Part shown: in pieces, positions 1 to 64,000 of the stretch
Layout of the letters: every line of letters begins with the position of its first letter
How positions within the stretch are numbered: the stretch's first letter is position 1
Notes under the pieces: model-generated
What the model was told of the DNA's origin: nothing
What the model saw: the letters and a program-made list of their open reading frames with translations, nothing else
Database searches by the model: none
DNA from: Bacteroides sp.
Lineage (GTDB): Bacteria > Bacteroidota > Bacteroidia > Bacteroidales > Muribaculaceae
NCBI GenBank assembly: GCA_014801815.1
Contig: JAAVDM010000039.1
Location: forward strand, 1 to 64,000
Length of the DNA stretch: 64,000 nt
Direction of reading: 5' to 3'
Made by a program: the position numbers and the translations under genes

Positions 1-104
1 GGCCGTTCTCACACGATTTGATACCACAATTGCCAGTTGGAAAGGATGGAACTTCCTTGCATTTATCGTTATTTTCCTTAAAAAATTTCACAAATCAAAT
101 TAGT

Positions 105-1442
105 TTAAACAACTTCATTGTTAAATGTTTTACTACAAGTAGCTGTGGTTATACGATAGGCCACTTTTCCTGTTACCAGATGATGCCGGGAGCGTTTCAG
201 ACCTTCAAGCCATATTATTTCTCCACTTTCAGAGTCAGCTATTACCCTCAGACTGCGTCGGCGGCTGTCGGGAATACGAGCGTCTTTCATTATATCACTC
301 AAAAGTTGAGTACCTTTCATGCCGAGTGGAGCAATCCGGTCGCCAGGAAGCGGATGACGTACTGTGTAGGTTTCAAGAGGGTGGGGAAGCCAGACCTCAA
401 TCGGTGGTCCGGGACGGCGCATAAGACGCTTGGTGGCATCGTTCATCTCAATACGATAGCAATGAAGCGGTTGAAGTTCGCTGTCAGGACGGTCTATATG
501 TAGACCGTCATTGAGCATGACCGCCGTAATACCTTCGGATAAATGCCATCGCTGACCGTTAGGTGCGACAGCCGCCTGTGTCATCGACACAGCTAATTCC
601 GGAGTGCCCTGTAATGGCAAGATATATTCCAAAATAAGTGTTACCGGGTCGGCGAATCCGGTTATGGTTTCTAAAGGCAGCAAAGTGTCTGTCGCAGTAG
701 CGAGTGCCTGTTTTATCGCTTCCTCTACTATAAGTTCTTGTCCTCGCAGAGCAGTGAGGGTACGCTGTAACGCGGCACGTGCACCTGTCCAGCGACTTTC
801 GAGAAGAGGCAGCACCTCGTGGCGTATGAAGTTACGACGGTAGTCAGTAGTCAGATTGGTCGAGTCCGTAACATAGTGCTGCCCGAGTGCAGTAAGATAA
901 GCAATAATGTCGGCTCGGCTGCATGTCAACAGCGGACGCAAGATTCGACCTGTATCGGCTAACATTCCACGTAGTCCGCGCAGCCCGCTGCCGCGCAGCA
1001 GATTCAGCAGTAGTGTCTCGGCGTTGTCATCAGCGTTATGACCGGTGACAATACGTGCACAGTCGTAACGCTTCACTAATATGTCAAACCATTCATAGCG
1101 TAATCGGCGACAGGTCATTTCGTCTGATTCGCCGTCAAGTTGCGCCTGTGCTACGTTGAAATGAATTACTTCAAGCGGCACTCCTAACGATTCGCACAAG
1201 TTTCTGGTAAACTCCTCATCTCGGTTACTCTCGGCACCACGAAGATGAAAATTACAATGTGCGGCAACTATATCGGCTCCTATAGCATGTAATGACCGTA
1301 AGAGTGCCACACTGTCGGCACCCCCGCTGACAGTGACAAGCAGACGCGGCTGACCATGTAAATTAGCCACACATTGCCGTACTATTCTTAGTAAGTGTAT
1401 TATGGCAGGAGTAGTTTTGTGTTTAAACTCAGACATTATCAC
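105..1442 (-). CDS. tilS: tRNA(Ile)-lysidine synthase TilS
   Basis: PP-loop motif LVTVSGGADSVALL near the N-terminus, HNADDNAETLLLNLLRGSGLRGL, full-length 445 aa. Confidence 0.95.
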   Translation of the reverse strand: MIMSEFKHKTTPAIIHLLRIVRQCVANLHGQPRLLVTVSGGADSVALLRSLHAIGADIVAAHCNFHLRGAESNRDEEFTRNLCESLGVPLEVIHFNVAQAQLDGESDEMTCRRLRYEWFDILVKRYDCARIVTGHNADDNAETLLLNLLRGSGLRGLRGMLADTGRILRPLLTCSRADIIAYLTALGQHYVTDSTNLTTDYRRNFIRHEVLPLLESRWTGARAALQRTLTALRGQELIVEEAIKQALATATDTLLPLETITGFADPVTLILEYILPLQGTPELAVSMTQAAVAPNGQRWHLSEGITAVMLNDGLHIDRPDSELQPLHCYRIEMNDATKRLMRRPGPPIEVWLPHPLETYTVRHPLPGDRIAPLGMKGTQLLSDIMKDARIPDSRRRSLRVIADSESGEIIWLEGLKRSRHHLVTGKVAYRITTATCSKTFNNEVV

Positions 1443-1523
1443 TTTTCAATTTAAAAAGTACAGTTACAAATATAGTTTTAATTATCGAATTAATAAATAT
1501 AAAGAATTGAAATTTGTATAACG

Positions 1524-1579
1524 TTTACAGCGTAATTTTCAGGCAGACACTTTAAGCTGACTGAAAATTACGCTGTAAA
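1524..1579. terminator. Inverted repeat tttacagcgtaattttcag / ctgaaaattacgctgtaaa; probable terminator for the 1600-3384 gene
   Basis: 19-bp perfect arms directly downstream of the minus-strand gene. Confidence 0.7.
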
Positions 1580-1599
1580 TAAGAACCAAGAAATTGATA

Positions 1600-3384
1600 T
1601 TAATTTATGTACACTTTGCGTACTGTGCCGTCTGTATAACGTATAATATTCAGACCCTTTATCGGTATTGATATGAGGAGACCGTCAGGTGTGTAGATAG
1701 CAGCCACTTTTGGGGTTTGAGAATCCGTTATAATACGGTCGATATAACTTATACCCGGTTGGCAGGAAGCTACATTTTCTACACTGCAGCCTGTAGGATC
1801 CTCAGGACTATAAATACCTACAACAGCAATGATCTGAAGGTCATTTTCTTTCCATGACGGGTCAATTTCGCATTGCCATACATAAGAGAAACAGTCCTCA
1901 TTCCATTCGATAGGTTCGCCCCATGTAGCATTCACGGCACGATTGACATGCTGATGCATGTAATCATTGCCTGCACCGGCCTGATGTATAGCTGCAATAT
2001 TGTTTTCCACCAGATAAACAGTAATACGTGCATTTTCGTCGTTGAGAACGTCAGCTTGACAGCGATTGCCGCTTACTACAGTCTGAAGCATCTGCTTTCC
2101 TTCAGATGTAGACAGATATGCTGATTCAACATTTACTAATACAAGAGACGGTTCGGCCAGACGATTGTCAATAGCTTCGGCTAATTGTTCTACACTTGTC
2201 GGACAGAATACTGCTGAGTTATCATTATAAACACAGCGATCTACCATGATACCGGGAGCATAAGTGGCTCCGCCGTTATTATAAAACCATTCGTATTCAA
2301 TATCGAATGGTGTAGTAAGTTGGTCATAATGATAAGCTGAGTGATGACAGACAGTTTCAAAACGTCCTTTGTAGGCCGGATCATCGGTAAGTTGGTGTAG
2401 ATAATCACTTACTCTCGGACAGTTGGGACAGTTCTCGGTAGTAAATTCCTCAACGAGTACCTTACGCGGATAGGCGTGTGCCAGTATGCGAAACAATGTA
2501 GACGCTACGTTGTCGGTAGGATCTTCGTCACAGCCTTCATCGAGGTTTGTTATCGTAAACCGTACTTCTACCGATTCGTAACCGGCAGTGGAAATATCAG
2601 GGTGAATTTCAAATGCAACTCTCCGGGTTACACCGTAGGGCAGTTCACAATCCACATGTGTAGAACATGGTACATCTATTCCATCTATGGAGGCTTCAAG
2701 ATCGAAACCTGTCACAGTATGGGTAGCGATATTGCGTACTTCAGCTACACCGCTTAAAGTCCCGTTACTTATGATATACACTTTGTCAGTCGTGACATCA
2801 AGCAACTGGAGGTTAAAGCATGGAAGTCTGTCACCGAAAACCATTCCTTCAATACAGAGTGTACCTTCCTCGGAACGGTCATTCCATTCTCCATCCTGAC
2901 CACATTGTGTCCACAAACCGCCATGGCGTCCTTCAGGTAGTGATGAGATGGCTCCGCTTTTGGCTTTCTGGTAGTATGAATAGCCCATATAGAAGCCTTC
3001 AGAACCTTCAGGAATATCATAAGGAATATCGAACTCTATAGTGTTCCAGCCTTGAGAGTATGAACCCGGAGCAGCAGTACCGAAGGCCAAATCGGGACCA
3101 TTAAGATCTGTGCGTACCCACACACGCAGTGAGTCAACATTATGTGTGGAACATATTGCCACACGTAAGCTTTCTATACGATTACCCTCAACAGTGCGCG
3201 CATAGTTGGATGGTATATGTAGGGCGGCACTTAATGTGGTCTCCCGTATATTATACTTTACGGTTGCCGATGTGGACATCCGGCCGTCGCAATAACCTAT
3301 AGGATAGCCCGAGACATCTTGTGCCTTAGTACTGCAATATCCTATAACCGCTATCACAACGGCCAGAATGACTTTTAATTTCAT
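1600..3384 (-). CDS. Omp28-related secreted protein with thioredoxin-like motif
   Basis: Signal peptide; KVLVEEFTTENCPNCPRVSDYLHQL motif; C-terminal tail GLNIIRYTDGTVRKVYIN. Confidence 0.78.
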   Translation of the reverse strand: MKLKVILAVVIAVIGYCSTKAQDVSGYPIGYCDGRMSTSATVKYNIRETTLSAALHIPSNYARTVEGNRIESLRVAICSTHNVDSLRVWVRTDLNGPDLAFGTAAPGSYSQGWNTIEFDIPYDIPEGSEGFYMGYSYYQKAKSGAISSLPEGRHGGLWTQCGQDGEWNDRSEEGTLCIEGMVFGDRLPCFNLQLLDVTTDKVYIISNGTLSGVAEVRNIATHTVTGFDLEASIDGIDVPCSTHVDCELPYGVTRRVAFEIHPDISTAGYESVEVRFTITNLDEGCDEDPTDNVASTLFRILAHAYPRKVLVEEFTTENCPNCPRVSDYLHQLTDDPAYKGRFETVCHHSAYHYDQLTTPFDIEYEWFYNNGGATYAPGIMVDRCVYNDNSAVFCPTSVEQLAEAIDNRLAEPSLVLVNVESAYLSTSEGKQMLQTVVSGNRCQADVLNDENARITVYLVENNIAAIHQAGAGNDYMHQHVNRAVNATWGEPIEWNEDCFSYVWQCEIDPSWKENDLQIIAVVGIYSPEDPTGCSVENVASCQPGISYIDRIITDSQTPKVAAIYTPDGLLISIPIKGLNIIRYTDGTVRKVYIN

Positions 3385-3397
3385 CGTCCTTCTATAC

Positions 3398-4924
3398 TTA
3401 CTTCATTATTAATTTGTGTGTAGTACCGTCAGCATTACGCACAATGTTAAGACCCGGAGCGGGGGCAGGAATGCGCATACCGGACAGATTATAATATTCG
3501 GTCTGACCTGTGGTGATGTTATCCGAATTGATTTCTTTCATACCGGTAGAGAAATCGGTTATCTTAACGACCATTATGGCTGAATGGTCTACCCAATCAT
3601 CATCCGTATATTCATTTAAAAAGAACATATAGAAATCTTTTCCTTCCATATAAGTGGAATAGTCATCTACTCCGGTAGACTCGATACCCTGACGGTTACT
3701 TAATAAATTACCTTCAGAGTCATAAACGCTATAATTCAGCTGGTTGTTAGCCCACCATAATTCATCGGCATAGACTACAAACCATTTATCATCTTCAAGC
3801 GGATATACGGCTATAGGCCCGTATGAATAGCCTGACGGGCTGTCTTTTTCAGCCAGCAGTTTGCCATCATCACCCCACATACGCTCTCCGTAGTAATCCA
3901 TTAATTGACCGCCGAGTGCATAGATACCGCTGGACATCTGCCATGTTGCCATAATAGTTTCCGTCTCGGTATTAACGCCGATTTTAGCGTAATTGTGATC
4001 ATTTTTTTCAGTAGCTATTACATCAGCTGATTCACCGAATACGGCTTCGCCATCGGCTGTTACATAAGCTACTACCGGAAGATGTGAAAATCCGCCCAAC
4101 TCACGTGAGAACGAAACAACCGCTCCGCCGTTACCGTCTGATACCATACAGTAAGGCTCACGACCGTAGCCATTGTAGATATATGTTGATAATACCGCAG
4201 GTGTGTCCCATACAGGTTCAATGTCGCGGGTATAACGCATGGCTACAGTACCTTCACTGTTAGAATAAACTGATATGAAGTCAGTGCCTTCACTCTGTAT
4301 AAGATTACCGAAAAAATCCTTTGGTTCAAATTCGAAAGTGCCGTCACTGCTCAAACGTGTTATCTGAGGTGTTCCCCAGTTTTCAGCACTTTGCATGAGA
4401 CAATAGGTATCATCACCGAATTGATAGAGGGTAGCCGGATATTTATATTGTTCACCCAGTTCAATGCCTCTGTCTCCCCAAAGCATTTCCTGATCCTGGC
4501 TAACTTTATAAACTACAGATACATGACTTATAGGATTAGGCATATCTTCCTGATCACGAGCATCAGCCCATGATATTATGGCGTCACCTTCAGGACTGAC
4601 TACCATCCAATAGTCGGCTGTCCATGAGCAGTTACGTACGTCCTCGACCTGTATGCCATCAGGTTCCCACATAGGATTGCCATCGGCATCGAGAAGTTGT
4701 AAGCGCAGTTCATAACCCCAGTCGGGACGGTCTCCGTATGAGAGCCATGAGATAAAAGTCTTGCCATCGGGTGTGCGTGCAGTCTTCATGGAGGCTACTA
4801 CGTTATCGTCAACAGTCATTAAGGCGTGTGGCTCTTCAGGTGTACCCCATTCAGCGTGGGCGTTTATAGGAAGAAGAGCGGCTGCTAACAGAGGTAGCAG
4901 AGGGGTTTGGTAAATTTTGTTCAT
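3398..4924 (-). CDS. Secreted hypothetical protein, beta-propeller-like, with C-terminal sorting-like tail
   Basis: Likely start at MNKIYQTPLLPLLAAALLPINAHA (ATG at 4924) giving a signal peptide; C-terminus APGLNIVRNADGTTHKLIMK. Confidence 0.7.
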   Translation of the reverse strand: MNKIYQTPLLPLLAAALLPINAHAEWGTPEEPHALMTVDDNVVASMKTARTPDGKTFISWLSYGDRPDWGYELRLQLLDADGNPMWEPDGIQVEDVRNCSWTADYWMVVSPEGDAIISWADARDQEDMPNPISHVSVVYKVSQDQEMLWGDRGIELGEQYKYPATLYQFGDDTYCLMQSAENWGTPQITRLSSDGTFEFEPKDFFGNLIQSEGTDFISVYSNSEGTVAMRYTRDIEPVWDTPAVLSTYIYNGYGREPYCMVSDGNGGAVVSFSRELGGFSHLPVVAYVTADGEAVFGESADVIATEKNDHNYAKIGVNTETETIMATWQMSSGIYALGGQLMDYYGERMWGDDGKLLAEKDSPSGYSYGPIAVYPLEDDKWFVVYADELWWANNQLNYSVYDSEGNLLSNRQGIESTGVDDYSTYMEGKDFYMFFLNEYTDDDWVDHSAIMVVKITDFSTGMKEINSDNITTGQTEYYNLSGMRIPAPAPGLNIVRNADGTTHKLIMK

Positions 4925-5163
4925 AATGTAGTGATTTAAAAAAGTAATTGGACAACTTTTGTGTGTCTGACCGCAAATTTCATACTTTTGCAAAGAAGAC
5001 GCAAATTTTAGATACCTGAACAATTACGCCAAATGTTTTTTACCTGTTACAATACTACGGCATTTTGTATAGATGTTTAATTATTAGTATTTTAATTTTG
5101 TAATTTATGCTTAAAGAAATTAGTATACGAGTATTGAAAGACAAGGCTGGTGCTATATGATAT

Positions 5164-7038
5164 TTGATATTTACAGCATTATGCAGTATCTTTGTAGCAT
5201 TGTTTTTAATCTCTTTCTTACTTATGAAAGCTTTCTGTGTGCATAAAACCGGATTGATAATATTAGCTTCAGCTATTTTTGTTGTTAGTCTGCTGTTATG
5301 GATACTGATTACCCGAAAAGCTGAAAGTCATTCAGTGGCACAGGAAATAGCGAAATATTCTGTTAAATTTTCAGAGTCACTTGGTAAAGATAGTGAGATT
5401 TTTTCTGACTCGCTAAAGAATCTTTTAACTGAACCTGTACGGCCGGATTCGATGGTTTACCGCTCTCTGCATACTTTCAGCCGTAGACTCTTTGAAAATG
5501 GTCTTCAGACCAAAGCGTTTGAATATCTGAAGACTTGTATTGATATTATTGATCGTGCGCCCGAAGTATCGGTACAGGATAACAGTTTCAAAGCAAAGTG
5601 TTATCTTTTGCTCGGAGCAGCTGCTGATGAGGTGGGTCTGCGTACATTAAGTCAGGACTATTATTTCACCGGGCTTAAAATTGCTGATAAATACGATAAC
5701 TCTCTTACCGGTGACTTCTTCAATAATATTGGTGTAAGTTATCTGAGGGCCGGTAAGACTGACCAAGCTGTCAAATATTATAATAAGGCTCTTGAAATTA
5801 GTTTTACACGTTCGGACAAATATCTTTCATATATCGTCTATACCAATCTTTCAGAAGTAGCCGTGCATGAAGCGGATTATGACAAAGCTATAGACTATGC
5901 GCTTAAGGCTATACAATGTGTAGACGAGAAAACCCGTTCTGCTGATTATTATTCAGCTCAGACTGTTATAGGAAGTCTATACACTTTTAAGAAAGATACG
6001 GTTATGGCGATGACTTATCTAAAAAATGCCTATCTGAATCAACTGAATGGGAATAATCCGTACTATTTATTTGATACTTGTCTGGCATTAGCCTCAGCGT
6101 TTGCTGATAATGGGAGAACAGACTCTGCCGCACGATATATCAGACAGGCTGCGGATATTGCAGCCGAAACCGGTAATCCTGCACAGCGTATGAGTGTGCT
6201 TGAGATAGAGGCAAACCGGGCACTTCAATATGGGAATCCTTTGAGAGCATATAAATTACAGAATAATATCATTGCTCTTAAAGATTCTGTATATCGTGAG
6301 GAGAATGCTACCCGCATCAGACAGGCACATGATATATACAATATTGAACGTGAGGCTAATATGCGGAATACAGGCATTTCTTCATGGAATCCGGTAGTGG
6401 TGTTTACCTCTATGACTGTTTTGGTAGGTATACTGATAATATTCATAGTGTGGATTTTAACTATGAAACGTAAGAAAGAACTTGCCGTAACTGAACGCGC
6501 TCGTGCGGTAGCCGAGCTTAACGAACTCCAGACAAAACAATTACGTGAAGAAAAAGAGATACAGCAGAAAATCAAATCTGACCTTGAGTTACATGAGCGG
6601 AAACTGACTTCGTTTACTCTTGACCGTATACAGACAAGTCAGAAGATAGAAGAAGTAGCTATGAATGTAAGGCAGATAATACTCGATCTTCCTCCACGTG
6701 ATAAACAGTTTCGTGACAGACTGAAAGAAATAGTTGCTCGGCTGGCTACACTTAAGAATGACTCTCAATGGGAAGAATTTCAGTACTATTTTGAACGTGT
6801 CCATCCTGAATTCTATGAATGTCTGGATAACAGACATCCGGGTTTAACTGTGAAAGATCGACGTCTGTGCGCCTTATTGTCACTCGGACTTTCAACCAAG
6901 GATATAGCCTCTCTGACATTTCGTGAAGTGCGAAGTGTGGAGTCTGCACGTAATCGTCTGCGTAAAAAACTTGGTCTTGATGTTGATACCAATCTGGTAG
7001 ATTATATTCTGTCCTTATCAAGAGGTATTAGTGAGTAA
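5164..7038 (+). CDS. TPR-containing membrane-anchored regulator with C-terminal LuxR-like HTH
   Basis: Two TM segments, TPR-like repeats (AVKYYNKALEISFTRSDKY), HTH-like LCALLSLGLSTKDIASLTFREVRSVESARNRLRKKLGL; TTG start. Confidence 0.75.
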   Translation: MIFTALCSIFVALFLISFLLMKAFCVHKTGLIILASAIFVVSLLLWILITRKAESHSVAQEIAKYSVKFSESLGKDSEIFSDSLKNLLTEPVRPDSMVYRSLHTFSRRLFENGLQTKAFEYLKTCIDIIDRAPEVSVQDNSFKAKCYLLLGAAADEVGLRTLSQDYYFTGLKIADKYDNSLTGDFFNNIGVSYLRAGKTDQAVKYYNKALEISFTRSDKYLSYIVYTNLSEVAVHEADYDKAIDYALKAIQCVDEKTRSADYYSAQTVIGSLYTFKKDTVMAMTYLKNAYLNQLNGNNPYYLFDTCLALASAFADNGRTDSAARYIRQAADIAAETGNPAQRMSVLEIEANRALQYGNPLRAYKLQNNIIALKDSVYREENATRIRQAHDIYNIEREANMRNTGISSWNPVVVFTSMTVLVGILIIFIVWILTMKRKKELAVTERARAVAELNELQTKQLREEKEIQQKIKSDLELHERKLTSFTLDRIQTSQKIEEVAMNVRQIILDLPPRDKQFRDRLKEIVARLATLKNDSQWEEFQYYFERVHPEFYECLDNRHPGLTVKDRRLCALLSLGLSTKDIASLTFREVRSVESARNRLRKKLGLDVDTNLVDYILSLSRGISE

Positions 7039-7091
7039 AAAGTGACTACTAAAATAAACTAAATTGCATTTGTGTGGTTAATAAATCAGAC

Positions 7092-7122
7092 CCTCCGAAG
7101 ATAAATTTAGTCTTCTTGGAGG
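7092..7122 (+). terminator. Hairpin cctccgaaga...tcttcttggagg
   Basis: Inverted repeat downstream of the 5164-7038 gene. Confidence 0.55.
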
Positions 7123-7170
7123 AGTGATAAATCAAAAAATATCTAACTCTAAAAAACAGAATATTTTATT

Positions 7171-7728
7171 ATGGCAAAAGAATGGATCTGCACAGTATGT
7201 GGTTATGTAGCTGAAGGTGAGAACCCCCCCGCACAGTGTCCTCAGTGTAAGGCTCCTGCTTCGAAGTTTCGTGAACTCAATAAGGAAGAGCTGCTTGCTT
7301 TCGTCACCGAGCATGAGATTGGTATAGCCAAGGATGCCGATGAGGAAATGAAGAAGGATCTCAACAATCACTTTATAGGTGAGTGTACTGAGGTAGGTAT
7401 GTATCTGGCTATGTCACGCCAGGCCGACCGCGAGGGTTATCCCGAGGTAGCTGACGCATTCAAGCGCTATGCTTGGGAAGAGGCTGAACATGCCGCTAAA
7501 TTCGCCGAACTGCTCGGTGATATGGTGTGGGATACTAAGACAAACCTTGAAAAACGTATGAACGCTGAGGCCGGCGCCAATGCCGACAAGATGCGTATTG
7601 CCAAGAACGCTAAGGCTAACAATCAGGATGCTATCCATGACACCGTTCATGAGATGGCTAAGGATGAGGCTCGTCACGGCCGTGGTTTCTACGGCCTGTA
7701 CCAGCGTTATTTCGGCGACAAGAAGTAA
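7171..7728 (+). CDS. Rubrerythrin-family protein with N-terminal rubredoxin domain
   Basis: CTVCGY...CPQCKAP rubredoxin knuckles followed by a ferritin-like domain ([18 protein letters not shown]). Confidence 0.9.
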
Positions 7729-7756
7729 TGATAATATTCTGCACGTCGTAGTGCGG

Positions 7757-8173
7757 TCAACGATTATGAGAAGGACGGTGCGTTGCACTGTCCTTTTTAT
7801 TTTGACTGTCCTCTTCAAATTTTTGGCGGTGTTCAATAACTGTCTTCATGTTTTCCTGTGCCCACACAGTGAGTTGAAGTATTATGGGTATAAGGGAAGA
7901 ACCTGTGGCAGTCAGAGAGTATTCCACACGTGGAGGTACCTGCGGATACATAGTGCGTGTTATAAGACCATCGGCTTCGAGAGTCTTCAGAGTGTTAGAC
8001 AGTACCCGGGTTGACACATCGGGAATCAACCGGTTCAGTTCATTGAATCGTATAGGATTGTTTTCGCTGATCACAAGGAGTATCAGCAGTGCCCATTTGT
8101 TACCGAAACGTGCTATGACATTACGTACAGGACAGATTTCTATTATGGAGTTATATACCTCCTTTTTTCTCAT
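7757..8173 (-). CDS. HxlR-family winged-helix transcriptional regulator
   Basis: CPVRNVIARFGNKWALLILLVI...IRFNELNRLIPDVSTRVLSNTLKTLEADGLI. Confidence 0.87.
   Translation of the reverse strand: MRKKEVYNSIIEICPVRNVIARFGNKWALLILLVISENNPIRFNELNRLIPDVSTRVLSNTLKTLEADGLITRTMYPQVPPRVEYSLTATGSSLIPIILQLTVWAQENMKTVIEHRQKFEEDSQNKKDSATHRPSHNR
7771..7796 (+). terminator. Hairpin aaggacggtgcgttgcactgtcctt followed by T-rich tract
   Basis: Stem-loop plus T-tract after the rubrerythrin gene; lies inside the 3' end of the convergent HxlR gene. Confidence 0.6.
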
Positions 8174-8327
8174 ATTATTATTTTTTAGGCAGCAAAGTTA
8201 TTGTTTTTCGGCGACATAAATCATAAATTACAGCAGTTAATTTTTTTGATAATTTTTTGATTCATACAATAGTTTGTTTTTCAGTAAAAGTAATAAAAAA
8301 GTTACTATATAATAAAAAATTACCCTC

Positions 8328-8358
8328 TTGACATGACGGAATTAAATCGGTAATTTTG
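8328..8358 (+). promoter_or_regulatory. Bacteroidetes-type promoter (ttg ... taattttg) for the RiPP operon
   Basis: TAATTTTG matches the TAnnTTTG -7 box; TTG about 20 bp upstream. Confidence 0.5.
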
Positions 8359-8396
8359 CATTGTTAAATCAAAAATTAATTTCAATCCCAACGACT

Positions 8397-8573
8397 ATGA
8401 CACGTCTCAATGAAAGTGCTGTAAAGCACACTGCACAGGCCTATCTGTGTGCAGAAGGCGATCCTTGCAAACCTGCGGCTGCCTGTGGTTCATCATGTGG
8501 TGCCGGTGAGGAGAAGAGCGAACCAAAACCTGCAGCTGCCTGCGGCTCGGCCTGTGGCAGTGGTGAGAAGTAA
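8397..8573 (+). CDS. 58-aa Cys-rich repeat peptide, probable RiPP precursor (ACGX-type)
   Basis: MTRLNESAVKHTAQAYLCAEGDPCKPAAACGSSCGAGEEKSEPKPAAACGSACGSGEK; duplicated KPAAACGSxCGxGE unit; adjacent radical SAM/SPASM gene. Confidence 0.82.
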   Translation: MTRLNESAVKHTAQAYLCAEGDPCKPAAACGSSCGAGEEKSEPKPAAACGSACGSGEK

Positions 8574-8599
8574 ATTTCCTTCATCTTTCAATTTGGTAC

Positions 8600-8638
8600 G
8601 GCTCCGATGTCTTTCCGGTGGCCGGGAGCATCGGAGCC
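8600..8638 (+). promoter_or_regulatory. Intercistronic stem-loop between precursor and downstream genes
   Basis: ggctccgatg / catcggagcc 10-bp arms with nested ccgg...ccgg. Confidence 0.55.
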
Positions 8639-8665
8639 ACAGGTTTAATTGTTTGTCTTATACCT

Positions 8666-9043
8666 ATGACTAACGAATCAGAGCTTGAACATACGGGTAT
8701 TGTTTCGGAAAAACTTGCCGAAACCTCCGAGGCATGGAACGGCAGTCAGCTGCCCGCTTATTCGACCTCAAAACCTGTTGTTTCAATCTATAAATACATC
8801 TTTCCTCCCCATACGGTGACTAATCCGCATTATCATAAGGTGATAAACTGCGGTGTTGTGCTCAGTGGCACATTGACCATAGTCAATAAAGACGGCACTA
8901 CACATGATTTTCATGCCGGAGAGGCTCTTGTAGAGACTGACGGTGAGATACATCACGGTGAGAATCGTGGTGATGAAGATGCTGTTGTGATAATGTTTTA
9001 TGCCGGAGACGCAGATACTCCGCTTTCGATTCCAGCAGATTGA
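8666..9043 (+). CDS. Cupin-domain protein
   Basis: PHTVTNPHYHKVINCGVVLSGTLTIV...GEALVETDGEIHHGEN cupin motifs; ATG at 8666. Confidence 0.83.
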   Translation: MTNESELEHTGIVSEKLAETSEAWNGSQLPAYSTSKPVVSIYKYIFPPHTVTNPHYHKVINCGVVLSGTLTIVNKDGTTHDFHAGEALVETDGEIHHGENRGDEDAVVIMFYAGDADTPLSIPAD

Positions 9044-9049
9044 CCGATA

Positions 9050-10072
9050 ATGGAATATTTCGCTTTTCAGTGGCATATCACCGACAGTTGTGACCAACGT
9101 TGCGAACACTGTTATATCTTCTCCGAGGGACATCCGCATCTTATAGAGATGTCGCCGGAGAGGGCAAAAGAAGTAATAGAACAATGTGTGGAGATGTGCA
9201 GGAAGATGAATCTCCTGCCGTATTTTTATATCACCGGAGGTGATCCGATACTTCATCGTCATTTCTGGGATATTCTCTCTATGCTGAAAGAGCGTGGTAT
9301 TCCTTTTACGATTCTTGGTAATCCGTTTCATATCACTGATGAGGTGTGTGTCAGACTCAAGGCGTACGGCTGTGAGAAGTATCAGCTTTCCATAGACGGC
9401 ATGAGAGATACGCATGACTCCATACGTAAACCCGGTTCATTTGACACGACCGTCAGTAAGATTGATGTGCTTAAAAGAAATGGTATACGGGTAGCGGTCA
9501 TGACTACGGTCTCGGGTACCAATATAAAAGAGATACCTGATATAATAGATCTTGTGGTTGAAAAGGGTGTTAATGTTTTTGCTTTCGGGCGTTACTGTCC
9601 GACCTCAGAGGAGAAATCAACCCATATATCACCGGAAGAATATCGTGATTTCCTTGATACTGTCTGGAATAAATTTGAACAGCATAAAAATGCGGGGACT
9701 GTTTTCAATCTTAAAGATCACCTCTGGACACTCTATCTCTATGAAAAGGGTTTATTCCGAATCCCCGAAGACAGTAATCCGGATGCTATATACGATGGCT
9801 GTCATTGTGGTGACTGTCATTTCACGATTCAGCCCGATGGCAATGTGATGGCTTGCCGGCGTTTTGAGAGTGTGGTAGGTAATATGTTTCAAGAGCCGAT
9901 ATATAAACTCTGGAATAGTGAGGCAATGGAGGCATACAGACAGTATGAGCAGTTTGAAAAGTGTACCGGCTGTGAACTGTTCCGTTTCTGTCGGGGCTGT
10001 CCGGCAGTGGCCTATGGTTATCACCGCTCTTTTTATGCTCCTGACCCGCAATGCTGGAAAATAATTGGTTAA
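9050..10072 (+). CDS. Radical SAM/SPASM domain peptide maturase
   Basis: DSCDQRCEHCYIF (CxxxCxxC); C-terminal Cys-rich SPASM region CRRFESVVGN...CTGCELFRFCRGCPA. Confidence 0.93.
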   Translation: MEYFAFQWHITDSCDQRCEHCYIFSEGHPHLIEMSPERAKEVIEQCVEMCRKMNLLPYFYITGGDPILHRHFWDILSMLKERGIPFTILGNPFHITDEVCVRLKAYGCEKYQLSIDGMRDTHDSIRKPGSFDTTVSKIDVLKRNGIRVAVMTTVSGTNIKEIPDIIDLVVEKGVNVFAFGRYCPTSEEKSTHISPEEYRDFLDTVWNKFEQHKNAGTVFNLKDHLWTLYLYEKGLFRIPEDSNPDAIYDGCHCGDCHFTIQPDGNVMACRRFESVVGNMFQEPIYKLWNSEAMEAYRQYEQFEKCTGCELFRFCRGCPAVAYGYHRSFYAPDPQCWKIIG

Positions 10073-10098
10073 AACCTTAAAAACAATTATACAGAAAT

Positions 10099-10674
10099 AT
10101 GCTTATTGATTTGATAAAGTCACGACATTCAATCCGCAAGTACACCGACCGTCAGATAAGTCGTGAAGATATGGAGAAGATACTTATTGCCGGTGAGTAT
10201 GCTCCTAACGCAGGCGGCGGTCAGCGCAGTATGCTTGTCGGGGTTCTCAATAAGGAACTGACTACGAAAATCGGTCTTATGAATATGGCCCGTTTCGACC
10301 GTTCTCAACTTATCGGAGGTCATGTGTCGGCTGAACAGCCCAGTGTCATTGATGATAAGAAGATGATAAACGGTTTTTACGGTGCGCCGGCTGTAGTGAT
10401 AATATTCGGTCAGTCGAATTTTCTGTTCCGTGAAGCTGATGCTTTCTGCTGTGCTGAAAACATGGTGCTGCAGGCTACCGAACTGGGAATAGCCTCCTGT
10501 ATCGTGTCACGGGCACCGGAGACATTCCTGAGTCTTGAAGGTCAGCAATTACTCCGCGAATGGGGAGTACCTGAAAATTATCTTGCTACTTGTTTTGTTA
10601 TCCTCGGCTACATAGACGGTCCCCAACCGCACACCAAACCTCGTCGTCCTGACCGTATAAAGATAATAGAGTAA
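10099..10674 (+). CDS. Nitroreductase-family protein
   Basis: SRHSIRKYTDRQISREDMEKIL...ATELGIASCIV...LGY. Confidence 0.9.
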   Translation: MLIDLIKSRHSIRKYTDRQISREDMEKILIAGEYAPNAGGGQRSMLVGVLNKELTTKIGLMNMARFDRSQLIGGHVSAEQPSVIDDKKMINGFYGAPAVVIIFGQSNFLFREADAFCCAENMVLQATELGIASCIVSRAPETFLSLEGQQLLREWGVPENYLATCFVILGYIDGPQPHTKPRRPDRIKIIE

Positions 10675-10683
10675 AATCAGAAC

Positions 10684-10741
10684 CTGTCAAAATACACGGT
10701 GCCCCTACCTATGTAGGCAGGGGCACCGTGTATTTTGACAG
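10684..10741. terminator. Bidirectional hairpin terminator, 23-bp perfect stem
   Basis: ctgtcaaaatacacggtgcccct / aggggcaccgtgtattttgacag between convergent genes. Confidence 0.9.
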
Positions 10742-10787
10742 TCAGTTATTCCGATTAATTATGACTCATTGTCCTGAAAGCTGAGTA

Positions 10788-12146
10788 TTACATTCCGGGA
10801 TCGCCAGGTGCTTCCACACGCAGATTGGCAAGTGCTTCGCTATCTTTTACGTGACAGCCCCAAATGCCGTAATAGAGTATGAACAGCTCACACACGAGCG
10901 CTATCGACCATGTCCACTGCCAGCCACCGATGCTGTCGGCAAGCATAGCCTGAAGAAGCGGGAACACCGCACCACCGAACACTCCCATCATGAAGATACC
11001 CGATGCCTTTGAGGTGTATTTCGACAGTCCTGCTACAGCCAACGTAAAGATACAACCCCACATCACGGAGTGAAGCAGACCTACCGATACGAGAACCCAA
11101 AGATTATCAAGCACCATAGCCAAAATAACCAGTACAGAGGCTATGGAAGTCACCGATATAAGCAGTCGGCGGGGAGGAATCTTCGGGAAGAACGAGAATA
11201 CAATTCTTCCTACCATCATGCCGCCCCAATAAAGTGTGGCAAGCAGTGCCGGTATGCCGAGGTTGAGACCTGCGATTTCGATATTCTCAAGTCCGAAGAA
11301 CGACAATTTATGGCCCGATTCAATCATCTGCATGGCATGTAGGTTGACATTGACACCTATCGCTACTTCCGTACCGACGTAGAAGAATATAGCCACAACG
11401 CCAAGTGCAAGGTGCCGGAAACTCCATACACTCCTCGGCAACTTTTCTCCCACCTCGCTACGTGTGCCTTTGATATCGGGCAGATAGAGGCGCGAGGTAA
11501 TACCGGTAACAAGCATTATTATGCCTGCTATGATGAGGAAAGGCACCATAAGCTGACCGGGTGTCACAGCTTCCATAGCAACTCCGGCAAAGATGATTCC
11601 GGTCACGAAGAACGGCGCAATAGTGGTGCCTATAGAGTTAATGGCACAGACTATGTTCATTCGTTGCACGGGCTTGGTGCCGGGAAGATCATAGGCCGCA
11701 ATGTAGGGATTGATCACAACCTGCAGGATTGCTGCCGAAGTACCCATGAAGAAAGAACCAAGCAGGAATACGAAGTAGCCCCAAGGTACAAGATCCTCAC
11801 CTAACACGACACCGGCCTCGCCCCACTGTGTGGCGATAAACGACGAAAGTGAATATAGTGCCAGGCCGGCTATCATAATGACAAGAGCGCGGAGTAGGGT
11901 GGTCTTGTAACCTCTGCTGTCAATCCATTTTCCACCAAGCGAACTGTTGACCAGATACCCTAAGAAAAAGAAGAAGGATATCATGGTGGTCAACGTGTTG
12001 CGGAGTGCATGGGCGTTTGAGAGGAACGCCACTTTCAGAGGGCCCTGAAACTGCCCGTTGACAGTAGTCAGGAAGCCCACTACAAAGTAAATGAAAGTCA
12101 GGACCACGAATGGTCCTAACTTACTGGCTTTATGATCTGCTGTCAT
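10788..12146 (-). CDS. MFS sugar transporter (fucose/glucose permease-like)
   Basis: 12-TM pattern; FVVGFLTTVNGQFQGPLKVAFL; MFS-like architecture. Confidence 0.82.
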   Translation of the reverse strand: MTADHKASKLGPFVVLTFIYFVVGFLTTVNGQFQGPLKVAFLSNAHALRNTLTTMISFFFFLGYLVNSSLGGKWIDSRGYKTTLLRALVIMIAGLALYSLSSFIATQWGEAGVVLGEDLVPWGYFVFLLGSFFMGTSAAILQVVINPYIAAYDLPGTKPVQRMNIVCAINSIGTTIAPFFVTGIIFAGVAMEAVTPGQLMVPFLIIAGIIMLVTGITSRLYLPDIKGTRSEVGEKLPRSVWSFRHLALGVVAIFFYVGTEVAIGVNVNLHAMQMIESGHKLSFFGLENIEIAGLNLGIPALLATLYWGGMMVGRIVFSFFPKIPPRRLLISVTSIASVLVILAMVLDNLWVLVSVGLLHSVMWGCIFTLAVAGLSKYTSKASGIFMMGVFGGAVFPLLQAMLADSIGGWQWTWSIALVCELFILYYGIWGCHVKDSEALANLRVEAPGDPGM

Positions 12147-12153
12147 ATACGTA

Positions 12154-13599
12154 TCAGATAATGGTTTCCAATGTAGCCATAGCTCCCTTGTCCTTTATCT
12201 CTTTTACAAATTTGAGATAAAGGTCGGTGAAAGCCTTGGAATTTCTGAGGTCTGCACCTGCAAATGCGGGAAGATCAAGAAAATCGAGCGGATTTTCGCT
12301 TGCAAGAGCATTCTCAACTGTGGCATCCATCCACGGTTCGGCTACCTCAAATGTCTCACCATTGTCATCGGTATGATATTTCAGATAGTCGTAATATGCT
12401 GCGAAAAGATATGCCACACGAGTAAGATCTTTCCCGTCTTTTACCATCTTCGTTAAGTTGGGAATGATGTAGACCGGGAATTTGGAAAGTCCGTCGAAAC
12501 ATAGACGTGCTACCTGATCACTCACAGAACTGTTACTGAAACGCTCTACCAGAGTCTGCTTATACTCATCAAGATCAGTATTGCCCGGAGCCGGTACATA
12601 CGGCGTAATGTCAATATCCATGAAATCCTTCACAAATTTCCGGATACGTTCGTCTTTCATAGCCTCGTCTACCTTACGGTAACCGCTCAGGAAAGAGGGA
12701 TATGAAAGGAGCGAGTGTGAAGCGTTGAGGAGTGACAATTTCATGTTCTCGTATGGTGCCACATCATTGGTAAACTCTACACCTACCTTTTCCCAAGCAG
12801 GACGTCCGTTGGCAAAGTTATCTTCCACTACCCACTGTATAAAGTCCTCACAATATACGGGAGCTTTATCATCGGTACCGTTCTTACTGTTCAGACGCTC
12901 TACATCATCAGGACGTGTGGCGGGTGTGATACGGTCAACCATTGAGTTAGGGAACGTTACATTTTCCTCGGCCCATTCAGCAAGTTTGGGATCCTGCGCC
13001 TTAAAGAAACCCATAAAGGCTTTCTTGGCGGTGTTTCCGTTATGTTGGAGATTATCGCATGTAAGGATTGTGACTTTTCCGGCGTTGGCGTCACGGCGCT
13101 TTCTTAAACCTTCTGCCACGAAACCAAAGACAGTTTCAGGAGCGGAAGGATTAGCAATATCTTTCTTGACAGCTTCGTTAGAGAGGTCAAATTCGCCACT
13201 CTCCTTATCGATATTATACCCACCCTCGGTGATAGTCATTGAGACAATCTTAGTGTCGGGGTCAGCAATCTTCTCAATCACTTTCTCAGGTTCTTTCTGT
13301 GCCCAGATCACATCTTTAAGCGATCCAATCTCATACGCCTGATCTTGGCCATCGCGTCCGCATACAGTCACAGTATAGACACCGTCCTGATTCTTGAGTA
13401 CGTTATAAAGACGCTCGTCCGAGGGAAGAAGCATGGCTCCCGTGATAGCCCAGTCACTCTGAGAAGGATCGAGCTGCAGCAATTCATTGGTATAGAATTC
13501 CTCATGTGCGCGATGAAAGTTGCCTACACCGATGTGGAGTATTCCGCTTTGGGTTTTACTGCGGTTGTAATCAACCGGTTTTACTTTAGTGTTTCCCAT
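12154..13599 (-). CDS. Mannitol dehydrogenase-family polyol/uronate oxidoreductase
   Basis: GILHIGVGNFHRAHEEFYTNELL, TITEGGYNID, FPNSMVDRITPAT, KLSLLNASHSLLSYPSFLSGY motifs; ATG at 13599. Confidence 0.9.
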   Translation of the reverse strand: MGNTKVKPVDYNRSKTQSGILHIGVGNFHRAHEEFYTNELLQLDPSQSDWAITGAMLLPSDERLYNVLKNQDGVYTVTVCGRDGQDQAYEIGSLKDVIWAQKEPEKVIEKIADPDTKIVSMTITEGGYNIDKESGEFDLSNEAVKKDIANPSAPETVFGFVAEGLRKRRDANAGKVTILTCDNLQHNGNTAKKAFMGFFKAQDPKLAEWAEENVTFPNSMVDRITPATRPDDVERLNSKNGTDDKAPVYCEDFIQWVVEDNFANGRPAWEKVGVEFTNDVAPYENMKLSLLNASHSLLSYPSFLSGYRKVDEAMKDERIRKFVKDFMDIDITPYVPAPGNTDLDEYKQTLVERFSNSSVSDQVARLCFDGLSKFPVYIIPNLTKMVKDGKDLTRVAYLFAAYYDYLKYHTDDNGETFEVAEPWMDATVENALASENPLDFLDLPAFAGADLRNSKAFTDLYLKFVKEIKDKGAMATLETII

Positions 13600-13836
13600 T
13601 TTTAATTGATTATAAATATTATACAAATAGATAGCTTTACCTGAAGAATACGAAGTATTAGAAATAATTATCGTATCTGTAGAGAAAGTGTACGGGTACA
13701 GTAATCACTAATCTTTCTTTTAAATTCAAACAACTTTAAACATTACTATGTTTACCTCGGAGTAGTCTAAAATTCATATGTGCTATACGTGTGCAAGTTA
13801 TAGTGTAAATCAGATACAGTCTTTGAATCTTAAACA

Positions 13837-13900
13837 TATAAAACTTGTTATTTTTGAGTCGTTATGCATCCGAATCGATTCAAAAATAACAAGTTTTATA
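13837..13900. terminator. Inverted repeat tataaaacttgttatttttga / tcaaaaataacaagttttata
   Basis: 21-bp perfect arms in the intergenic region. Confidence 0.75.
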
Positions 13901-13931
13901 GTTCATTAATTTTAAAGAGCTATTTAGTCGG

Positions 13932-14474
13932 TTAATCATCTTGTAGCAGTTGCCGGTAGTCGGCAAGAAAAGCTAACAACTGTCGGTAACCTATAGCGGC
14001 TCCTAAGATACCTCCCACAATTATGCCTGCTGTCATGTAGTTGTTGTCGGAGTAGTAAATAAACGCACCTACGATAATGCCTGCTATTGGAAGAAGCATA
14101 GCTATAAACTGCAGGTGACGGCGACGGTAGAGACGTGTTTTACGGGCTACTTCGACTATTGGCATCTTAGCGCAGTCAATAGATTTTATACCGTAGTATA
14201 ACCAACGGTCCATACCTGAAGCGATAGCAAAGTAGATACACCCTATTATCATTATTATTCCTTTATATGGTATCTTAAATGAAGGGTTAGCCCACATAAG
14301 AATAGGCCACGGAATCATCACCAGAGCCATATTGGAAAAGCGTCGGTAACGCTGCGCCAGTGATTGCAGCGAACTGCGGCGACGGCCGTCGGTTATGTCG
14401 TTGAGGTTACCGGTATTGTCGGAAGTGTAGCGGAAACGTAAGTCTCGCCAACAGTCATATATATTGTTATCCAT
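13932..14474 (-). CDS. Small membrane protein, hypothetical; follows ECF sigma gene
   Basis: Several TM segments; directly downstream of the sigma factor gene. Confidence 0.5.
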   Translation of the reverse strand: MDNNIYDCWRDLRFRYTSDNTGNLNDITDGRRRSSLQSLAQRYRRFSNMALVMIPWPILMWANPSFKIPYKGIIMIIGCIYFAIASGMDRWLYYGIKSIDCAKMPIVEVARKTRLYRRRHLQFIAMLLPIAGIIVGAFIYYSDNNYMTAGIIVGGILGAAIGYRQLLAFLADYRQLLQDD

Positions 14475-14501
14475 AGGGTTGAGAGTTTAGTCGAAGTGAA
14501 A

Positions 14502-15083
14502 TTATACGTGTTCGGGTTGAAAGAGATGTTTAAGACGTTCTTTACCTCGGCGTAAGCGTGTGGCTACCGTGTTGCGTGGCAAACCTGTGATACGGGCTAT
14601 TTCATCGTAGGGTATATCGTCAAGCCACATAAGTATTATTGCTTTATCAAGACCCGATAAAGTAGCTATGGCCTCATGAAGTTGCTGTATTAAAATAGTT
14701 TTGTCATCAGGTTCGTCTATGACGTCATAGAGGTTTTGCAGCGATGTGGTCTGTAACTGACGGCTACGCAGACGCAGTGCCGAAACACAGGTATTGAGTG
14801 TTATACGATATATCCATGTGCGTTCCGAGCTCTGTTGGCGAAATGTCGGCATGGCTTTCCACAGATTGACAAGCGTGTCCTGACGCAGGTCGTTAAATTC
14901 CTCGGTGGAACGTGCATAACCGAAACAAAGACGGTCGATTAGATTACTTTCTCTGCGCACCAAGGCTGTAAAATAAGCTTCGAGTGAAGTTTTGCTTTCA
15001 TTCTTATTGCTGATAAGAGCCATGAGCGTTAGGGCGATACGTCTTAACAGCGGTATTTTAAGGGGTTGACATATAGATTGCAT
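14502..15083 (-). CDS. RNA polymerase ECF-type sigma-70 factor
   Basis: FNDLRQDTLVNLWKAMPTF, ERTWIYRITLNTCVSALR, IPYDEIARITGLPRNTVATRLRRGKERLK. Confidence 0.88.
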   Translation of the reverse strand: MQSICQPLKIPLLRRIALTLMALISNKNESKTSLEAYFTALVRRESNLIDRLCFGYARSTEEFNDLRQDTLVNLWKAMPTFRQQSSERTWIYRITLNTCVSALRLRSRQLQTTSLQNLYDVIDEPDDKTILIQQLHEAIATLSGLDKAIILMWLDDIPYDEIARITGLPRNTVATRLRRGKERLKHLFQPEHV

Positions 15084-15204
15084 GTTAATTTAGATGTGAG
15101 TTGGAAAGAAGTTAAATAGTTCTCAAAATTTATGATTGCCAATCTATGAGAGTAACTTAACTAACCTTACATCTGATTAGTCGGTTAGAGGGAATAAAAA
15201 GTTT

Positions 15205-15234
15205 CACCTGACCGAAATTTTTTTCAGTCAGGTG
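15205..15234. terminator. Hairpin cacctgaccgaaa...tttcagtcaggtg
   Basis: Inverted repeat (one mismatch) downstream of ruvX. Confidence 0.7.
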
Positions 15235-15264
15235 GATATATTAATATTTAGATTAAAATATGTA

Positions 15265-15687
15265 TTAGCGGCGCAATTCGCGTGCCTGTAGCCAGTCGGT
15301 AAGTATAATGACAGCAGCCATCTCGTCGGCACGGCCTTTTTGAGCACGTTGTTTACGGCTGAATCCGCCGGCCAGCATTTCCCGGTGGGCAATAGTTGAG
15401 GTGAACCGTTCGTCACTCATTTCAATAGGTATGTCAGGCAACTCACGGTGCAGACGAGCTACAAAAAGGCGTATATAAGTCATGCTTTCAGACTCGCTTC
15501 CGTCCATGCGTGTAGGTAACCCAATGACAATACGTTCTACCGGCTCGCGTGTTATATAGTCTTTTATAAACGTCATTAGGTCGCAGGTACGCACTGTCGG
15601 TAATCCGTTGGCTGCTATCTGCAATATATCTGTCACGGCCACGCCGCAACGTTTTCGTCCGTAGTCAATAGCCATTATTCTTCCCAT
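15265..15687 (-). CDS. ruvX: RuvX/YqgF putative pre-16S rRNA nuclease
   Basis: MAIDYGRKRCGVAVTDILQIAANGLPTV; IVIGLPTRMDGSES; DERFTS; DEMAAVIIL. Confidence 0.93.
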   Translation of the reverse strand: MGRIMAIDYGRKRCGVAVTDILQIAANGLPTVRTCDLMTFIKDYITREPVERIVIGLPTRMDGSESESMTYIRLFVARLHRELPDIPIEMSDERFTSTIAHREMLAGGFSRKQRAQKGRADEMAAVIILTDWLQARELRR

Positions 15688-15818
15688 TCGGCAAATTTAA
15701 TTAAAAAGTCTGACAGTGACATCTCTGCTGTCGGATTAAATTTGCGGTGCCGGTTAAGGGAATATCTGAATGAAAAGATTTAATTTGACAGAATCGTACT
15801 TTTATTTCGTGTTAAGTG

Positions 15819-16700
15819 TTACTTAAATCCGGACAGTTTTATACCGAAGATAACAAATATCATTTCGTCTGAAAGGCCGGCTTCTTTGGCTATAAGGGCT
15901 TTTTCAAGTATAGCCTCTTCTCGTCCTTCCTCGCGTCCCTCGGCACGTCCTTCCGCATGCCCCTCATATCGTGCGTCTTCGATACTGTTCATAATACTGA
16001 TACGGTCATCAATAAGTTTGAGATAGGAGAGGCGTTCGGCTGCCGGAAGACGGTCAAGCCGCAGTTTTTCTCTGACTTCTTTTAGGCCGGGTGCATCGGC
16101 ATCTTCAGGCACACGGCTGTTGCTCAGGAAGTACAGCCATTGGTCAAGCGGTGTTTTTGACCATTTGTCAAAATCGTTGACTCGCAGAATATAGTAAGTA
16201 GGAAATATGTCACTGACAGAATCTACTTCGAGCCGTTCTCTCCAGCGTGGAGACAAACGTAGTTGTGAGCCGTCGTGTAGGCCGTAAAAATCAGTTGTGC
16301 CTACGTACACACTATCCTCACCTTCACCCAGACGGAAATATACGATGTTGATACTGTAAATCTTTGTGATTTTACCATACCTCTCTCCAAGTCGTGTATA
16401 GTCACTTATGAGTCGTGTCGTACCGAACAGCATACGGTGAAAATAATCTATCTCACTCTGATTCTGTACCTCGATGAGCATCTTTTCTTTTTCGGTAGTC
16501 TGAGCCAAGATGTCAACGCGATTCAGTTTCTGTTCATCTGAGTCACGGTTACTTTCACTTTCGAGAATTGTCTCAATATAAATAGGTTTGCCCAGCAGAC
16601 TTGTGAGAAAACCTTCAAGCACACCAAAATTGGCCTTATCGCGCAACATACGCTTCATTGCCCAGTCGAAACGTATGAGTCTGTCGTCGGAAGTACACAT
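15819..16700 (-). CDS. Rpn-family recombination-promoting nuclease/putative transposase (PD-(D/E)XK)
   Basis: RFDWAMKRMLRDKANFGVLEGFLTSLL...VDILAQTTEKEKMLIEVQNQSEIDYFHRM; repetitive EGHAEGRAEGREEGREE tail. Confidence 0.83.
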   Translation of the reverse strand: MCTSDDRLIRFDWAMKRMLRDKANFGVLEGFLTSLLGKPIYIETILESESNRDSDEQKLNRVDILAQTTEKEKMLIEVQNQSEIDYFHRMLFGTTRLISDYTRLGERYGKITKIYSINIVYFRLGEGEDSVYVGTTDFYGLHDGSQLRLSPRWRERLEVDSVSDIFPTYYILRVNDFDKWSKTPLDQWLYFLSNSRVPEDADAPGLKEVREKLRLDRLPAAERLSYLKLIDDRISIMNSIEDARYEGHAEGRAEGREEGREEAILEKALIAKEAGLSDEMIFVIFGIKLSGFK

Positions 16701-16857
16701 GATAACGGGGTATAAATAGGTTAAATATGATTTACAACGGTGATATGGCTAAATCTCAGACCACATAACCGTTGCAAATATACTCAACTTAATCAGTCTG
16801 TGCAATCTCCGGAAGATTCACATATCGTTTGTAATATCTTGAATACGTAAATAAGAC

Positions 16858-16892
16858 AGGGACGCCCCGGCATCACTGCCGGGAACGTCCCT
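16858..16892. terminator. Hairpin agggacgccccggcatcactgccgggaacgtccct
   Basis: GC-rich stem directly downstream of the 16915-19233 gene. Confidence 0.75.
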
Positions 16893-16914
16893 CTTGCATG
16901 AATTATGTTTGTTT

Positions 16915-19233
16915 TCAAAATCTGTTCTTATCCGTATTTCCGGCACCACGACCTTTATATCGGGAGCGTGCTGAATTGAAATTGTATCTTATAGTGAGTG
17001 ACAGGTCGAGCGTATCATACATCTTTTTTACAGACATAGAGCTTAGAGCGTCATACGATACTGCCTCCTGCCGCCAAGTACTAAATATGTCATTGAGCTG
17101 CAGCTTGACACTCCATGTGTCATCTGCAAAAGATTTATATAATCCAAGTTCACATTGCCAATAGGGCTTCAGATAGAAATTATCTCCGTTTCCAGAAGTT
17201 CTTGCAGTAAAGTCAACGTTCAGCCATATATTCCGGGGAAGCCTGATTGCATTGTTGAACCTGAATATTCCCAAAGGTTTGTTTAATTTGATAATCTTAT
17301 CAACATGGATTATCTTGAAATTCTGAGCGTTAACCCCGGCCATAAAAGTAGGATGCCAGCAGTCAAAGAATGTAGGAGAGTAGTTTGCATAAGCTCCGTA
17401 TGTGTTGAATCTTGGCATATTTACCATTGTCAGCAGAGTGATATCTTTATTGTCCGAATATTCCGATGTTTGCCACATAAAATAGTTCTTTGTTAAACAG
17501 TATTCCAATTCCAGCACAAAATCCTTCCATGAGGCTAAAGCCGAGAGGTAGTCTCTGTATATAGGTTGCAGGTTAGGATTACCTGATTCATAACTATATC
17601 TGTCTATATATTTTATAGCGGAGCTTAGTTGCTCGAAAGCCGGTCGGGTAGTCTTTCTGGTGTATGAGAAATTCGTTCTGACATTTCCGATTGGGAAAGA
17701 CAAGTTGGCAGCGGGAGCAAGATTATTATATTCACGGCTCAGGTCATCGCTGCGCTCCCCGAATTGCCAATATTTAGAATCGGTATATTCCCATCTCAAA
17801 CCTACACCGGCTGTGACAATTCCAAATGTCTGATCTGTCTCCGCAAAGAGAGCCGATGTAGTTTCACTGATTTTTATGTCGTTGTCTGTTATATAATCGC
17901 TATTGCCTGTATATCTGTCTGTACGACGGATATTACTGACTTCGGTTCCAAATCTCAATTCACCTTTCCATAGAGGAACGGAAGCTATGACATTACCGGC
18001 AAGAAGACGGTTTGTGACATCGTTGATGGTAGTGAACTTACGTTCATCATTAGCTGAAGATATTTCATTTTCGACATTATGGCGGTCATTGTTCTGCCAT
18101 AGTGCATCAAAATTGGCCGAAAGATGCCATTCTCCCAAATCACCTGAATAATAAGCGCTAAACAGATGTTGGCGGTTATGGCGTGTGGCGTCAGAAAGAT
18201 TGTCAAGAGTTTCTGAGAATACATTATCTATGTAACGGTCAGTCAAAGAGTTTCCGGTTATTGTGGAAGGCTTGAATGAGAAGTCATAATAGAAACCTAA
18301 ATAATGAGAGGAGAAACTGTAATTCAGGCCTATCTTTCCTTGATAGACGGGATATTTTGCAAAATCCCGTCCGTAACTGTATTGTTGCACAATGCCTGAT
18401 TTAAGATATTGAGTGTTTGTACTGGAAACTCTTGGCCGCTCTCTGTAATTCTCATAATTCAATGTGCCGAAAAGGTCAAAACCTTTCTTTCTCCAGTTGA
18501 AGTTTACCTGCTCAAACAAATAGACAAAATGTTTGTAGCCAACCGTAGTACGGTCATTGAATGAGAAACCTTCGCCCACAGGTGCAACTGTTGTAATTCT
18601 TATTACAGAGTTGACGGTTGAAGCGTATTTTGCTCCGGGATTTGTCACGACATCAACACTTTTTATCTGTGACGAGGCGAGTTGATTAAGTTCCGATATA
18701 TCGTGTACCTGCCTTCCGTTTATGTATATAAGCGGAGTACCCTTGCCAAGAACTTCAATCTCTGAGCCGGACTTGGTTACGAAAGGCATTTTACCGAGTA
18801 CCTCAAGAGCGGTGCCGGTATCGGCGAGATAGGAGCCGGAGATTGCTACTCTTATTCCATCACCCTTAAGTTTCGCCACAGGTGGAGTGCTTTTTACAAT
18901 AACCTCACCAAGCATATACGATGCTGGAGTGAGAATAATATCTCCTACCTCTGCTTCCGGATTATGGATTATCTTGTCTTCAAATCCCATAGCCGAGATT
19001 TTAAGAAACATAGGAGTCTCGTTACCGGTAACGACAAATTTTCCGGTTACATCTGTCACCGTGCCGTCAATCATAGTGGAATCATTCAGCAACTGAAGGG
19101 TGACATTGGAAAATTCCAGAGGATTGCCGGATTCGTCTTTTACCCGGCCTTCGTAGTACACAGTCGTTGCAAAAAGGGTGTTGACGCCCGGACAGAGCAA
19201 TAGCCCTGTCATCAATAATTTCTTTAATGACAT
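16915..19233 (-). CDS. TonB-dependent receptor-like outer-membrane beta-barrel protein with N-terminal carboxypeptidase-regulatory-like domain
   Basis: YEGRVKDESGNPLEFSNVTLQLLNDSTMIDGTVTD; plug-like GTPLIYINGRQVHDISELNQLASSQIKSVDVVTNPGAKYAST; aromatic beta-strands. Confidence 0.85.
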   Translation of the reverse strand: MSLKKLLMTGLLLCPGVNTLFATTVYYEGRVKDESGNPLEFSNVTLQLLNDSTMIDGTVTDVTGKFVVTGNETPMFLKISAMGFEDKIIHNPEAEVGDIILTPASYMLGEVIVKSTPPVAKLKGDGIRVAISGSYLADTGTALEVLGKMPFVTKSGSEIEVLGKGTPLIYINGRQVHDISELNQLASSQIKSVDVVTNPGAKYASTVNSVIRITTVAPVGEGFSFNDRTTVGYKHFVYLFEQVNFNWRKKGFDLFGTLNYENYRERPRVSSTNTQYLKSGIVQQYSYGRDFAKYPVYQGKIGLNYSFSSHYLGFYYDFSFKPSTITGNSLTDRYIDNVFSETLDNLSDATRHNRQHLFSAYYSGDLGEWHLSANFDALWQNNDRHNVENEISSANDERKFTTINDVTNRLLAGNVIASVPLWKGELRFGTEVSNIRRTDRYTGNSDYITDNDIKISETTSALFAETDQTFGIVTAGVGLRWEYTDSKYWQFGERSDDLSREYNNLAPAANLSFPIGNVRTNFSYTRKTTRPAFEQLSSAIKYIDRYSYESGNPNLQPIYRDYLSALASWKDFVLELEYCLTKNYFMWQTSEYSDNKDITLLTMVNMPRFNTYGAYANYSPTFFDCWHPTFMAGVNAQNFKIIHVDKIIKLNKPLGIFRFNNAIRLPRNIWLNVDFTARTSGNGDNFYLKPYWQCELGLYKSFADDTWSVKLQLNDIFSTWRQEAVSYDALSSMSVKKMYDTLDLSLTIRYNFNSARSRYKGRGAGNTDKNRF

Positions 19234-19259
19234 TTTATGTGATGATTAAGGAATAGTAG

Positions 19260-20414
19260 TTAGAGTCCGCCGACGACAATCCAACCATAGGAGTCGGTTT
19301 TCTGTAAGGTTATGTTGTGACTCTGTAATGTTCCATCTCGGAGTAGTAATGTATAAGGAACAAAAAACGAGTTCCCTGCACCGGAGGTAAATGATCGGCC
19401 TATAGAAATTAGTTTTGAACCTTTAAACCTATCTCTGTACATAACATCAGATACTTCGGGGAGTATTACTTTATCAAGGATATTGTTATCCCAGTCGGCA
19501 AAGGCATTCAAAATAGTGGAGGCTGCTTCCTCTGCACTCAGACCCTTTAATCCGTTTGGCCGATCTTCTGTCTCAACAAACTTTATTCCGTCAGCAAGTT
19601 GACATATATCCTTTGTCAGAGAGCCATAATCTATTGATGAAACTTTAAGTACGACAATTTCACGATTTCCTAAAATCACACTGACCGTAGCACTTTTCAA
19701 TCTCTTTGAATCGGCATCAATGACATATTTTCGCAGATTCTCGGATTCTGTGATTGATGTGTTCAGTAAATACGGATTGTCAAAATTTCCTTGGGAGTCT
19801 GCATGGACGGTAAGTATAATGTCTTTACCTTTCTTCTGTACATTATAGTCTGCCTTACTATTATTTAGGCAGTTATCCAGTTCGTTTTCGAGAATTTGTC
19901 GGGGGGTCAGTAAGTTGGCTAAATAACCTAAGATATCTTCATTATCTGTGGCTTTGATGTGCCAGCCTAAGTTAAGCGACGGTATCCATGTGTGAATGTC
20001 GTTGCCATTGCCGATTGCAATACGCTCTCCTTTGTCAATACGCCATCTCAGCAGAGAATCCGAATAGGCAATGTCAACATGGTGTGTGACAAAATCATTG
20101 TCTATGTCGATATATCGGAAGTTTTCAATAGGTAATGTCCTGATATCTACGACCATTTCGATACTTTCTGTATTCCCAAGTGCTTTAATTGCTTCGGTAA
20201 GAATTTCTTTAGCTGACATCCCTGACGGAATAAGCACAAGTAGCAGCACAGCGGCAACCGCACTCAGACTGATACCCCCGAACAACCATTTTCTTGTTAT
20301 TCTGTGTCTACGGTCTCTCTCGATTGCTTTTTGCACTTTCTTGCGAAGTTCGTCTGAAGCCTTTATGTCACGGCGAGGCTCCAAAAACTCTTTTATATCT
20401 TTGTAATTATCCAT
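19260..20414 (-). CDS. Putative membrane-anchored anti-sigma-type protein
   Basis: Single TM near residues 45-65, cytoplasmic N-terminus, directly after an ECF sigma gene and before an OM receptor. Confidence 0.5.
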   Translation of the reverse strand: MDNYKDIKEFLEPRRDIKASDELRKKVQKAIERDRRHRITRKWLFGGISLSAVAAVLLLVLIPSGMSAKEILTEAIKALGNTESIEMVVDIRTLPIENFRYIDIDNDFVTHHVDIAYSDSLLRWRIDKGERIAIGNGNDIHTWIPSLNLGWHIKATDNEDILGYLANLLTPRQILENELDNCLNNSKADYNVQKKGKDIILTVHADSQGNFDNPYLLNTSITESENLRKYVIDADSKRLKSATVSVILGNREIVVLKVSSIDYGSLTKDICQLADGIKFVETEDRPNGLKGLSAEEAASTILNAFADWDNNILDKVILPEVSDVMYRDRFKGSKLISIGRSFTSGAGNSFFVPYTLLLRDGTLQSHNITLQKTDSYGWIVVGGL

Positions 20415-20415
20415 G

Positions 20416-20916
20416 CTATGACATTTTATTGTTAATGAATAGTTTTCGTAATTTATCCATTCCGGACTTATACCGTGATTTAGCGGTAGACTGAGGAATG
20501 GAAAGGATATTGCTTATTTCAACGAAAGAAAGATTGTCTACCACGTTCATTCTTATTATCTCTGATTCACGTTGTGGCAGACTGTCAAGACATACGTTGA
20601 TTCTGTCAGCTTCCTCTAGATCGAGGACGTCTTCCGGACTATATTCAACATCAAGATTACCACTCAGACTCAGTTCTCTTTTCTCAGTCCGCATCTTATC
20701 GAGACAAAGATTGTGGACTATTCTGAAAAGATAAAGTCTGACACTCTCCGGTTTGATATTGCCGGTACTTTTCTCCAGAAATTTCAGAATAGCATCATAT
20801 ACAAGGTCTTCGGCTTCAACACGATTGCCCAATCGGAAATAGGCAAACCGAACAAGATAATCGAGATTGTCCTCAATTATCTTACTTATTGTGTTGCGTT
20901 TCGACTTCTTAAACAT
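20416..20916 (-). CDS. RNA polymerase ECF-type sigma-70 factor
   Basis: FAYFRLGNRVEAEDLVYDAILKFLEK; LSFVEISNILSIPQSTAKSRYKSGMDKLRKL. Confidence 0.88.
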   Translation of the reverse strand: MFKKSKRNTISKIIEDNLDYLVRFAYFRLGNRVEAEDLVYDAILKFLEKSTGNIKPESVRLYLFRIVHNLCLDKMRTEKRELSLSGNLDVEYSPEDVLDLEEADRINVCLDSLPQRESEIIRMNVVDNLSFVEISNILSIPQSTAKSRYKSGMDKLRKLFINNKMS

Positions 20917-21036
20917 TTGCCGCTTGTTATTGATACTTCTGTATGATAGGACGAAATATTGTCAGAATCGACGAGATTTAACTGTTAAAAAACGTAAAGT
21001 ATTTCAGGGTAAAGTATAATGAATCATGGTATAGAT

Positions 21037-21079
21037 TATGAGGCCGTGTCATAATTCTGAATTATGACACGGCCTCATA
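21037..21079. terminator. Inverted repeat tatgaggccgtgtcataat / attatgacacggcctcata
   Basis: 19-bp perfect arms downstream of the 21096-22361 gene. Confidence 0.8.
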
Positions 21080-21095
21080 CGCATAGAGAAGTACA

Positions 21096-22361
21096 TCATT
21101 GCCACTCGTCCTTCAGGAGAAAATCAAATAGTCCCGTAAAGTAGATGCCATTATCATCGGTATATGGCATGATGTCATCTCCCACAACCACAATCTTTCT
21201 GAACGAATCAGAAACCTTAAGAAGCGAAGCCAATTCCTGCTCCCTTTTTTCTTCGGTTGGAATTGAGTAGGCTGACTGAATATAGTATTTCCGGTCTCCT
21301 TTGTTTACTACGAAGTCAATTTCCCGCTGAATAAACATCTGTTTGCCGTTTCTCATTTCACGGCTTTCCACCACTCCGACATCAACAAGGAAACCGAGAA
21401 CACGAAGATGGTTATATAGTACGTTTTCCATGATGTGGGTCGGTTCCTGCTGACGGAAGTTCAATCTGGCATTTCGCAACCCAACATCGATACAGTAATA
21501 TTTCTTGGTAGACTCGAAGTATCGTTTCCCCTTTACATCATATCTTTCCGCACTCTCAAAAAGAAATGCGTTTTCAAGATAGTTGATGTAAGATGCTACA
21601 GTCTTGGGATCTATCTTTGTTTTCTGAACCGATTCAAGAGTATTGGCTATTCTTGTAGGATTAGTCAGAGAACCGATAGAACTGCACAGAGATGTTGCCA
21701 GTCTTGATAAGGCAAGCTCGTTCTTGACATTGTTCCGTTCAACTACGTCATCGAGATATGTCTTGTCCCAGAGTCTCTGAAGATAATTGATCTTTTGCTT
21801 ATTATCGCTATAGTGCAGCAATCTCGGCATGCCTCCGAAAGTATAATACTCTTTCCATGCCTCACTAATGCTGTCATGTATCTGACTGAACTCCCTGAAA
21901 GAAAGAGGAAATACACGTATCTCATCTCCTCTGCCGCGAAAGATAGTACGAATATCTTTAGACAGAAAACGTGAATTGCTTCCAGTGACATAGACATCGA
22001 TGTTCTCGTGTCCGTTCAATCCATTTACAAGACGTTCAAAATTATCAAGTTCCTGTATCTCATCAAGAAATACATAGTAATTCTCATCGTCGTTTTTTAT
22101 GAGCGAGTAGATGTATTCTTTGACGGCCTTATGATCAAGTACATCAAAATCGTGCTTATTATCATCTTTGTCGAAATCAACTGTAATTATATTTTCTTTC
22201 TTGACATGATGCTCAATCAGATAATCGCGGTATATATGGCTTAGAAGCCATGATTTTCCACACCGACGAGGTCCGGTGATGATTTTTACCTCACCATTGT
22301 CCCGCCTGAGAATCAGCTTTTCGAGGTAGATGTCACGCTTTATGTACCGGTTGTGATTCAT
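21096..22361 (-). CDS. AAA+ ATP-binding protein with DUF4143-like C-terminus
   Basis: Walker A GPRRCGKSWLL, FLDEIQELDNFERLVNGL, VTGSNSRFLSKDIRTIFRGRGDEIRVFPLSFREF. Confidence 0.9.
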   Translation of the reverse strand: MNHNRYIKRDIYLEKLILRRDNGEVKIITGPRRCGKSWLLSHIYRDYLIEHHVKKENIITVDFDKDDNKHDFDVLDHKAVKEYIYSLIKNDDENYYVFLDEIQELDNFERLVNGLNGHENIDVYVTGSNSRFLSKDIRTIFRGRGDEIRVFPLSFREFSQIHDSISEAWKEYYTFGGMPRLLHYSDNKQKINYLQRLWDKTYLDDVVERNNVKNELALSRLATSLCSSIGSLTNPTRIANTLESVQKTKIDPKTVASYINYLENAFLFESAERYDVKGKRYFESTKKYYCIDVGLRNARLNFRQQEPTHIMENVLYNHLRVLGFLVDVGVVESREMRNGKQMFIQREIDFVVNKGDRKYYIQSAYSIPTEEKREQELASLLKVSDSFRKIVVVGDDIMPYTDDNGIYFTGLFDFLLKDEWQ

Positions 22362-22408
22362 ACCTATTCCATTTTTACTGTAAATTTGCAGTAAAAATGG
22401 AATAGGTA
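22361..22408. repeat. Perfect 20-bp inverted repeat at the start codon of the AAA+ gene
   Basis: tacctattccatttttactg / cagtaaaaatggaataggta, 8-nt loop, touching the ATG at 22361. Confidence 0.88.
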
Positions 22409-22668
22409 CAATTATTATCTCATTTATTGAGGGTTGAATGTATCAAAAAACATTGGCGTATAACAAAACTTAACGATATTTGACCAACTTTTTCCTCAGG
22501 AAAGTGGATTCACAAAATAAATTTATAATTTTTCATTTGAATTAATGACAGTTAGCTTCGGTTTTGTTCAAACGTTTGTATTATATAAGTACTTCCAATA
22601 TACCCGGAAGATATGATTTTACATCCATAGTTTGAATGATTTTGAATTTACGTGTTAGATTTATGATG

Positions 22669-22676
22669 CAAAGTTA
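22669..22676 (-). promoter_or_regulatory. Candidate TAACTTTG -7 box for the AAA+ gene (about 300-nt leader)
   Basis: Minus-strand ctaactttgcatcat. Confidence 0.35.
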
Positions 22677-23116
22677 GTTATAAAATACCTTGCAGCAAAC
22701 TACATAATCTTATATTTGCCTTTATAATATATTGGTAATCAATAGTAAGATAAATCCTAACATTGGCTGACACATGGGAAAACTATTTATAAATGTATGT
22801 AATAATCCGTTCTCTGAGGAGATCTTGTTGACTGCCTGATCTTATTATTAATATTGATATTACTACAGCTGTTATTATGCTTTCAACTCTTAAGCCAAAC
22901 TAAGCCTGAGTAAGATCTCTATTAATAGAAATAAGGAATTTATCAACTATTAAAATATGTAAAATTATTGTTAATTTATATATAAAATAGGATAATAATA
23001 GAATTTATATACTGTATAATTAACGTATATTATTTATTCATAGGTATATAACTATTGATGTTATTTAATATAAGTTAATAATGATTTCTTAGTTTATATA
23101 ATGCCTGACCCGGTCT

Positions 23117-23150
23117 TTTGAGGAATAGAGAGCTTTTTTTAGTAACTTTG
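23117..23150 (+). promoter_or_regulatory. Bacteroidetes-type promoter (tttg ... taactttg) upstream of def
   Basis: TTTG and TAACTTTG separated by 22 bp, 23 bp before the ATG. Confidence 0.5.
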
Positions 23151-23173
23151 TAGGATATTTTTTCAAACAAGCA

Positions 23174-23731
23174 ATGATTTTACCGATTTACCTGTACGGG
23201 CAGCCGGTACTCCGCGAAGAGGCCGAAGACATAACGCCCGATTACCCCGAGCTGCAAAAGCTGATAGCCGACATGTGGGAGACTATGTACCACAGCGAGG
23301 GCGTCGGTCTGGCTGCTCCCCAGATTGGTCGAGCCATAAGCCTTATTGTCCTTGACGGCAGCGTGCTGGCTGATACATTTCCTGAGTGTGCCGACTCAAA
23401 GATGGTCATTATAAATCCTGACCTTGAAATAATTGAGGACGGTGACCCTGTTGTTCGCGACGAAGGCTGTCTCAGTCTGCCGGGACTCAGTGAGGGTGTC
23501 AAACGCCACGAACATGTACGTCTCAACTGGTATGATGAGAACTTTGTACAGCATGAAAAGGAATTTACCGGTTTCCTCTCGCGTATAATACAGCATGAGT
23601 ATGACCATCTGTTGGGTACTGTCTACACTGACCGTGTCAATCCTATACGCAAGCAACTCATCAAAACCAAACTCTCCAACATCGCCAAAGGCAAGGTACG
23701 CTGTGACTACCGTGTCAAGGCAAAGAAGTAA
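23174..23731 (+). CDS. def: Peptide deformylase
   Basis: GVGLAAPQIG, EGCLSLPG, QHEYDHLLG. Confidence 0.96.
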   Translation: MILPIYLYGQPVLREEAEDITPDYPELQKLIADMWETMYHSEGVGLAAPQIGRAISLIVLDGSVLADTFPECADSKMVIINPDLEIIEDGDPVVRDEGCLSLPGLSEGVKRHEHVRLNWYDENFVQHEKEFTGFLSRIIQHEYDHLLGTVYTDRVNPIRKQLIKTKLSNIAKGKVRCDYRVKAKK

Positions 23732-23766
23732 AATGCTAAGTTGAGAATTAACGATTCTCTCAGATT

Positions 23767-25455
23767 ATGGCTGACGATAAAAAAGTAATTTTCTCGATGG
23801 TGGGTGTAAGCAAGATTATACCCCCACAGCGACAGATTCTTAAGAATATATATCTGTCATTTTTCTACGGTGCCAAGATAGGCATTATCGGTCTTAACGG
23901 CTCCGGCAAATCAACCCTGCTCAAAATTATAGCCGGTATTGATAAGGAATATCAGGGTAACGTTGTATTCTCGCCCGGATATAGCGTAGGTTATCTGGAA
24001 CAAGATCCCAAGCTCGACTCGAACAAGACAGTCAGAGAAGTGGTGCAGGAAGGAATGCAGCCGGTTCTTGACCTCCTTGCCGAGTATGAAGAGGTCAACA
24101 ACGCTTTCTGTGACCCCGAGGTACTCGAAGATCCTGATAAGATGGATGCTCTTATGAATCGTCAGGCCGACCTGCAGGACAAACTTGACGCCTGTGATGC
24201 ATGGAATCTTGATAACAAGCTCGAACGTGCTATGGATGCGCTGCGTTGTCCGCCCGACGACCAGAAGATAGCTACTCTGTCGGGTGGTGAACGTCGTCGT
24301 GTGGCCTTATGTCGTCTGTTGTTGCAGCAACCCGACATTCTCCTGCTTGACGAGCCTACCAACCACTTGGACGCCGAATCTATCGACTGGCTCGAACAGC
24401 ATCTCCAGCAGTATCCCGGTACAGTTATCGCTGTAACGCATGACCGTTATTTCCTTGACCATGTGGCAGGATGGATTCTTGAACTTGATCGTGGTGAGGG
24501 TATACCCTGGAAAGGTAACTATTCATCGTGGCTCGACCAGAAGACCAAACGTATGGCACAAGAGGAGAAGCAGGCCAGCAAGCGCCGTAAGACTCTGGAA
24601 CGCGAGCTTGAATGGGTACGTATGGCTCCTAAAGCACGTCAGGCCAAAGGTAAGGCACGTCTTGCTTCATACGACCGTCTGCTCAACGAAGATCAGAAAC
24701 AGCGTGAGGAGAAACTGGAGATTTTCATACCCAATGGGCCGCGTCTCGGCAACAAAGTTATCGAAGCGCAGCATATTGCCAAGTCTTACGGCGACAAGGT
24801 ATTGTTTGATGACCTTAGTTTCATGCTTCCCCCTAATGGTATTGTCGGTGTCATAGGCCCCAATGGTGCCGGTAAGACAACGCTCTTCCGTCTCATCATG
24901 GGACTTGAAAATCAGGACAGAGGTGATTTTGAAGTAGGGGAGACCGTAAAAGTGGCTTATGTAGACCAGACTCATAAAGACCTTCATCCGGACAAGACTG
25001 TCTACGAAGTTATCTCGCAAGGCGTTGAATCTTTCCGTATGGGCGGACGTGATATGAACGCACGAGCCTATCTCTCCAAGTTTAATTTCTCGGGTGCCGA
25101 TCAGGAGAAAAAAATCGGTGTCCTTTCCGGTGGTGAGCGTAATCGTCTGCACCTTGCTATGGCTCTCAAAGAGGAGGGTAACGTGCTGTTGCTCGACGAG
25201 CCTACCAACGACATCGACGTTAATACACTGCGTGCCCTTGAGGAAGGTCTGGAGAATTTCGCCGGCTGTGCTGTCGTTGTCAGCCACGACCGTTGGTTCC
25301 TTGACCGTATCGCTACTCATATTCTTGCTTTTGAAGGTGACAGTCGCGTGACCTTCTACGAAGGCTCTTATTCTGATTACGAAGAATACCGCAAGAAGCG
25401 TGACGGCGCCAATTCAACTCCTCACCGTATACGTTATCGTAAACTGATGGACTAA
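23767..25455 (+). CDS. ettA: Energy-dependent translational throttle protein EttA (ABC-F)
   Basis: Two ABC cassettes (GLNGSGKST, GPNGAGKTT; LSGGERRRVALCRLL, LSGGERNRLHLAMAL), arm region and 562 aa length. Confidence 0.95.
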   Translation: MADDKKVIFSMVGVSKIIPPQRQILKNIYLSFFYGAKIGIIGLNGSGKSTLLKIIAGIDKEYQGNVVFSPGYSVGYLEQDPKLDSNKTVREVVQEGMQPVLDLLAEYEEVNNAFCDPEVLEDPDKMDALMNRQADLQDKLDACDAWNLDNKLERAMDALRCPPDDQKIATLSGGERRRVALCRLLLQQPDILLLDEPTNHLDAESIDWLEQHLQQYPGTVIAVTHDRYFLDHVAGWILELDRGEGIPWKGNYSSWLDQKTKRMAQEEKQASKRRKTLERELEWVRMAPKARQAKGKARLASYDRLLNEDQKQREEKLEIFIPNGPRLGNKVIEAQHIAKSYGDKVLFDDLSFMLPPNGIVGVIGPNGAGKTTLFRLIMGLENQDRGDFEVGETVKVAYVDQTHKDLHPDKTVYEVISQGVESFRMGGRDMNARAYLSKFNFSGADQEKKIGVLSGGERNRLHLAMALKEEGNVLLLDEPTNDIDVNTLRALEEGLENFAGCAVVVSHDRWFLDRIATHILAFEGDSRVTFYEGSYSDYEEYRKKRDGANSTPHRIRYRKLMD

Positions 25456-25491
25456 AAACAGGTGTGCATACATCTGTTACAGAACATTGGA

Positions 25492-25914
25492 ATGGAGAAA
25501 AAGACAATACGTGTAGTCGGAGCGGCTATTATTGATTCCGGGAAGGTATTAGTAGCTCAGAGACCATATTCCGAGAAAGCATATAAATCTCTGAAATGGG
25601 AATTTCCCGGTGGTAAAATTGAAGCCGGTGAGACGGAGAAAGAGGCAATTAAACGCGAGATCAGCGAAGAACTTGACTGTATAATTGAAGTTCACAGACT
25701 TCTGCCCGAAATAGAGTATGAGTATCCTGACTTTATCCTCAGAATGACCGTCTGTATATGTAGTCCGGTGTATTCATCTGTGCCGAGATGTCTGGAACAT
25801 AATTCTATCTGTTGGTTCTCTCCCGAAGAATTATTGACTTTGGATTGGGCTGCCGCCGATGCTGTTGTTATCCAGTCATATTTTGATTTAATAGCCGGCT
25901 CACGATTGTCATAG
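25492..25914 (+). CDS. Nudix hydrolase, MutT-like
   Basis: WEFPGGKIEAGETEKEAIKREISEELDC Nudix box; ATG at 25492. Confidence 0.9.
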   Translation: MEKKTIRVVGAAIIDSGKVLVAQRPYSEKAYKSLKWEFPGGKIEAGETEKEAIKREISEELDCIIEVHRLLPEIEYEYPDFILRMTVCICSPVYSSVPRCLEHNSICWFSPEELLTLDWAAADAVVIQSYFDLIAGSRLS

Positions 25915-25989
25915 TTGGTAAAGATTGTTGAATTTCTGTATTGAGACAAACGGTAGAAATTTATTTGATGTTATAAGCAAATAAAACTT

Positions 25990-26061
25990 AGTTGGCGAAA
26001 TGAGAATAGAGCCGGGTGAAGCTAATTAGCTTCACCCGGCTCTATTCTCATTTCGCCAACT
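25990..26061. repeat. Perfect 72-bp palindrome (36-bp arms, no spacer)
   Basis: agttggcgaaatgagaatagagccgggtgaagctaa|ttagcttcacccggctctattctcatttcgccaact; each base pair checked by eye. Confidence 0.95.
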
Positions 26062-26062
26062 C

Positions 26063-26506
26063 TTAGTTATCATAGCCTATAAAATTGCCTTCAGAACTGA
26101 AATGTATTTCCAGGCCGGTAAGAGTCTCGACTTCATAGCCTTCACGTATCTTCGAAATTTCGTTAATACCGGCGTTATTTGCCATATTAGCTACATAATC
26201 ATCAATAGCCGAAGGATAGAAACCTGTAGGAATTGTCTGTCCCATAGGAGCATCGACGTCGTGCCACTCTCCCTGTTTGTTGAAATCGACCTTGTGACCA
26301 TTGGCCAATACGACATCAAATTCGTCCTTGTCTTTAGTCACACTGACAGTCTTGACTGAAGGATAGTAAGTGGTAAGGAAAGTCTGTGCAGCAGCCGGCA
26401 ACTCGTCGTAAGCTACCGGTTCGTCCTTGTCATCGTCGCAACTCCACAGTGAGATCGCCAGAATACCGGCTAACAACACCGGCAGGAACTTCAAAAACTT
26501 TTTCAT
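26063..26506 (-). CDS. PepSY-like (DUF2874-like) putative lipoprotein
   Basis: Signal/lipobox ISLWSCDDD; ELPAAAQTFLTTYYPSVKTVSVTKDKDEFDVVLANGHKVDFNKQGEW. Confidence 0.78.
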   Translation of the reverse strand: MKKFLKFLPVLLAGILAISLWSCDDDKDEPVAYDELPAAAQTFLTTYYPSVKTVSVTKDKDEFDVVLANGHKVDFNKQGEWHDVDAPMGQTIPTGFYPSAIDDYVANMANNAGINEISKIREGYEVETLTGLEIHFSSEGNFIGYDN

Positions 26507-26625
26507 AGCATTTATTTGTTACTATTTTTGAGGATAATTATACAAATATTGCCTTTCCTATTCCTGATGTTTATCTTGTGATTATATAACATATTCCCTA
26601 CGATTAAAGTTTTTATCATTACATT

Positions 26626-27153
26626 ATGATAACATTCTTTGAAACAGACCGTTTTATTTTACGTTCATGGCATTCCGAAGACTTACCTCTGTTCATTGCC
26701 ATGAATAAGGATCCTCGTGTGATGCGTTATTTCCCGGCTATTTTAAGTGATACCGAAACTGAATCGTTTTACAAGCGTATCCAAGATGAGTTCAATCGTC
26801 GTGGCTGGGGTCTATACGCTGTAGAATTGAAAGCTACCGGAGAATTTATCGGTTATGTCGGCCTTCATGAAATTGGTTTTGAGGCTTCCTTTACTCCAGG
26901 TGTTGAAATAGGCTGGCGTTTGGCATCCGCTCATCATGGCCGGGGCTATGCTACTGAAGCGGCCCGCGCAGTCCTGCATCTTGCCGCCGCACACGGTCTG
27001 TCACGTCTGTACTCCTTCACTACTCTTACAAATACCCCTTCCGAGCGAGTGATGCAGAAACTCGGTATGACCCGCCTCGGAGAGTTTGACCACCCCTTAC
27101 TTCCCGACTCTTCGCCGTTGCGTCGCCACGTTCTTTACGGTATAGACACTTAG
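26626..27153 (+). CDS. GNAT-family N-acetyltransferase (RimJ/RimL-like)
   Basis: TDRFILRSWHSEDLPLFIAMNKDPRVMRYFP; IGWRLASAHHGRGYATEAARAVL; TNTPSERVMQKLGM. Confidence 0.92.
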   Translation: MITFFETDRFILRSWHSEDLPLFIAMNKDPRVMRYFPAILSDTETESFYKRIQDEFNRRGWGLYAVELKATGEFIGYVGLHEIGFEASFTPGVEIGWRLASAHHGRGYATEAARAVLHLAAAHGLSRLYSFTTLTNTPSERVMQKLGMTRLGEFDHPLLPDSSPLRRHVLYGIDT

Positions 27154-27219
27154 AGAAAAATTGAAATGAATAATACGGCCTAATGTAGATTCTGTTGGGG
27201 AAATTGGGAAATTTAGTGT

Positions 27220-27227
27220 TAAATTTG
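27220..27227 (+). promoter_or_regulatory. TAAATTTG -7 box ending 4 bp before the start codon of the 27232 gene
   Basis: taaatttgcggtATG; TTG at 27195-27197. Confidence 0.5.
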
Positions 27228-27231
27228 CGGT

Positions 27232-28461
27232 ATGGTTTTGAATTGGATTTGGATTGCGTTCTTTGCTGTGGCTTTTCTGATGGCTGTGGGGAAGACGCTG
27301 TGGGCCGGCGATCTGGAGATCTGGTCGGCCATTATCAACAGCTCGTTTGAGCAGGCCGCGTTTGCCTTTGAGATTTCACTGGGGCTTACAGGTGTGCTGA
27401 CGCTGTGGATGGGCATCATGAAGATTGGCGAACGAGGCGGAGTCATAGAGTTTTTCGGTCGTCTTATCAGTCCGTTTTTCTCGCGTCTGTTTCCGGGTAT
27501 TCCGAAAGGGCATCCGGCAATGGGAGCGATATTTATGAATATATCGGCCAACATGCTCGGGCTCGACAATGCCGCCACACCGATGGGACTGCGGGCAATG
27601 CAGGAGATGCAGACACTCAATCAACAGAAAGATACGGCTACGGACGCCATGATAATGTTCCTTGTGCTCAACAGTTCGGGACTTTGTCTTGTGCCGATAA
27701 GTATCATGATGTATCGCGCACAGGGCGGAGCCGCCAACCCGACCGATATATTCATACCGATACTCATAGCTACGACAGTGGCGACGTTAGTGGGTCTGAC
27801 GGCACTATGTATCAAGCAACACATACGTATCGACAGGGTACTATGCTCATGGCTTGCAGGTATAGCCGCAGTCGTAGGTGGAGTGGTATGGTTCTTCTCC
27901 ACGCTGCCTGCCGACAAAGTGGAACTGTACAGCACATTCGGAGCAAACGTACTTCTGTTCGGTGTGATAATGACGTTTATCGGAGCCGGGGTCAAAAAAC
28001 GTATCAACGTCTACGATACATTTATCGAAGGAGCTAAAGACGGTTTCCGGACTGCAGTCATGATTATACCTTATCTTGTCGCCATACTCGTAGCCATAGG
28101 TATGTTCCGTGCCTCGGGAGCTTTAGACACACTGACACACTGGGTCGAAAGCGGTGTAGGAGCTTTAGGTGTCGATACGCAATGGGTAGGCGCGCTTCCG
28201 ACGATGCTTATGAAGCCGCTGAGCGGTTCTGGTTCGTGCGCCATGATGCTCGATGTGATGAAAGCTGAAGGGGCAGATGCCTTTGTGAGTCGTCTTGCAG
28301 CCTGTGTACGTGGAGCTACAGACACAACGTTCTATATACTTGCGGTATATTTTGGTTCGGTAGGGGTAATGAAAACCCGCTACGCCGCCGGATATGCCTT
28401 GTTGGCTGACATATCAGGCGCCGTAGCGGCTGTGGTGACTGCCTACTTCTTCTGGGGGTAG
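27232..28461 (+). CDS. Nucleoside-recognition (Gate) domain membrane protein, SpmA-SpmB-like fusion
   Basis: MVLNWIWIAFFAVAFLMAVGKTLWAGD; NISANMLGLDNAATPMGLRAM; second Gate half with KPLSGSGSCAMMLDVM. Confidence 0.9.
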   Translation: MVLNWIWIAFFAVAFLMAVGKTLWAGDLEIWSAIINSSFEQAAFAFEISLGLTGVLTLWMGIMKIGERGGVIEFFGRLISPFFSRLFPGIPKGHPAMGAIFMNISANMLGLDNAATPMGLRAMQEMQTLNQQKDTATDAMIMFLVLNSSGLCLVPISIMMYRAQGGAANPTDIFIPILIATTVATLVGLTALCIKQHIRIDRVLCSWLAGIAAVVGGVVWFFSTLPADKVELYSTFGANVLLFGVIMTFIGAGVKKRINVYDTFIEGAKDGFRTAVMIIPYLVAILVAIGMFRASGALDTLTHWVESGVGALGVDTQWVGALPTMLMKPLSGSGSCAMMLDVMKAEGADAFVSRLAACVRGATDTTFYILAVYFGSVGVMKTRYAAGYALLADISGAVAAVVTAYFFWG

Positions 28462-28468
28462 GAGCCGG

Positions 28469-30262
28469 TTATCTGACAAGCAGCTGGCGCCGTGGAGTGT
28501 GTACAACGGAAGTGTAGACTTCAAATATGGCGTTCAGCAGAGCGTCACAGGCTGCGAAACTGTCGAGCGCTACGGTGGTATGAGCTGAAAGCAGCTCAGT
28601 GTAGGCGTCAGTGACATAGACATTGCAGACTGTGTCCACAATTTTGAGCAGTTCGGCTGAGGCTATCTGCGGTGTGCCTCCTGCCGAAAGCTGCGCATAG
28701 CATTGCAGCACGTGTTCGAGCATACGGGCTGTTTCGGCATCTTCCTCATTGGCGCGTACAAAAGCTGTGAAACTTGAGCAGAGCGGATGGGCATAACGGC
28801 GCGGAGGCTCGGCCGGCGTTTCATTATCCAACCCGGCTGCCTTGCGTCGCAGAGTATCGAGAAAGCCGAATACCGACTCGTCAGAAATTATGTCGCTGTA
28901 AGTTACGGGTTTTGTGAGATAGAGACCGTCAAGCGATTTGACACGACTCAGAGCCACGTAGAGCTGTCCCGGCGCAAAAATGTGACTGCTCAGGTCGAGC
29001 ACTACGGCATCGTAGGTTTGTCCCTGACTCTTATGTATGGTGAAAGCATACGCCAGACGCAGAGGATATTGTACAGTGCGTTGCAGCAGATATCCGCGTT
29101 TCAGGCGGTGACGGCTGCGGTCATACTGCATCAGAAAGCGTTCGCTTACCATCTCGTTGGGGTAGTTGGGTATTCGTACGATGCTGCCTGTACGTTCAAG
29201 AGCGATATACATGTTACCATCCTCATCATCATAGCGTACCACAGTGCCGAAATCACCATTGACATACCCCGCACGTCGGTTTGAGCTGCATATCATGACG
29301 CGGGCACCGACTTTAAGTTCGAGGTGAGATTCCATAGAGGCAGGCACTTCGATAGGTATTATCGGTTCGGTGGTAGGTAGGTCACTATGGGTGAGAGTTA
29401 CGTAATTGCTGCCTGTACTGTCAGGGCCTTCACTGCGACGCACGCGGTAGCTGGCGTCAGCTACAAGCAGCTCGCCCGGCAATTCTTCCAACCGCGTTGA
29501 GTTGACCACACCCACCTGAGCATTTGACGAAGCGATGATAATGGTATTTTCAGGAATTTCAGTGGTGACGCGGCTGTTGAGGCGTCCGATGAGGTCTATC
29601 TTCTCCTTAGGAGCGAGTGGGCGCCGGAAGGCATCGAGCAGTTCTACGTAAGCAAGGTCATTCTTCTGCCGGTATGATTTGGTCAGCTCAAAGAAATGTA
29701 TATTATTTATGTTAGCTTGTATGACGTGGCTGTGGAAAAAATGTACGCCGCCATACTCCTGCATCAGATAGTCTTCGGTAGCAGTATCACTCACTACCGG
29801 TGGCAGCTGAAACAGGTCGCCTACAAGCACAATCGGCATACCGCCGAAAGGACGGTTATTACGCCGTGCTTTCTGCAGGATATGGTGTATCATTTCGAGA
29901 GAGTCGGCACGGACCATTGATATTTCGTCGATTACGATCATGCGCGTCTGCCACAGACGTTGCATGACACGTTCGGGCAGCGGACGATCCTTCAGATTGC
30001 CCGGCAGTTGAAAACCCTCCTTTATTTCATCGAGCGCACCGTAGAAGAAAGAATGGAACGTAGTGCCCTCGGCATATAGTGAGGCAGCGAGATTGGTAGG
30101 AGCAAGTACGCGGCAGCCTTCGACCGACTTTTCAATCTGGCGTATCAGATAGGTTTTGCCGCAGCCGGCTTTGCCGTGCACGAATGTTATACCCTGCGGA
30201 CGGCTGCGCAGGTGGCGCAACACATCTTCCTGAGTGGCGCCTTTAGGTTCGATGTATTCCAT
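28469..30262 (-). CDS. Pif1/RecD-like AAA helicase
   Basis: VHGKAGCGKTYLIRQI, APTNLAASL..GTTFHSFF, VIDEISMVRADSLEMIHHIL, AFTIHKSQGQTYDAVVLDL, LYVALSRVKSLDGLYL. Confidence 0.9.
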   Translation of the reverse strand: MEYIEPKGATQEDVLRHLRSRPQGITFVHGKAGCGKTYLIRQIEKSVEGCRVLAPTNLAASLYAEGTTFHSFFYGALDEIKEGFQLPGNLKDRPLPERVMQRLWQTRMIVIDEISMVRADSLEMIHHILQKARRNNRPFGGMPIVLVGDLFQLPPVVSDTATEDYLMQEYGGVHFFHSHVIQANINNIHFFELTKSYRQKNDLAYVELLDAFRRPLAPKEKIDLIGRLNSRVTTEIPENTIIIASSNAQVGVVNSTRLEELPGELLVADASYRVRRSEGPDSTGSNYVTLTHSDLPTTEPIIPIEVPASMESHLELKVGARVMICSSNRRAGYVNGDFGTVVRYDDEDGNMYIALERTGSIVRIPNYPNEMVSERFLMQYDRSRHRLKRGYLLQRTVQYPLRLAYAFTIHKSQGQTYDAVVLDLSSHIFAPGQLYVALSRVKSLDGLYLTKPVTYSDIISDESVFGFLDTLRRKAAGLDNETPAEPPRRYAHPLCSSFTAFVRANEEDAETARMLEHVLQCYAQLSAGGTPQIASAELLKIVDTVCNVYVTDAYTELLSAHTTVALDSFAACDALLNAIFEVYTSVVHTPRRQLLVR

Positions 30263-30384
30263 GATGACTGCAAAAATACACAAATTCTGCCAATCACCGA
30301 CATATCCGGGACAGTTTATGACCTCATATCATGAAAGGGACAGCATAAGTGTGTATCTTGGCGTTCTGAAACAATCATGACTAT

Positions 30385-32526
30385 ATGCACACATCACGTA
30401 CCAACGATATACCCGGTGTCATGCTACCGATTGCTGACACTGATATAGAAGCACTGCTGAGCGAGAACAGTCGCCGTCTCAAAGCTGAGGCTTATCCGTT
30501 TGACCCTCTGACCGGTACCGGCTCTCCGGGTGAACGTTTTGACTGGATTCTACGGCAGAATTTTTCCGATCCTCCTGTTACCTGCCGTTTGCCTGTGACT
30601 ATGCGCTGTGATACCGAATGGAATTGTCTTTTCGCCTATGCCGATGTGGCCGCTTACAATGCCTCGCCTGCCGGCCGGCGGCGTCCTTGTACTTCTGATG
30701 ATTTCCATCGTCTGCGCCTTCGTCATGATTTCGCTTACTGGGCCGGTACGGTGGCCGTGATAAAACCTAAAGGAGGAGGTGCCGATGTTAAATTCCGTCT
30801 TAACCGTCCGCAACGTATGCTCGTTGAGCGGCTCGAAGCCATGCGTACGGCTCAGCGTCCCATACGTCTGCTGTTGCTGAAGGCACGTCAATGGGGTGGA
30901 AGCACTTGTATTCAGTTATACATGTCGTGGCTTCAGCTTACACAGGCTGTGGGACTTAACTCGCTTATCATAGCTCATCAGTCGGCCGCTACTGACGAGA
31001 TACGCGATATGTTTGACCGTATGATAGATGCTTACCCCGATGAACTTTTAGAATCGGACCAAAGTCCGAAGGAGTGCGGCAATAAAAGACGCAGTAAGCG
31101 TCGGCTTACAGCCGTAGGGCGTTCACGTTCGGCGGTACGGCTTGAGGCAAGGAATTGCAAGATAAAAGTAGGTACGGCCGAACGACCCGATTCATGTCGC
31201 GGAGGTGATTATAATCTTGTACATCTGTCGGAAGTGGGGGTATGGAAGAAAACACTTGGAAAGAAACCGGAGGATATAGTGCGTTCGGCTTGTTCGGGAG
31301 TTCTGTTCAGACCACTGACGATGATTGTGCTTGAATCTACTGCCAACGGTACAGGTAATTTCTTTCATCGTGAATATCAGGCTGCCGCTTCCGGTAGCAG
31401 TCAGTTTGAGGCTATGTTTGTGAGCTGGTATCAGATAGAACAGTATGCCCTGCCGCTCGATGTAGCTGAAGAACGTTCGCTGGCTCGCCGCCTGCTCGAA
31501 CTGCGCGGACAGGATTATGCGTCTGACGGCCGCAGGCAGCCGGGGCGCTATCTGTGGTGGCTGTGGGAACGCGGTGCCACTCTTCAGTCTATCGGCTGGT
31601 ATATTGCCGAACGCAGTAAATACAGTGATCATGCGCAGATGGCTGCCGAATATCCTTCGGACGATATAGAGGCTTTCGTACATTCAGGTGCACGTGTGTT
31701 TGACCGCTATAAGGTTGAGGCATTACGTCCTGACTGTCGCGAACCGATCGCCACAGGTGATATTGACGGTGCTGCCCCTTGGGGAAACAAGGCTCTCGAA
31801 GATGTACGGTTTACCGCTGCACGAAGCGGGACGCTACATGTATGGGCCATGCCTGAATACAAAGATGTCAGGCATCGTTATCTTGCTGTGGTGGATATAG
31901 GCGGACGTTCGGCTCGGGCTGACTGGAGTGTGGTAGCTGTGTTTGACCGTCTCCCGCTTGCCGAAGGCAGAGGCCCCGAGATTGTAGCCCAATGGCGCGG
32001 CCATTGCGACATCGATCTGCTGGCTTGGAAAGCCGCTCAGATAGCGCTCTGGTATGATGAAGCTCTGCTTGTGATAGAAAGCAATACGCTTGAGACACGT
32101 GATTCGGAACGTTGGGTAGAAGGTGACCAGTCGGGCTTTATTCTTAACCAGATACGTAACTGTTACCCTAATCTGTACGCACGCTCGGGACGTCCGGAAG
32201 ACATACGTGAAGGAGAACCGGTGCGTTACGGCTTTCACACCAATGTCAATACGAAACCGATGATTATATCAGGTCTTGTGCGTGCCATACGCGAACGTCT
32301 GTATGTGGAGCGCTGCGAAGCGTGTCTCGATGAGTATCTTACTTACGAACGCCGTCCTAACGGTAGTTACGGAGCATTACCTTCAACACATGACGATATA
32401 CTTATGACACGGGCCATAGGATTGCATATCAGCCGTCATGAGATGCCGCTACCCGAACTGCCGGCCGTTGCCACGCGGCGCCGTACCGACAGACACGGAT
32501 ACATTACGGCTGCTTTCTTAGGGTAG
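30385..32526 (+). CDS. Phage-type large terminase-like ATPase/nuclease
   Basis: Walker A-like LLLKARQWGGST, Walker B LVHLSEVGVW, ESTANGTGNFFHREY, nuclease-type LAVVDIGGRSARADWSVVAVFD. Confidence 0.75.
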   Translation: MHTSRTNDIPGVMLPIADTDIEALLSENSRRLKAEAYPFDPLTGTGSPGERFDWILRQNFSDPPVTCRLPVTMRCDTEWNCLFAYADVAAYNASPAGRRRPCTSDDFHRLRLRHDFAYWAGTVAVIKPKGGGADVKFRLNRPQRMLVERLEAMRTAQRPIRLLLLKARQWGGSTCIQLYMSWLQLTQAVGLNSLIIAHQSAATDEIRDMFDRMIDAYPDELLESDQSPKECGNKRRSKRRLTAVGRSRSAVRLEARNCKIKVGTAERPDSCRGGDYNLVHLSEVGVWKKTLGKKPEDIVRSACSGVLFRPLTMIVLESTANGTGNFFHREYQAAASGSSQFEAMFVSWYQIEQYALPLDVAEERSLARRLLELRGQDYASDGRRQPGRYLWWLWERGATLQSIGWYIAERSKYSDHAQMAAEYPSDDIEAFVHSGARVFDRYKVEALRPDCREPIATGDIDGAAPWGNKALEDVRFTAARSGTLHVWAMPEYKDVRHRYLAVVDIGGRSARADWSVVAVFDRLPLAEGRGPEIVAQWRGHCDIDLLAWKAAQIALWYDEALLVIESNTLETRDSERWVEGDQSGFILNQIRNCYPNLYARSGRPEDIREGEPVRYGFHTNVNTKPMIISGLVRAIRERLYVERCEACLDEYLTYERRPNGSYGALPSTHDDILMTRAIGLHISRHEMPLPELPAVATRRRTDRHGYITAAFLG

Positions 32527-32535
32527 GGGAGAAGA

Positions 32536-33183
32536 TCAGAAATACTTGGTCAGGGCAAGACAGACACGGTTCTCGCGGCATTTAAATGTTCCGGTGAGTA
32601 TGTCTGTGATTCCGAAATCCCCTTCTACCCCTATTGCCCAACTGCCTACCGGCAGTGCCACACCTACTTTCCAGCCCATTTCAAAACGGCGCTGTGAACC
32701 GAAGCCTCCGAAAAGAGAAAAGTCAATATCTTCTTCAAGATATTCGATATTCACACGGTTGTCTCCGGCAAAGGCATAGCTGAATTGCGGCCCTGTGTAG
32801 ACAGAGAGTTCAAAAGTATCGGAAAAATTGAATGTGTAGCCTACATTCACAGGCACACGCAGACCTATCTTATACAACGATTTGATAGAACCGCCATATC
32901 CGTCCCCGTTAGATATTATAATGTCATCATAGTCGTAATTGTCATAAAACAGCGAGGCACCAGGCTCCAGATAGAAATTGTGTCCCAACCAGATGTTACA
33001 TACAGCTCCGAGTGTGACACCGAGACCGGGTTTATACATTTTGACAGCTACTTCCTTGCTTTTCCACTTGGTCGGAAGATTAACGTCAAAAGTAGCTTTG
33101 GCACCCCATATTATTTCTGATTCCGCATGAAGTGTGAGCGGCGATAGTGCGAGAGCGGCGGCGATAAATACTGACGGTTTCAT
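32536..33183 (-). CDS. Outer-membrane beta-barrel protein
   Basis: Signal peptide MKPSVFIAAALALSPLTLHAE; beta-strand pattern; C-terminal aromatic (CLALTKYF). Confidence 0.8.
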   Translation of the reverse strand: MKPSVFIAAALALSPLTLHAESEIIWGAKATFDVNLPTKWKSKEVAVKMYKPGLGVTLGAVCNIWLGHNFYLEPGASLFYDNYDYDDIIISNGDGYGGSIKSLYKIGLRVPVNVGYTFNFSDTFELSVYTGPQFSYAFAGDNRVNIEYLEEDIDFSLFGGFGSQRRFEMGWKVGVALPVGSWAIGVEGDFGITDILTGTFKCRENRVCLALTKYF

Positions 33184-33209
33184 GACGTGACTATGTTTAG
33201 AGTGAAACA

Positions 33210-33245
33210 ATACGGCCACTGCCTCTGTACTGCCGGTGGCCGTAT
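33210..33245. repeat. Inverted repeat atacggccac ... gtggccgtat
   Basis: 10-bp perfect arms just upstream of the OMP gene start. Confidence 0.65.
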
Positions 33246-33865
33246 CACAATAACGCCTTTCACACTGCTATTATTTTATCCGTCCCTACAAGACATAAGG
33301 CGTTAAGTACACAGATAGTCCGCAGGTGTATCTCGGCAATTCGTCGCACAGAAAAACATTCACTGCCAAGGATCAATCTTCACAAGGAAAAAGGTTACAT
33401 TACTTAGGTAAGACTTTCCAAAGAAATTGCATTTTAGGTATACTTCAATTAAGAGTATAAGGACTACTGTTATTGCAGCATTGATCATGTAAGGGCTTAA
33501 AAATGAGAAGTTAAGATAAAGATTTTAGTTATAGAATAGCCTGAATATAAGATTTTTTGTTAATTTTGCAGTTGGAATTAACGTTTAATTTGAAAATAAT
33601 CAATCATTCTATATAGAGACACAATGAGAGTCGAGATACTTTGGATGTATCCTTGTAGTCGTTACAATTTTTGGTCGTCTTTCAGATGCAAAACTATCCC
33701 ACTCTTAATTTCTACCTAATAATAAATCTTGAAAGAAAGATTAATAGTGGTTTTCAGTCAAAATAAAATCCGAGTAATGGCCTACAGATGGTGACAATAA
33801 TCATTCCAAGGTGTTTACATTCTTACGTAAAAAGGTATATGATAATGAAGATATAGATTTCTACA

Positions 33866-34948
33866 ATGGCAAAGAAGCAAGATGACATATTTATTAAACT
33901 TGACAATGGGGAGATGGCAAAGGCAATCTTTCCTGTTGTAGTGTCTGCAAGTAGAAGTACGGATATTCCGGCGTTCTATGTTGATTGGTTCTTTAATCGA
34001 ATAGAGAAAGGATATTCTGCTTGGACTAATCCATTCAATGGTGTAAAGAGCTATGTAGGGTATGCCTATACTAAATTCATTGTATTCTGGTCAAAGAATC
34101 CTCGTCCATTGCTTAAGTATATTGATGAACTAAAGAAGAGAGGTATTGGATGTTATATCCAGTATACCTTGAATGATTATGAGGAGGAGGGATTGGAGAA
34201 AGGGGTTCGACCACTTACTGAACGCATTGAGACTTTTAAGTTGCTGGTTAGACGACTTGGAAAGGGTGCGGTTGTGTGGCGCTTTGATCCCTTAATTCTA
34301 ACCGACCGAATTGATATGGATAAATTGCTCCGAAAAATAGAGAATATCGGAGACCAACTTCGCGATCATACTGAGAAACTTGTATTCAGTTTTGCAGACA
34401 TTGAATCCTATAAAAAGGTAAAGAATAATCTTCAAAGGAGTCATATCAATTATATTGAATGGACTACACCTCAGATGATTGAGTTTGCTCAGCGTTTGGT
34501 GGCTCTTAATAAGTCTAAAGGCTGGGATTTTGAGTTGGCTACTTGTGGTGAAGTCGCAGATCTTGAAGGTGTGCAGCATAATCATTGTGTAGATGATCGC
34601 CTTATGGTTCGCTTTGGTTATCATTCTCCGGAATTAATAAAACACTTGGGAGCTGAGATTATAGATCCTAACTATTCAGATAATCTATTTGCAGATTTAG
34701 AACCAATGAAGATACCCGAAGACGCGATAACTTTGACTGACGGAAGACATGTTGTCATTAACCAGAATAATAAGGACAAAGGACAACGTGTGGCTTGTGG
34801 TTGCATGAAGAGTAAGGATATTGGCGAATACAATACCTGCCCTCATCTTTGTGAGTACTGTTATGCTAATACGAGTAAGGAATTGGCTGTACGAAACTGG
34901 AACCAACACAAATTAAATTCTCAGCAGGATACAATAACAGGGAGATAA
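33866..34948 (+). CDS. DUF1848-like protein with C-terminal Cys cluster
   Basis: VVSASRSTDIPAFYVDWFFNRIEKGYSAWTNPFNG...FIVFWSKNPRPLL; ACGCMKSKDIGEYNTCPHLCEYCYAN. Confidence 0.82.
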   Translation: MAKKQDDIFIKLDNGEMAKAIFPVVVSASRSTDIPAFYVDWFFNRIEKGYSAWTNPFNGVKSYVGYAYTKFIVFWSKNPRPLLKYIDELKKRGIGCYIQYTLNDYEEEGLEKGVRPLTERIETFKLLVRRLGKGAVVWRFDPLILTDRIDMDKLLRKIENIGDQLRDHTEKLVFSFADIESYKKVKNNLQRSHINYIEWTTPQMIEFAQRLVALNKSKGWDFELATCGEVADLEGVQHNHCVDDRLMVRFGYHSPELIKHLGAEIIDPNYSDNLFADLEPMKIPEDAITLTDGRHVVINQNNKDKGQRVACGCMKSKDIGEYNTCPHLCEYCYANTSKELAVRNWNQHKLNSQQDTITGR

Positions 34949-34950
34949 AC

Positions 34951-37900
34951 ATGTATAAGGACGAAATCAGAAAATTATCACCTCTATCCATAGGTGACAT
35001 AATCAAGGTCTGTCAGAATTTGGTTCCACCACGCTATACTCTTGCTCCTTGGTGTCATCCGGAGGTTAATCATGGCGTGAGTGTCCTTCGTACTGAAGAT
35101 GGTCTGAACTGCTATCTCGCAGGCTATGGTGAAGCTCATGCCGCCAAAGCGTTCAAGGCTGTAAAATCATTACCAAACTCGACCTATTCTGAGCCATTTG
35201 AAGTTTACGATTGGGGATGCGGTCAAGGTGTGGCAACTTTATGCCTTATAGAATATCTTAAGGAGATAGGTTTTTTGTATAATCTAAAACGGGTTACTCT
35301 TATTGAACCTTCGGAAGTAGCCTTAGAACGAGCAAAATTCAATATAGAGCATGTAGTGCCCAAGGTAAAGATAATCTGCCATGAAAAGGGTTTGCCTGCC
35401 AGTGTGAAACTGCCGTTTGAATGTGTAGAGAAGATGGATGTGAAACAATCTAAGGTATTACATTTATTTTCTAACATTCTTGACATAAAGACTATCGATT
35501 TAAGACAGCTTGCCAAACTTATATCATCAGAAGGCCACAAACATATAGTTGTTTGTATCGGTCCGGCTAATCTTCAGGAGGATAGAATAAATAGTTTCTG
35601 TGGAAACTTCAGTGATAAGGCAGCAATTTTTAATTCACCCTTCCGTGATACGGAATTCTTTCGTTGTAAAACCTATAGAAATCATGTATTTGGGTGCTTT
35701 ATAAGAACATTTTCCTTCTCGTTAGAGACTGGAGAACCTGTGCTTATACCTTACAAGTTCTACGCCCCAAAACAGTTTTTTGCCGGTTATCAATCAGATA
35801 TCCTCAATGAGACTCAAGATTTTAGAATGTGTAAAAAAGAAGATTGTGCATTTGAAGTCCTTGCTCCATTTGATATTGGTGCGAACGTTTATGAGGATGT
35901 ACATCCAGTTTTGGCTGTCCTAAACAATATCATAGTTCGAGGTCTTCCTACAAAGGCAAGTCCTTTTATTGAACAAAAATTAGCTGAACTTTATCCGGCA
36001 ATTCATGTAGATGAGGAATCATTGGAATATGGATCAATTAGTTTCACCGGGGCAACTGATTGTAAAGCTCGAATCGGTGGCACGACCGCAGATTTGATTC
36101 GTCAAGTTCCGCTTGCGGTAGCTCGTATCGAAAAGACTATTATTGAAGCAGTACTTACTGGTCATTTATCTATCGAAGACAAAAAGTGGCGCGTTCTTGT
36201 GAAAGAGGGAGATGTGCCATGTGCAGCTTTGGCATTTGAGGACCTTGCTCAGATGTTCAATCATCTGGCGGCGGCAACTAAAGACTACGATTATCTAAAA
36301 TTCCCTGAAGTAGAGTTGACCATTATCAACTCTCACATTCAATCTTCTCCATTGCATTTAGGGAAAGATGTATATTCGGAAACTAATCGTATGCTTTCTG
36401 AACAAGAATACGATATGGTAATAGACTTTTCATTGTATGAAAAGTCAAAACCTCTGGATGTGGAGTTCTCAGAGTTCAAGGCAAAAAACAACTGCTATTT
36501 CAATGTCCGTTCATCGGAGTCTATCTATTCAGAGAGGTATATATACACTACCGATAGAATTGTGTATAAACCCTTGACTAAACTGAATACTAGGGGAACG
36601 CATGATCTGATAGAGGAAAATGTTGAGCATCTTCGATTCTTCGTTCAATTGCTATTCAGGAAACAGGATTTCAGAGAAGGTCAGTTGCCTATCATTTCAC
36701 GAGCTTTGCAGTTGAAAAGCGTTATCGGACTTCTTCCTACAGGCGGTGGAAAATCGTTGACATACCAGATTTCGGCGATGCTTCAGCCAGGAGTTACGAT
36801 TGTGGTAGACCCCCTTATGTCCTTAATGAAGGATCAATATGATGGTTTGTTAAAAAACGGTATAGATTTCTGTACCTATATCAATTCTAAAGTTCAGGAT
36901 AAAGCATATAGAGAGAACTTGATGAAGGACTCGAAGATGCTTTTCGTTTTCCTATCCCCAGAAAGATTAAGTATATATCGTTTCAGGGAGAGCTTACGTT
37001 CGATGGCTGACAACCATGTCTATTTTGCATACGGCATAATAGATGAAGTTCATTGTGTTTCGGAATGGGGCCACGATTTCCGGTTCTCATATCTTCACCT
37101 GGGACGTAACCTATATACCTACGTCTTACCAAAACAGACAGAAAACGAAGATCTGAATCATATAACACTTGTCGGTCTTACGGCCACAGCGTCATTTGAT
37201 GTTCTGGCAGATGTGGAACGGGAACTGTCTGGAAACAATGCTTTTCCTCTAGGTCCGGACGCTACCGTAAGGTATGAGAATACAAATCGCCTTGAACTAC
37301 AGTATCGAATAGTCAAGGTGAATGATGAGGAAGCTCACGATAAGTGGGACGTTTATAAAGCCAAAAATGAAATGGTTCCTCAAATAGTTTCATCGATATT
37401 CAGGGACTCATTCAAAGAATTGCTAAGGGATGATAGTATACAGCAAATTAAGGATCGATTTATTCAGAGAGAGAATATATTAGAAGATTCTGAGCTTGCA
37501 AAGAATATTAGGGCACATTCGCTTGATGTCGAAGTTAATCCAAAATGGTATGCTGATTCCAATGACAAGTCTGCTGCAATAGTCTTCTGTCCTCATAGAG
37601 TTGGTACTTTGGGAGTTCACTCCGGTTCAAAAATAGGTATTGCAGCGCAAATTCGTGATTCATTGGGTATCTCTCATGTCAGCGAGTTTGTTGGTGGCGA
37701 TGATCCTACAGCTCAGGATGATTTCATCAAAGGTAAAACAAATATAATGGTTGCTACTAAGGCTTTCGGTATGGGTATCGACAAGCCTAATGTAAGGTTT
37801 ACCTTAAACATAAACCATTCGGGGTCTCTTGAAGCGTTTGTGCAGGAAGCCGGTCGAGCCGGCCGTGATAAGAAGATGGCGTTGGCTGTTGTCCTTTACT

Positions 37901-39234
37901 CTGACAGAGTATTCAATGAGCAAGACGAGTTTACTCGACTGATAGAACCTATCCCTGTTGATTTTGGTGTTCATAAGTTTTTCTATGATGGAAATTTCCT
38001 CGGAGAAATGACAGAGTGGACGGTTATGGATTACCTAATGAAACATCAACAGATAACCACTCAGGATTTATATGGAACTACACGTCAGAATAAGAGGGTA
38101 ACCGGCTTCTTACAAAAGCTGAATGAGGCGAAGGATGGTGATGCTGTGGTGTCATATATATCGTACAAATATCCATCAAGAGATTCTGAAACTCTTGATG
38201 GTTTCTTGCGTCAGCATCAGTTACGAACTATTACACAGCAGCCAAAATCCCCAAAAGAGAATCTTCAGAAACTTAGGGAGGTCAATCAGGAGCAATATCA
38301 GGCTTCTCTTATGAAAGCTATTTATAGAATGTGCTGTATCGGTCTGATAGAGGATTTCACACAGGATTATGGAGACAGTGAGTTCCGGATTGTCACAAGA
38401 AAAAAGCCAGATGGAGCTTATTATGAAGGATTGAAGCAATTCTTCCTGCGGTACTATAATGAGGAGCGTGCAACGGCTCAGATAGCTTATTGCAAAAGAT
38501 ATACCGGGACTGAAATAGAGAACTGTCTGTTTTTTCTTACTCAGTTTATCTATCGAAAGATAGCAACCAAAAGAAAGCAGGCAATCAAGGATATTGAGGT
38601 GTTCTGTAAAGAAGCAGTCGATAGTAACGATAGTTGGCTTGAAGTCAATGAAGATCTTAAGGATTTTCTTTATTACTATTTTAACTCGAAGTATGCTCGT
38701 AGAGACTATCGTGATGAGGACGGAAATCCGTGTTCGCTTGTAAATGATACCAATTCCGGAAAGGATTTCTTTATTACAGATAGCGAAATAGATCCGTCCA
38801 AAGGTACGGATTTTGAATATTCTATTGTAGCGAAATACATGAGGGTCGTAATGACCGATGGAATATCGTCTCCAAAGGATAATATTAAACATCTGCAAGG
38901 TGCTGTCCGTCTTATTAGGCGTGGTATCTTTTCTGTTAATCCAGCCCTCAGTCTTCTGAATGTATTTTGTATTCTCTTCCTTCGTGCAGACGAACAGTCT
39001 TCCTCAATGAATGAAGAATTGGAATCTTCTTATCTTGATGGTTATACAGTCTTGCGAAAAAGTTTGAGTAATGATAAATTTCAGACTTTCATTTCAGACT
39101 ATATCCAAGAGATAAAGAGAATGAATATTACAGACAATGAACACATAGAACGATTGGAGATTCTCGGTCTTATGGCTGAGACTGTCTATCACATTGAATG
39201 GACTCATAATTTCCATAACAAATTCATTAACTAA
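34951..39234 (+). CDS. Methyltransferase-like domain fused to RecQ-family DEAH helicase
   Basis: N-terminal FEVYDWGCGQGVATLCLIEYL (SAM-MTase motif I-like); FREGQLPIISRAL..GLLPTGGGKSLTYQ, VDPLMSLMKDQYD, IIDEVHCVSEWGHDFRFSYLHLG, VATKAFGMGIDKPNVRF, EAGRAGRDKK. Confidence 0.9.
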   Translation: MYKDEIRKLSPLSIGDIIKVCQNLVPPRYTLAPWCHPEVNHGVSVLRTEDGLNCYLAGYGEAHAAKAFKAVKSLPNSTYSEPFEVYDWGCGQGVATLCLIEYLKEIGFLYNLKRVTLIEPSEVALERAKFNIEHVVPKVKIICHEKGLPASVKLPFECVEKMDVKQSKVLHLFSNILDIKTIDLRQLAKLISSEGHKHIVVCIGPANLQEDRINSFCGNFSDKAAIFNSPFRDTEFFRCKTYRNHVFGCFIRTFSFSLETGEPVLIPYKFYAPKQFFAGYQSDILNETQDFRMCKKEDCAFEVLAPFDIGANVYEDVHPVLAVLNNIIVRGLPTKASPFIEQKLAELYPAIHVDEESLEYGSISFTGATDCKARIGGTTADLIRQVPLAVARIEKTIIEAVLTGHLSIEDKKWRVLVKEGDVPCAALAFEDLAQMFNHLAAATKDYDYLKFPEVELTIINSHIQSSPLHLGKDVYSETNRMLSEQEYDMVIDFSLYEKSKPLDVEFSEFKAKNNCYFNVRSSESIYSERYIYTTDRIVYKPLTKLNTRGTHDLIEENVEHLRFFVQLLFRKQDFREGQLPIISRALQLKSVIGLLPTGGGKSLTYQISAMLQPGVTIVVDPLMSLMKDQYDGLLKNGIDFCTYINSKVQDKAYRENLMKDSKMLFVFLSPERLSIYRFRESLRSMADNHVYFAYGIIDEVHCVSEWGHDFRFSYLHLGRNLYTYVLPKQTENEDLNHITLVGLTATASFDVLADVERELSGNNAFPLGPDATVRYENTNRLELQYRIVKVNDEEAHDKWDVYKAKNEMVPQIVSSIFRDSFKELLRDDSIQQIKDRFIQRENILEDSELAKNIRAHSLDVEVNPKWYADSNDKSAAIVFCPHRVGTLGVHSGSKIGIAAQIRDSLGISHVSEFVGGDDPTAQDDFIKGKTNIMVATKAFGMGIDKPNVRFTLNINHSGSLEAFVQEAGRAGRDKKMALAVVLYSDRVFNEQDEFTRLIEPIPVDFGVHKFFYDGNFLGEMTEWTVMDYLMKHQQITTQDLYGTTRQNKRVTGFLQKLNEAKDGDAVVSYISYKYPSRDSETLDGFLRQHQLRTITQQPKSPKENLQKLREVNQEQYQASLMKAIYRMCCIGLIEDFTQDYGDSEFRIVTRKKPDGAYYEGLKQFFLRYYNEERATAQIAYCKRYTGTEIENCLFFLTQFIYRKIATKRKQAIKDIEVFCKEAVDSNDSWLEVNEDLKDFLYYYFNSKYARRDYRDEDGNPCSLVNDTNSGKDFFITDSEIDPSKGTDFEYSIVAKYMRVVMTDGISSPKDNIKHLQGAVRLIRRGIFSVNPALSLLNVFCILFLRADEQSSSMNEELESSYLDGYTVLRKSLSNDKFQTFISDYIQEIKRMNITDNEHIERLEILGLMAETVYHIEWTHNFHNKFIN

Positions 39235-39251
39235 TCTGAATAATAACATAT

Positions 39252-40082
39252 ATGACTACCCAAGAAATTTTAGCAAGCCTCTCACAGCTTGAAAAAGAGT
39301 TGGAATCAATCGCTTCTGCCAGACTGTTAGCCGAGAATACTATCACGGCTTACAAAGAAGTCCAGAGTGACATCAAGATTTTCTTTTCAGAATTTAAGAA
39401 AGTCATGGTTTGTCTAAATAGAATATCTAAAGCCTTTGAGGCTGAGAAATCTACGTTGACATCTGATGTAAAATCAACGGTTGACATTCTCAAAGGTCAA
39501 ATGAATACGCTTAATAAAACATTCGCTGAACAATGTAATACAATAGTCCTTAGTTTCGTAAACAGTAGTAATGAGGTATCGGAGGAATTTAAGAATAAGA
39601 CCAATACCTTAATAGCAGACTATGAGCTGAATAATGATACATTTAAGGCTCGTATTACGGAACTTTCTGTAGTCCAAAGAAAAATATCCAAAGTTGTCGA
39701 ATCGGTAGCAATTATAAAATCAGATATCGATACGCTTCAAGCTCAGTTGGTGAACTCTCAGAAACAGCAGGAGGCTACCTTAAGGTCAATTGTAGCTGAA
39801 CTCGAATTAAAGGTAGATGGTTTGTTGAATACCCTTAAGCAAAATGTGGATGGTGTATCTAATAAGCTTAATATGATTCAAGCCAGACAGGAAACTCTTG
39901 CTTCTGATGTAGAGTATATTAAAACAGGTATTTCCGGATTGGGTAGCTTAATTGATGATAAGTCTAAAGAAACTAAGGGAAGCTTCAAGGAAATTCTCAA
40001 TGTTAACAAGTCTGCTGATACTATGATTATTGTCAATATTATATTTTCTATCATTATACTGTTGATGGTATTGTTCAAATAG
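39252..40082 (+). CDS. Coiled-coil protein with C-terminal transmembrane anchor
   Basis: Long heptad-like stretches; terminal TMIIVNIIFSIIILLMVLFK. Confidence 0.75.
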   Translation: MTTQEILASLSQLEKELESIASARLLAENTITAYKEVQSDIKIFFSEFKKVMVCLNRISKAFEAEKSTLTSDVKSTVDILKGQMNTLNKTFAEQCNTIVLSFVNSSNEVSEEFKNKTNTLIADYELNNDTFKARITELSVVQRKISKVVESVAIIKSDIDTLQAQLVNSQKQQEATLRSIVAELELKVDGLLNTLKQNVDGVSNKLNMIQARQETLASDVEYIKTGISGLGSLIDDKSKETKGSFKEILNVNKSADTMIIVNIIFSIIILLMVLFK

Positions 40083-40085
40083 AAA

Positions 40086-40378
40086 CTATAAAAAGTATTT
40101 TATTCTTCTTCGGATATCCTTCATGAATATTTCGCAGTCATTGATTTTGTCGGTCAGAGTATCTTTTAATATCTATTTGATATAGTAAGGGTCAATTATA
40201 CTTTTGCAAATTGCAACCAGATATTCATTCTTGTCTGTTTAGCTCCAGTCTACACAAAGTTTCAATGAACGTCTAAGCATCAAGTTGGGACATGTACGTG
40301 TGCTTCGTCTGTTCCCTTCCATAAAAGGATACATCACGTTTATTCCCATATATTTGCCGGTAATTTCAGCGAATGTCG
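40086..40378 (-). pseudogene. Decayed Fic-family gene (C-terminal part) with in-frame stops
   Basis: FAEITGKYMGINVMYPFMEGNRRSTRTCPNLMLRRSLKLCVDWS* TDKNEYLVAICKSIIDPYYIK* ILKDTLTDKINDCEIFMKDI; degenerate HPFxxGNGRxxR. Confidence 0.85.
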
Positions 40379-40385
40379 TTTCTGA

Positions 40386-40428
40386 CAAAGGTATAGCTGA
40401 ATTGCGGTTCTGTGTAGACAGAGAGTTC
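40386..40428 (-). repeat. Copy of an internal segment of the OMP gene (32769-32811)
   Basis: 40 of 43 positions identical, same orientation. Confidence 0.88.
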
Positions 40429-40600
40429 CAGACACAAGTCATAACGATCTATTTAATTACGCGAACAGTTCATAGCGGTGTTTCAGCAATACGTCGGCGA
40501 GAAAACCGGGTATACTCCTCTTCAAATATTTTTTGGAACTTACTCTTAAATGAATTGAAACAACATATAATTTGATGAGTTGGGTTTTAGTTTTAAGAGC

Positions 40601-40690
40601 GTGAGGCTGTTTCAAAATGAACTGACCCCTAAAAGTTAGACAAAAAACTTTTAGAGATCAGTTTAAAACATTAATTACGACACAGCCTCA
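40601..40690. repeat. Imperfect inverted-repeat element (MITE/IS-end-like)
   Basis: gtgaggctgt...acagcctcat outer arms; inner aactgacccctaaaagtt / aacttttagagatcagtt. Confidence 0.55.
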
Positions 40691-40823
40691 TGCTTGTCAT
40701 GTACATGGGGAGAAAATTTCCCGTAACCATTGCTGAATTGCTCGTTGGGTTCCGTATCGGCTTTCATATTACCGGCGAGTTTATTAGTCGTCCTGATGAC
40801 GGATGAATTTTATCAGACGTTTC

Positions 40824-42260
40824 TTATTTCTTCTCTTTGAGGAAGTGGGCGTAGCGGCGTTTGGCATTGTCAGTCAACTGTCCGTGTGTCGCAGCTTTGG
40901 CGTACCATTCCATCGCTTTGCGTGGATTGTGTTCTACACCGCGACCTTCGAAGTACATATCGCCTAAGGCACACTCTGCAGGAGCGTAACCCATCTCGGC
41001 TGAATGTTCCAGATATTCTATGGCACGCGACATGGATTTCTCTGTGCCGCGTCCGTTTTCGCAGAAGGTAGCCATAAGATACATGGCGTGTGCATTGGTG
41101 TGTGCTGCCTGCTCGATGAGGTGTACTCCCTTCTTTAAGTCATGACGCGGATAGTCCGGATTGGTAAGGATTAGCCCGGTCATAATCTGTCCGTCGATGA
41201 TACCGGCTTTTTCTACAGTCTTGAAGTCATTGAGAGCTTTGGTAAAATCTTTCTGTTTATATGCTTGTATACCGTTCAGATAAGTGGCGAAAGGGGAATG
41301 GGGAATAGAGTCGAGAAGCTGTTTGAATGGTTTGGCATATCCGTTGCCGGTTGCCTGAGTGTACCAGGTCAGGGCCTGCTGGTAATTTACAGGTGTCCCT
41401 ATGCCCTGACGATAGCAGTTAGCGAGTATCCACTGTGCCTTAGGGAGTTTTTTAACGGCCGCCTTGAGGTACCATTTTACTGCCTGCTCCGGACTTCTGG
41501 ACAGGCCGTCGCCGGTCATGTAACAGGTACCGGCCTGATACATGGCTTCCGGAAGACCTTTGTAGGCTGCCTGCAGTATATAGTCGGCGCCGAGGTCTCT
41601 GTCACGTGTCACACCGGTACCGTTCAGCAGCATAATGCCGTAGTAGTAAGCACAGTCGGAATTGCCGTTTTCGGCACCTTGTCTGAACCATACCGCCGCT
41701 TTATCGGGTTGCCGGGTTTTGAGGTAGGTCATAGCAAGTTCACGTTGTGCCTCTACACTGCGACCGGCAGCCGCGATGTTAAGGAAAGGAATGGCTTTGA
41801 TGCTGTCGCGGTCCACACCTATACCGTTCTGATAGCATGAGGCAAGGAGCATATTGCTGAACAGATTGCCTTTCTTGGCCTGTTCCATGCTGTGTAATAC
41901 GAGGGATTTATTACCACGTTGTATTGAAGTCTGATATAACTGAATCGCTTTCAATGAGTCGGCAGTGACACCGCGTCCGTACTGATAGCATGTGCCTGCG
42001 TACTCCAGACCCTGTGCATTACCTTGTGCGGCCGATTTAAGCCACCATTTCAGTGCTTCCTTAAAATCACGCGGTCTGTTGCGTCCCGTGTAGTACCATA
42101 GGCCGACTTCATTTTGTGCTGCCGCGTTACCATTCTGTGCAAGAGTAAATATGGCATTTATGGTGTCGTTGGTCTGAGACGGCTTCTTCTGTGCCTTTAC
42201 GACCGAGGGTGCAAGAATCATGAGCAGAATTGCTACGGATATTTTTATCAGTTGTGGCAT
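40824..42260 (-). CDS. Sel1-repeat (TPR-like) secreted protein
   Basis: Repeated AxxWYxKAAxxGxxxAxxxLGxxYxxGxG units; signal peptide. Confidence 0.92.
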   Translation of the reverse strand: MPQLIKISVAILLMILAPSVVKAQKKPSQTNDTINAIFTLAQNGNAAAQNEVGLWYYTGRNRPRDFKEALKWWLKSAAQGNAQGLEYAGTCYQYGRGVTADSLKAIQLYQTSIQRGNKSLVLHSMEQAKKGNLFSNMLLASCYQNGIGVDRDSIKAIPFLNIAAAGRSVEAQRELAMTYLKTRQPDKAAVWFRQGAENGNSDCAYYYGIMLLNGTGVTRDRDLGADYILQAAYKGLPEAMYQAGTCYMTGDGLSRSPEQAVKWYLKAAVKKLPKAQWILANCYRQGIGTPVNYQQALTWYTQATGNGYAKPFKQLLDSIPHSPFATYLNGIQAYKQKDFTKALNDFKTVEKAGIIDGQIMTGLILTNPDYPRHDLKKGVHLIEQAAHTNAHAMYLMATFCENGRGTEKSMSRAIEYLEHSAEMGYAPAECALGDMYFEGRGVEHNPRKAMEWYAKAATHGQLTDNAKRRYAHFLKEKK

Positions 42261-42373
42261 TGTTTTGGATATTCGTTGATGTTTCTGATTTACTTTACAG
42301 GATTCGGCTGCGGCAGTCGGTGTCCCTACTTTCCATCTGCTTCTCTTTAGCTGTCATAGACGATGACATTCCT

Positions 42374-42395
42374 ATAATTTATGCAAAGTTAGTTA
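42374..42395 (-). promoter_or_regulatory. Promoter element (taactaactttgcataaattat) for the Sel1 gene
   Basis: Exact inverted copy of 42508-42529; contains TAACTTTG. Confidence 0.65.
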
Positions 42396-42507
42396 CTCGG
42401 CTGAAAATGTGCAAGCGTACATTCAGAAACCGATTGGTCTACCGTGTGGTGTCAGCTGCTGAACCCGGGTATAATATACATAACAATCAGGTAGGTTATA
42501 GGAAATT

Positions 42508-42529
42508 TAACTAACTTTGCATAAATTAT
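42508..42529 (+). promoter_or_regulatory. Promoter element (taactaactttgcataaattat) for the 42578 gene
   Basis: Exact inverted copy of 42374-42395; contains TAACTTTG. Confidence 0.65.
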
Positions 42530-42577
42530 GAGCATCGCTGCTGATGACATATTCACTTTTTCTCTTACTTAACTCCT

Positions 42578-43687
42578 ATGTCTTCACAAACTACGTTCTG
42601 GAATATTGACCGGATAATGAAACTGATTATCGGTCTGGCAATAACAGTGGCTGTCGTGTTCCTGCTGCAATATCTCCGTAAAGCATTACTTCCGTTCTTC
42701 GTGGCATGTTTTATAGCCTATATGCTTCAGCCTTTGGTGGAATTTAACCGTAAATGGACTCACGAGAAGGGTAGAGTGTTTTCTTCGATTCTGACTGTCA
42801 TCGAGGTTCTTGTGGTTCTGGGCGGAGTCGTCTATCTTTTTCTGCCTCATGTCATTGCCGAACTTGATGATTTGGGTACGATACTGCATGATGTGAATAC
42901 CGGCAAAAAAACGTTGCCGCCTGAGTTTGCCAGTATAGTGGACTATGTGCAGTCTTATTTTAATCCGGATGAAGTCAAGGATTTGCTTTCCGGCCTTCAC
43001 CTTGAGTCTATCATAAGTAAGGGTACGTCGCTTTTGGGCGAGTCATTAAGTGTGATAGAGGATATACTTAGCTGGGCCATGACACTGATATATGTTCTCT
43101 TCATACTTATAGATTATCCTCAGATCAACCGGGGGTTCAAGCTGATAGTACCATATAAGTATAGGGAAGATGCTATCTCTGTAGTACGTGATGTGCAGGA
43201 TAACATGAACCGTTATTTCCGGGGACAGGGCTGTGTGGCACTCTGTGCGATGGTGTTCTATTGTATAGGTTTCTCAATAATAGGCTTGCCGCTAGCCATA
43301 CCGTTGGGTATTCTGGTCGGGGTACTTTACATGATACCTTATTTCCAGTATATCACACTTATTCCGGTAGCTCTTATCTGTCTGATATATTCTCTTGGCG
43401 GTACCGAGACATTTACAGGTCTTTTCGGCAAGTCGCTGCTTGTGTATCTCATAAGTCAGTCAATCTGTGATTATGTCATAACGCCTCATATAATGGGTCG
43501 GGAGATGGGTCTTAATCCCGCTGTAATATTGCTTTCTCTGTCGGTGTGGGGCAGTCTGCTCGGTATAATCGGCATGATAATAGCCTTGCCTGTCACTTCT
43601 CTCCTGATGTCATATTACGAACGCTACATATCAAATCCGAAGGGTAATATTTCTGGTGCCGCATCGGATACTGATAGTCCCGAGTGA
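42578..43687 (+). CDS. AI-2E family transporter (PerM-like)
   Basis: Hydrophobic; LRKALLPFFVACFIAYMLQPLVEF; VGVLYMIPYFQYITLIP; ITPHIMGREMGLNPAVILLSLSVWGSLLGIIGMIIALP. Confidence 0.9.
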   Translation: MSSQTTFWNIDRIMKLIIGLAITVAVVFLLQYLRKALLPFFVACFIAYMLQPLVEFNRKWTHEKGRVFSSILTVIEVLVVLGGVVYLFLPHVIAELDDLGTILHDVNTGKKTLPPEFASIVDYVQSYFNPDEVKDLLSGLHLESIISKGTSLLGESLSVIEDILSWAMTLIYVLFILIDYPQINRGFKLIVPYKYREDAISVVRDVQDNMNRYFRGQGCVALCAMVFYCIGFSIIGLPLAIPLGILVGVLYMIPYFQYITLIPVALICLIYSLGGTETFTGLFGKSLLVYLISQSICDYVITPHIMGREMGLNPAVILLSLSVWGSLLGIIGMIIALPVTSLLMSYYERYISNPKGNISGAASDTDSPE

Positions 43688-43831
43688 AAGTATATTCTCT
43701 TATGTAAGTAATACGCAAGGTGATAATTGTGCGAAAAGTGTACAAAAAGGAAAATATTTTTGAAAAATAATTCCGAAATGAAACTATTGTCCTACTGAAG
43801 GTGTTTATACTAAATAACTTTATTCAATACC

Positions 43832-44581
43832 ATGAAAGTAGGACTCTTCATACCTTGCTATGTAGATGCCGTATTTCCGGAAGTGGGAATGGCATCTTAC
43901 AGGCTTCTGCGTCATCTCGGTCTCGATGTGACTTATCCGAAAGGACAGACCTGCTGTGGCCAGCCTATGGCAAACGCCGGGTTTGCAAAAGACGCCACAA
44001 ACCTTGCTTCGAAATATGAGTCGATGTTTGAGGGCTTTGACTATGTTGTGGCGCCCTCAGTGTCATGTACGGCATTCATACGCCTTCAGTATCCTAACAT
44101 ACTCAAGGATGCCAACCATAAATGTAAGATAGCTTCACGCACAATGGATCTTGTTGAGTTCTTACATGATGTGGTTAAGATAAAAGGGCCGTTAGGTAAA
44201 TTCCCTCATAAGGTGAGTCTTCACAACTCATGTCACGGTGTGAGGGAACTTCATCTTTCCTCACCTTCGGAGATGGTAGTTCCGAGATTCAACAAAATAA
44301 AAGATCTTCTGAATCTTATGGAGGGTATAGAGGTGGTGGAACCGGAAAGAGAGGACGAGTGCTGCGGATTCGGGGGAATGTTCAGTGTTGAGGAAGTAGC
44401 TGTCAGTAAGCAGATGGGTGAACAGAAGCTGATGCGACATACTGCTACGGGGGCTGAATATATCACCGGAGCTGACTGTTCGTGTCTGATGCATATGGCG
44501 GGAATAAACGCCAAAGAGATGAAATATCCGGCAATAAAATTTCTTCATGTGGCGGAAATTCTTGCAGCAGGACTCAAATAA
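43832..44581 (+). CDS. lutA: Lactate utilization protein A (Fe-S oxidoreductase)
   Basis: GLFIPCYVDAVFPEVGMA, CCGQPMANAG, HNSCHGVREL, ECCGFGGMFSV. Confidence 0.95.
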   Translation: MKVGLFIPCYVDAVFPEVGMASYRLLRHLGLDVTYPKGQTCCGQPMANAGFAKDATNLASKYESMFEGFDYVVAPSVSCTAFIRLQYPNILKDANHKCKIASRTMDLVEFLHDVVKIKGPLGKFPHKVSLHNSCHGVRELHLSSPSEMVVPRFNKIKDLLNLMEGIEVVEPEREDECCGFGGMFSVEEVAVSKQMGEQKLMRHTATGAEYITGADCSCLMHMAGINAKEMKYPAIKFLHVAEILAAGLK

Positions 44582-44644
44582 AAACTCCTGAAAATACGTC
44601 ACCTTATCTTAAAAGGCTGAATTCTAATCTTAAAATCTGCTATT

Positions 44645-46018
44645 ATGAGTACTTCACACAGCATAGCCGCCAAAAAATTCTTAGAGAATCAGAAATATGT
44701 CATGTGGCATGATAATACGTTCTGGGGAGTGAGGGCCAAGAGAGACAAAATGGCTTTCGAACTTCCGGAATGGGAACGACTGCGCGATAAGGCTTCTGAA
44801 ATAAAAAAACACACTCTTACCAATATTGACAGATATCTGGAAATGTTTTCAGAGGCTGCCGAAAAGAACGGGGTAGAGGTACATTGGGCCAAAGATGCGG
44901 AAGAGTTTAACGAGATAGTATTTAACATTCTTAAGTCTCACAATGCTAAAAAGCTTGTGAAGTCGAAATCCATGCTCACCGAGGAGTGCCGTATGAATCC
45001 GTATCTGGAGGAACGCGGAATAGAAGTGGTGGAGACGGATCTCGGTGAGCGTATTCTTCAGCTCGACAATCAGGCGCCGAGCCATATCGTTATGCCTGCT
45101 ACTCACCTGAGTCATGATGATGTAGGGGAGATATTCGAAAGGGAACTGCACACGGAGAAAGGCAACCATGAGCCTACATACCTTACATATATGGCACGTC
45201 TCAGCCTGCGTGATGAGTTTCTGACTGCTGATGCCGGTATGACGGGAGCAAATTTCGGTATAGCAGCTACGGGCGATATTGTGGTCTGTACCAATGAGGG
45301 TAATGCCGATATGTCCACCTCTGTGCCTAAACTTCAGATTGCTGCCATAGGACTCGAAAAAATCATACCTGATTATGAGGCTTTGTCTGTGTTTGTAAGA
45401 CTTCTGGCACGCTCGGCTACGGGACAGCCGTCAACTGTGTACACAAGCCATTTCAGAAAGGCACGGCCGGGAGCCGATAAAATGCACATTGTGATTGTGG
45501 ATAACGGCCGAAGTCAATGGCTGGGTGACTCTCAGCATTGGGAAAGTCTGAAGTGTATAAGGTGCGGAGCGTGTATGAATACATGTCCGGTCTACCGATG
45601 GTCGGGCGGATATTCCTACAGCTATTTTATTCCCGGTCCGATAGGTATCAATCTCGGTATGCTGCGTAATCCTAAGGAGTATTCAGGTAATGTGAGTGCA
45701 TGTACTCTGTGCCTGAGCTGTCAGTGCGTATGTCCGGCGAAGGTTGATTTAGGCACACAGATTTACAAGTGGCGTCAGGTGCTTGACAGCTATGGTGTGG
45801 CAAACAAGGAGAAAAAGATGATGGTTAAGGGTATGGATATGGTATTTGACCATTTGGCTATCTATAATGCTGCCACTGCGTGTGCCCATTTCCTCAATGG
45901 TATGGGCCCCCTTGTCAACAATGGACTTAATCCGTGGGCATACGCTCACAAGATGATGAAATTCCCGAAAAAGCCTTTCCATAAGCAATTTGAGGATATG
46001 GAAAAGAATGATAAATAA
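44645..46018 (+). CDS. lutB: Lactate utilization protein B (Fe-S)
   Basis: KSMLTEE, CIRCGACMNTCPVYRW, CTLCLSCQCVCPAKVDLG. Confidence 0.95.
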   Translation: MSTSHSIAAKKFLENQKYVMWHDNTFWGVRAKRDKMAFELPEWERLRDKASEIKKHTLTNIDRYLEMFSEAAEKNGVEVHWAKDAEEFNEIVFNILKSHNAKKLVKSKSMLTEECRMNPYLEERGIEVVETDLGERILQLDNQAPSHIVMPATHLSHDDVGEIFERELHTEKGNHEPTYLTYMARLSLRDEFLTADAGMTGANFGIAATGDIVVCTNEGNADMSTSVPKLQIAAIGLEKIIPDYEALSVFVRLLARSATGQPSTVYTSHFRKARPGADKMHIVIVDNGRSQWLGDSQHWESLKCIRCGACMNTCPVYRWSGGYSYSYFIPGPIGINLGMLRNPKEYSGNVSACTLCLSCQCVCPAKVDLGTQIYKWRQVLDSYGVANKEKKMMVKGMDMVFDHLAIYNAATACAHFLNGMGPLVNNGLNPWAYAHKMMKFPKKPFHKQFEDMEKNDK

Positions 46019-46044
46019 TGCCCGAAGTCAAAATGAATTAAGTT

Positions 46045-46632
46045 ATGAGCACAAAGAAAGATATAATAGACAGATGCAGGGCTAATATCAGAGAACGTCT
46101 GGTGCGTCCGACCCTGGCAGATCTTAATCCGACTGTGTATGACAATCCTCTTGAGAAATTCATCTCGCAGGCTCAGGTGATGGGTTGCAAGGTGGAAAGA
46201 GCGAAGTCAACAGATGAGGTTGATGCTATTATAAAGAAGGTTTATCCCGATGCAAAGATAGTGGCGAGCAGTCTGCCTTATGTGAGGTGCGCGAGTCTGA
46301 ATCCTGACACAGTGCCTGATGCTCAGGCGCTGAACGGAGTGGACGTAGGTGTGATAAGGGCGGAATTCGGTGTCGCCGAGAACGGCAGCGTCTGGGTTAT
46401 GCAGAATATGAAGGAGCGCGATGTATGCTTTATTTCTGAGAATCTTGTAGCTGTTATGCCTGAGAATGTTGTCAGTAACATGCACGAGGCTTACGGTGAG
46501 GTGAGTTTCAACGATTACGGCTATGGAGTGTTCATTGCCGGTCCTTCAAAAACTGCTGACATCGCTCAGGTGCTTGTTCTTGGTGCTCAGGCGGCACGTA
46601 GCATGACCCTTATCATTATCCCGAATCTTTAA
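46045..46632 (+). CDS. lutC: Lactate utilization protein C (LUD domain)
   Basis: GVIRAEFGVAENGSVWVMQN; position downstream of lutB. Confidence 0.92.
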   Translation: MSTKKDIIDRCRANIRERLVRPTLADLNPTVYDNPLEKFISQAQVMGCKVERAKSTDEVDAIIKKVYPDAKIVASSLPYVRCASLNPDTVPDAQALNGVDVGVIRAEFGVAENGSVWVMQNMKERDVCFISENLVAVMPENVVSNMHEAYGEVSFNDYGYGVFIAGPSKTADIAQVLVLGAQAARSMTLIIIPNL

Positions 46633-46650
46633 CCCCGTAATCCTGATATC

Positions 46651-48234
46651 ATGAACACCCTTATATCCTTGCTTCCTGTAATCATACTTTTTGTATTGAT
46701 GCTCGGTCTGAAAGTTACAGGCTGGAAGAGTGCCCTTCTGACATTTATTATCACGGCTGCTTTGGCACTGTGGGTCGCTCCGATGATTGGAATTATACCC
46801 GATAGATTCGCGGGTGAGTCGGTCTACGGTCTGGTGTGGTGGAGTATTGCAGAGGGTATGCTGAAGGCGATTTTTCCGATTCTTATTATCATTCTTATGG
46901 CTATCTACAGCTATAATGTGATTGTAGAGTCGAAAGCTATTGAAGTCATCAAAAAGCAGTTTACGGCCCTTACCAATGATAAAGGTGTGTTGGTGCTGAT
47001 GATGGTATGGGGATTCGGCGGTTTGCTTGAAGGTATGGCCGGTTTCGGAACGGCAGTTGCCATTCCGGCCGCTATATTGATAGGATTGGGCTTCAAACCG
47101 ATGTTCTCGGCGTTGGTGGCACTGCTTGGTAACACTGTGGCAACCGGCTTCGGTGCGGTCGGAGTGCCTGTCACAACTCTGTGTAATGAGATCTCGGCCG
47201 GAGGCAGCGCGTCGGTACAGACACTGTGCGAGGTGTCGACTTTCTCTGTGATTCAGCTTTCCCCGCTTTTTATTCTGATACCCTTCGTCATATTGATGCT
47301 GACCGACAAGAAGGCATGGGTGAAAAACCTTTGTGTGGCTGTATGGGTAGGAGGTGTGTCATTGGCCGTACAGCTGGTGTGCGCTACATTCTTGGGTGCT
47401 GAGACACCAGCTATTTTAGGTTCTATAGCCGCTATCCTTGCCATTATAGTCTACGACCGTCTATTCCTTCCACGTAAGAAAAAATCAGAAAAGACAGATA
47501 AATTTACTGTCAGCGAGACATTGCGGGCTTGGAGTGTGTACCTGTTTATACTTGTGTTTATTATTGTAGGCGGTGCATTGTGTCCGCCTGTCAATAATTT
47601 TCTCAAGTCGCATTTAGTTACGGTATTGCCTTTGCCGGTAATCGGTTCTACATTCAAGTTCGGTTGGCTGAGCAATGCAGGTCTGATGCTCTTCCTCGGC
47701 AGTGTTCTCGGCGGACTGGTGCAGGGCCTCAGCTGGCGACAACTTACAGTCGTCATGTCACGCACGATAGTCAATCTGCGTTTTACGGTCATTACCATCA
47801 TATCACTTATATCTCTTGCTTCGATAATGAATTATAGCGGTATGATTGCGGCCATCGCTGTTGGATTAGTTAAGGTCTCAGGAAGTTTCTATCCTTTCTT
47901 TGCTCCGCTTATCGGCGCCATAGGTACATTTGTGACTGGCAGCGATACGTCATCAAACATATTGTTCGGCAAGCTTCAGGCAAACGTAGCCGGTCAGCTC
48001 GGAATGACCGGCACAACTTCGGTATGCGGCTTCACCGGCTCGGAAGCCGATTGGCTTGCTGCTTCCAACACAGTAGGTGCCACCGGCGGAAAGATGATTT
48101 CTCCTCAGAGCATAGCCATTGCTACGGCAGCCTGCGATATGAAAGGTAAAGATGACGCCATCATGCTGAAAGCCATTCCTTATGCCCTCGCCTATATCAT
48201 TATCTGCGGCATAATTGTATATTTAGGCTGCTGA
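46651..48234 (+). CDS. L-lactate permease
   Basis: GGLLEGMAGFGTAVAIPAAILIGLGF; TGSDTSSNILFGKLQ; multi-TM; downstream of lutABC. Confidence 0.93.
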   Translation: MNTLISLLPVIILFVLMLGLKVTGWKSALLTFIITAALALWVAPMIGIIPDRFAGESVYGLVWWSIAEGMLKAIFPILIIILMAIYSYNVIVESKAIEVIKKQFTALTNDKGVLVLMMVWGFGGLLEGMAGFGTAVAIPAAILIGLGFKPMFSALVALLGNTVATGFGAVGVPVTTLCNEISAGGSASVQTLCEVSTFSVIQLSPLFILIPFVILMLTDKKAWVKNLCVAVWVGGVSLAVQLVCATFLGAETPAILGSIAAILAIIVYDRLFLPRKKKSEKTDKFTVSETLRAWSVYLFILVFIIVGGALCPPVNNFLKSHLVTVLPLPVIGSTFKFGWLSNAGLMLFLGSVLGGLVQGLSWRQLTVVMSRTIVNLRFTVITIISLISLASIMNYSGMIAAIAVGLVKVSGSFYPFFAPLIGAIGTFVTGSDTSSNILFGKLQANVAGQLGMTGTTSVCGFTGSEADWLAASNTVGATGGKMISPQSIAIATAACDMKGKDDAIMLKAIPYALAYIIICGIIVYLGC

Positions 48235-48364
48235 TGTGAATTACATTAATCAGTCTAATAGCGTAAAGATATATTTATAAAGATATATTTATTATGACTG
48301 TTGTAGATTGAGATATGAACAATTTTAATGTACCCTCGGCAGTTCTATAATAGATGCAATAAAA

Positions 48365-48399
48365 AGAGAGAGGTAAAACGTTACGTTTTACCTCTCTCT
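48365..48399. terminator. Bidirectional hairpin agagagaggtaaaacgttacgttttacctctctct
   Basis: 16-bp perfect arms between convergent genes. Confidence 0.88.
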
Positions 48400-48431
48400 G
48401 CCGTTAGTGGTATTTGCTGGAGGTATAGGCG

Positions 48432-49514
48432 TCAATCATTAGTTCCGAAAGTATTTGCAGGCTTTGTTACGAGGGTATCTGCTATGTCTGTTATTAGTCC
48501 GTGTAGCTGAAGGGGAGTTGTGAATTTTTCAGGAATTGCATTGTAGCCGACTATGGCACCGATGATATTGCCGGCAACCGCACCGGTCGAATCGCTGTCG
48601 CCTCCATGATTCACGGCACATACCAGACAGGCGCTGAAATCATCTATGTGGCGTGATACGCTGAAAATGGCAATTGCCAATGTTTCTTCAGCCACCCAAC
48701 CTCCGCCAAGTTCGGTTTCGATTATTTCCCAGTCAGACATTTCGCTGTTTACAAGACTTACAGCAGTATGGATAAGGTCAAGAAATTCCTCCATATCCGG
48801 CGCTGAATCTCCGTAGAGATTGCTTATAACGTCTAATGACTTATCAATAATCGTCTTGAAAGTGTCTTTATCAACATGTTCGGTCAGTACACATTGTTGT
48901 ACAATTACTGCAAGAACCGCCGCCGAATAAGTACTCAGCGGATGCAAGTGGGTAAGTTCTGCCGCGTTGCCTGCTATACGTGCTATTTCCTGAAGTGTCC
49001 AACCGTGTGTAGCACCGAAAAGTCCTATTGGTGCCACTCTCATGATACCTCCGCATCCCTTACTGTAGTTATGAGGTTCCTTGCCTCTACATATTGAGAG
49101 TAAAGCAGAGATACATGTGTTGCCGGGGGCACGTCTCTGATTAAGTTCTTCAATTTCGCTCAGCGCCGACTTATAACCAGCTTTTACTTGCCTGCCAGTC
49201 TGATGTCCGAACCATATCAGATAGGCTTCGCGAATAGTAGGTATAATTGCCGCACCGCTTTTCTCTGCCTTCAACAGTGCTTCGGAGGTATAGAGTGTCA
49301 TCTGTGTGTCATCTGAAAACAACGCTTTACCAGCTTCCTTCGGTTTACTCAGCCACGTATAGCTTACGTCATATTCCTGTACGCCACCTTCACCATAACG
49401 AGTCCTTATCTCCTCAAAAGAGTAGATAAACTCAATCGGATAGCCTAACGCATCTCCGCACGCTCCACCCACCAGCGACCCTCTTACCTTGTCCTGTAGT
49501 TCCTTGTATGCCAT
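48432..49514 (-). CDS. ADP-ribosylglycohydrolase family protein
   Basis: GSLVGGACGDALGYPIEF, FSDDTQMTLYTSEALL, HGGDSDSTGAVAGNIIGAIVGY. Confidence 0.95.
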   Translation of the reverse strand: MAYKELQDKVRGSLVGGACGDALGYPIEFIYSFEEIRTRYGEGGVQEYDVSYTWLSKPKEAGKALFSDDTQMTLYTSEALLKAEKSGAAIIPTIREAYLIWFGHQTGRQVKAGYKSALSEIEELNQRRAPGNTCISALLSICRGKEPHNYSKGCGGIMRVAPIGLFGATHGWTLQEIARIAGNAAELTHLHPLSTYSAAVLAVIVQQCVLTEHVDKDTFKTIIDKSLDVISNLYGDSAPDMEEFLDLIHTAVSLVNSEMSDWEIIETELGGGWVAEETLAIAIFSVSRHIDDFSACLVCAVNHGGDSDSTGAVAGNIIGAIVGYNAIPEKFTTPLQLHGLITDIADTLVTKPANTFGTND

Positions 49515-49757
49515 TTTTATGAATTTTATAACGTATTTGTGACTTTTATAAGCATAGATTTCTATTTCTTCTACTTATCATCTATATAATGATAGCGGAT
49601 ATATGATAATAGAGGAGAAAAATGCTTGAATATATCACTCTTTATAGTTAGATAAAATTAAACTGACCTGAAATTAAAATAGTAGTTTTTCAAGCCAGTT
49701 TCAATATGTAGTATGTTTTATTTTACTGAGGACTTGGATAGTATTTAATTTAGTCTA

Positions 49758-50546
49758 TTAGAGATATTTCTGTTTAAACCATTTGATTAAAGAAGTATAG
49801 TTAATTCTTTTAGATTTTGTTTTTCGGGATAGAGTAATTATAGTAATGTCATCATCGCTCCCTTGTTTAATTGCTAAATTCATTAATTCTTTAGAAAGAT
49901 TAGCAATATTGGTATTAGTAGATATTTGCTTACAAATATCTTTTTCTCTACAATATCCTGATAGTCCGTCACTACAGAGTATTATTATGTCTGTTGTCTT
50001 CCATATAGTTGAAGTAAACTCTGGTCGACATGTTTCGTCTCCTCCACCTACATAGCGTGTTATAAGATTATTGTCCTGATGAGTATAAGATTCTTCTACA
50101 GTAATTTCTTTTCTATCTATTAATTCCTGTACATAAGAGTGATCTTTTGTAAGAGATTGCAACTTACCTTTACTATAAACAAAACATCTGCTGTCTCCAC
50201 ACCAAGCCAAATATATATTATTTCTATTATGTATTAACAGAAGCACTGTAGTTCCCATACCAAAACAATCGGGATTATATCCGATAAAATGGAGTATGGC
50301 TCTATCAGCGGCAGCTATTGCTTTAAACATTAATTCTTTCGCTTCCATTTCTGATAAATTGTCTGACAGATTTATCTTCAGTGTATCTAAGATAGTTTCT
50401 ACTGCTATTTTTGAAGCGATATCTCCGTTACATTCGCCTCCCATACCGTCGGCGATAATTATATAATTATCACCGACGCTATAGTTGTCTTCTGTTTTTT
50501 TGTGATAAAAACTCTTTGTAGTTGCTAAATATGTTAGATAGCTCAT
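49758..50546 (-). CDS. PP2C-family Ser/Thr phosphatase
   Basis: IIADGMGGECNGDIAS, LAWCGDSRCFVY, ILCSDGLSGY, GSDDDITIITLS. Confidence 0.93.
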   Translation of the reverse strand: MSYLTYLATTKSFYHKKTEDNYSVGDNYIIIADGMGGECNGDIASKIAVETILDTLKINLSDNLSEMEAKELMFKAIAAADRAILHFIGYNPDCFGMGTTVLLLIHNRNNIYLAWCGDSRCFVYSKGKLQSLTKDHSYVQELIDRKEITVEESYTHQDNNLITRYVGGGDETCRPEFTSTIWKTTDIIILCSDGLSGYCREKDICKQISTNTNIANLSKELMNLAIKQGSDDDITIITLSRKTKSKRINYTSLIKWFKQKYL

Positions 50547-52321
50547 ATCTCAAGACGTGGAGTTGTTACCTGTTTCTTATTTTCCGGGGCTTTCTTACGA
50601 ATCACAACTTCCTCTTTCTTCTTTTGTTTGGGGGCTGGTTTAGTATAATAGATTTCAAATGGGAATATTGAGGGGGGACAACCTTTTTCAGTGACGATAA
50701 TATTAAGGTTATTATTGCCTTCCTGAAGATTTGAGACCAAACATTTATATCTGGTTTCAGAAATTTTCTCATATTCTATGTTAGCTGAATCAGCTTCTAT
50801 TTTTACTTCAAAAGGATAATCACTTTCCCCGACATTCCGCTGTGCATTGATATTAAGGGTGAAGGAAGCAATACCATTAGTAATAGATGTTTCAGATTCA
50901 ATAGGATCAACGTTGTAATATTTAAGATGCCATGCTTTTATAGAAATTGGAACTTTAAATAAAGAGACACCGTCATAAGATACAGTAACAGGATAATATG
51001 TTAGAGTAGTTATTGTGTCAGGTAGAGATTTCGGAATGTTTAGTACACAATTATAAGTCACGTAATTTCCACTTTCTGTATCCTTACTCTCGCGTGATGT
51101 TTTGTCTATCACACAACCTGTAGTGTCAGGGATATCTATACGGGCATCTTTTGCAGAGATTCCGGACGGTAAATCGAGTCTGATTTGGGTATCAAACTTT
51201 TGATGACGAAATGCTACATCCTCACCTTTGTTAATACGTAAATTAAAATTAAGGTTAGGTATAATTTCAATTACTCCCCATTTATCATTTAATTTAACAA
51301 AAGCTTTGTTATCATAAATGAGGCCTACCTGCTCGAACTGTTCGGGAAGTGCCGCTTTTGAATCAAGAGAAAGACCGTAACCTTTCTGTTTGTTTCCATG
51401 CGCAGATAGTTTTTGTGAATACCTGAAAGGGGCTGTGGCTTTGTCCTCAAAATTTAGTTCCTCGTTTGCAAATGAGAACACAGTGGGTAGTAGTTCTTTG
51501 TTAAAATGTAGTAAGGCAATCTGATTCTTACCGTATTTGGCTTTGATTATTATACTATCAGTAGGAAGATTAAGAAAGAATTCGTCATAATTTTCTGCTA
51601 AATTTAAATGTCTTTTCTTTTCCGACTCCTCGTTACCCCATAAAAGAGGTTCAAAGTTTTCGGTATCCGGCATAAACCAATAAAGTTTATTCTTTATTAC
51701 CGCTACACCTCTTCCATTATTTCCTATACCTGAGAGGAAAGAAATCTCTTTTGGATCTATTTTTTTTAAATCTCCATCAGCAGCTATCTGATACTGTATA
51801 TTTTGACCATTTGCCTTATGATACCCATAATATGGGTCTTTTTTCTTTTTGATATTTTCATAAGTAAAGTAAGGAGCATAACCTTTGTGAAACGGATATG
51901 CTCTGACTACCTCCGATAGGGTTGCTTTACTCCCATCTTTTTTATAATAAACGAATTCATCTCCAATTTTACAGAGGAGATAGTCATTCTCAAAATAGGG
52001 ATTATTATATGCTATTGTCGGATTAGGAAGTGTTACATATTTACCATTAGAATCTACGAATCCTGTAATAGTGTTTTTCCCTTTTGGTATTACAGTTGCT
52101 ACTCCGTTTTTGAATGGTAATATAATGTTGTCTGTGTTGAAAAGTTCTTTTCCATCCATAGTCCAGAGTGTTGACTGGTTACCGTTATTACTTTGAAGAA
52201 GCTTGTTATCTATCTTCACATAGACGGTGTCATTTATTGGCTTTATGATCCAGTTTGGCAACTGTGCCATTCCGACTAAAGTCGATAAAGTTAGTGTTAA
52301 TAATAAAAATATTTTTTTCAT
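50543..52321 (-). CDS. Secreted protein with WG-like repeats, function unknown
   Basis: Signal peptide; repeated FVDSNGKY / KWGVIEI-type segments; overlaps the PP2C gene. Confidence 0.6.
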   Translation of the reverse strand: MKKIFLLLTLTLSTLVGMAQLPNWIIKPINDTVYVKIDNKLLQSNNGNQSTLWTMDGKELFNTDNIILPFKNGVATVIPKGKNTITGFVDSNGKYVTLPNPTIAYNNPYFENDYLLCKIGDEFVYYKKDGSKATLSEVVRAYPFHKGYAPYFTYENIKKKKDPYYGYHKANGQNIQYQIAADGDLKKIDPKEISFLSGIGNNGRGVAVIKNKLYWFMPDTENFEPLLWGNEESEKKRHLNLAENYDEFFLNLPTDSIIIKAKYGKNQIALLHFNKELLPTVFSFANEELNFEDKATAPFRYSQKLSAHGNKQKGYGLSLDSKAALPEQFEQVGLIYDNKAFVKLNDKWGVIEIIPNLNFNLRINKGEDVAFRHQKFDTQIRLDLPSGISAKDARIDIPDTTGCVIDKTSRESKDTESGNYVTYNCVLNIPKSLPDTITTLTYYPVTVSYDGVSLFKVPISIKAWHLKYYNVDPIESETSITNGIASFTLNINAQRNVGESDYPFEVKIEADSANIEYEKISETRYKCLVSNLQEGNNNLNIIVTEKGCPPSIFPFEIYYTKPAPKQKKKEEVVIRKKAPENKKQVTTPRLEI

Positions 52322-52341
52322 TTTCTGAGAATGGTTATATG

Positions 52342-53823
52342 TTATTTTAATGTGTTGAATCCTTCATCTATTCTTCGAAGAAGTGTGGTGTCCCCACATT
52401 TTTGTGCCCAATATTGCGACTGTTCTAAAAGACTTTTAGCTCTTTCTATATCACGTTTGAACATATTATTGGAATTTACATAATAACATGCTAAACGATA
52501 TAGGGCATTTCCATTTATTTCAGCATAATTAGAGTCTTTTAATTCCTCTATACGTGTAAAAAGTCCGATTGCTTTCGCATTTATCAAATGCGATTTAGGA
52601 AGAAAAGCTTCCATACTTCCCGGAGGAAAAATATCAATCCCCAACAGTTGTTTTCTGGTTACTGATACACTATCAGAATACCAGCCGTAAGTATATGCTT
52701 GTTCGTAGAGAGCTGGTATAAAGCCGTTATTTCCAAGTGTGTCAAGTATTGCCAGACCGGTCTTTAGATCTTCCGAGTCATTTGACTGTACCAATGACAT
52801 AGCTTGTGAAAACTTTTCTTCGTCTGATATAATTGGTAACTCTTCACTGATTGTAGGTTTCGGCTGTAGGAATAGGACGAGGCAGACAATAGCGGCTATC
52901 GCAATAAGGCCACCAGCTATATAGTATTTAGTTTTATTTTTAATGGGGTAGGTCTTCAGTGAAGCTGCCTTATTTATATCACTCGCTGTCGGTCGTTTGG
53001 ATATGTCTGATGATAAACAATCATTGATGAGATTTTTTATATCATTAGGTACTGATTGAGGTAAAGTCGGTATTGCTTTGCCACTTTGTAACTGCTCCAG
53101 TCCACCGTCCTCTCCAAATGGAACTTTACCACTTACAAGTTCATAAAGTGTTGCACCTAAAGACCATATATCGCTTTCGGGAATTGATTCGTAATCATCC
53201 TTAAAACGCTCTGGTGCCATGTAAGCCATAGTCCCGCTATGGTTATCATCGTATCCTTCACGATTAAGACCTCTATGTGAACTTATACCGAAATCTGTTA
53301 TAGCATAATTTTTATTATCATCTATAAGAATATTGGCAGGCTTTATATCGTGATGTACAATTGTGGGATTAAACGCATGTAGATAGGCTAATCCTGCTGA
53401 TACATCAGCTATGTATTTCCAGATTTCTTCCTTGTTTTTTAACTCTCCTTGCAAATTCTCGGATGAACCGTTTTTGCAATATGGCAATACGAGATAGGGG
53501 AGTCCATCAGAGATAGAAAAGTTGATAGGCTGTACAAGATTGGTATGATGGCAATTAAATACTATCTTGAATTCTTCTCGGAACCTTTGCTCTCCGATAT
53601 CTAATGCATTCTTCGGACGGTATATTTTTATTGCTACTTTTATACCGGTTTCCTCCAATGAAGTTACATCATTTGTGGCTTCATCAAATACTTCATCTAT
53701 AGTATTCGTATCCAATGCAAGCCATACATCTGCTGTGCCTCCTTCGGAGCTTAACGGACGTAATAGCTTATAACGTCCATCGAATAATTTACCGATTTCT
53801 GTAATGTTATTAATATCTTTCAT
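52342..53823 (-). CDS. Membrane-anchored Ser/Thr protein kinase
   Basis: VAIKIYRP, IVHHDIKPANILID, ITDFGISS, GTMAYMAPE, DIWSLGATLYEL; TM YYIAGGLIAIAAIVCLVLFL. Confidence 0.95.
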   Translation of the reverse strand: MKDINNITEIGKLFDGRYKLLRPLSSEGGTADVWLALDTNTIDEVFDEATNDVTSLEETGIKVAIKIYRPKNALDIGEQRFREEFKIVFNCHHTNLVQPINFSISDGLPYLVLPYCKNGSSENLQGELKNKEEIWKYIADVSAGLAYLHAFNPTIVHHDIKPANILIDDNKNYAITDFGISSHRGLNREGYDDNHSGTMAYMAPERFKDDYESIPESDIWSLGATLYELVSGKVPFGEDGGLEQLQSGKAIPTLPQSVPNDIKNLINDCLSSDISKRPTASDINKAASLKTYPIKNKTKYYIAGGLIAIAAIVCLVLFLQPKPTISEELPIISDEEKFSQAMSLVQSNDSEDLKTGLAILDTLGNNGFIPALYEQAYTYGWYSDSVSVTRKQLLGIDIFPPGSMEAFLPKSHLINAKAIGLFTRIEELKDSNYAEINGNALYRLACYYVNSNNMFKRDIERAKSLLEQSQYWAQKCGDTTLLRRIDEGFNTLK

Positions 53824-53851
53824 ACGATTAAATGCCGTTTAAAATCTCTCT

Positions 53852-54155
53852 TCAGAAAGGTTCTGAACGGCGATAAATATTATATCTTGTTATTACGGAC
53901 TTTTTATTTGCATTCTTTAATGCAGCAACTTTAGCCCTTGTTTCTTCAGAATATCCTATTGGTTCATATAATAAATTTATTTTTAGGTAAGAAATTAAGT
54001 ATGATTTCACTGTTTGCAAAAATCAGATCGTATACTTAGTATTTAATTGCGAGCCATACGTCAGCAGAACCGCCTGATGTACTCAATGACTTCAGAAGTT
54101 TATAGTGCCCGTCGAATAGTTCGCCGTTCTCAAATATTTCGTTTATATCGAGCAT
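53852..54155 (-). pseudogene. Remnant of a second kinase-like gene: N-terminal fragment plus out-of-frame C-terminal fragment
   Basis: 54155-54036 encodes MLDINEIFENGELFDGHYKLLKSLSTSGGSADVWLAIKY*, matching the kinase N-terminus; 53852 end encodes ...KSYLISYLKINLLYEPIGYSEETRAKVAALKNANKKSVITRYNIYRRSEPF*. Confidence 0.7.
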
Positions 54156-54156
54156 T

Positions 54157-55173
54157 TTATTTCAGATAGATTCGTGTTCCTTTTTGAAGTCTCACGTAAT
54201 CAGACATATTATTGAGTTTAGCTAACTGATGTAGCTGTACTCCGAATTCCTGAGCAATATCGTATAGAGTTTCGCCTTCTTTGGCTATATACATGTCCTG
54301 AGCTCCGTTATATTTTTTCTTCTTTTTGTCCAGAAATATGATACTGCCTTCTTTTGCCTGAGTTTCGGTAGCCAGTTCGTTGAATTGTAATAATTCTGTC
54401 AAAGACATGTCGTATTTTCTTGCTATCGAAGCAAGGTCTTCACCGGGTTGAATCACAGTGCAATGGATACCGTTTATTTCAATCGCGTATTTAAGCACGG
54501 CTTCTGCTACAATGGTTTCTTCTTCGGTCACTTCGTCATCAGAGATAATATCATGTTGGTCAAATACCGGCTTTTCCACATCGTTATATTTTGTTATAAC
54601 TATAGTCTTACCGGGACGAAGCTTTGCGCCACCATTGATATTATATAGTTTATAGTGATCAATTATACCAATCAAGGCTTGTGCATAATGAGGTGCGGTG
54701 GCATATCCGGCTTTCTTTAGTCCGTGTGCCCAGCCTCTGTAGTCATAGACGTTGATATTGAATAACGGTTGGTAACAGGACATTGTAGTCAGTAAACGTG
54801 CATGATCTCTGTAAGACTCCGCAGCTGAATTATAGCATCTGAATTTACTTTTCTGTGTTTCGTCATCCCATGCTAAATATACATTACCCTTCCATTTCGA
54901 ACCCGCTTTAATTCCGAAATGATTATTAGAGGCACGTGTTAATTCGCTTGTACCGGCACCCGATTCCAAAATACCCTGTGCAAGTATTATAGATGCAGGG
55001 ATACCGTATTCTTTTTCGTTACGTAACGCCGTTTCTTTATGTTGGGCAATGTAGCTCTCTACCGCTTGAGGAGTATAAGCAAATGAATAACTTGAAATCA
55101 ATATTAATAATATTGATGTAATGATTTTGAATTTATTTCTGAACACTTGGAAAATATTTTGGAGGCGTAGCAT
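54157..55173 (-). CDS. Glucosaminidase (GH73-like) with C-terminal LysM domains
   Basis: YGIPASIILAQGILESGAGTSELTRASNNHFGIKA; LysM-like VIQPGEDLASIARKYDMSLTELLQFN and AKEGETLYDIAQEFGVQLHQLAKLN. Confidence 0.93.
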   Translation of the reverse strand: MLRLQNIFQVFRNKFKIITSILLILISSYSFAYTPQAVESYIAQHKETALRNEKEYGIPASIILAQGILESGAGTSELTRASNNHFGIKAGSKWKGNVYLAWDDETQKSKFRCYNSAAESYRDHARLLTTMSCYQPLFNINVYDYRGWAHGLKKAGYATAPHYAQALIGIIDHYKLYNINGGAKLRPGKTIVITKYNDVEKPVFDQHDIISDDEVTEEETIVAEAVLKYAIEINGIHCTVIQPGEDLASIARKYDMSLTELLQFNELATETQAKEGSIIFLDKKKKKYNGAQDMYIAKEGETLYDIAQEFGVQLHQLAKLNNMSDYVRLQKGTRIYLK

Positions 55174-56254
55174 AGATTTTCATTTCAGGATGCTGCATTA
55201 AATATAAATCTAATTTTTGTTTCTCTGCCGGTGTTAGTGGCTTCAAATTAGAGACTCTATTAACATTCCAATCAATTAGTTTTTTCCATGAATCAATAAT
55301 AATTGCATTAGGAGTAGGACCAAAAGTTTTATAAGGATGCTCCCACATCTGATCTATGTAATTGTCAATTACATCTTGTACCGATCTTCCTTCTCCAACA
55401 GGAATATCTCCAATTAGTTTACCAATTTCCCATCCTAATAAAAATGCACCGATACACATTCCTATAGTTGATAGAGCTGTTACACCAGCAGTAGAAAAGG
55501 CCGTCCCGGTCTGAGCTGCAGCATATCTCCCGGCCAATTTGGTTGCTAATTGTTTACAAGCAGGAGAGGATAAAACCGTATCTAAAGAGTAGGTACAGGC
55601 TACATATATATTTGTACCTATTTTAAATAATTCGCTTTTTGTACTATTATTACTTTTACATTTTTCTTTATAGTCCTTAATATCATTGAAAATAGTAATC
55701 CAGCTCCAAGCTAAACTTATACGTCCTAAATATCTAGAAACACTTTCCGGTAAATTAAATCTTGCGTATCTTGCGCCACCATGATTTGCTTGCTGCTTTG
55801 AAAATACAAAATACGGTGCATTGCTTCTTTTTGACAAACGTCTATAAGCTAATGGAAAAGTTTTTTCTAATTCTTTATAAATAGGTGCTCCCTCATTAGT
55901 GAGTAAGGTTATAAGATCAAAACCAGTTTGAGCTTTGTTAACTTCATCACTTCGCCTTTTATTAATAATTGGAGATGGGGGAACTGCAGAAATTTTAGGT
56001 ACAGTATTATAACTCTCTCTAATATATCTTATGGTGGTATCACCTAAAACAGGACCTTTAGAAGACATATCTGATGATATACCTCTGTACTCCTGAAATT
56101 TCTTTACTGCAGTTGCGCTCTTAGGACCATAAATACCATCAACAGAAAGATATTCCCAGTTATGATGGTAATTTGTCTTTATTGCATTTAGCATGGACTG
56201 TACTTCTCGCACAGTGTTATCTGGTCGGTTTTTAGGATCAGGAGTTAGATACAT
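55133..56254 (-). CDS. Peptidoglycan-binding-domain protein with C-terminal hydrophobic segment
   Basis: LSVDGIYGPKSATAVKKFQEYRGI; GVTALSTIGMCIGAFLLGWEIGKLIG; no signal peptide. Confidence 0.75.
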   Translation of the reverse strand: MYLTPDPKNRPDNTVREVQSMLNAIKTNYHHNWEYLSVDGIYGPKSATAVKKFQEYRGISSDMSSKGPVLGDTTIRYIRESYNTVPKISAVPPSPIINKRRSDEVNKAQTGFDLITLLTNEGAPIYKELEKTFPLAYRRLSKRSNAPYFVFSKQQANHGGARYARFNLPESVSRYLGRISLAWSWITIFNDIKDYKEKCKSNNSTKSELFKIGTNIYVACTYSLDTVLSSPACKQLATKLAGRYAAAQTGTAFSTAGVTALSTIGMCIGAFLLGWEIGKLIGDIPVGEGRSVQDVIDNYIDQMWEHPYKTFGPTPNAIIIDSWKKLIDWNVNRVSNLKPLTPAEKQKLDLYLMQHPEMKIYATPPKYFPSVQK

Positions 56255-56260
56255 GTGCTG

Positions 56261-58039
56261 TTAAACTGTTTCGAGGTTTACCAGATTCAGAATTATTGGC
56301 ATCGAGAGACATGACTTGTCTTCAATCATATTTTTCAGCTTTCTGTCAAGGGCTATTGACAGGGCTTTCTGATAGTTTTTTGTATCCTTGAACTGAATGT
56401 CGATATAAAGTCCTCTTCTGAGTTTTGTGCTTCCGGCAACTCCTTGTACTGTAATGGTATAATTGATACGCTGTACTTCCTCTTTTCCAAATTCTTTAAG
56501 AAGCTGGAGTCGGATAAAAGCATCAATATCCATTTTTGTAAATAGTCTGTCTGAAGTCAGTGTATAATATCTTAGCATTTCGTATAACTGATCGGCATCA
56601 GCTTTGTCTTCTCCACATTCAGCAGTTGTAATGACTCTGACATCTTTCTCTAAGGCTGCATCTTTTTTATTCTCCATTATACCTCCGGCTGTAGGAGTAT
56701 TTCCTAATTTTCCGAATGTTGTAAGATATAATACCCTTACAGAAGTTATCTGTGATGATAGGTTTACATTACGCATAGCGTATGTGCCTTCATCGTATCG
56801 GTTTTTAATGTCCTGATTTGACTGAACACTTTTTCCAATACGGTTTATCATGTCTCTTAATGACCGAATAGATTCACCGTCTTTCAGATTGTGGTAATCA
56901 ATGAATGCGTAGTAATCATCTATAAAACGGTTATATAGATTTCTGACATCTTTATATAGTATTTCAGCATTATAACTGCGGGCATCAAAATCACGAATTA
57001 CAAACTCGTCTTTATTTACGCTGAACCCTTGTCGCTGGTAGGCCAAAGGAGTTTCAACAACGGAAAGAAAGAAGGAACCGTCGTTTTTAGTCAGTTTGGC
57101 GATAGGCGATGACTGAGTCAGTGTGATATTATTGATATTTATATTTGTAACCGGTACAATATTCGGTATAATTTCGATTTCCGTAGGAATATCATAATCT
57201 GAACCGAAGTCGAATAATACCCACAGAATATTATTTGCAAACTGATCCAAATCGCTACTTTCCAGATATTGTTGGAATACTTTAGGATAAGCCCGGCATT
57301 TAAAGATGTCTCTGTCCTGACGTTTATCTGTAATAAAAATCAGCCTGTTGCTATCTCCTCCATTAATATGACGGCGCCATAAAGCAAAAGTCTCTATAAA
57401 ATCAGATGACATCTGTTGGGCATCGAATGGCTCTGCCAAAGGAAGTTCATCGATACTTGTAGCTGAAGTAAAAGATAACTCTGTATTACCGTTATTTACT
57501 GCAATACGTTTCGGTAAGACACCATCTGTCCCTTTGATGAAGAACGAGACATTTTCAAATGTTTCTACTTCAGCAGAACTTTCCAGACCTAACCAGACTT
57601 GACCTTTCTTACCGAACTGAATTTTAGTAAAACCGTTTTCTGACCGTAATTCCTTAGGGGTCAAAATATACGATTTGGATAATGGTAAAATCAGATTCTT
57701 AAATAGGGGATAATAAGACAGATTTTGTTTGGTGTTTATTTTAAAAGTGAAATATGCTCCATCTGAGATGGTATGCGGCACAATATCTCTTCTGACCTTA
57801 ACTCTCGGTTGCACCAGACAAATGGCGGGTATAGCAGAAATCTTATTCTTAGGTACAAAAGTAGCACATAGGCGCTCCGTAATAAGTTCAGGAATCCTTG
57901 TTATTTCATCTTTTATTTTCTGAGCTTGATAAAGCAAAGTCGTTATCATCAGCTTTGCTACCGGATCATTCAGATTATTGCCTGTTTTTTGTAATTCTAT
58001 AACAATCTCATCAATCTGTTGTTGTATTATATTATCCAT
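56261..58039 (-). CDS. TssF-like contractile-injection baseplate protein
   Basis: DPVAKLMITTLLYQAQKIKDEITRIPELITERLCATFVPKNKISAIPAICLVQ; middle FPKVF/NNILWVLFDFG/NIVPVTN pattern; adjacent gp25-like gene. Confidence 0.75.
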   Translation of the reverse strand: MDNIIQQQIDEIVIELQKTGNNLNDPVAKLMITTLLYQAQKIKDEITRIPELITERLCATFVPKNKISAIPAICLVQPRVKVRRDIVPHTISDGAYFTFKINTKQNLSYYPLFKNLILPLSKSYILTPKELRSENGFTKIQFGKKGQVWLGLESSAEVETFENVSFFIKGTDGVLPKRIAVNNGNTELSFTSATSIDELPLAEPFDAQQMSSDFIETFALWRRHINGGDSNRLIFITDKRQDRDIFKCRAYPKVFQQYLESSDLDQFANNILWVLFDFGSDYDIPTEIEIIPNIVPVTNININNITLTQSSPIAKLTKNDGSFFLSVVETPLAYQRQGFSVNKDEFVIRDFDARSYNAEILYKDVRNLYNRFIDDYYAFIDYHNLKDGESIRSLRDMINRIGKSVQSNQDIKNRYDEGTYAMRNVNLSSQITSVRVLYLTTFGKLGNTPTAGGIMENKKDAALEKDVRVITTAECGEDKADADQLYEMLRYYTLTSDRLFTKMDIDAFIRLQLLKEFGKEEVQRINYTITVQGVAGSTKLRRGLYIDIQFKDTKNYQKALSIALDRKLKNMIEDKSCLSMPIILNLVNLETV

Positions 58040-58041
58040 AC

Positions 58042-58569
58042 TCAGATACTTTTTCTATGTGCAATTGGCTCAACCATAAAGGCAATGCGTTTTTCGTATG
58101 GTCTTGTGATACCTAAACCATCATCAATCTTACCTGCAATCAGTATCTTCATCTCATACTTGGATTGTATATTCCTTTTCCCGGGCTTAGTGTTTAAGAT
58201 AAGTTCTATTTTGACTTCCGGATTATGCAAACGTGGTTCGTAAGTCAGAATACTGTTTCTCAGACTTTCTTCACATTGTTTTCTTGAGATATCGTTGAGA
58301 GCCTTGGTAGTTGTCACCATACCGATATAGTTATTATTGAACTCTCTGACATTCAGATTTGAAAACTCATGATTCCAATATTCAAATCCAAAATCTGGGT
58401 CAGCACTGAATGCTCCCTTAGGTGTGAATACTATTAAATCCAATATACTGTCAATACATTTATCTATGTCACCTTCTTCCTTTTTCAGATAAAGAGTCGG
58501 AGAAGATTGGATGGATAGGGGTATACCGGTAAATTCAGACATAAAGTTTAGATTATAGGGCCTTGCCAA
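58042..58569 (-). CDS. GPW/gp25-like (TssE-like) baseplate protein
   Basis: IDSILDLIVFTPKGAFSADPDFGFEYWNHEF...SLRNSILTYEPRLHNPEVKIEL. Confidence 0.82.
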   Translation of the reverse strand: MARPYNLNFMSEFTGIPLSIQSSPTLYLKKEEGDIDKCIDSILDLIVFTPKGAFSADPDFGFEYWNHEFSNLNVREFNNNYIGMVTTTKALNDISRKQCEESLRNSILTYEPRLHNPEVKIELILNTKPGKRNIQSKYEMKILIAGKIDDGLGITRPYEKRIAFMVEPIAHRKSI

Positions 58570-59555
58570 CGATTTCTTCCTCTTGGTTTTTCTTCCGGTT
58601 CTGGTTTAGGTTTAGGCTTTGGTTTCTGTACAACAGGTTCCGGTGGGGCGTCTTGTACTACTGTTATAGAGCATATTGCATTCATTTTTGTATCAATCTC
58701 ACTGCATAAAGATATACCTGATTCTATATCTTTATAAATGTTTCTCAGATCCAAAGGTTTTTGTGCATAAAGGATATATGGATCAGGATTTTCCAGACTT
58801 ATATAGTCATCTAAGGTACAGCCTAAGAGAAAAGAACTTATAAGTTGCTGAAGGGAAGCATATAGCTGTGCAGGAGTAAGTGTATCGCGTTCTTTATCAA
58901 TCCTTTGAAATATACCGACAGCTGCAGTTCCTATACAGGACAGAATATATTTAGCCACACAATTCTGTGCTGATATACATTTATCAAAAATTGATTTGGA
59001 AAGTCTGAGACATTTTTCCCATTGCTCCATATAACGTGGATGTGCTGTGATATACAGACATGGAGGGACGAAATCAGTTTCATTTAATCGCCAGCCATAC
59101 TGTTTTATCACACATCCTATGGGAAGACTATGTTCGTCAAGTCTGGTATTTTCCCCGACAAGTTCAAATGTGTACATAGCTTCCGAATATATTTCGTTTA
59201 CTTCACGCCATTGATTGTCATACATTCTTACTATAATCAGGAATGTATCGTTCTCGTTAGCTGCCGGGATAGTAATACGAGTATCAAAAGTGTTAAGATA
59301 GGTCGAGTCAAAGTCAATATCAATTATATTGCCGTTTTTTGTTACTCCATGACAACTTAACGAAACAATTTCCAGTGTATTATTATTGATGTTGACTGAC
59401 AATTCAAATGGTTCTGACGATGGAAAAAGACCGAATCTTGCTGCCGATGCTAGTTGTGACATAAGTCGGAGTGACTCGTCATGAGCTGTATCCATGGCAT
59501 TGAAAACCTCCGTACTTAGTCTCATACCTCTTTTCCAAGTTACTTTTTGTGACAT
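58548..59555 (-). CDS. TssK-like baseplate protein
   Basis: VTWKRGMRLSTEVFNAMDTAHDESLRLMSQLASAARFGLFPSSEPFELSVNINNNTLEIVSLSCHGVTKNGNIIDI; gene context. Confidence 0.65.
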   Translation of the reverse strand: MSQKVTWKRGMRLSTEVFNAMDTAHDESLRLMSQLASAARFGLFPSSEPFELSVNINNNTLEIVSLSCHGVTKNGNIIDIDFDSTYLNTFDTRITIPAANENDTFLIIVRMYDNQWREVNEIYSEAMYTFELVGENTRLDEHSLPIGCVIKQYGWRLNETDFVPPCLYITAHPRYMEQWEKCLRLSKSIFDKCISAQNCVAKYILSCIGTAAVGIFQRIDKERDTLTPAQLYASLQQLISSFLLGCTLDDYISLENPDPYILYAQKPLDLRNIYKDIESGISLCSEIDTKMNAICSITVVQDAPPEPVVQKPKPKPKPEPEEKPRGRNRWQGPII

Positions 59556-59558
59556 GGA

Positions 59559-60443
59559 TTATATATTTGTATTATAGTCAAGATAATTATAATAATGTTC
59601 ATCTGAGATTCTTACCGACAAGGTATCTGTCGCTATGTTGAATTTTACAGCTGACTCAATACTTACAAAATAGTCATTGATAAACTGTTCAAAGATGTCC
59701 ATTTCGTTAATGAACTTAAGAAATGAATCTGTACATTCCTCATCATTCCAATAGGCGATATTGAAAGTTATTATCTCTTCGTCAAATTCGTTACCTAAGT
59801 AGGTTTCTTTATCTTCAGTGACAGTGGTATCCAGACAGTAATTGTATCTTGGATTATTATCCTTTACGGTAAAGTTGATATTCTCAGTTGCTAATAATAA
59901 ATTTTCATCAAGAAGAATATTACGCAATATCAGTGTGATAATGGTTTTGTCACCTCTTATATCCCGGCATACAGGTAGAAATTTAAGGGCCTTTCTGATA
60001 AATCTGTTGGATAAATAATCTTCAGTAAGTCTATCGCCTATAATTTCTGAAATAACACCGGTATCAGAATAGGAGTCTTTTATATTTGCTATGATCCGAT
60101 TCAGACTGATTATAAATCGGTCAAAACTTCTGAAAAAGTTTCGGGCATTGTTTTCCTCTATCTGCTGCTGCTCATACTCTTCTTGGAAACGTTCCTTATA
60201 TTCATTTGCTGTTATATCTTCAAAACGGTCGATAGGATGAAACAGAGCCTCCGGAAGAACATCGTACATACCTTGTCGTGCAACCGATAAGTCTATGATT
60301 CCTTTTTCATCAATCTCAATATTGGTGATATCCTTATAGGCATTTCTTTTATGCAGCCCACATAGATTTACAGAGACTTTATCCTGTGGAAAATAATTCA
60401 GAAGAGCCTCAATCCTAATATCCGGCGGTAGATTAAATACCAT
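59559..60443 (-). CDS. TssG-like baseplate protein
   Basis: Position next to TssK/E/F-like genes; IRIEALLNYFPQ...DLSVARQGMYDVLPEALFHPIDRF. Confidence 0.55.
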   Translation of the reverse strand: MVFNLPPDIRIEALLNYFPQDKVSVNLCGLHKRNAYKDITNIEIDEKGIIDLSVARQGMYDVLPEALFHPIDRFEDITANEYKERFQEEYEQQQIEENNARNFFRSFDRFIISLNRIIANIKDSYSDTGVISEIIGDRLTEDYLSNRFIRKALKFLPVCRDIRGDKTIITLILRNILLDENLLLATENINFTVKDNNPRYNYCLDTTVTEDKETYLGNEFDEEIITFNIAYWNDEECTDSFLKFINEMDIFEQFINDYFVSIESAVKFNIATDTLSVRISDEHYYNYLDYNTNI

Positions 60444-61648
60444 TAGCTGAAAACAGATTTATCTCCTGATAATTCTACAAAGAATTCACCTTTATCAGTA
60501 GTCACCCTTATAACATCAAAATACGGAATACCGATCTGATTTAATGTCAGTTCCTGAAAAGGAAAGTCAGAGCTGATATTTTCATAAAATTTCTTATGAA
60601 ATACGGTTTTGTAACTGAGTTTTCTCATTTCTGAATTTTCAGAAATGAGATTATCAAGTTTTGATTCAGGAATCATTACTCTGAATTCCTTTTCAGGTCG
60701 GTCTGAGATAATAGCTTCAATAAATTTGTTATTCATCAGATTTATCTCAGCAGCATTTGCCTTACATATCTGTTTAAGTTCATTCAGTGCTTCGCCAACT
60801 GTCATATTAGCGGACATTTTCTGATCTGTTATTACAGGCTGCCATAATTCGTGAGCCGGACAGGTTTTCTTCCAAGAGGCAAATCTATAGGTATTTGTAG
60901 TGTTTGTAAGCCCTTCATAACGCCACATTTTACCTTGTAGTGTTGTAAAAGGTGTTTTACCTTCCTCATACGTATCCTGGTGAATGACTTTCATAGCTTC
61001 CTGAGCCTGTACCGCACCTATAATAGATGCACTTATAGGTGTTGTAGCGATACGCCCTTGTGAGGTCTGATTTCGTACTACATCGGCACAGCCGGTTCGA
61101 AGCATTATGATATTGAACTCTTCACGTGACAGGCCACACTCATAACAGCTTATTCCGGGTGTGAATGCTTTTACTACTCCTGTAAGATTCTCAATGCTGC
61201 CGTCAATCCACGTTTTACCAGCCCGCATAGCCATACGGTTAAGCTGATAACGTGCAAGACGGCTGTCGAGACACCCTATGATTACATCAACTGATCTGTA
61301 AAGACCCATGCCGACATCTGAAAATAAATTTCCTACAATAGGTGTGACCTTTATCTGAGGATTTATTTCCATAGCACGTTCTGCGGCTACTTCAGCCTTG
61401 TAACGGTTTTCGAAAGCATCTTTTTCACGAAATAGAACCGAACGTGTAAGATTACTTATTTCGATTCTGTCAAAATCAGCTACAAATATACGTCCGACAC
61501 CGAAAAGAGCCAAATTCTTAATGACCTCATTACCAAGAGCTCCGGCTCCGGCAACTAAGACACGTGCCTGAGAGACTTTTTCTTTTCTGAACCATGAGAG
61601 AAGGGTAAAGACACCTTCTCCCCATTCATATTTTTTTCTTTCTGTCAT
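60443..61648 (-). CDS. E1/ThiF-like adenylyltransferase with extra C-terminal domain
   Basis: ARVLVAGAGALGNEVIKNLALFGVGRIFVADFDRIEISNLTRSVLF; DVIIGCLDSRLARYQLNRMAMRAGKTWIDG; CYEC; TTPISASIIGAVQAQEAMKVI; ATG at 61648 (ORF-track start at 61672 is TTG). Confidence 0.92.
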   Translation of the reverse strand: MTERKKYEWGEGVFTLLSWFRKEKVSQARVLVAGAGALGNEVIKNLALFGVGRIFVADFDRIEISNLTRSVLFREKDAFENRYKAEVAAERAMEINPQIKVTPIVGNLFSDVGMGLYRSVDVIIGCLDSRLARYQLNRMAMRAGKTWIDGSIENLTGVVKAFTPGISCYECGLSREEFNIIMLRTGCADVVRNQTSQGRIATTPISASIIGAVQAQEAMKVIHQDTYEEGKTPFTTLQGKMWRYEGLTNTTNTYRFASWKKTCPAHELWQPVITDQKMSANMTVGEALNELKQICKANAAEINLMNNKFIEAIISDRPEKEFRVMIPESKLDNLISENSEMRKLSYKTVFHKKFYENISSDFPFQELTLNQIGIPYFDVIRVTTDKGEFFVELSGDKSVFS

Positions 61649-61661
61649 TAAGCTAAGCTGT

Positions 61662-62381
61662 TCAGATAACAATACCTATTTTTGCTCCGAGGAACATGTG
61701 GCCACTTTGTTTACATACATCGTAATCAGAAGAGGTACAGTTAATCTTATAAGTTCCATACACACCGATACGCAGGATTATATCACCTACCGGTATATTA
61801 CCGCCGAACTCCAGAGAAGGAGATATCATAAATCCTGACTTTTTCGTCTCATCTTCACGTTCTTCACCGTTCCACCAGCTTGCGTTCATTGTCGAGTAGA
61901 AAGTAGGAGCTATTCCGAAACTTCCGTATAATGAAGCACGCTGATGATTGAGTTTTCCCAATTCAATCTGAAGAGGTACACCGATCTCGAACATGTTTCT
62001 ATGTACACTATGTTTACCGGAATTAGTGTGTCCTATAGTAAGTGACAGACCTCCGTTGAAATAAAGTTGTTCACCTATACTCTGTTTCCATACACCTTCG
62101 AGACCGATTTCTTTCGAAGCATAACGATTGGCTCCGACACGTCCGGCAATTTCAAAAGCATGGTTTAAAGGCATCTCAATATCTGTAGAGATGATCGTAG
62201 TATCTTTTTGCAGTTCAAAGAATTCATAAAGATCGATATTGTCACGGAGACGATATTTTACATCTCCCGGACCGTTGTAATCAACGGTGTAAGGACCGAC
62301 GTTGAAATTGTCAATCTCAGTCTGAGCATTGCTTGTCAGTGCCGCAGCAGCCAGAACACAGATAGATAATAAATGTTTCAT
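61662..62381 (-). CDS. Outer-membrane beta-barrel-like protein
   Basis: Signal peptide MKHLLSICVLAAAALTSNAQ; amphipathic beta pattern; C-terminal MFLGAKIGIVI. Confidence 0.65.
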   Translation of the reverse strand: MKHLLSICVLAAAALTSNAQTEIDNFNVGPYTVDYNGPGDVKYRLRDNIDLYEFFELQKDTTIISTDIEMPLNHAFEIAGRVGANRYASKEIGLEGVWKQSIGEQLYFNGGLSLTIGHTNSGKHSVHRNMFEIGVPLQIELGKLNHQRASLYGSFGIAPTFYSTMNASWWNGEEREDETKKSGFMISPSLEFGGNIPVGDIILRIGVYGTYKINCTSSDYDVCKQSGHMFLGAKIGIVI

Positions 62382-62404
62382 GTTGATTGATGTATTAGAT
62401 GAAT

Positions 62405-64000
62405 TCAGGCTTCTTCATATTTGAATATGGTATCGCCTATATTGAAAGTATCTCCGTTACACAGTACGGCAGGCCGGTTCACAGGCAGTTCCGCACGGGA
62501 ATTGTAAATTACACCTGTAGCAAAGGGTTTTATGACAGGCAGACCTTTTTCATGGTCAATGTATAGTTGTGCATGTTCTTTAGCGACTTTATTGCTCTTT
62601 TCCCAGTTCATCTGGATTTCACATTCACCGGTCATACCTATCGATACTTTATTACCTCCGCCTGTAGCATTCATCCATTTATGAATAGGTATTCTCTGAC
62701 CTGCTTTTACTCCGTTCTGAATGACAAGGAAGTATTTTTCTGCTAACATTCTGACAGTAACAAGTGATGCGCCTAAACCGCCGCCGTAGATTATGAAGTC
62801 AAGAAGCATGTTAAGCCATTCGTACTTACTGCTTGTGAATTTGGTAAAATATAATACCAAAAATCCTATCAGTGCTGATAAGCAGCCACCTAACAGAGCG
62901 CTTTTTACAGGAATTGATGATTTTATAGTTAGTGCTAAAGATACACTGATGGAGAAAAGTACGTATGCCGGCAGAGAACAATACCAAGGTATATATGTCT
63001 TACCAGTCCATGTGAGTATCAGACAGAATAAGTCAGCGCCTATTGCAAAAGCTAACATACCTATGATACCTGTCATTACCGACAGCCCTATAATTTTAAG
63101 TCTTACTTTCCAGTTCTTGTTACGTATATCATCCTTATATCGGAATACGAGAGATATAAAAAATCCAAGCAGCAAACCTATCATCAGAAATGACGATGTA
63201 CGGGCTACACAGTCGCCTATAAGTGATACCTGTGCGTCGTTTTCGTTGATTACCAGTCCGACTATAAATTCGGAAATGCCTTTAAAGCCTCCTCGTCCGC
63301 AAAGTTCATAGAGAATCCAGCTGACCAGACCTGCCAGGATACCAACTATAGTCTGTGAACATTCTTTGAGTGAATTGAGGCGGAATAGTTCTTTCCAGTC
63401 AATATGGTTCTGAATACCTGTCTTGCAGTTTTGTCCGAATTCTGCACACTTATAGCCGTTCTCTTCCCAGCAGTGTTTATGCATCCAATGGTTGCATTTT
63501 GTTACTATAACCTGTCCGGGCTTAAGATCCTGCTTACAGTAGTGGCAGATACGGCGCTGAACATTCTCTTCAGGCTGATACTTTTTATAGTATTTTGATT
63601 TAAATGAAAGTGATTCAATAAAGGGTACGACCACTTTCATTACGAAGAAGAAAAATGCAAATGTTAGGAATGCTATAAGTATAGCAACCAAAAGTTCCAC
63701 AAATAGGTTTGTGGTACTCTGTTCTTTTTCCGGCCAAGGTCTTTCTGCAGAGCCTATAGTGAAAGTAGCATCTCCAATATTAGTTTTACCCCAGTTTGCC
63801 TCGTATGCTATATTTCCTGTGTATATTTTTTCAGGTGTTGCAGAGTACTTGAGTTCATAATCGTAGGTAGCTGATTCGATGACAGTTTGAAATCTTGAAA
63901 GCACATCATTCATATTTGCTGATGAAGTGACTTCTCCTTTAAGACGTTCAATTACTGTTCTGGTGCTGTCCTGAGGGTGGGTGAGTCCTTCCAAGGTTAT
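62405..64000 (-). CDS. FHA-like membrane protein with RING-H2-like Cys/His motif (partial, 5' end beyond window)
   Basis: Multiple TM segments; CHYCKQDLKPGQVIVTKCNHWMHKHCWEENGYKCAEFGQNC; C-terminal FHA-like GGGNKVSIGMTGECEIQMNWEKSNKVAKEHAQLYID...NGDTFNIGDTIFKYEEA; frame is open to base 64000. Confidence 0.7.
   Translation of the reverse strand: MTLEGLTHPQDSTRTVIERLKGEVTSSANMNDVLSRFQTVIESATYDYELKYSATPEKIYTGNIAYEANWGKTNIGDATFTIGSAERPWPEKEQSTTNLFVELLVAILIAFLTFAFFFFVMKVVVPFIESLSFKSKYYKKYQPEENVQRRICHYCKQDLKPGQVIVTKCNHWMHKHCWEENGYKCAEFGQNCKTGIQNHIDWKELFRLNSLKECSQTIVGILAGLVSWILYELCGRGGFKGISEFIVGLVINENDAQVSLIGDCVARTSSFLMIGLLLGFFISLVFRYKDDIRNKNWKVRLKIIGLSVMTGIIGMLAFAIGADLFCLILTWTGKTYIPWYCSLPAYVLFSISVSLALTIKSSIPVKSALLGGCLSALIGFLVLYFTKFTSSKYEWLNMLLDFIIYGGGLGASLVTVRMLAEKYFLVIQNGVKAGQRIPIHKWMNATGGGNKVSIGMTGECEIQMNWEKSNKVAKEHAQLYIDHEKGLPVIKPFATGVIYNSRAELPVNRPAVLCNGDTFNIGDTIFKYEEA

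Follow-up and report, generated by a model that had tools for sequence, protein, structure and literature searches.

A probably redox-linked setting for the ACGX radical SAM peptide system, with an exchangeable reductase

The window, by which is meant the whole stretch of 64,000 nucleotides analysed, has on one strand four ORFs, for a small precursor peptide, a cupin, a radical SAM (rSAM) enzyme and a nitroreductase, separated by gaps of 92, 6 and 26 nt. A preliminary description had these four closely spaced, co-directional genes, the two near-identical units of the 58-aa peptide and the strong terminator at 10684, and all of them are there as it gave them; it omitted the divergent hxlR gene and the inverted repeat that lies just before the promoter. 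In the following list, features without a score or E value are read directly from the sequence.

7757-8173, - strand: HxlR/DUF24-type regulator, divergent from the operon (PF01638, E 4.5e-29), with the Cys14 codon at 8132-8134
8300-8324, no strand assigned: inverted repeat immediately preceding the promoter, AGTTACT-N11-AATTACC, a candidate operator
8328-8333 and 8351-8358, + strand: probable promoter, TTGACA and TAATTTTG box
8397-8573, + strand: ACGX precursor peptide, 58 aa (TIGR04341, 14.8 bits, below the cut-off of 28; orthologues pass; under purifying selection)
8469-8516, + strand: repeat unit 1, KPAAACGSSCGAGEEK
8526-8570, + strand: repeat unit 2, KPAAACGSACGSGEK
8666-9043, + strand: single-domain cupin, an occasional accessory (PF07883, E 5.8e-13)
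9050-10072, + strand: radical SAM/SPASM maturase, 340 aa (TIGR04340, 551.7 bits; AlphaFold2 pLDDT 89.3)
9089-9112, + strand: rSAM CX3CX2C motif
9800-10054, + strand: SPASM cysteines
10099-10674, + strand: nitroreductase-family flavoenzyme, 191 aa (PF00881, E 1.1e-19)
10684-10741, no strand assigned: likely terminator, 28-nt inverted repeat between convergent genes (dG -48.5, z -11.4)

The promoter boxes are of the type known for Bacteroidetes. A single promoter for the whole operon can only be inferred, since the TTGACA/TAATTTTG site is not among the sites listed by a consensus promoter scan of the window. At the other end, the inverted repeat is not accompanied by a T run. A strong hairpin after the nitroreductase gene is also present in the sister locus L034 (about 5605-5654), its sequence being unrelated to that in the window. 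The cupin and the nitroreductase themselves are ordinary members of PF07883 and PF00881.

The maturase is an unambiguous member of TIGR04340, 'rSAM_ACGX' (551.7 bits against a cut-off of 400), so the family name first proposed for the system holds, and the repeat peptide that precedes it is of the kind named in the companion model, TIGR04341. A scan of one genome per species gave 80 loci, in many families of Bacteroidota and in Bacillota, and it is to these 80 named loci, together with the window, that the neighbourhood counts refer. The 297 genomes of the window's own family contain 18 members, its own included, with the G-numbered genomes of that family, which partly repeat named loci, being left out of the counts. 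Among 396 genomes across the phylum only the window's own is over the cut-off, a thin sample that gives no estimate of prevalence for Bacteroidales. Leaving aside loci truncated by the end of a contig, almost all of the 80 have a Cys-Gly-repeat peptide before the rSAM gene; in L101, L109 and L111 no such precursor is seen. Across the loci, the conserved system is precursor plus rSAM and not the four-gene unit. The window departs from the system as named in that its peptide falls below the TIGR04341 cut-off, in that it adds a cupin, and in having a nitroreductase where most relatives have a quinone oxidoreductase. A literature search found no paper naming ACGX, TIGR04340 or TIGR04341 and none joining HxlR, radical SAM and RiPP, and a Bacteroidales RiPP survey makes no mention of ACGX, HxlR or nitroreductase. 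ACGX is a named but uncharacterised family, and the locus is real and a member of it.

The precursor in the window has two KPAAACGS(S/A)CG(A/S)GE units. Its TIGR04341 score, like those of L034 (13.1 bits) and L097 (20.1 bits), is low, with six other orthologues scanned reaching 32-71 bits; it is because most scanned orthologues exceed the cut-off that the window peptide is counted in the family. Distinct precursors range from 41 to 103 residues with 3-8 CG units, and hardly any residues other than G, A, C, S, K, P, E, D and T occur in their core. Leaders are of an AQ-(A/S/G)-Y-L type in many Bacteroidota and of a MAL-(S/K)-N-L type in Bacillota, and given this difference between phyla the repeat itself is the feature held in common. 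Its most rigid element is the immediate surroundings of the 364 core cysteines: A or S stands before 97.5% of them, and G after 99.7%. The repeat core is under strong purifying selection, with a pN/pS of 0.10 against 0.38 in the leader (among 57-aa precursors). With the same repeat next to the same enzyme in nearly all 80 loci, and with codon changes constrained in this way, the repeats in the window are not a chance match.

The most constant neighbour of the precursor and rSAM core is the gene for the HxlR regulator, present in about 80% of loci. Where there is enough flank to judge (75 loci), it is divergent in 51 and at the operon end in six; in three an Rrf2-type gene takes its place, and 15 have neither close by, several of these with an HxlR gene somewhat further away. 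As the genome of the window has only four HxlR genes, its proximity to ACGX is not a matter of chance. The three exceptions (L103, L105 and L106) are Bacillota in which the Rrf2-type regulator is upstream of the precursor. The best NCBIfam match of the HxlR protein in the window is to the redox factor RrpA, at 80.6 bits and so below the cut-off of 185. An N-terminal cysteine, Cys14, is conserved in 62 of 62 ACGX-linked HxlR proteins and occupies the same position as Cys14 of HypR, a DUF24-family regulator in which it is the redox-sensing residue that responds to thiol stress, the regulons of that family including nitroreductase-type enzymes (PMC6943732). The HypR-HypO and YodB-YodC thiol-stress regulons are similar in sensor type, N-terminal cysteine and nitroreductase-type enzyme, but no RiPP is known in them. 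GGTTACT-N12-TGTAACC, or a near-match to it, lies just upstream of the promoter in about 20 close relatives, and it is only among close relatives that the operator repeat is conserved. A search of the window's own genome with the pattern gave no more matches than a reversed-pattern control, and no wider regulon was defined by it. The upstream repeat is best regarded as the footprint of a candidate operator, which is no proof of binding. Two other neighbours are seen on the regulator side. A rubrerythrin gene precedes hxlR in the window (7171-7728); L034 alone keeps it at this position (99% identity), and L046 has one nearby. It fits an oxidative-stress neighbourhood, but is outside the ACGX module. 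About 11 loci have a DUF5131 (PF07505) gene, which adjoins hxlR or lies at another place close to the ACGX operon; in L036, L042, L063, L064 and L096 it is upstream of hxlR.

A third gene could be assessed in 72 loci with room for one. In 39 of them it is a PIG3-like quinone oxidoreductase gene after that for rSAM (five with a PNPOx-ferredoxin flavoprotein), in 21 a nitroreductase gene (six with PNPOx-ferredoxin) and in four a nitroreductase gene placed upstream; three have PNPOx-ferredoxin alone and five have none. On a tree of 79 rSAM sequences the MDR or nitroreductase label changes at least eight times, and the well-supported branches force 7 to 9 gains or losses; the enzyme in this slot has been swapped at least that often. 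The window and L034 are a nitroreductase pair inside a large quinone-oxidoreductase clade, and theirs is a recent swap made with the precursor architecture unchanged. A reductase exchanged while the precursor is not argues for a common small molecule, and not the peptide, as its substrate. The cupin and nitroreductase had been expected to be conserved with the precursor and rSAM pair. For the cupin that expectation fails: it lies between precursor and rSAM in six of 76 loci, with at least five changes on the tree, and some further loci have close homologues at a different nearby position. The nitroreductase bears it out by half, being one of two interchangeable oxidoreductases. The combination of the two is a local variant.

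Other accessory genes come and go. Sir2 and/or macrodomain genes, recognised by Pfam and BLAST clustering only, are in 14 loci from both phyla, with the two as a pair beside oxidoreductases in, for example, L069, L074 and L102. The known SirTM/Zn-macrodomain pair has its role in the response to oxidative stress (PMC4518038, PMC11490716). The likeness is in that pairing beside oxidoreductases in some ACGX loci; the published extended operon differs in having GcvH-L and LplA2 and no RiPP, and the pair is absent from the operon in the window. In L086 a gene is inserted between precursor and rSAM (-828 to -7 relative to rSAM), of a cluster that is found near five loci, and judged by eye it looks like ketopantoate hydroxymethyltransferase. 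Among the neighbours of the 80 loci no exporter or transporter, peptidase, immunity gene or RRE recurs.

The rSAM enzyme carries the CX3CX2C motif and an invariant set of SPASM cysteines. In the AlphaFold2 model its rSAM core begins at residue 3, without an RRE-like N-terminal domain; with none fused in the model, and with no small conserved co-directional gene recurring widely among the loci, no RRE is indicated. Structure comparison of the model finds the fold most like those of TigE, SkfB, SuiB, PqqE and anSME, a resemblance that does not fix the reaction. After its own family, the best match of the window enzyme is to the model for SbtM, the thio(seleno)oxazole maturase (TIGR04082). Of the characterised NCBIfam models this is the nearest, and all 31 aligned members match it. 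SbtM is likewise an rSAM/SPASM enzyme acting on peptide cysteines, but the 192.6 bits are below the cut-off of 350 and the match is confined to the C-terminal part (198-504 of 516), so that chemistry in common is not established.

SbtM converts Cys to thiooxazole with loss of 4 H (PMC11002830), and the MNIO-made 5-thiooxazole peptides, though unrelated to ACGX, have repeated xCG units, as in EGKCG (PMC12668002). With the nearest characterised family making thiooxazoles, the prediction becomes -4 Da per Cys and not -2 Da. If the module is redox-linked, a product of the thiooxazole type is somewhat favoured. What thiooxazoles do not explain is the D or E found at +4 of the last-in-pair or single core Cys in 183 of 212 instances (86%; shuffled mean 55, max 81), a count in which repeats are not independent samples; it is kept in 30 of 42 distinct pentamers although positions +2 and +3 vary. 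An acidic residue so placed is what a maturase making PapB-like ranthipeptide thioethers would need within the same redox module: in CX3D/E it would link Cys with C-beta of Asp or C-gamma of Glu, and in each CGxACG pair the first Cys would stay a free thiol. PapB acts on six such CX3D/E motifs (PMC9413430). The spacing is the point of likeness to the PapA/PapB system, from which ACGX differs in its maturase, outside the PapB family (67.7 bits with NF047865, whose cut-off is 340) and nearer by far to SbtM. An acidic partner would be lacking for the first Cys of each pair, which is nevertheless equally conserved; the motif is missing from single units of some Bacillota precursors (CGAASPEE); and the RRE thought to be used by PapB-type maturases is absent. 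Thioethers of this kind are a rather doubtful product. The thiooxazole reading, which like its thioether rival we infer, is given about twice the weight, and the two now make sharply different predictions: -4 Da with absorbance at 305 nm for each Cys, or -2 Da for each CX3D/E.

On the observed gene content and its conservation, the identity of the regulator, the exchange of partners and the lack of a recurrent export, protease or RRE gene, ACGX is quite likely a redox-linked module, which probably serves against redox stress inside the cell and not as an antibiotic. The explanation preferred, at a probability of about 0.5, is a cytosolic RiPP module inducible by redox stress or electrophiles, with an SbtM-like maturase and a reductase. 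An HxlR-type thiol switch, through Cys14, would control an operon whose products are a Cys-Gly-repeat peptide, the rSAM/SPASM maturase and a reductase dependent on NAD(P)H. In the (A/S)-Cys-Gly units the maturase may oxidise Cys, most likely to thiooxazole-type heterocycles as SbtM does, and the product would be a multivalent, sulfur-rich peptide remaining inside the cell. The reductase, a nitroreductase in the window and a quinone oxidoreductase in most relatives, might clear the same electrophiles or oxidants, or hold the peptide in its working redox state. In this proposal inducibility, chemistry and the role of the peptide are all conditional, and the redox reading has against it that about a quarter of loci are without an adjacent HxlR gene and that a few Bacillota have the Rrf2-type one.

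Other roles for the same genes have less in their favour. Direct use of the matured peptide by neighbouring oxidoreductases as their redox cofactor or carrier, as mycofactocin is used by its dehydrogenases, is suggested by the NAD(P)H or flavin oxidoreductases, from different families, that mostly occupy the partner slot and by the match of rSAM_ACGX to the mycofactocin maturase model (95 bits); it is unlikely with no recurrent peptidase to free a small cofactor, with multi-unit repeats unlike one-site cofactor precursors, and with the same reductase kinds generally known to be widespread without ACGX. Similarly improbable is a metal (copper) buffer, a cytosolic thiooxazole peptide otherwise like bufferins and captophorins. 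It would suit the repeated xCG units and the relationship to SbtM, and known thiooxazole peptides bind copper (PMC12452194, PMC12668002), but the recurrent neighbours include no recognised copper gene, the precursor has no apparent signal peptide, whereas bufferins act in the periplasm, and HxlR is not a metal-sensor family. Captophorins, bufferins and oxazolin do resemble ACGX peptides in their repeated Cys-Gly units and in being rich in lysine and glutamate; they differ in coming from Pseudomonadota, with an MNIO and a DUF2063 partner, a signal peptide and a periplasmic copper role, and neither an MNIO enzyme nor its partner is among the operon's Pfam matches or the scanned neighbour clusters. 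The preliminary description saw the cupin and nitroreductase as possible tailoring enzymes or redox partners. The tightness of the operon around them (6-nt and 26-nt gaps) is compatible with dedicated tailoring of the peptide to a more complex RiPP, but so sporadic a cupin and a reductase swapped between unrelated folds over a constant precursor architecture make it quite improbable. A secreted antimicrobial or signalling peptide has the RiPP-type operon as its one attraction and is very improbable; a secretion or bacteriocin role was rejected because export and protease genes, like an immunity gene, do not recur.

Going beyond the preferred explanation of an inducible cytosolic module, one may tentatively picture ACGX peptides as cytosolic, redox-stress-induced poly-thiooxazole peptides made by rSAM, a radical-chemistry counterpart of the copper-binding captophorins that would provide thiol and electrophile defence in gut anaerobes, alongside quinone or nitro reductases that can replace one another and, in certain hosts, SirTM-type ADP-ribosylation. 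If true, this would be a RiPP serving redox defence within the cells of anaerobic gut bacteria. For a pair previously named but unexplained, the thiol-sensing regulator, the exchangeable detoxifying reductase and the occasional Sir2 and macrodomain genes give a concrete, testable role; new here are the redox setting of the family, the reductase exchange and the paired predictions for the modification.

Small ORFs that recur opposite or overlapping the precursor were set aside, as they look like mirror reading frames of the repeat and not genes. A different type of variant is the divergent precursor of L095 (about -300 relative to rSAM), in a locus whose rSAM is on a long branch. It has SSGCGV units, without ACGxxCG pairs, and could serve to test which features of the repeat are required.
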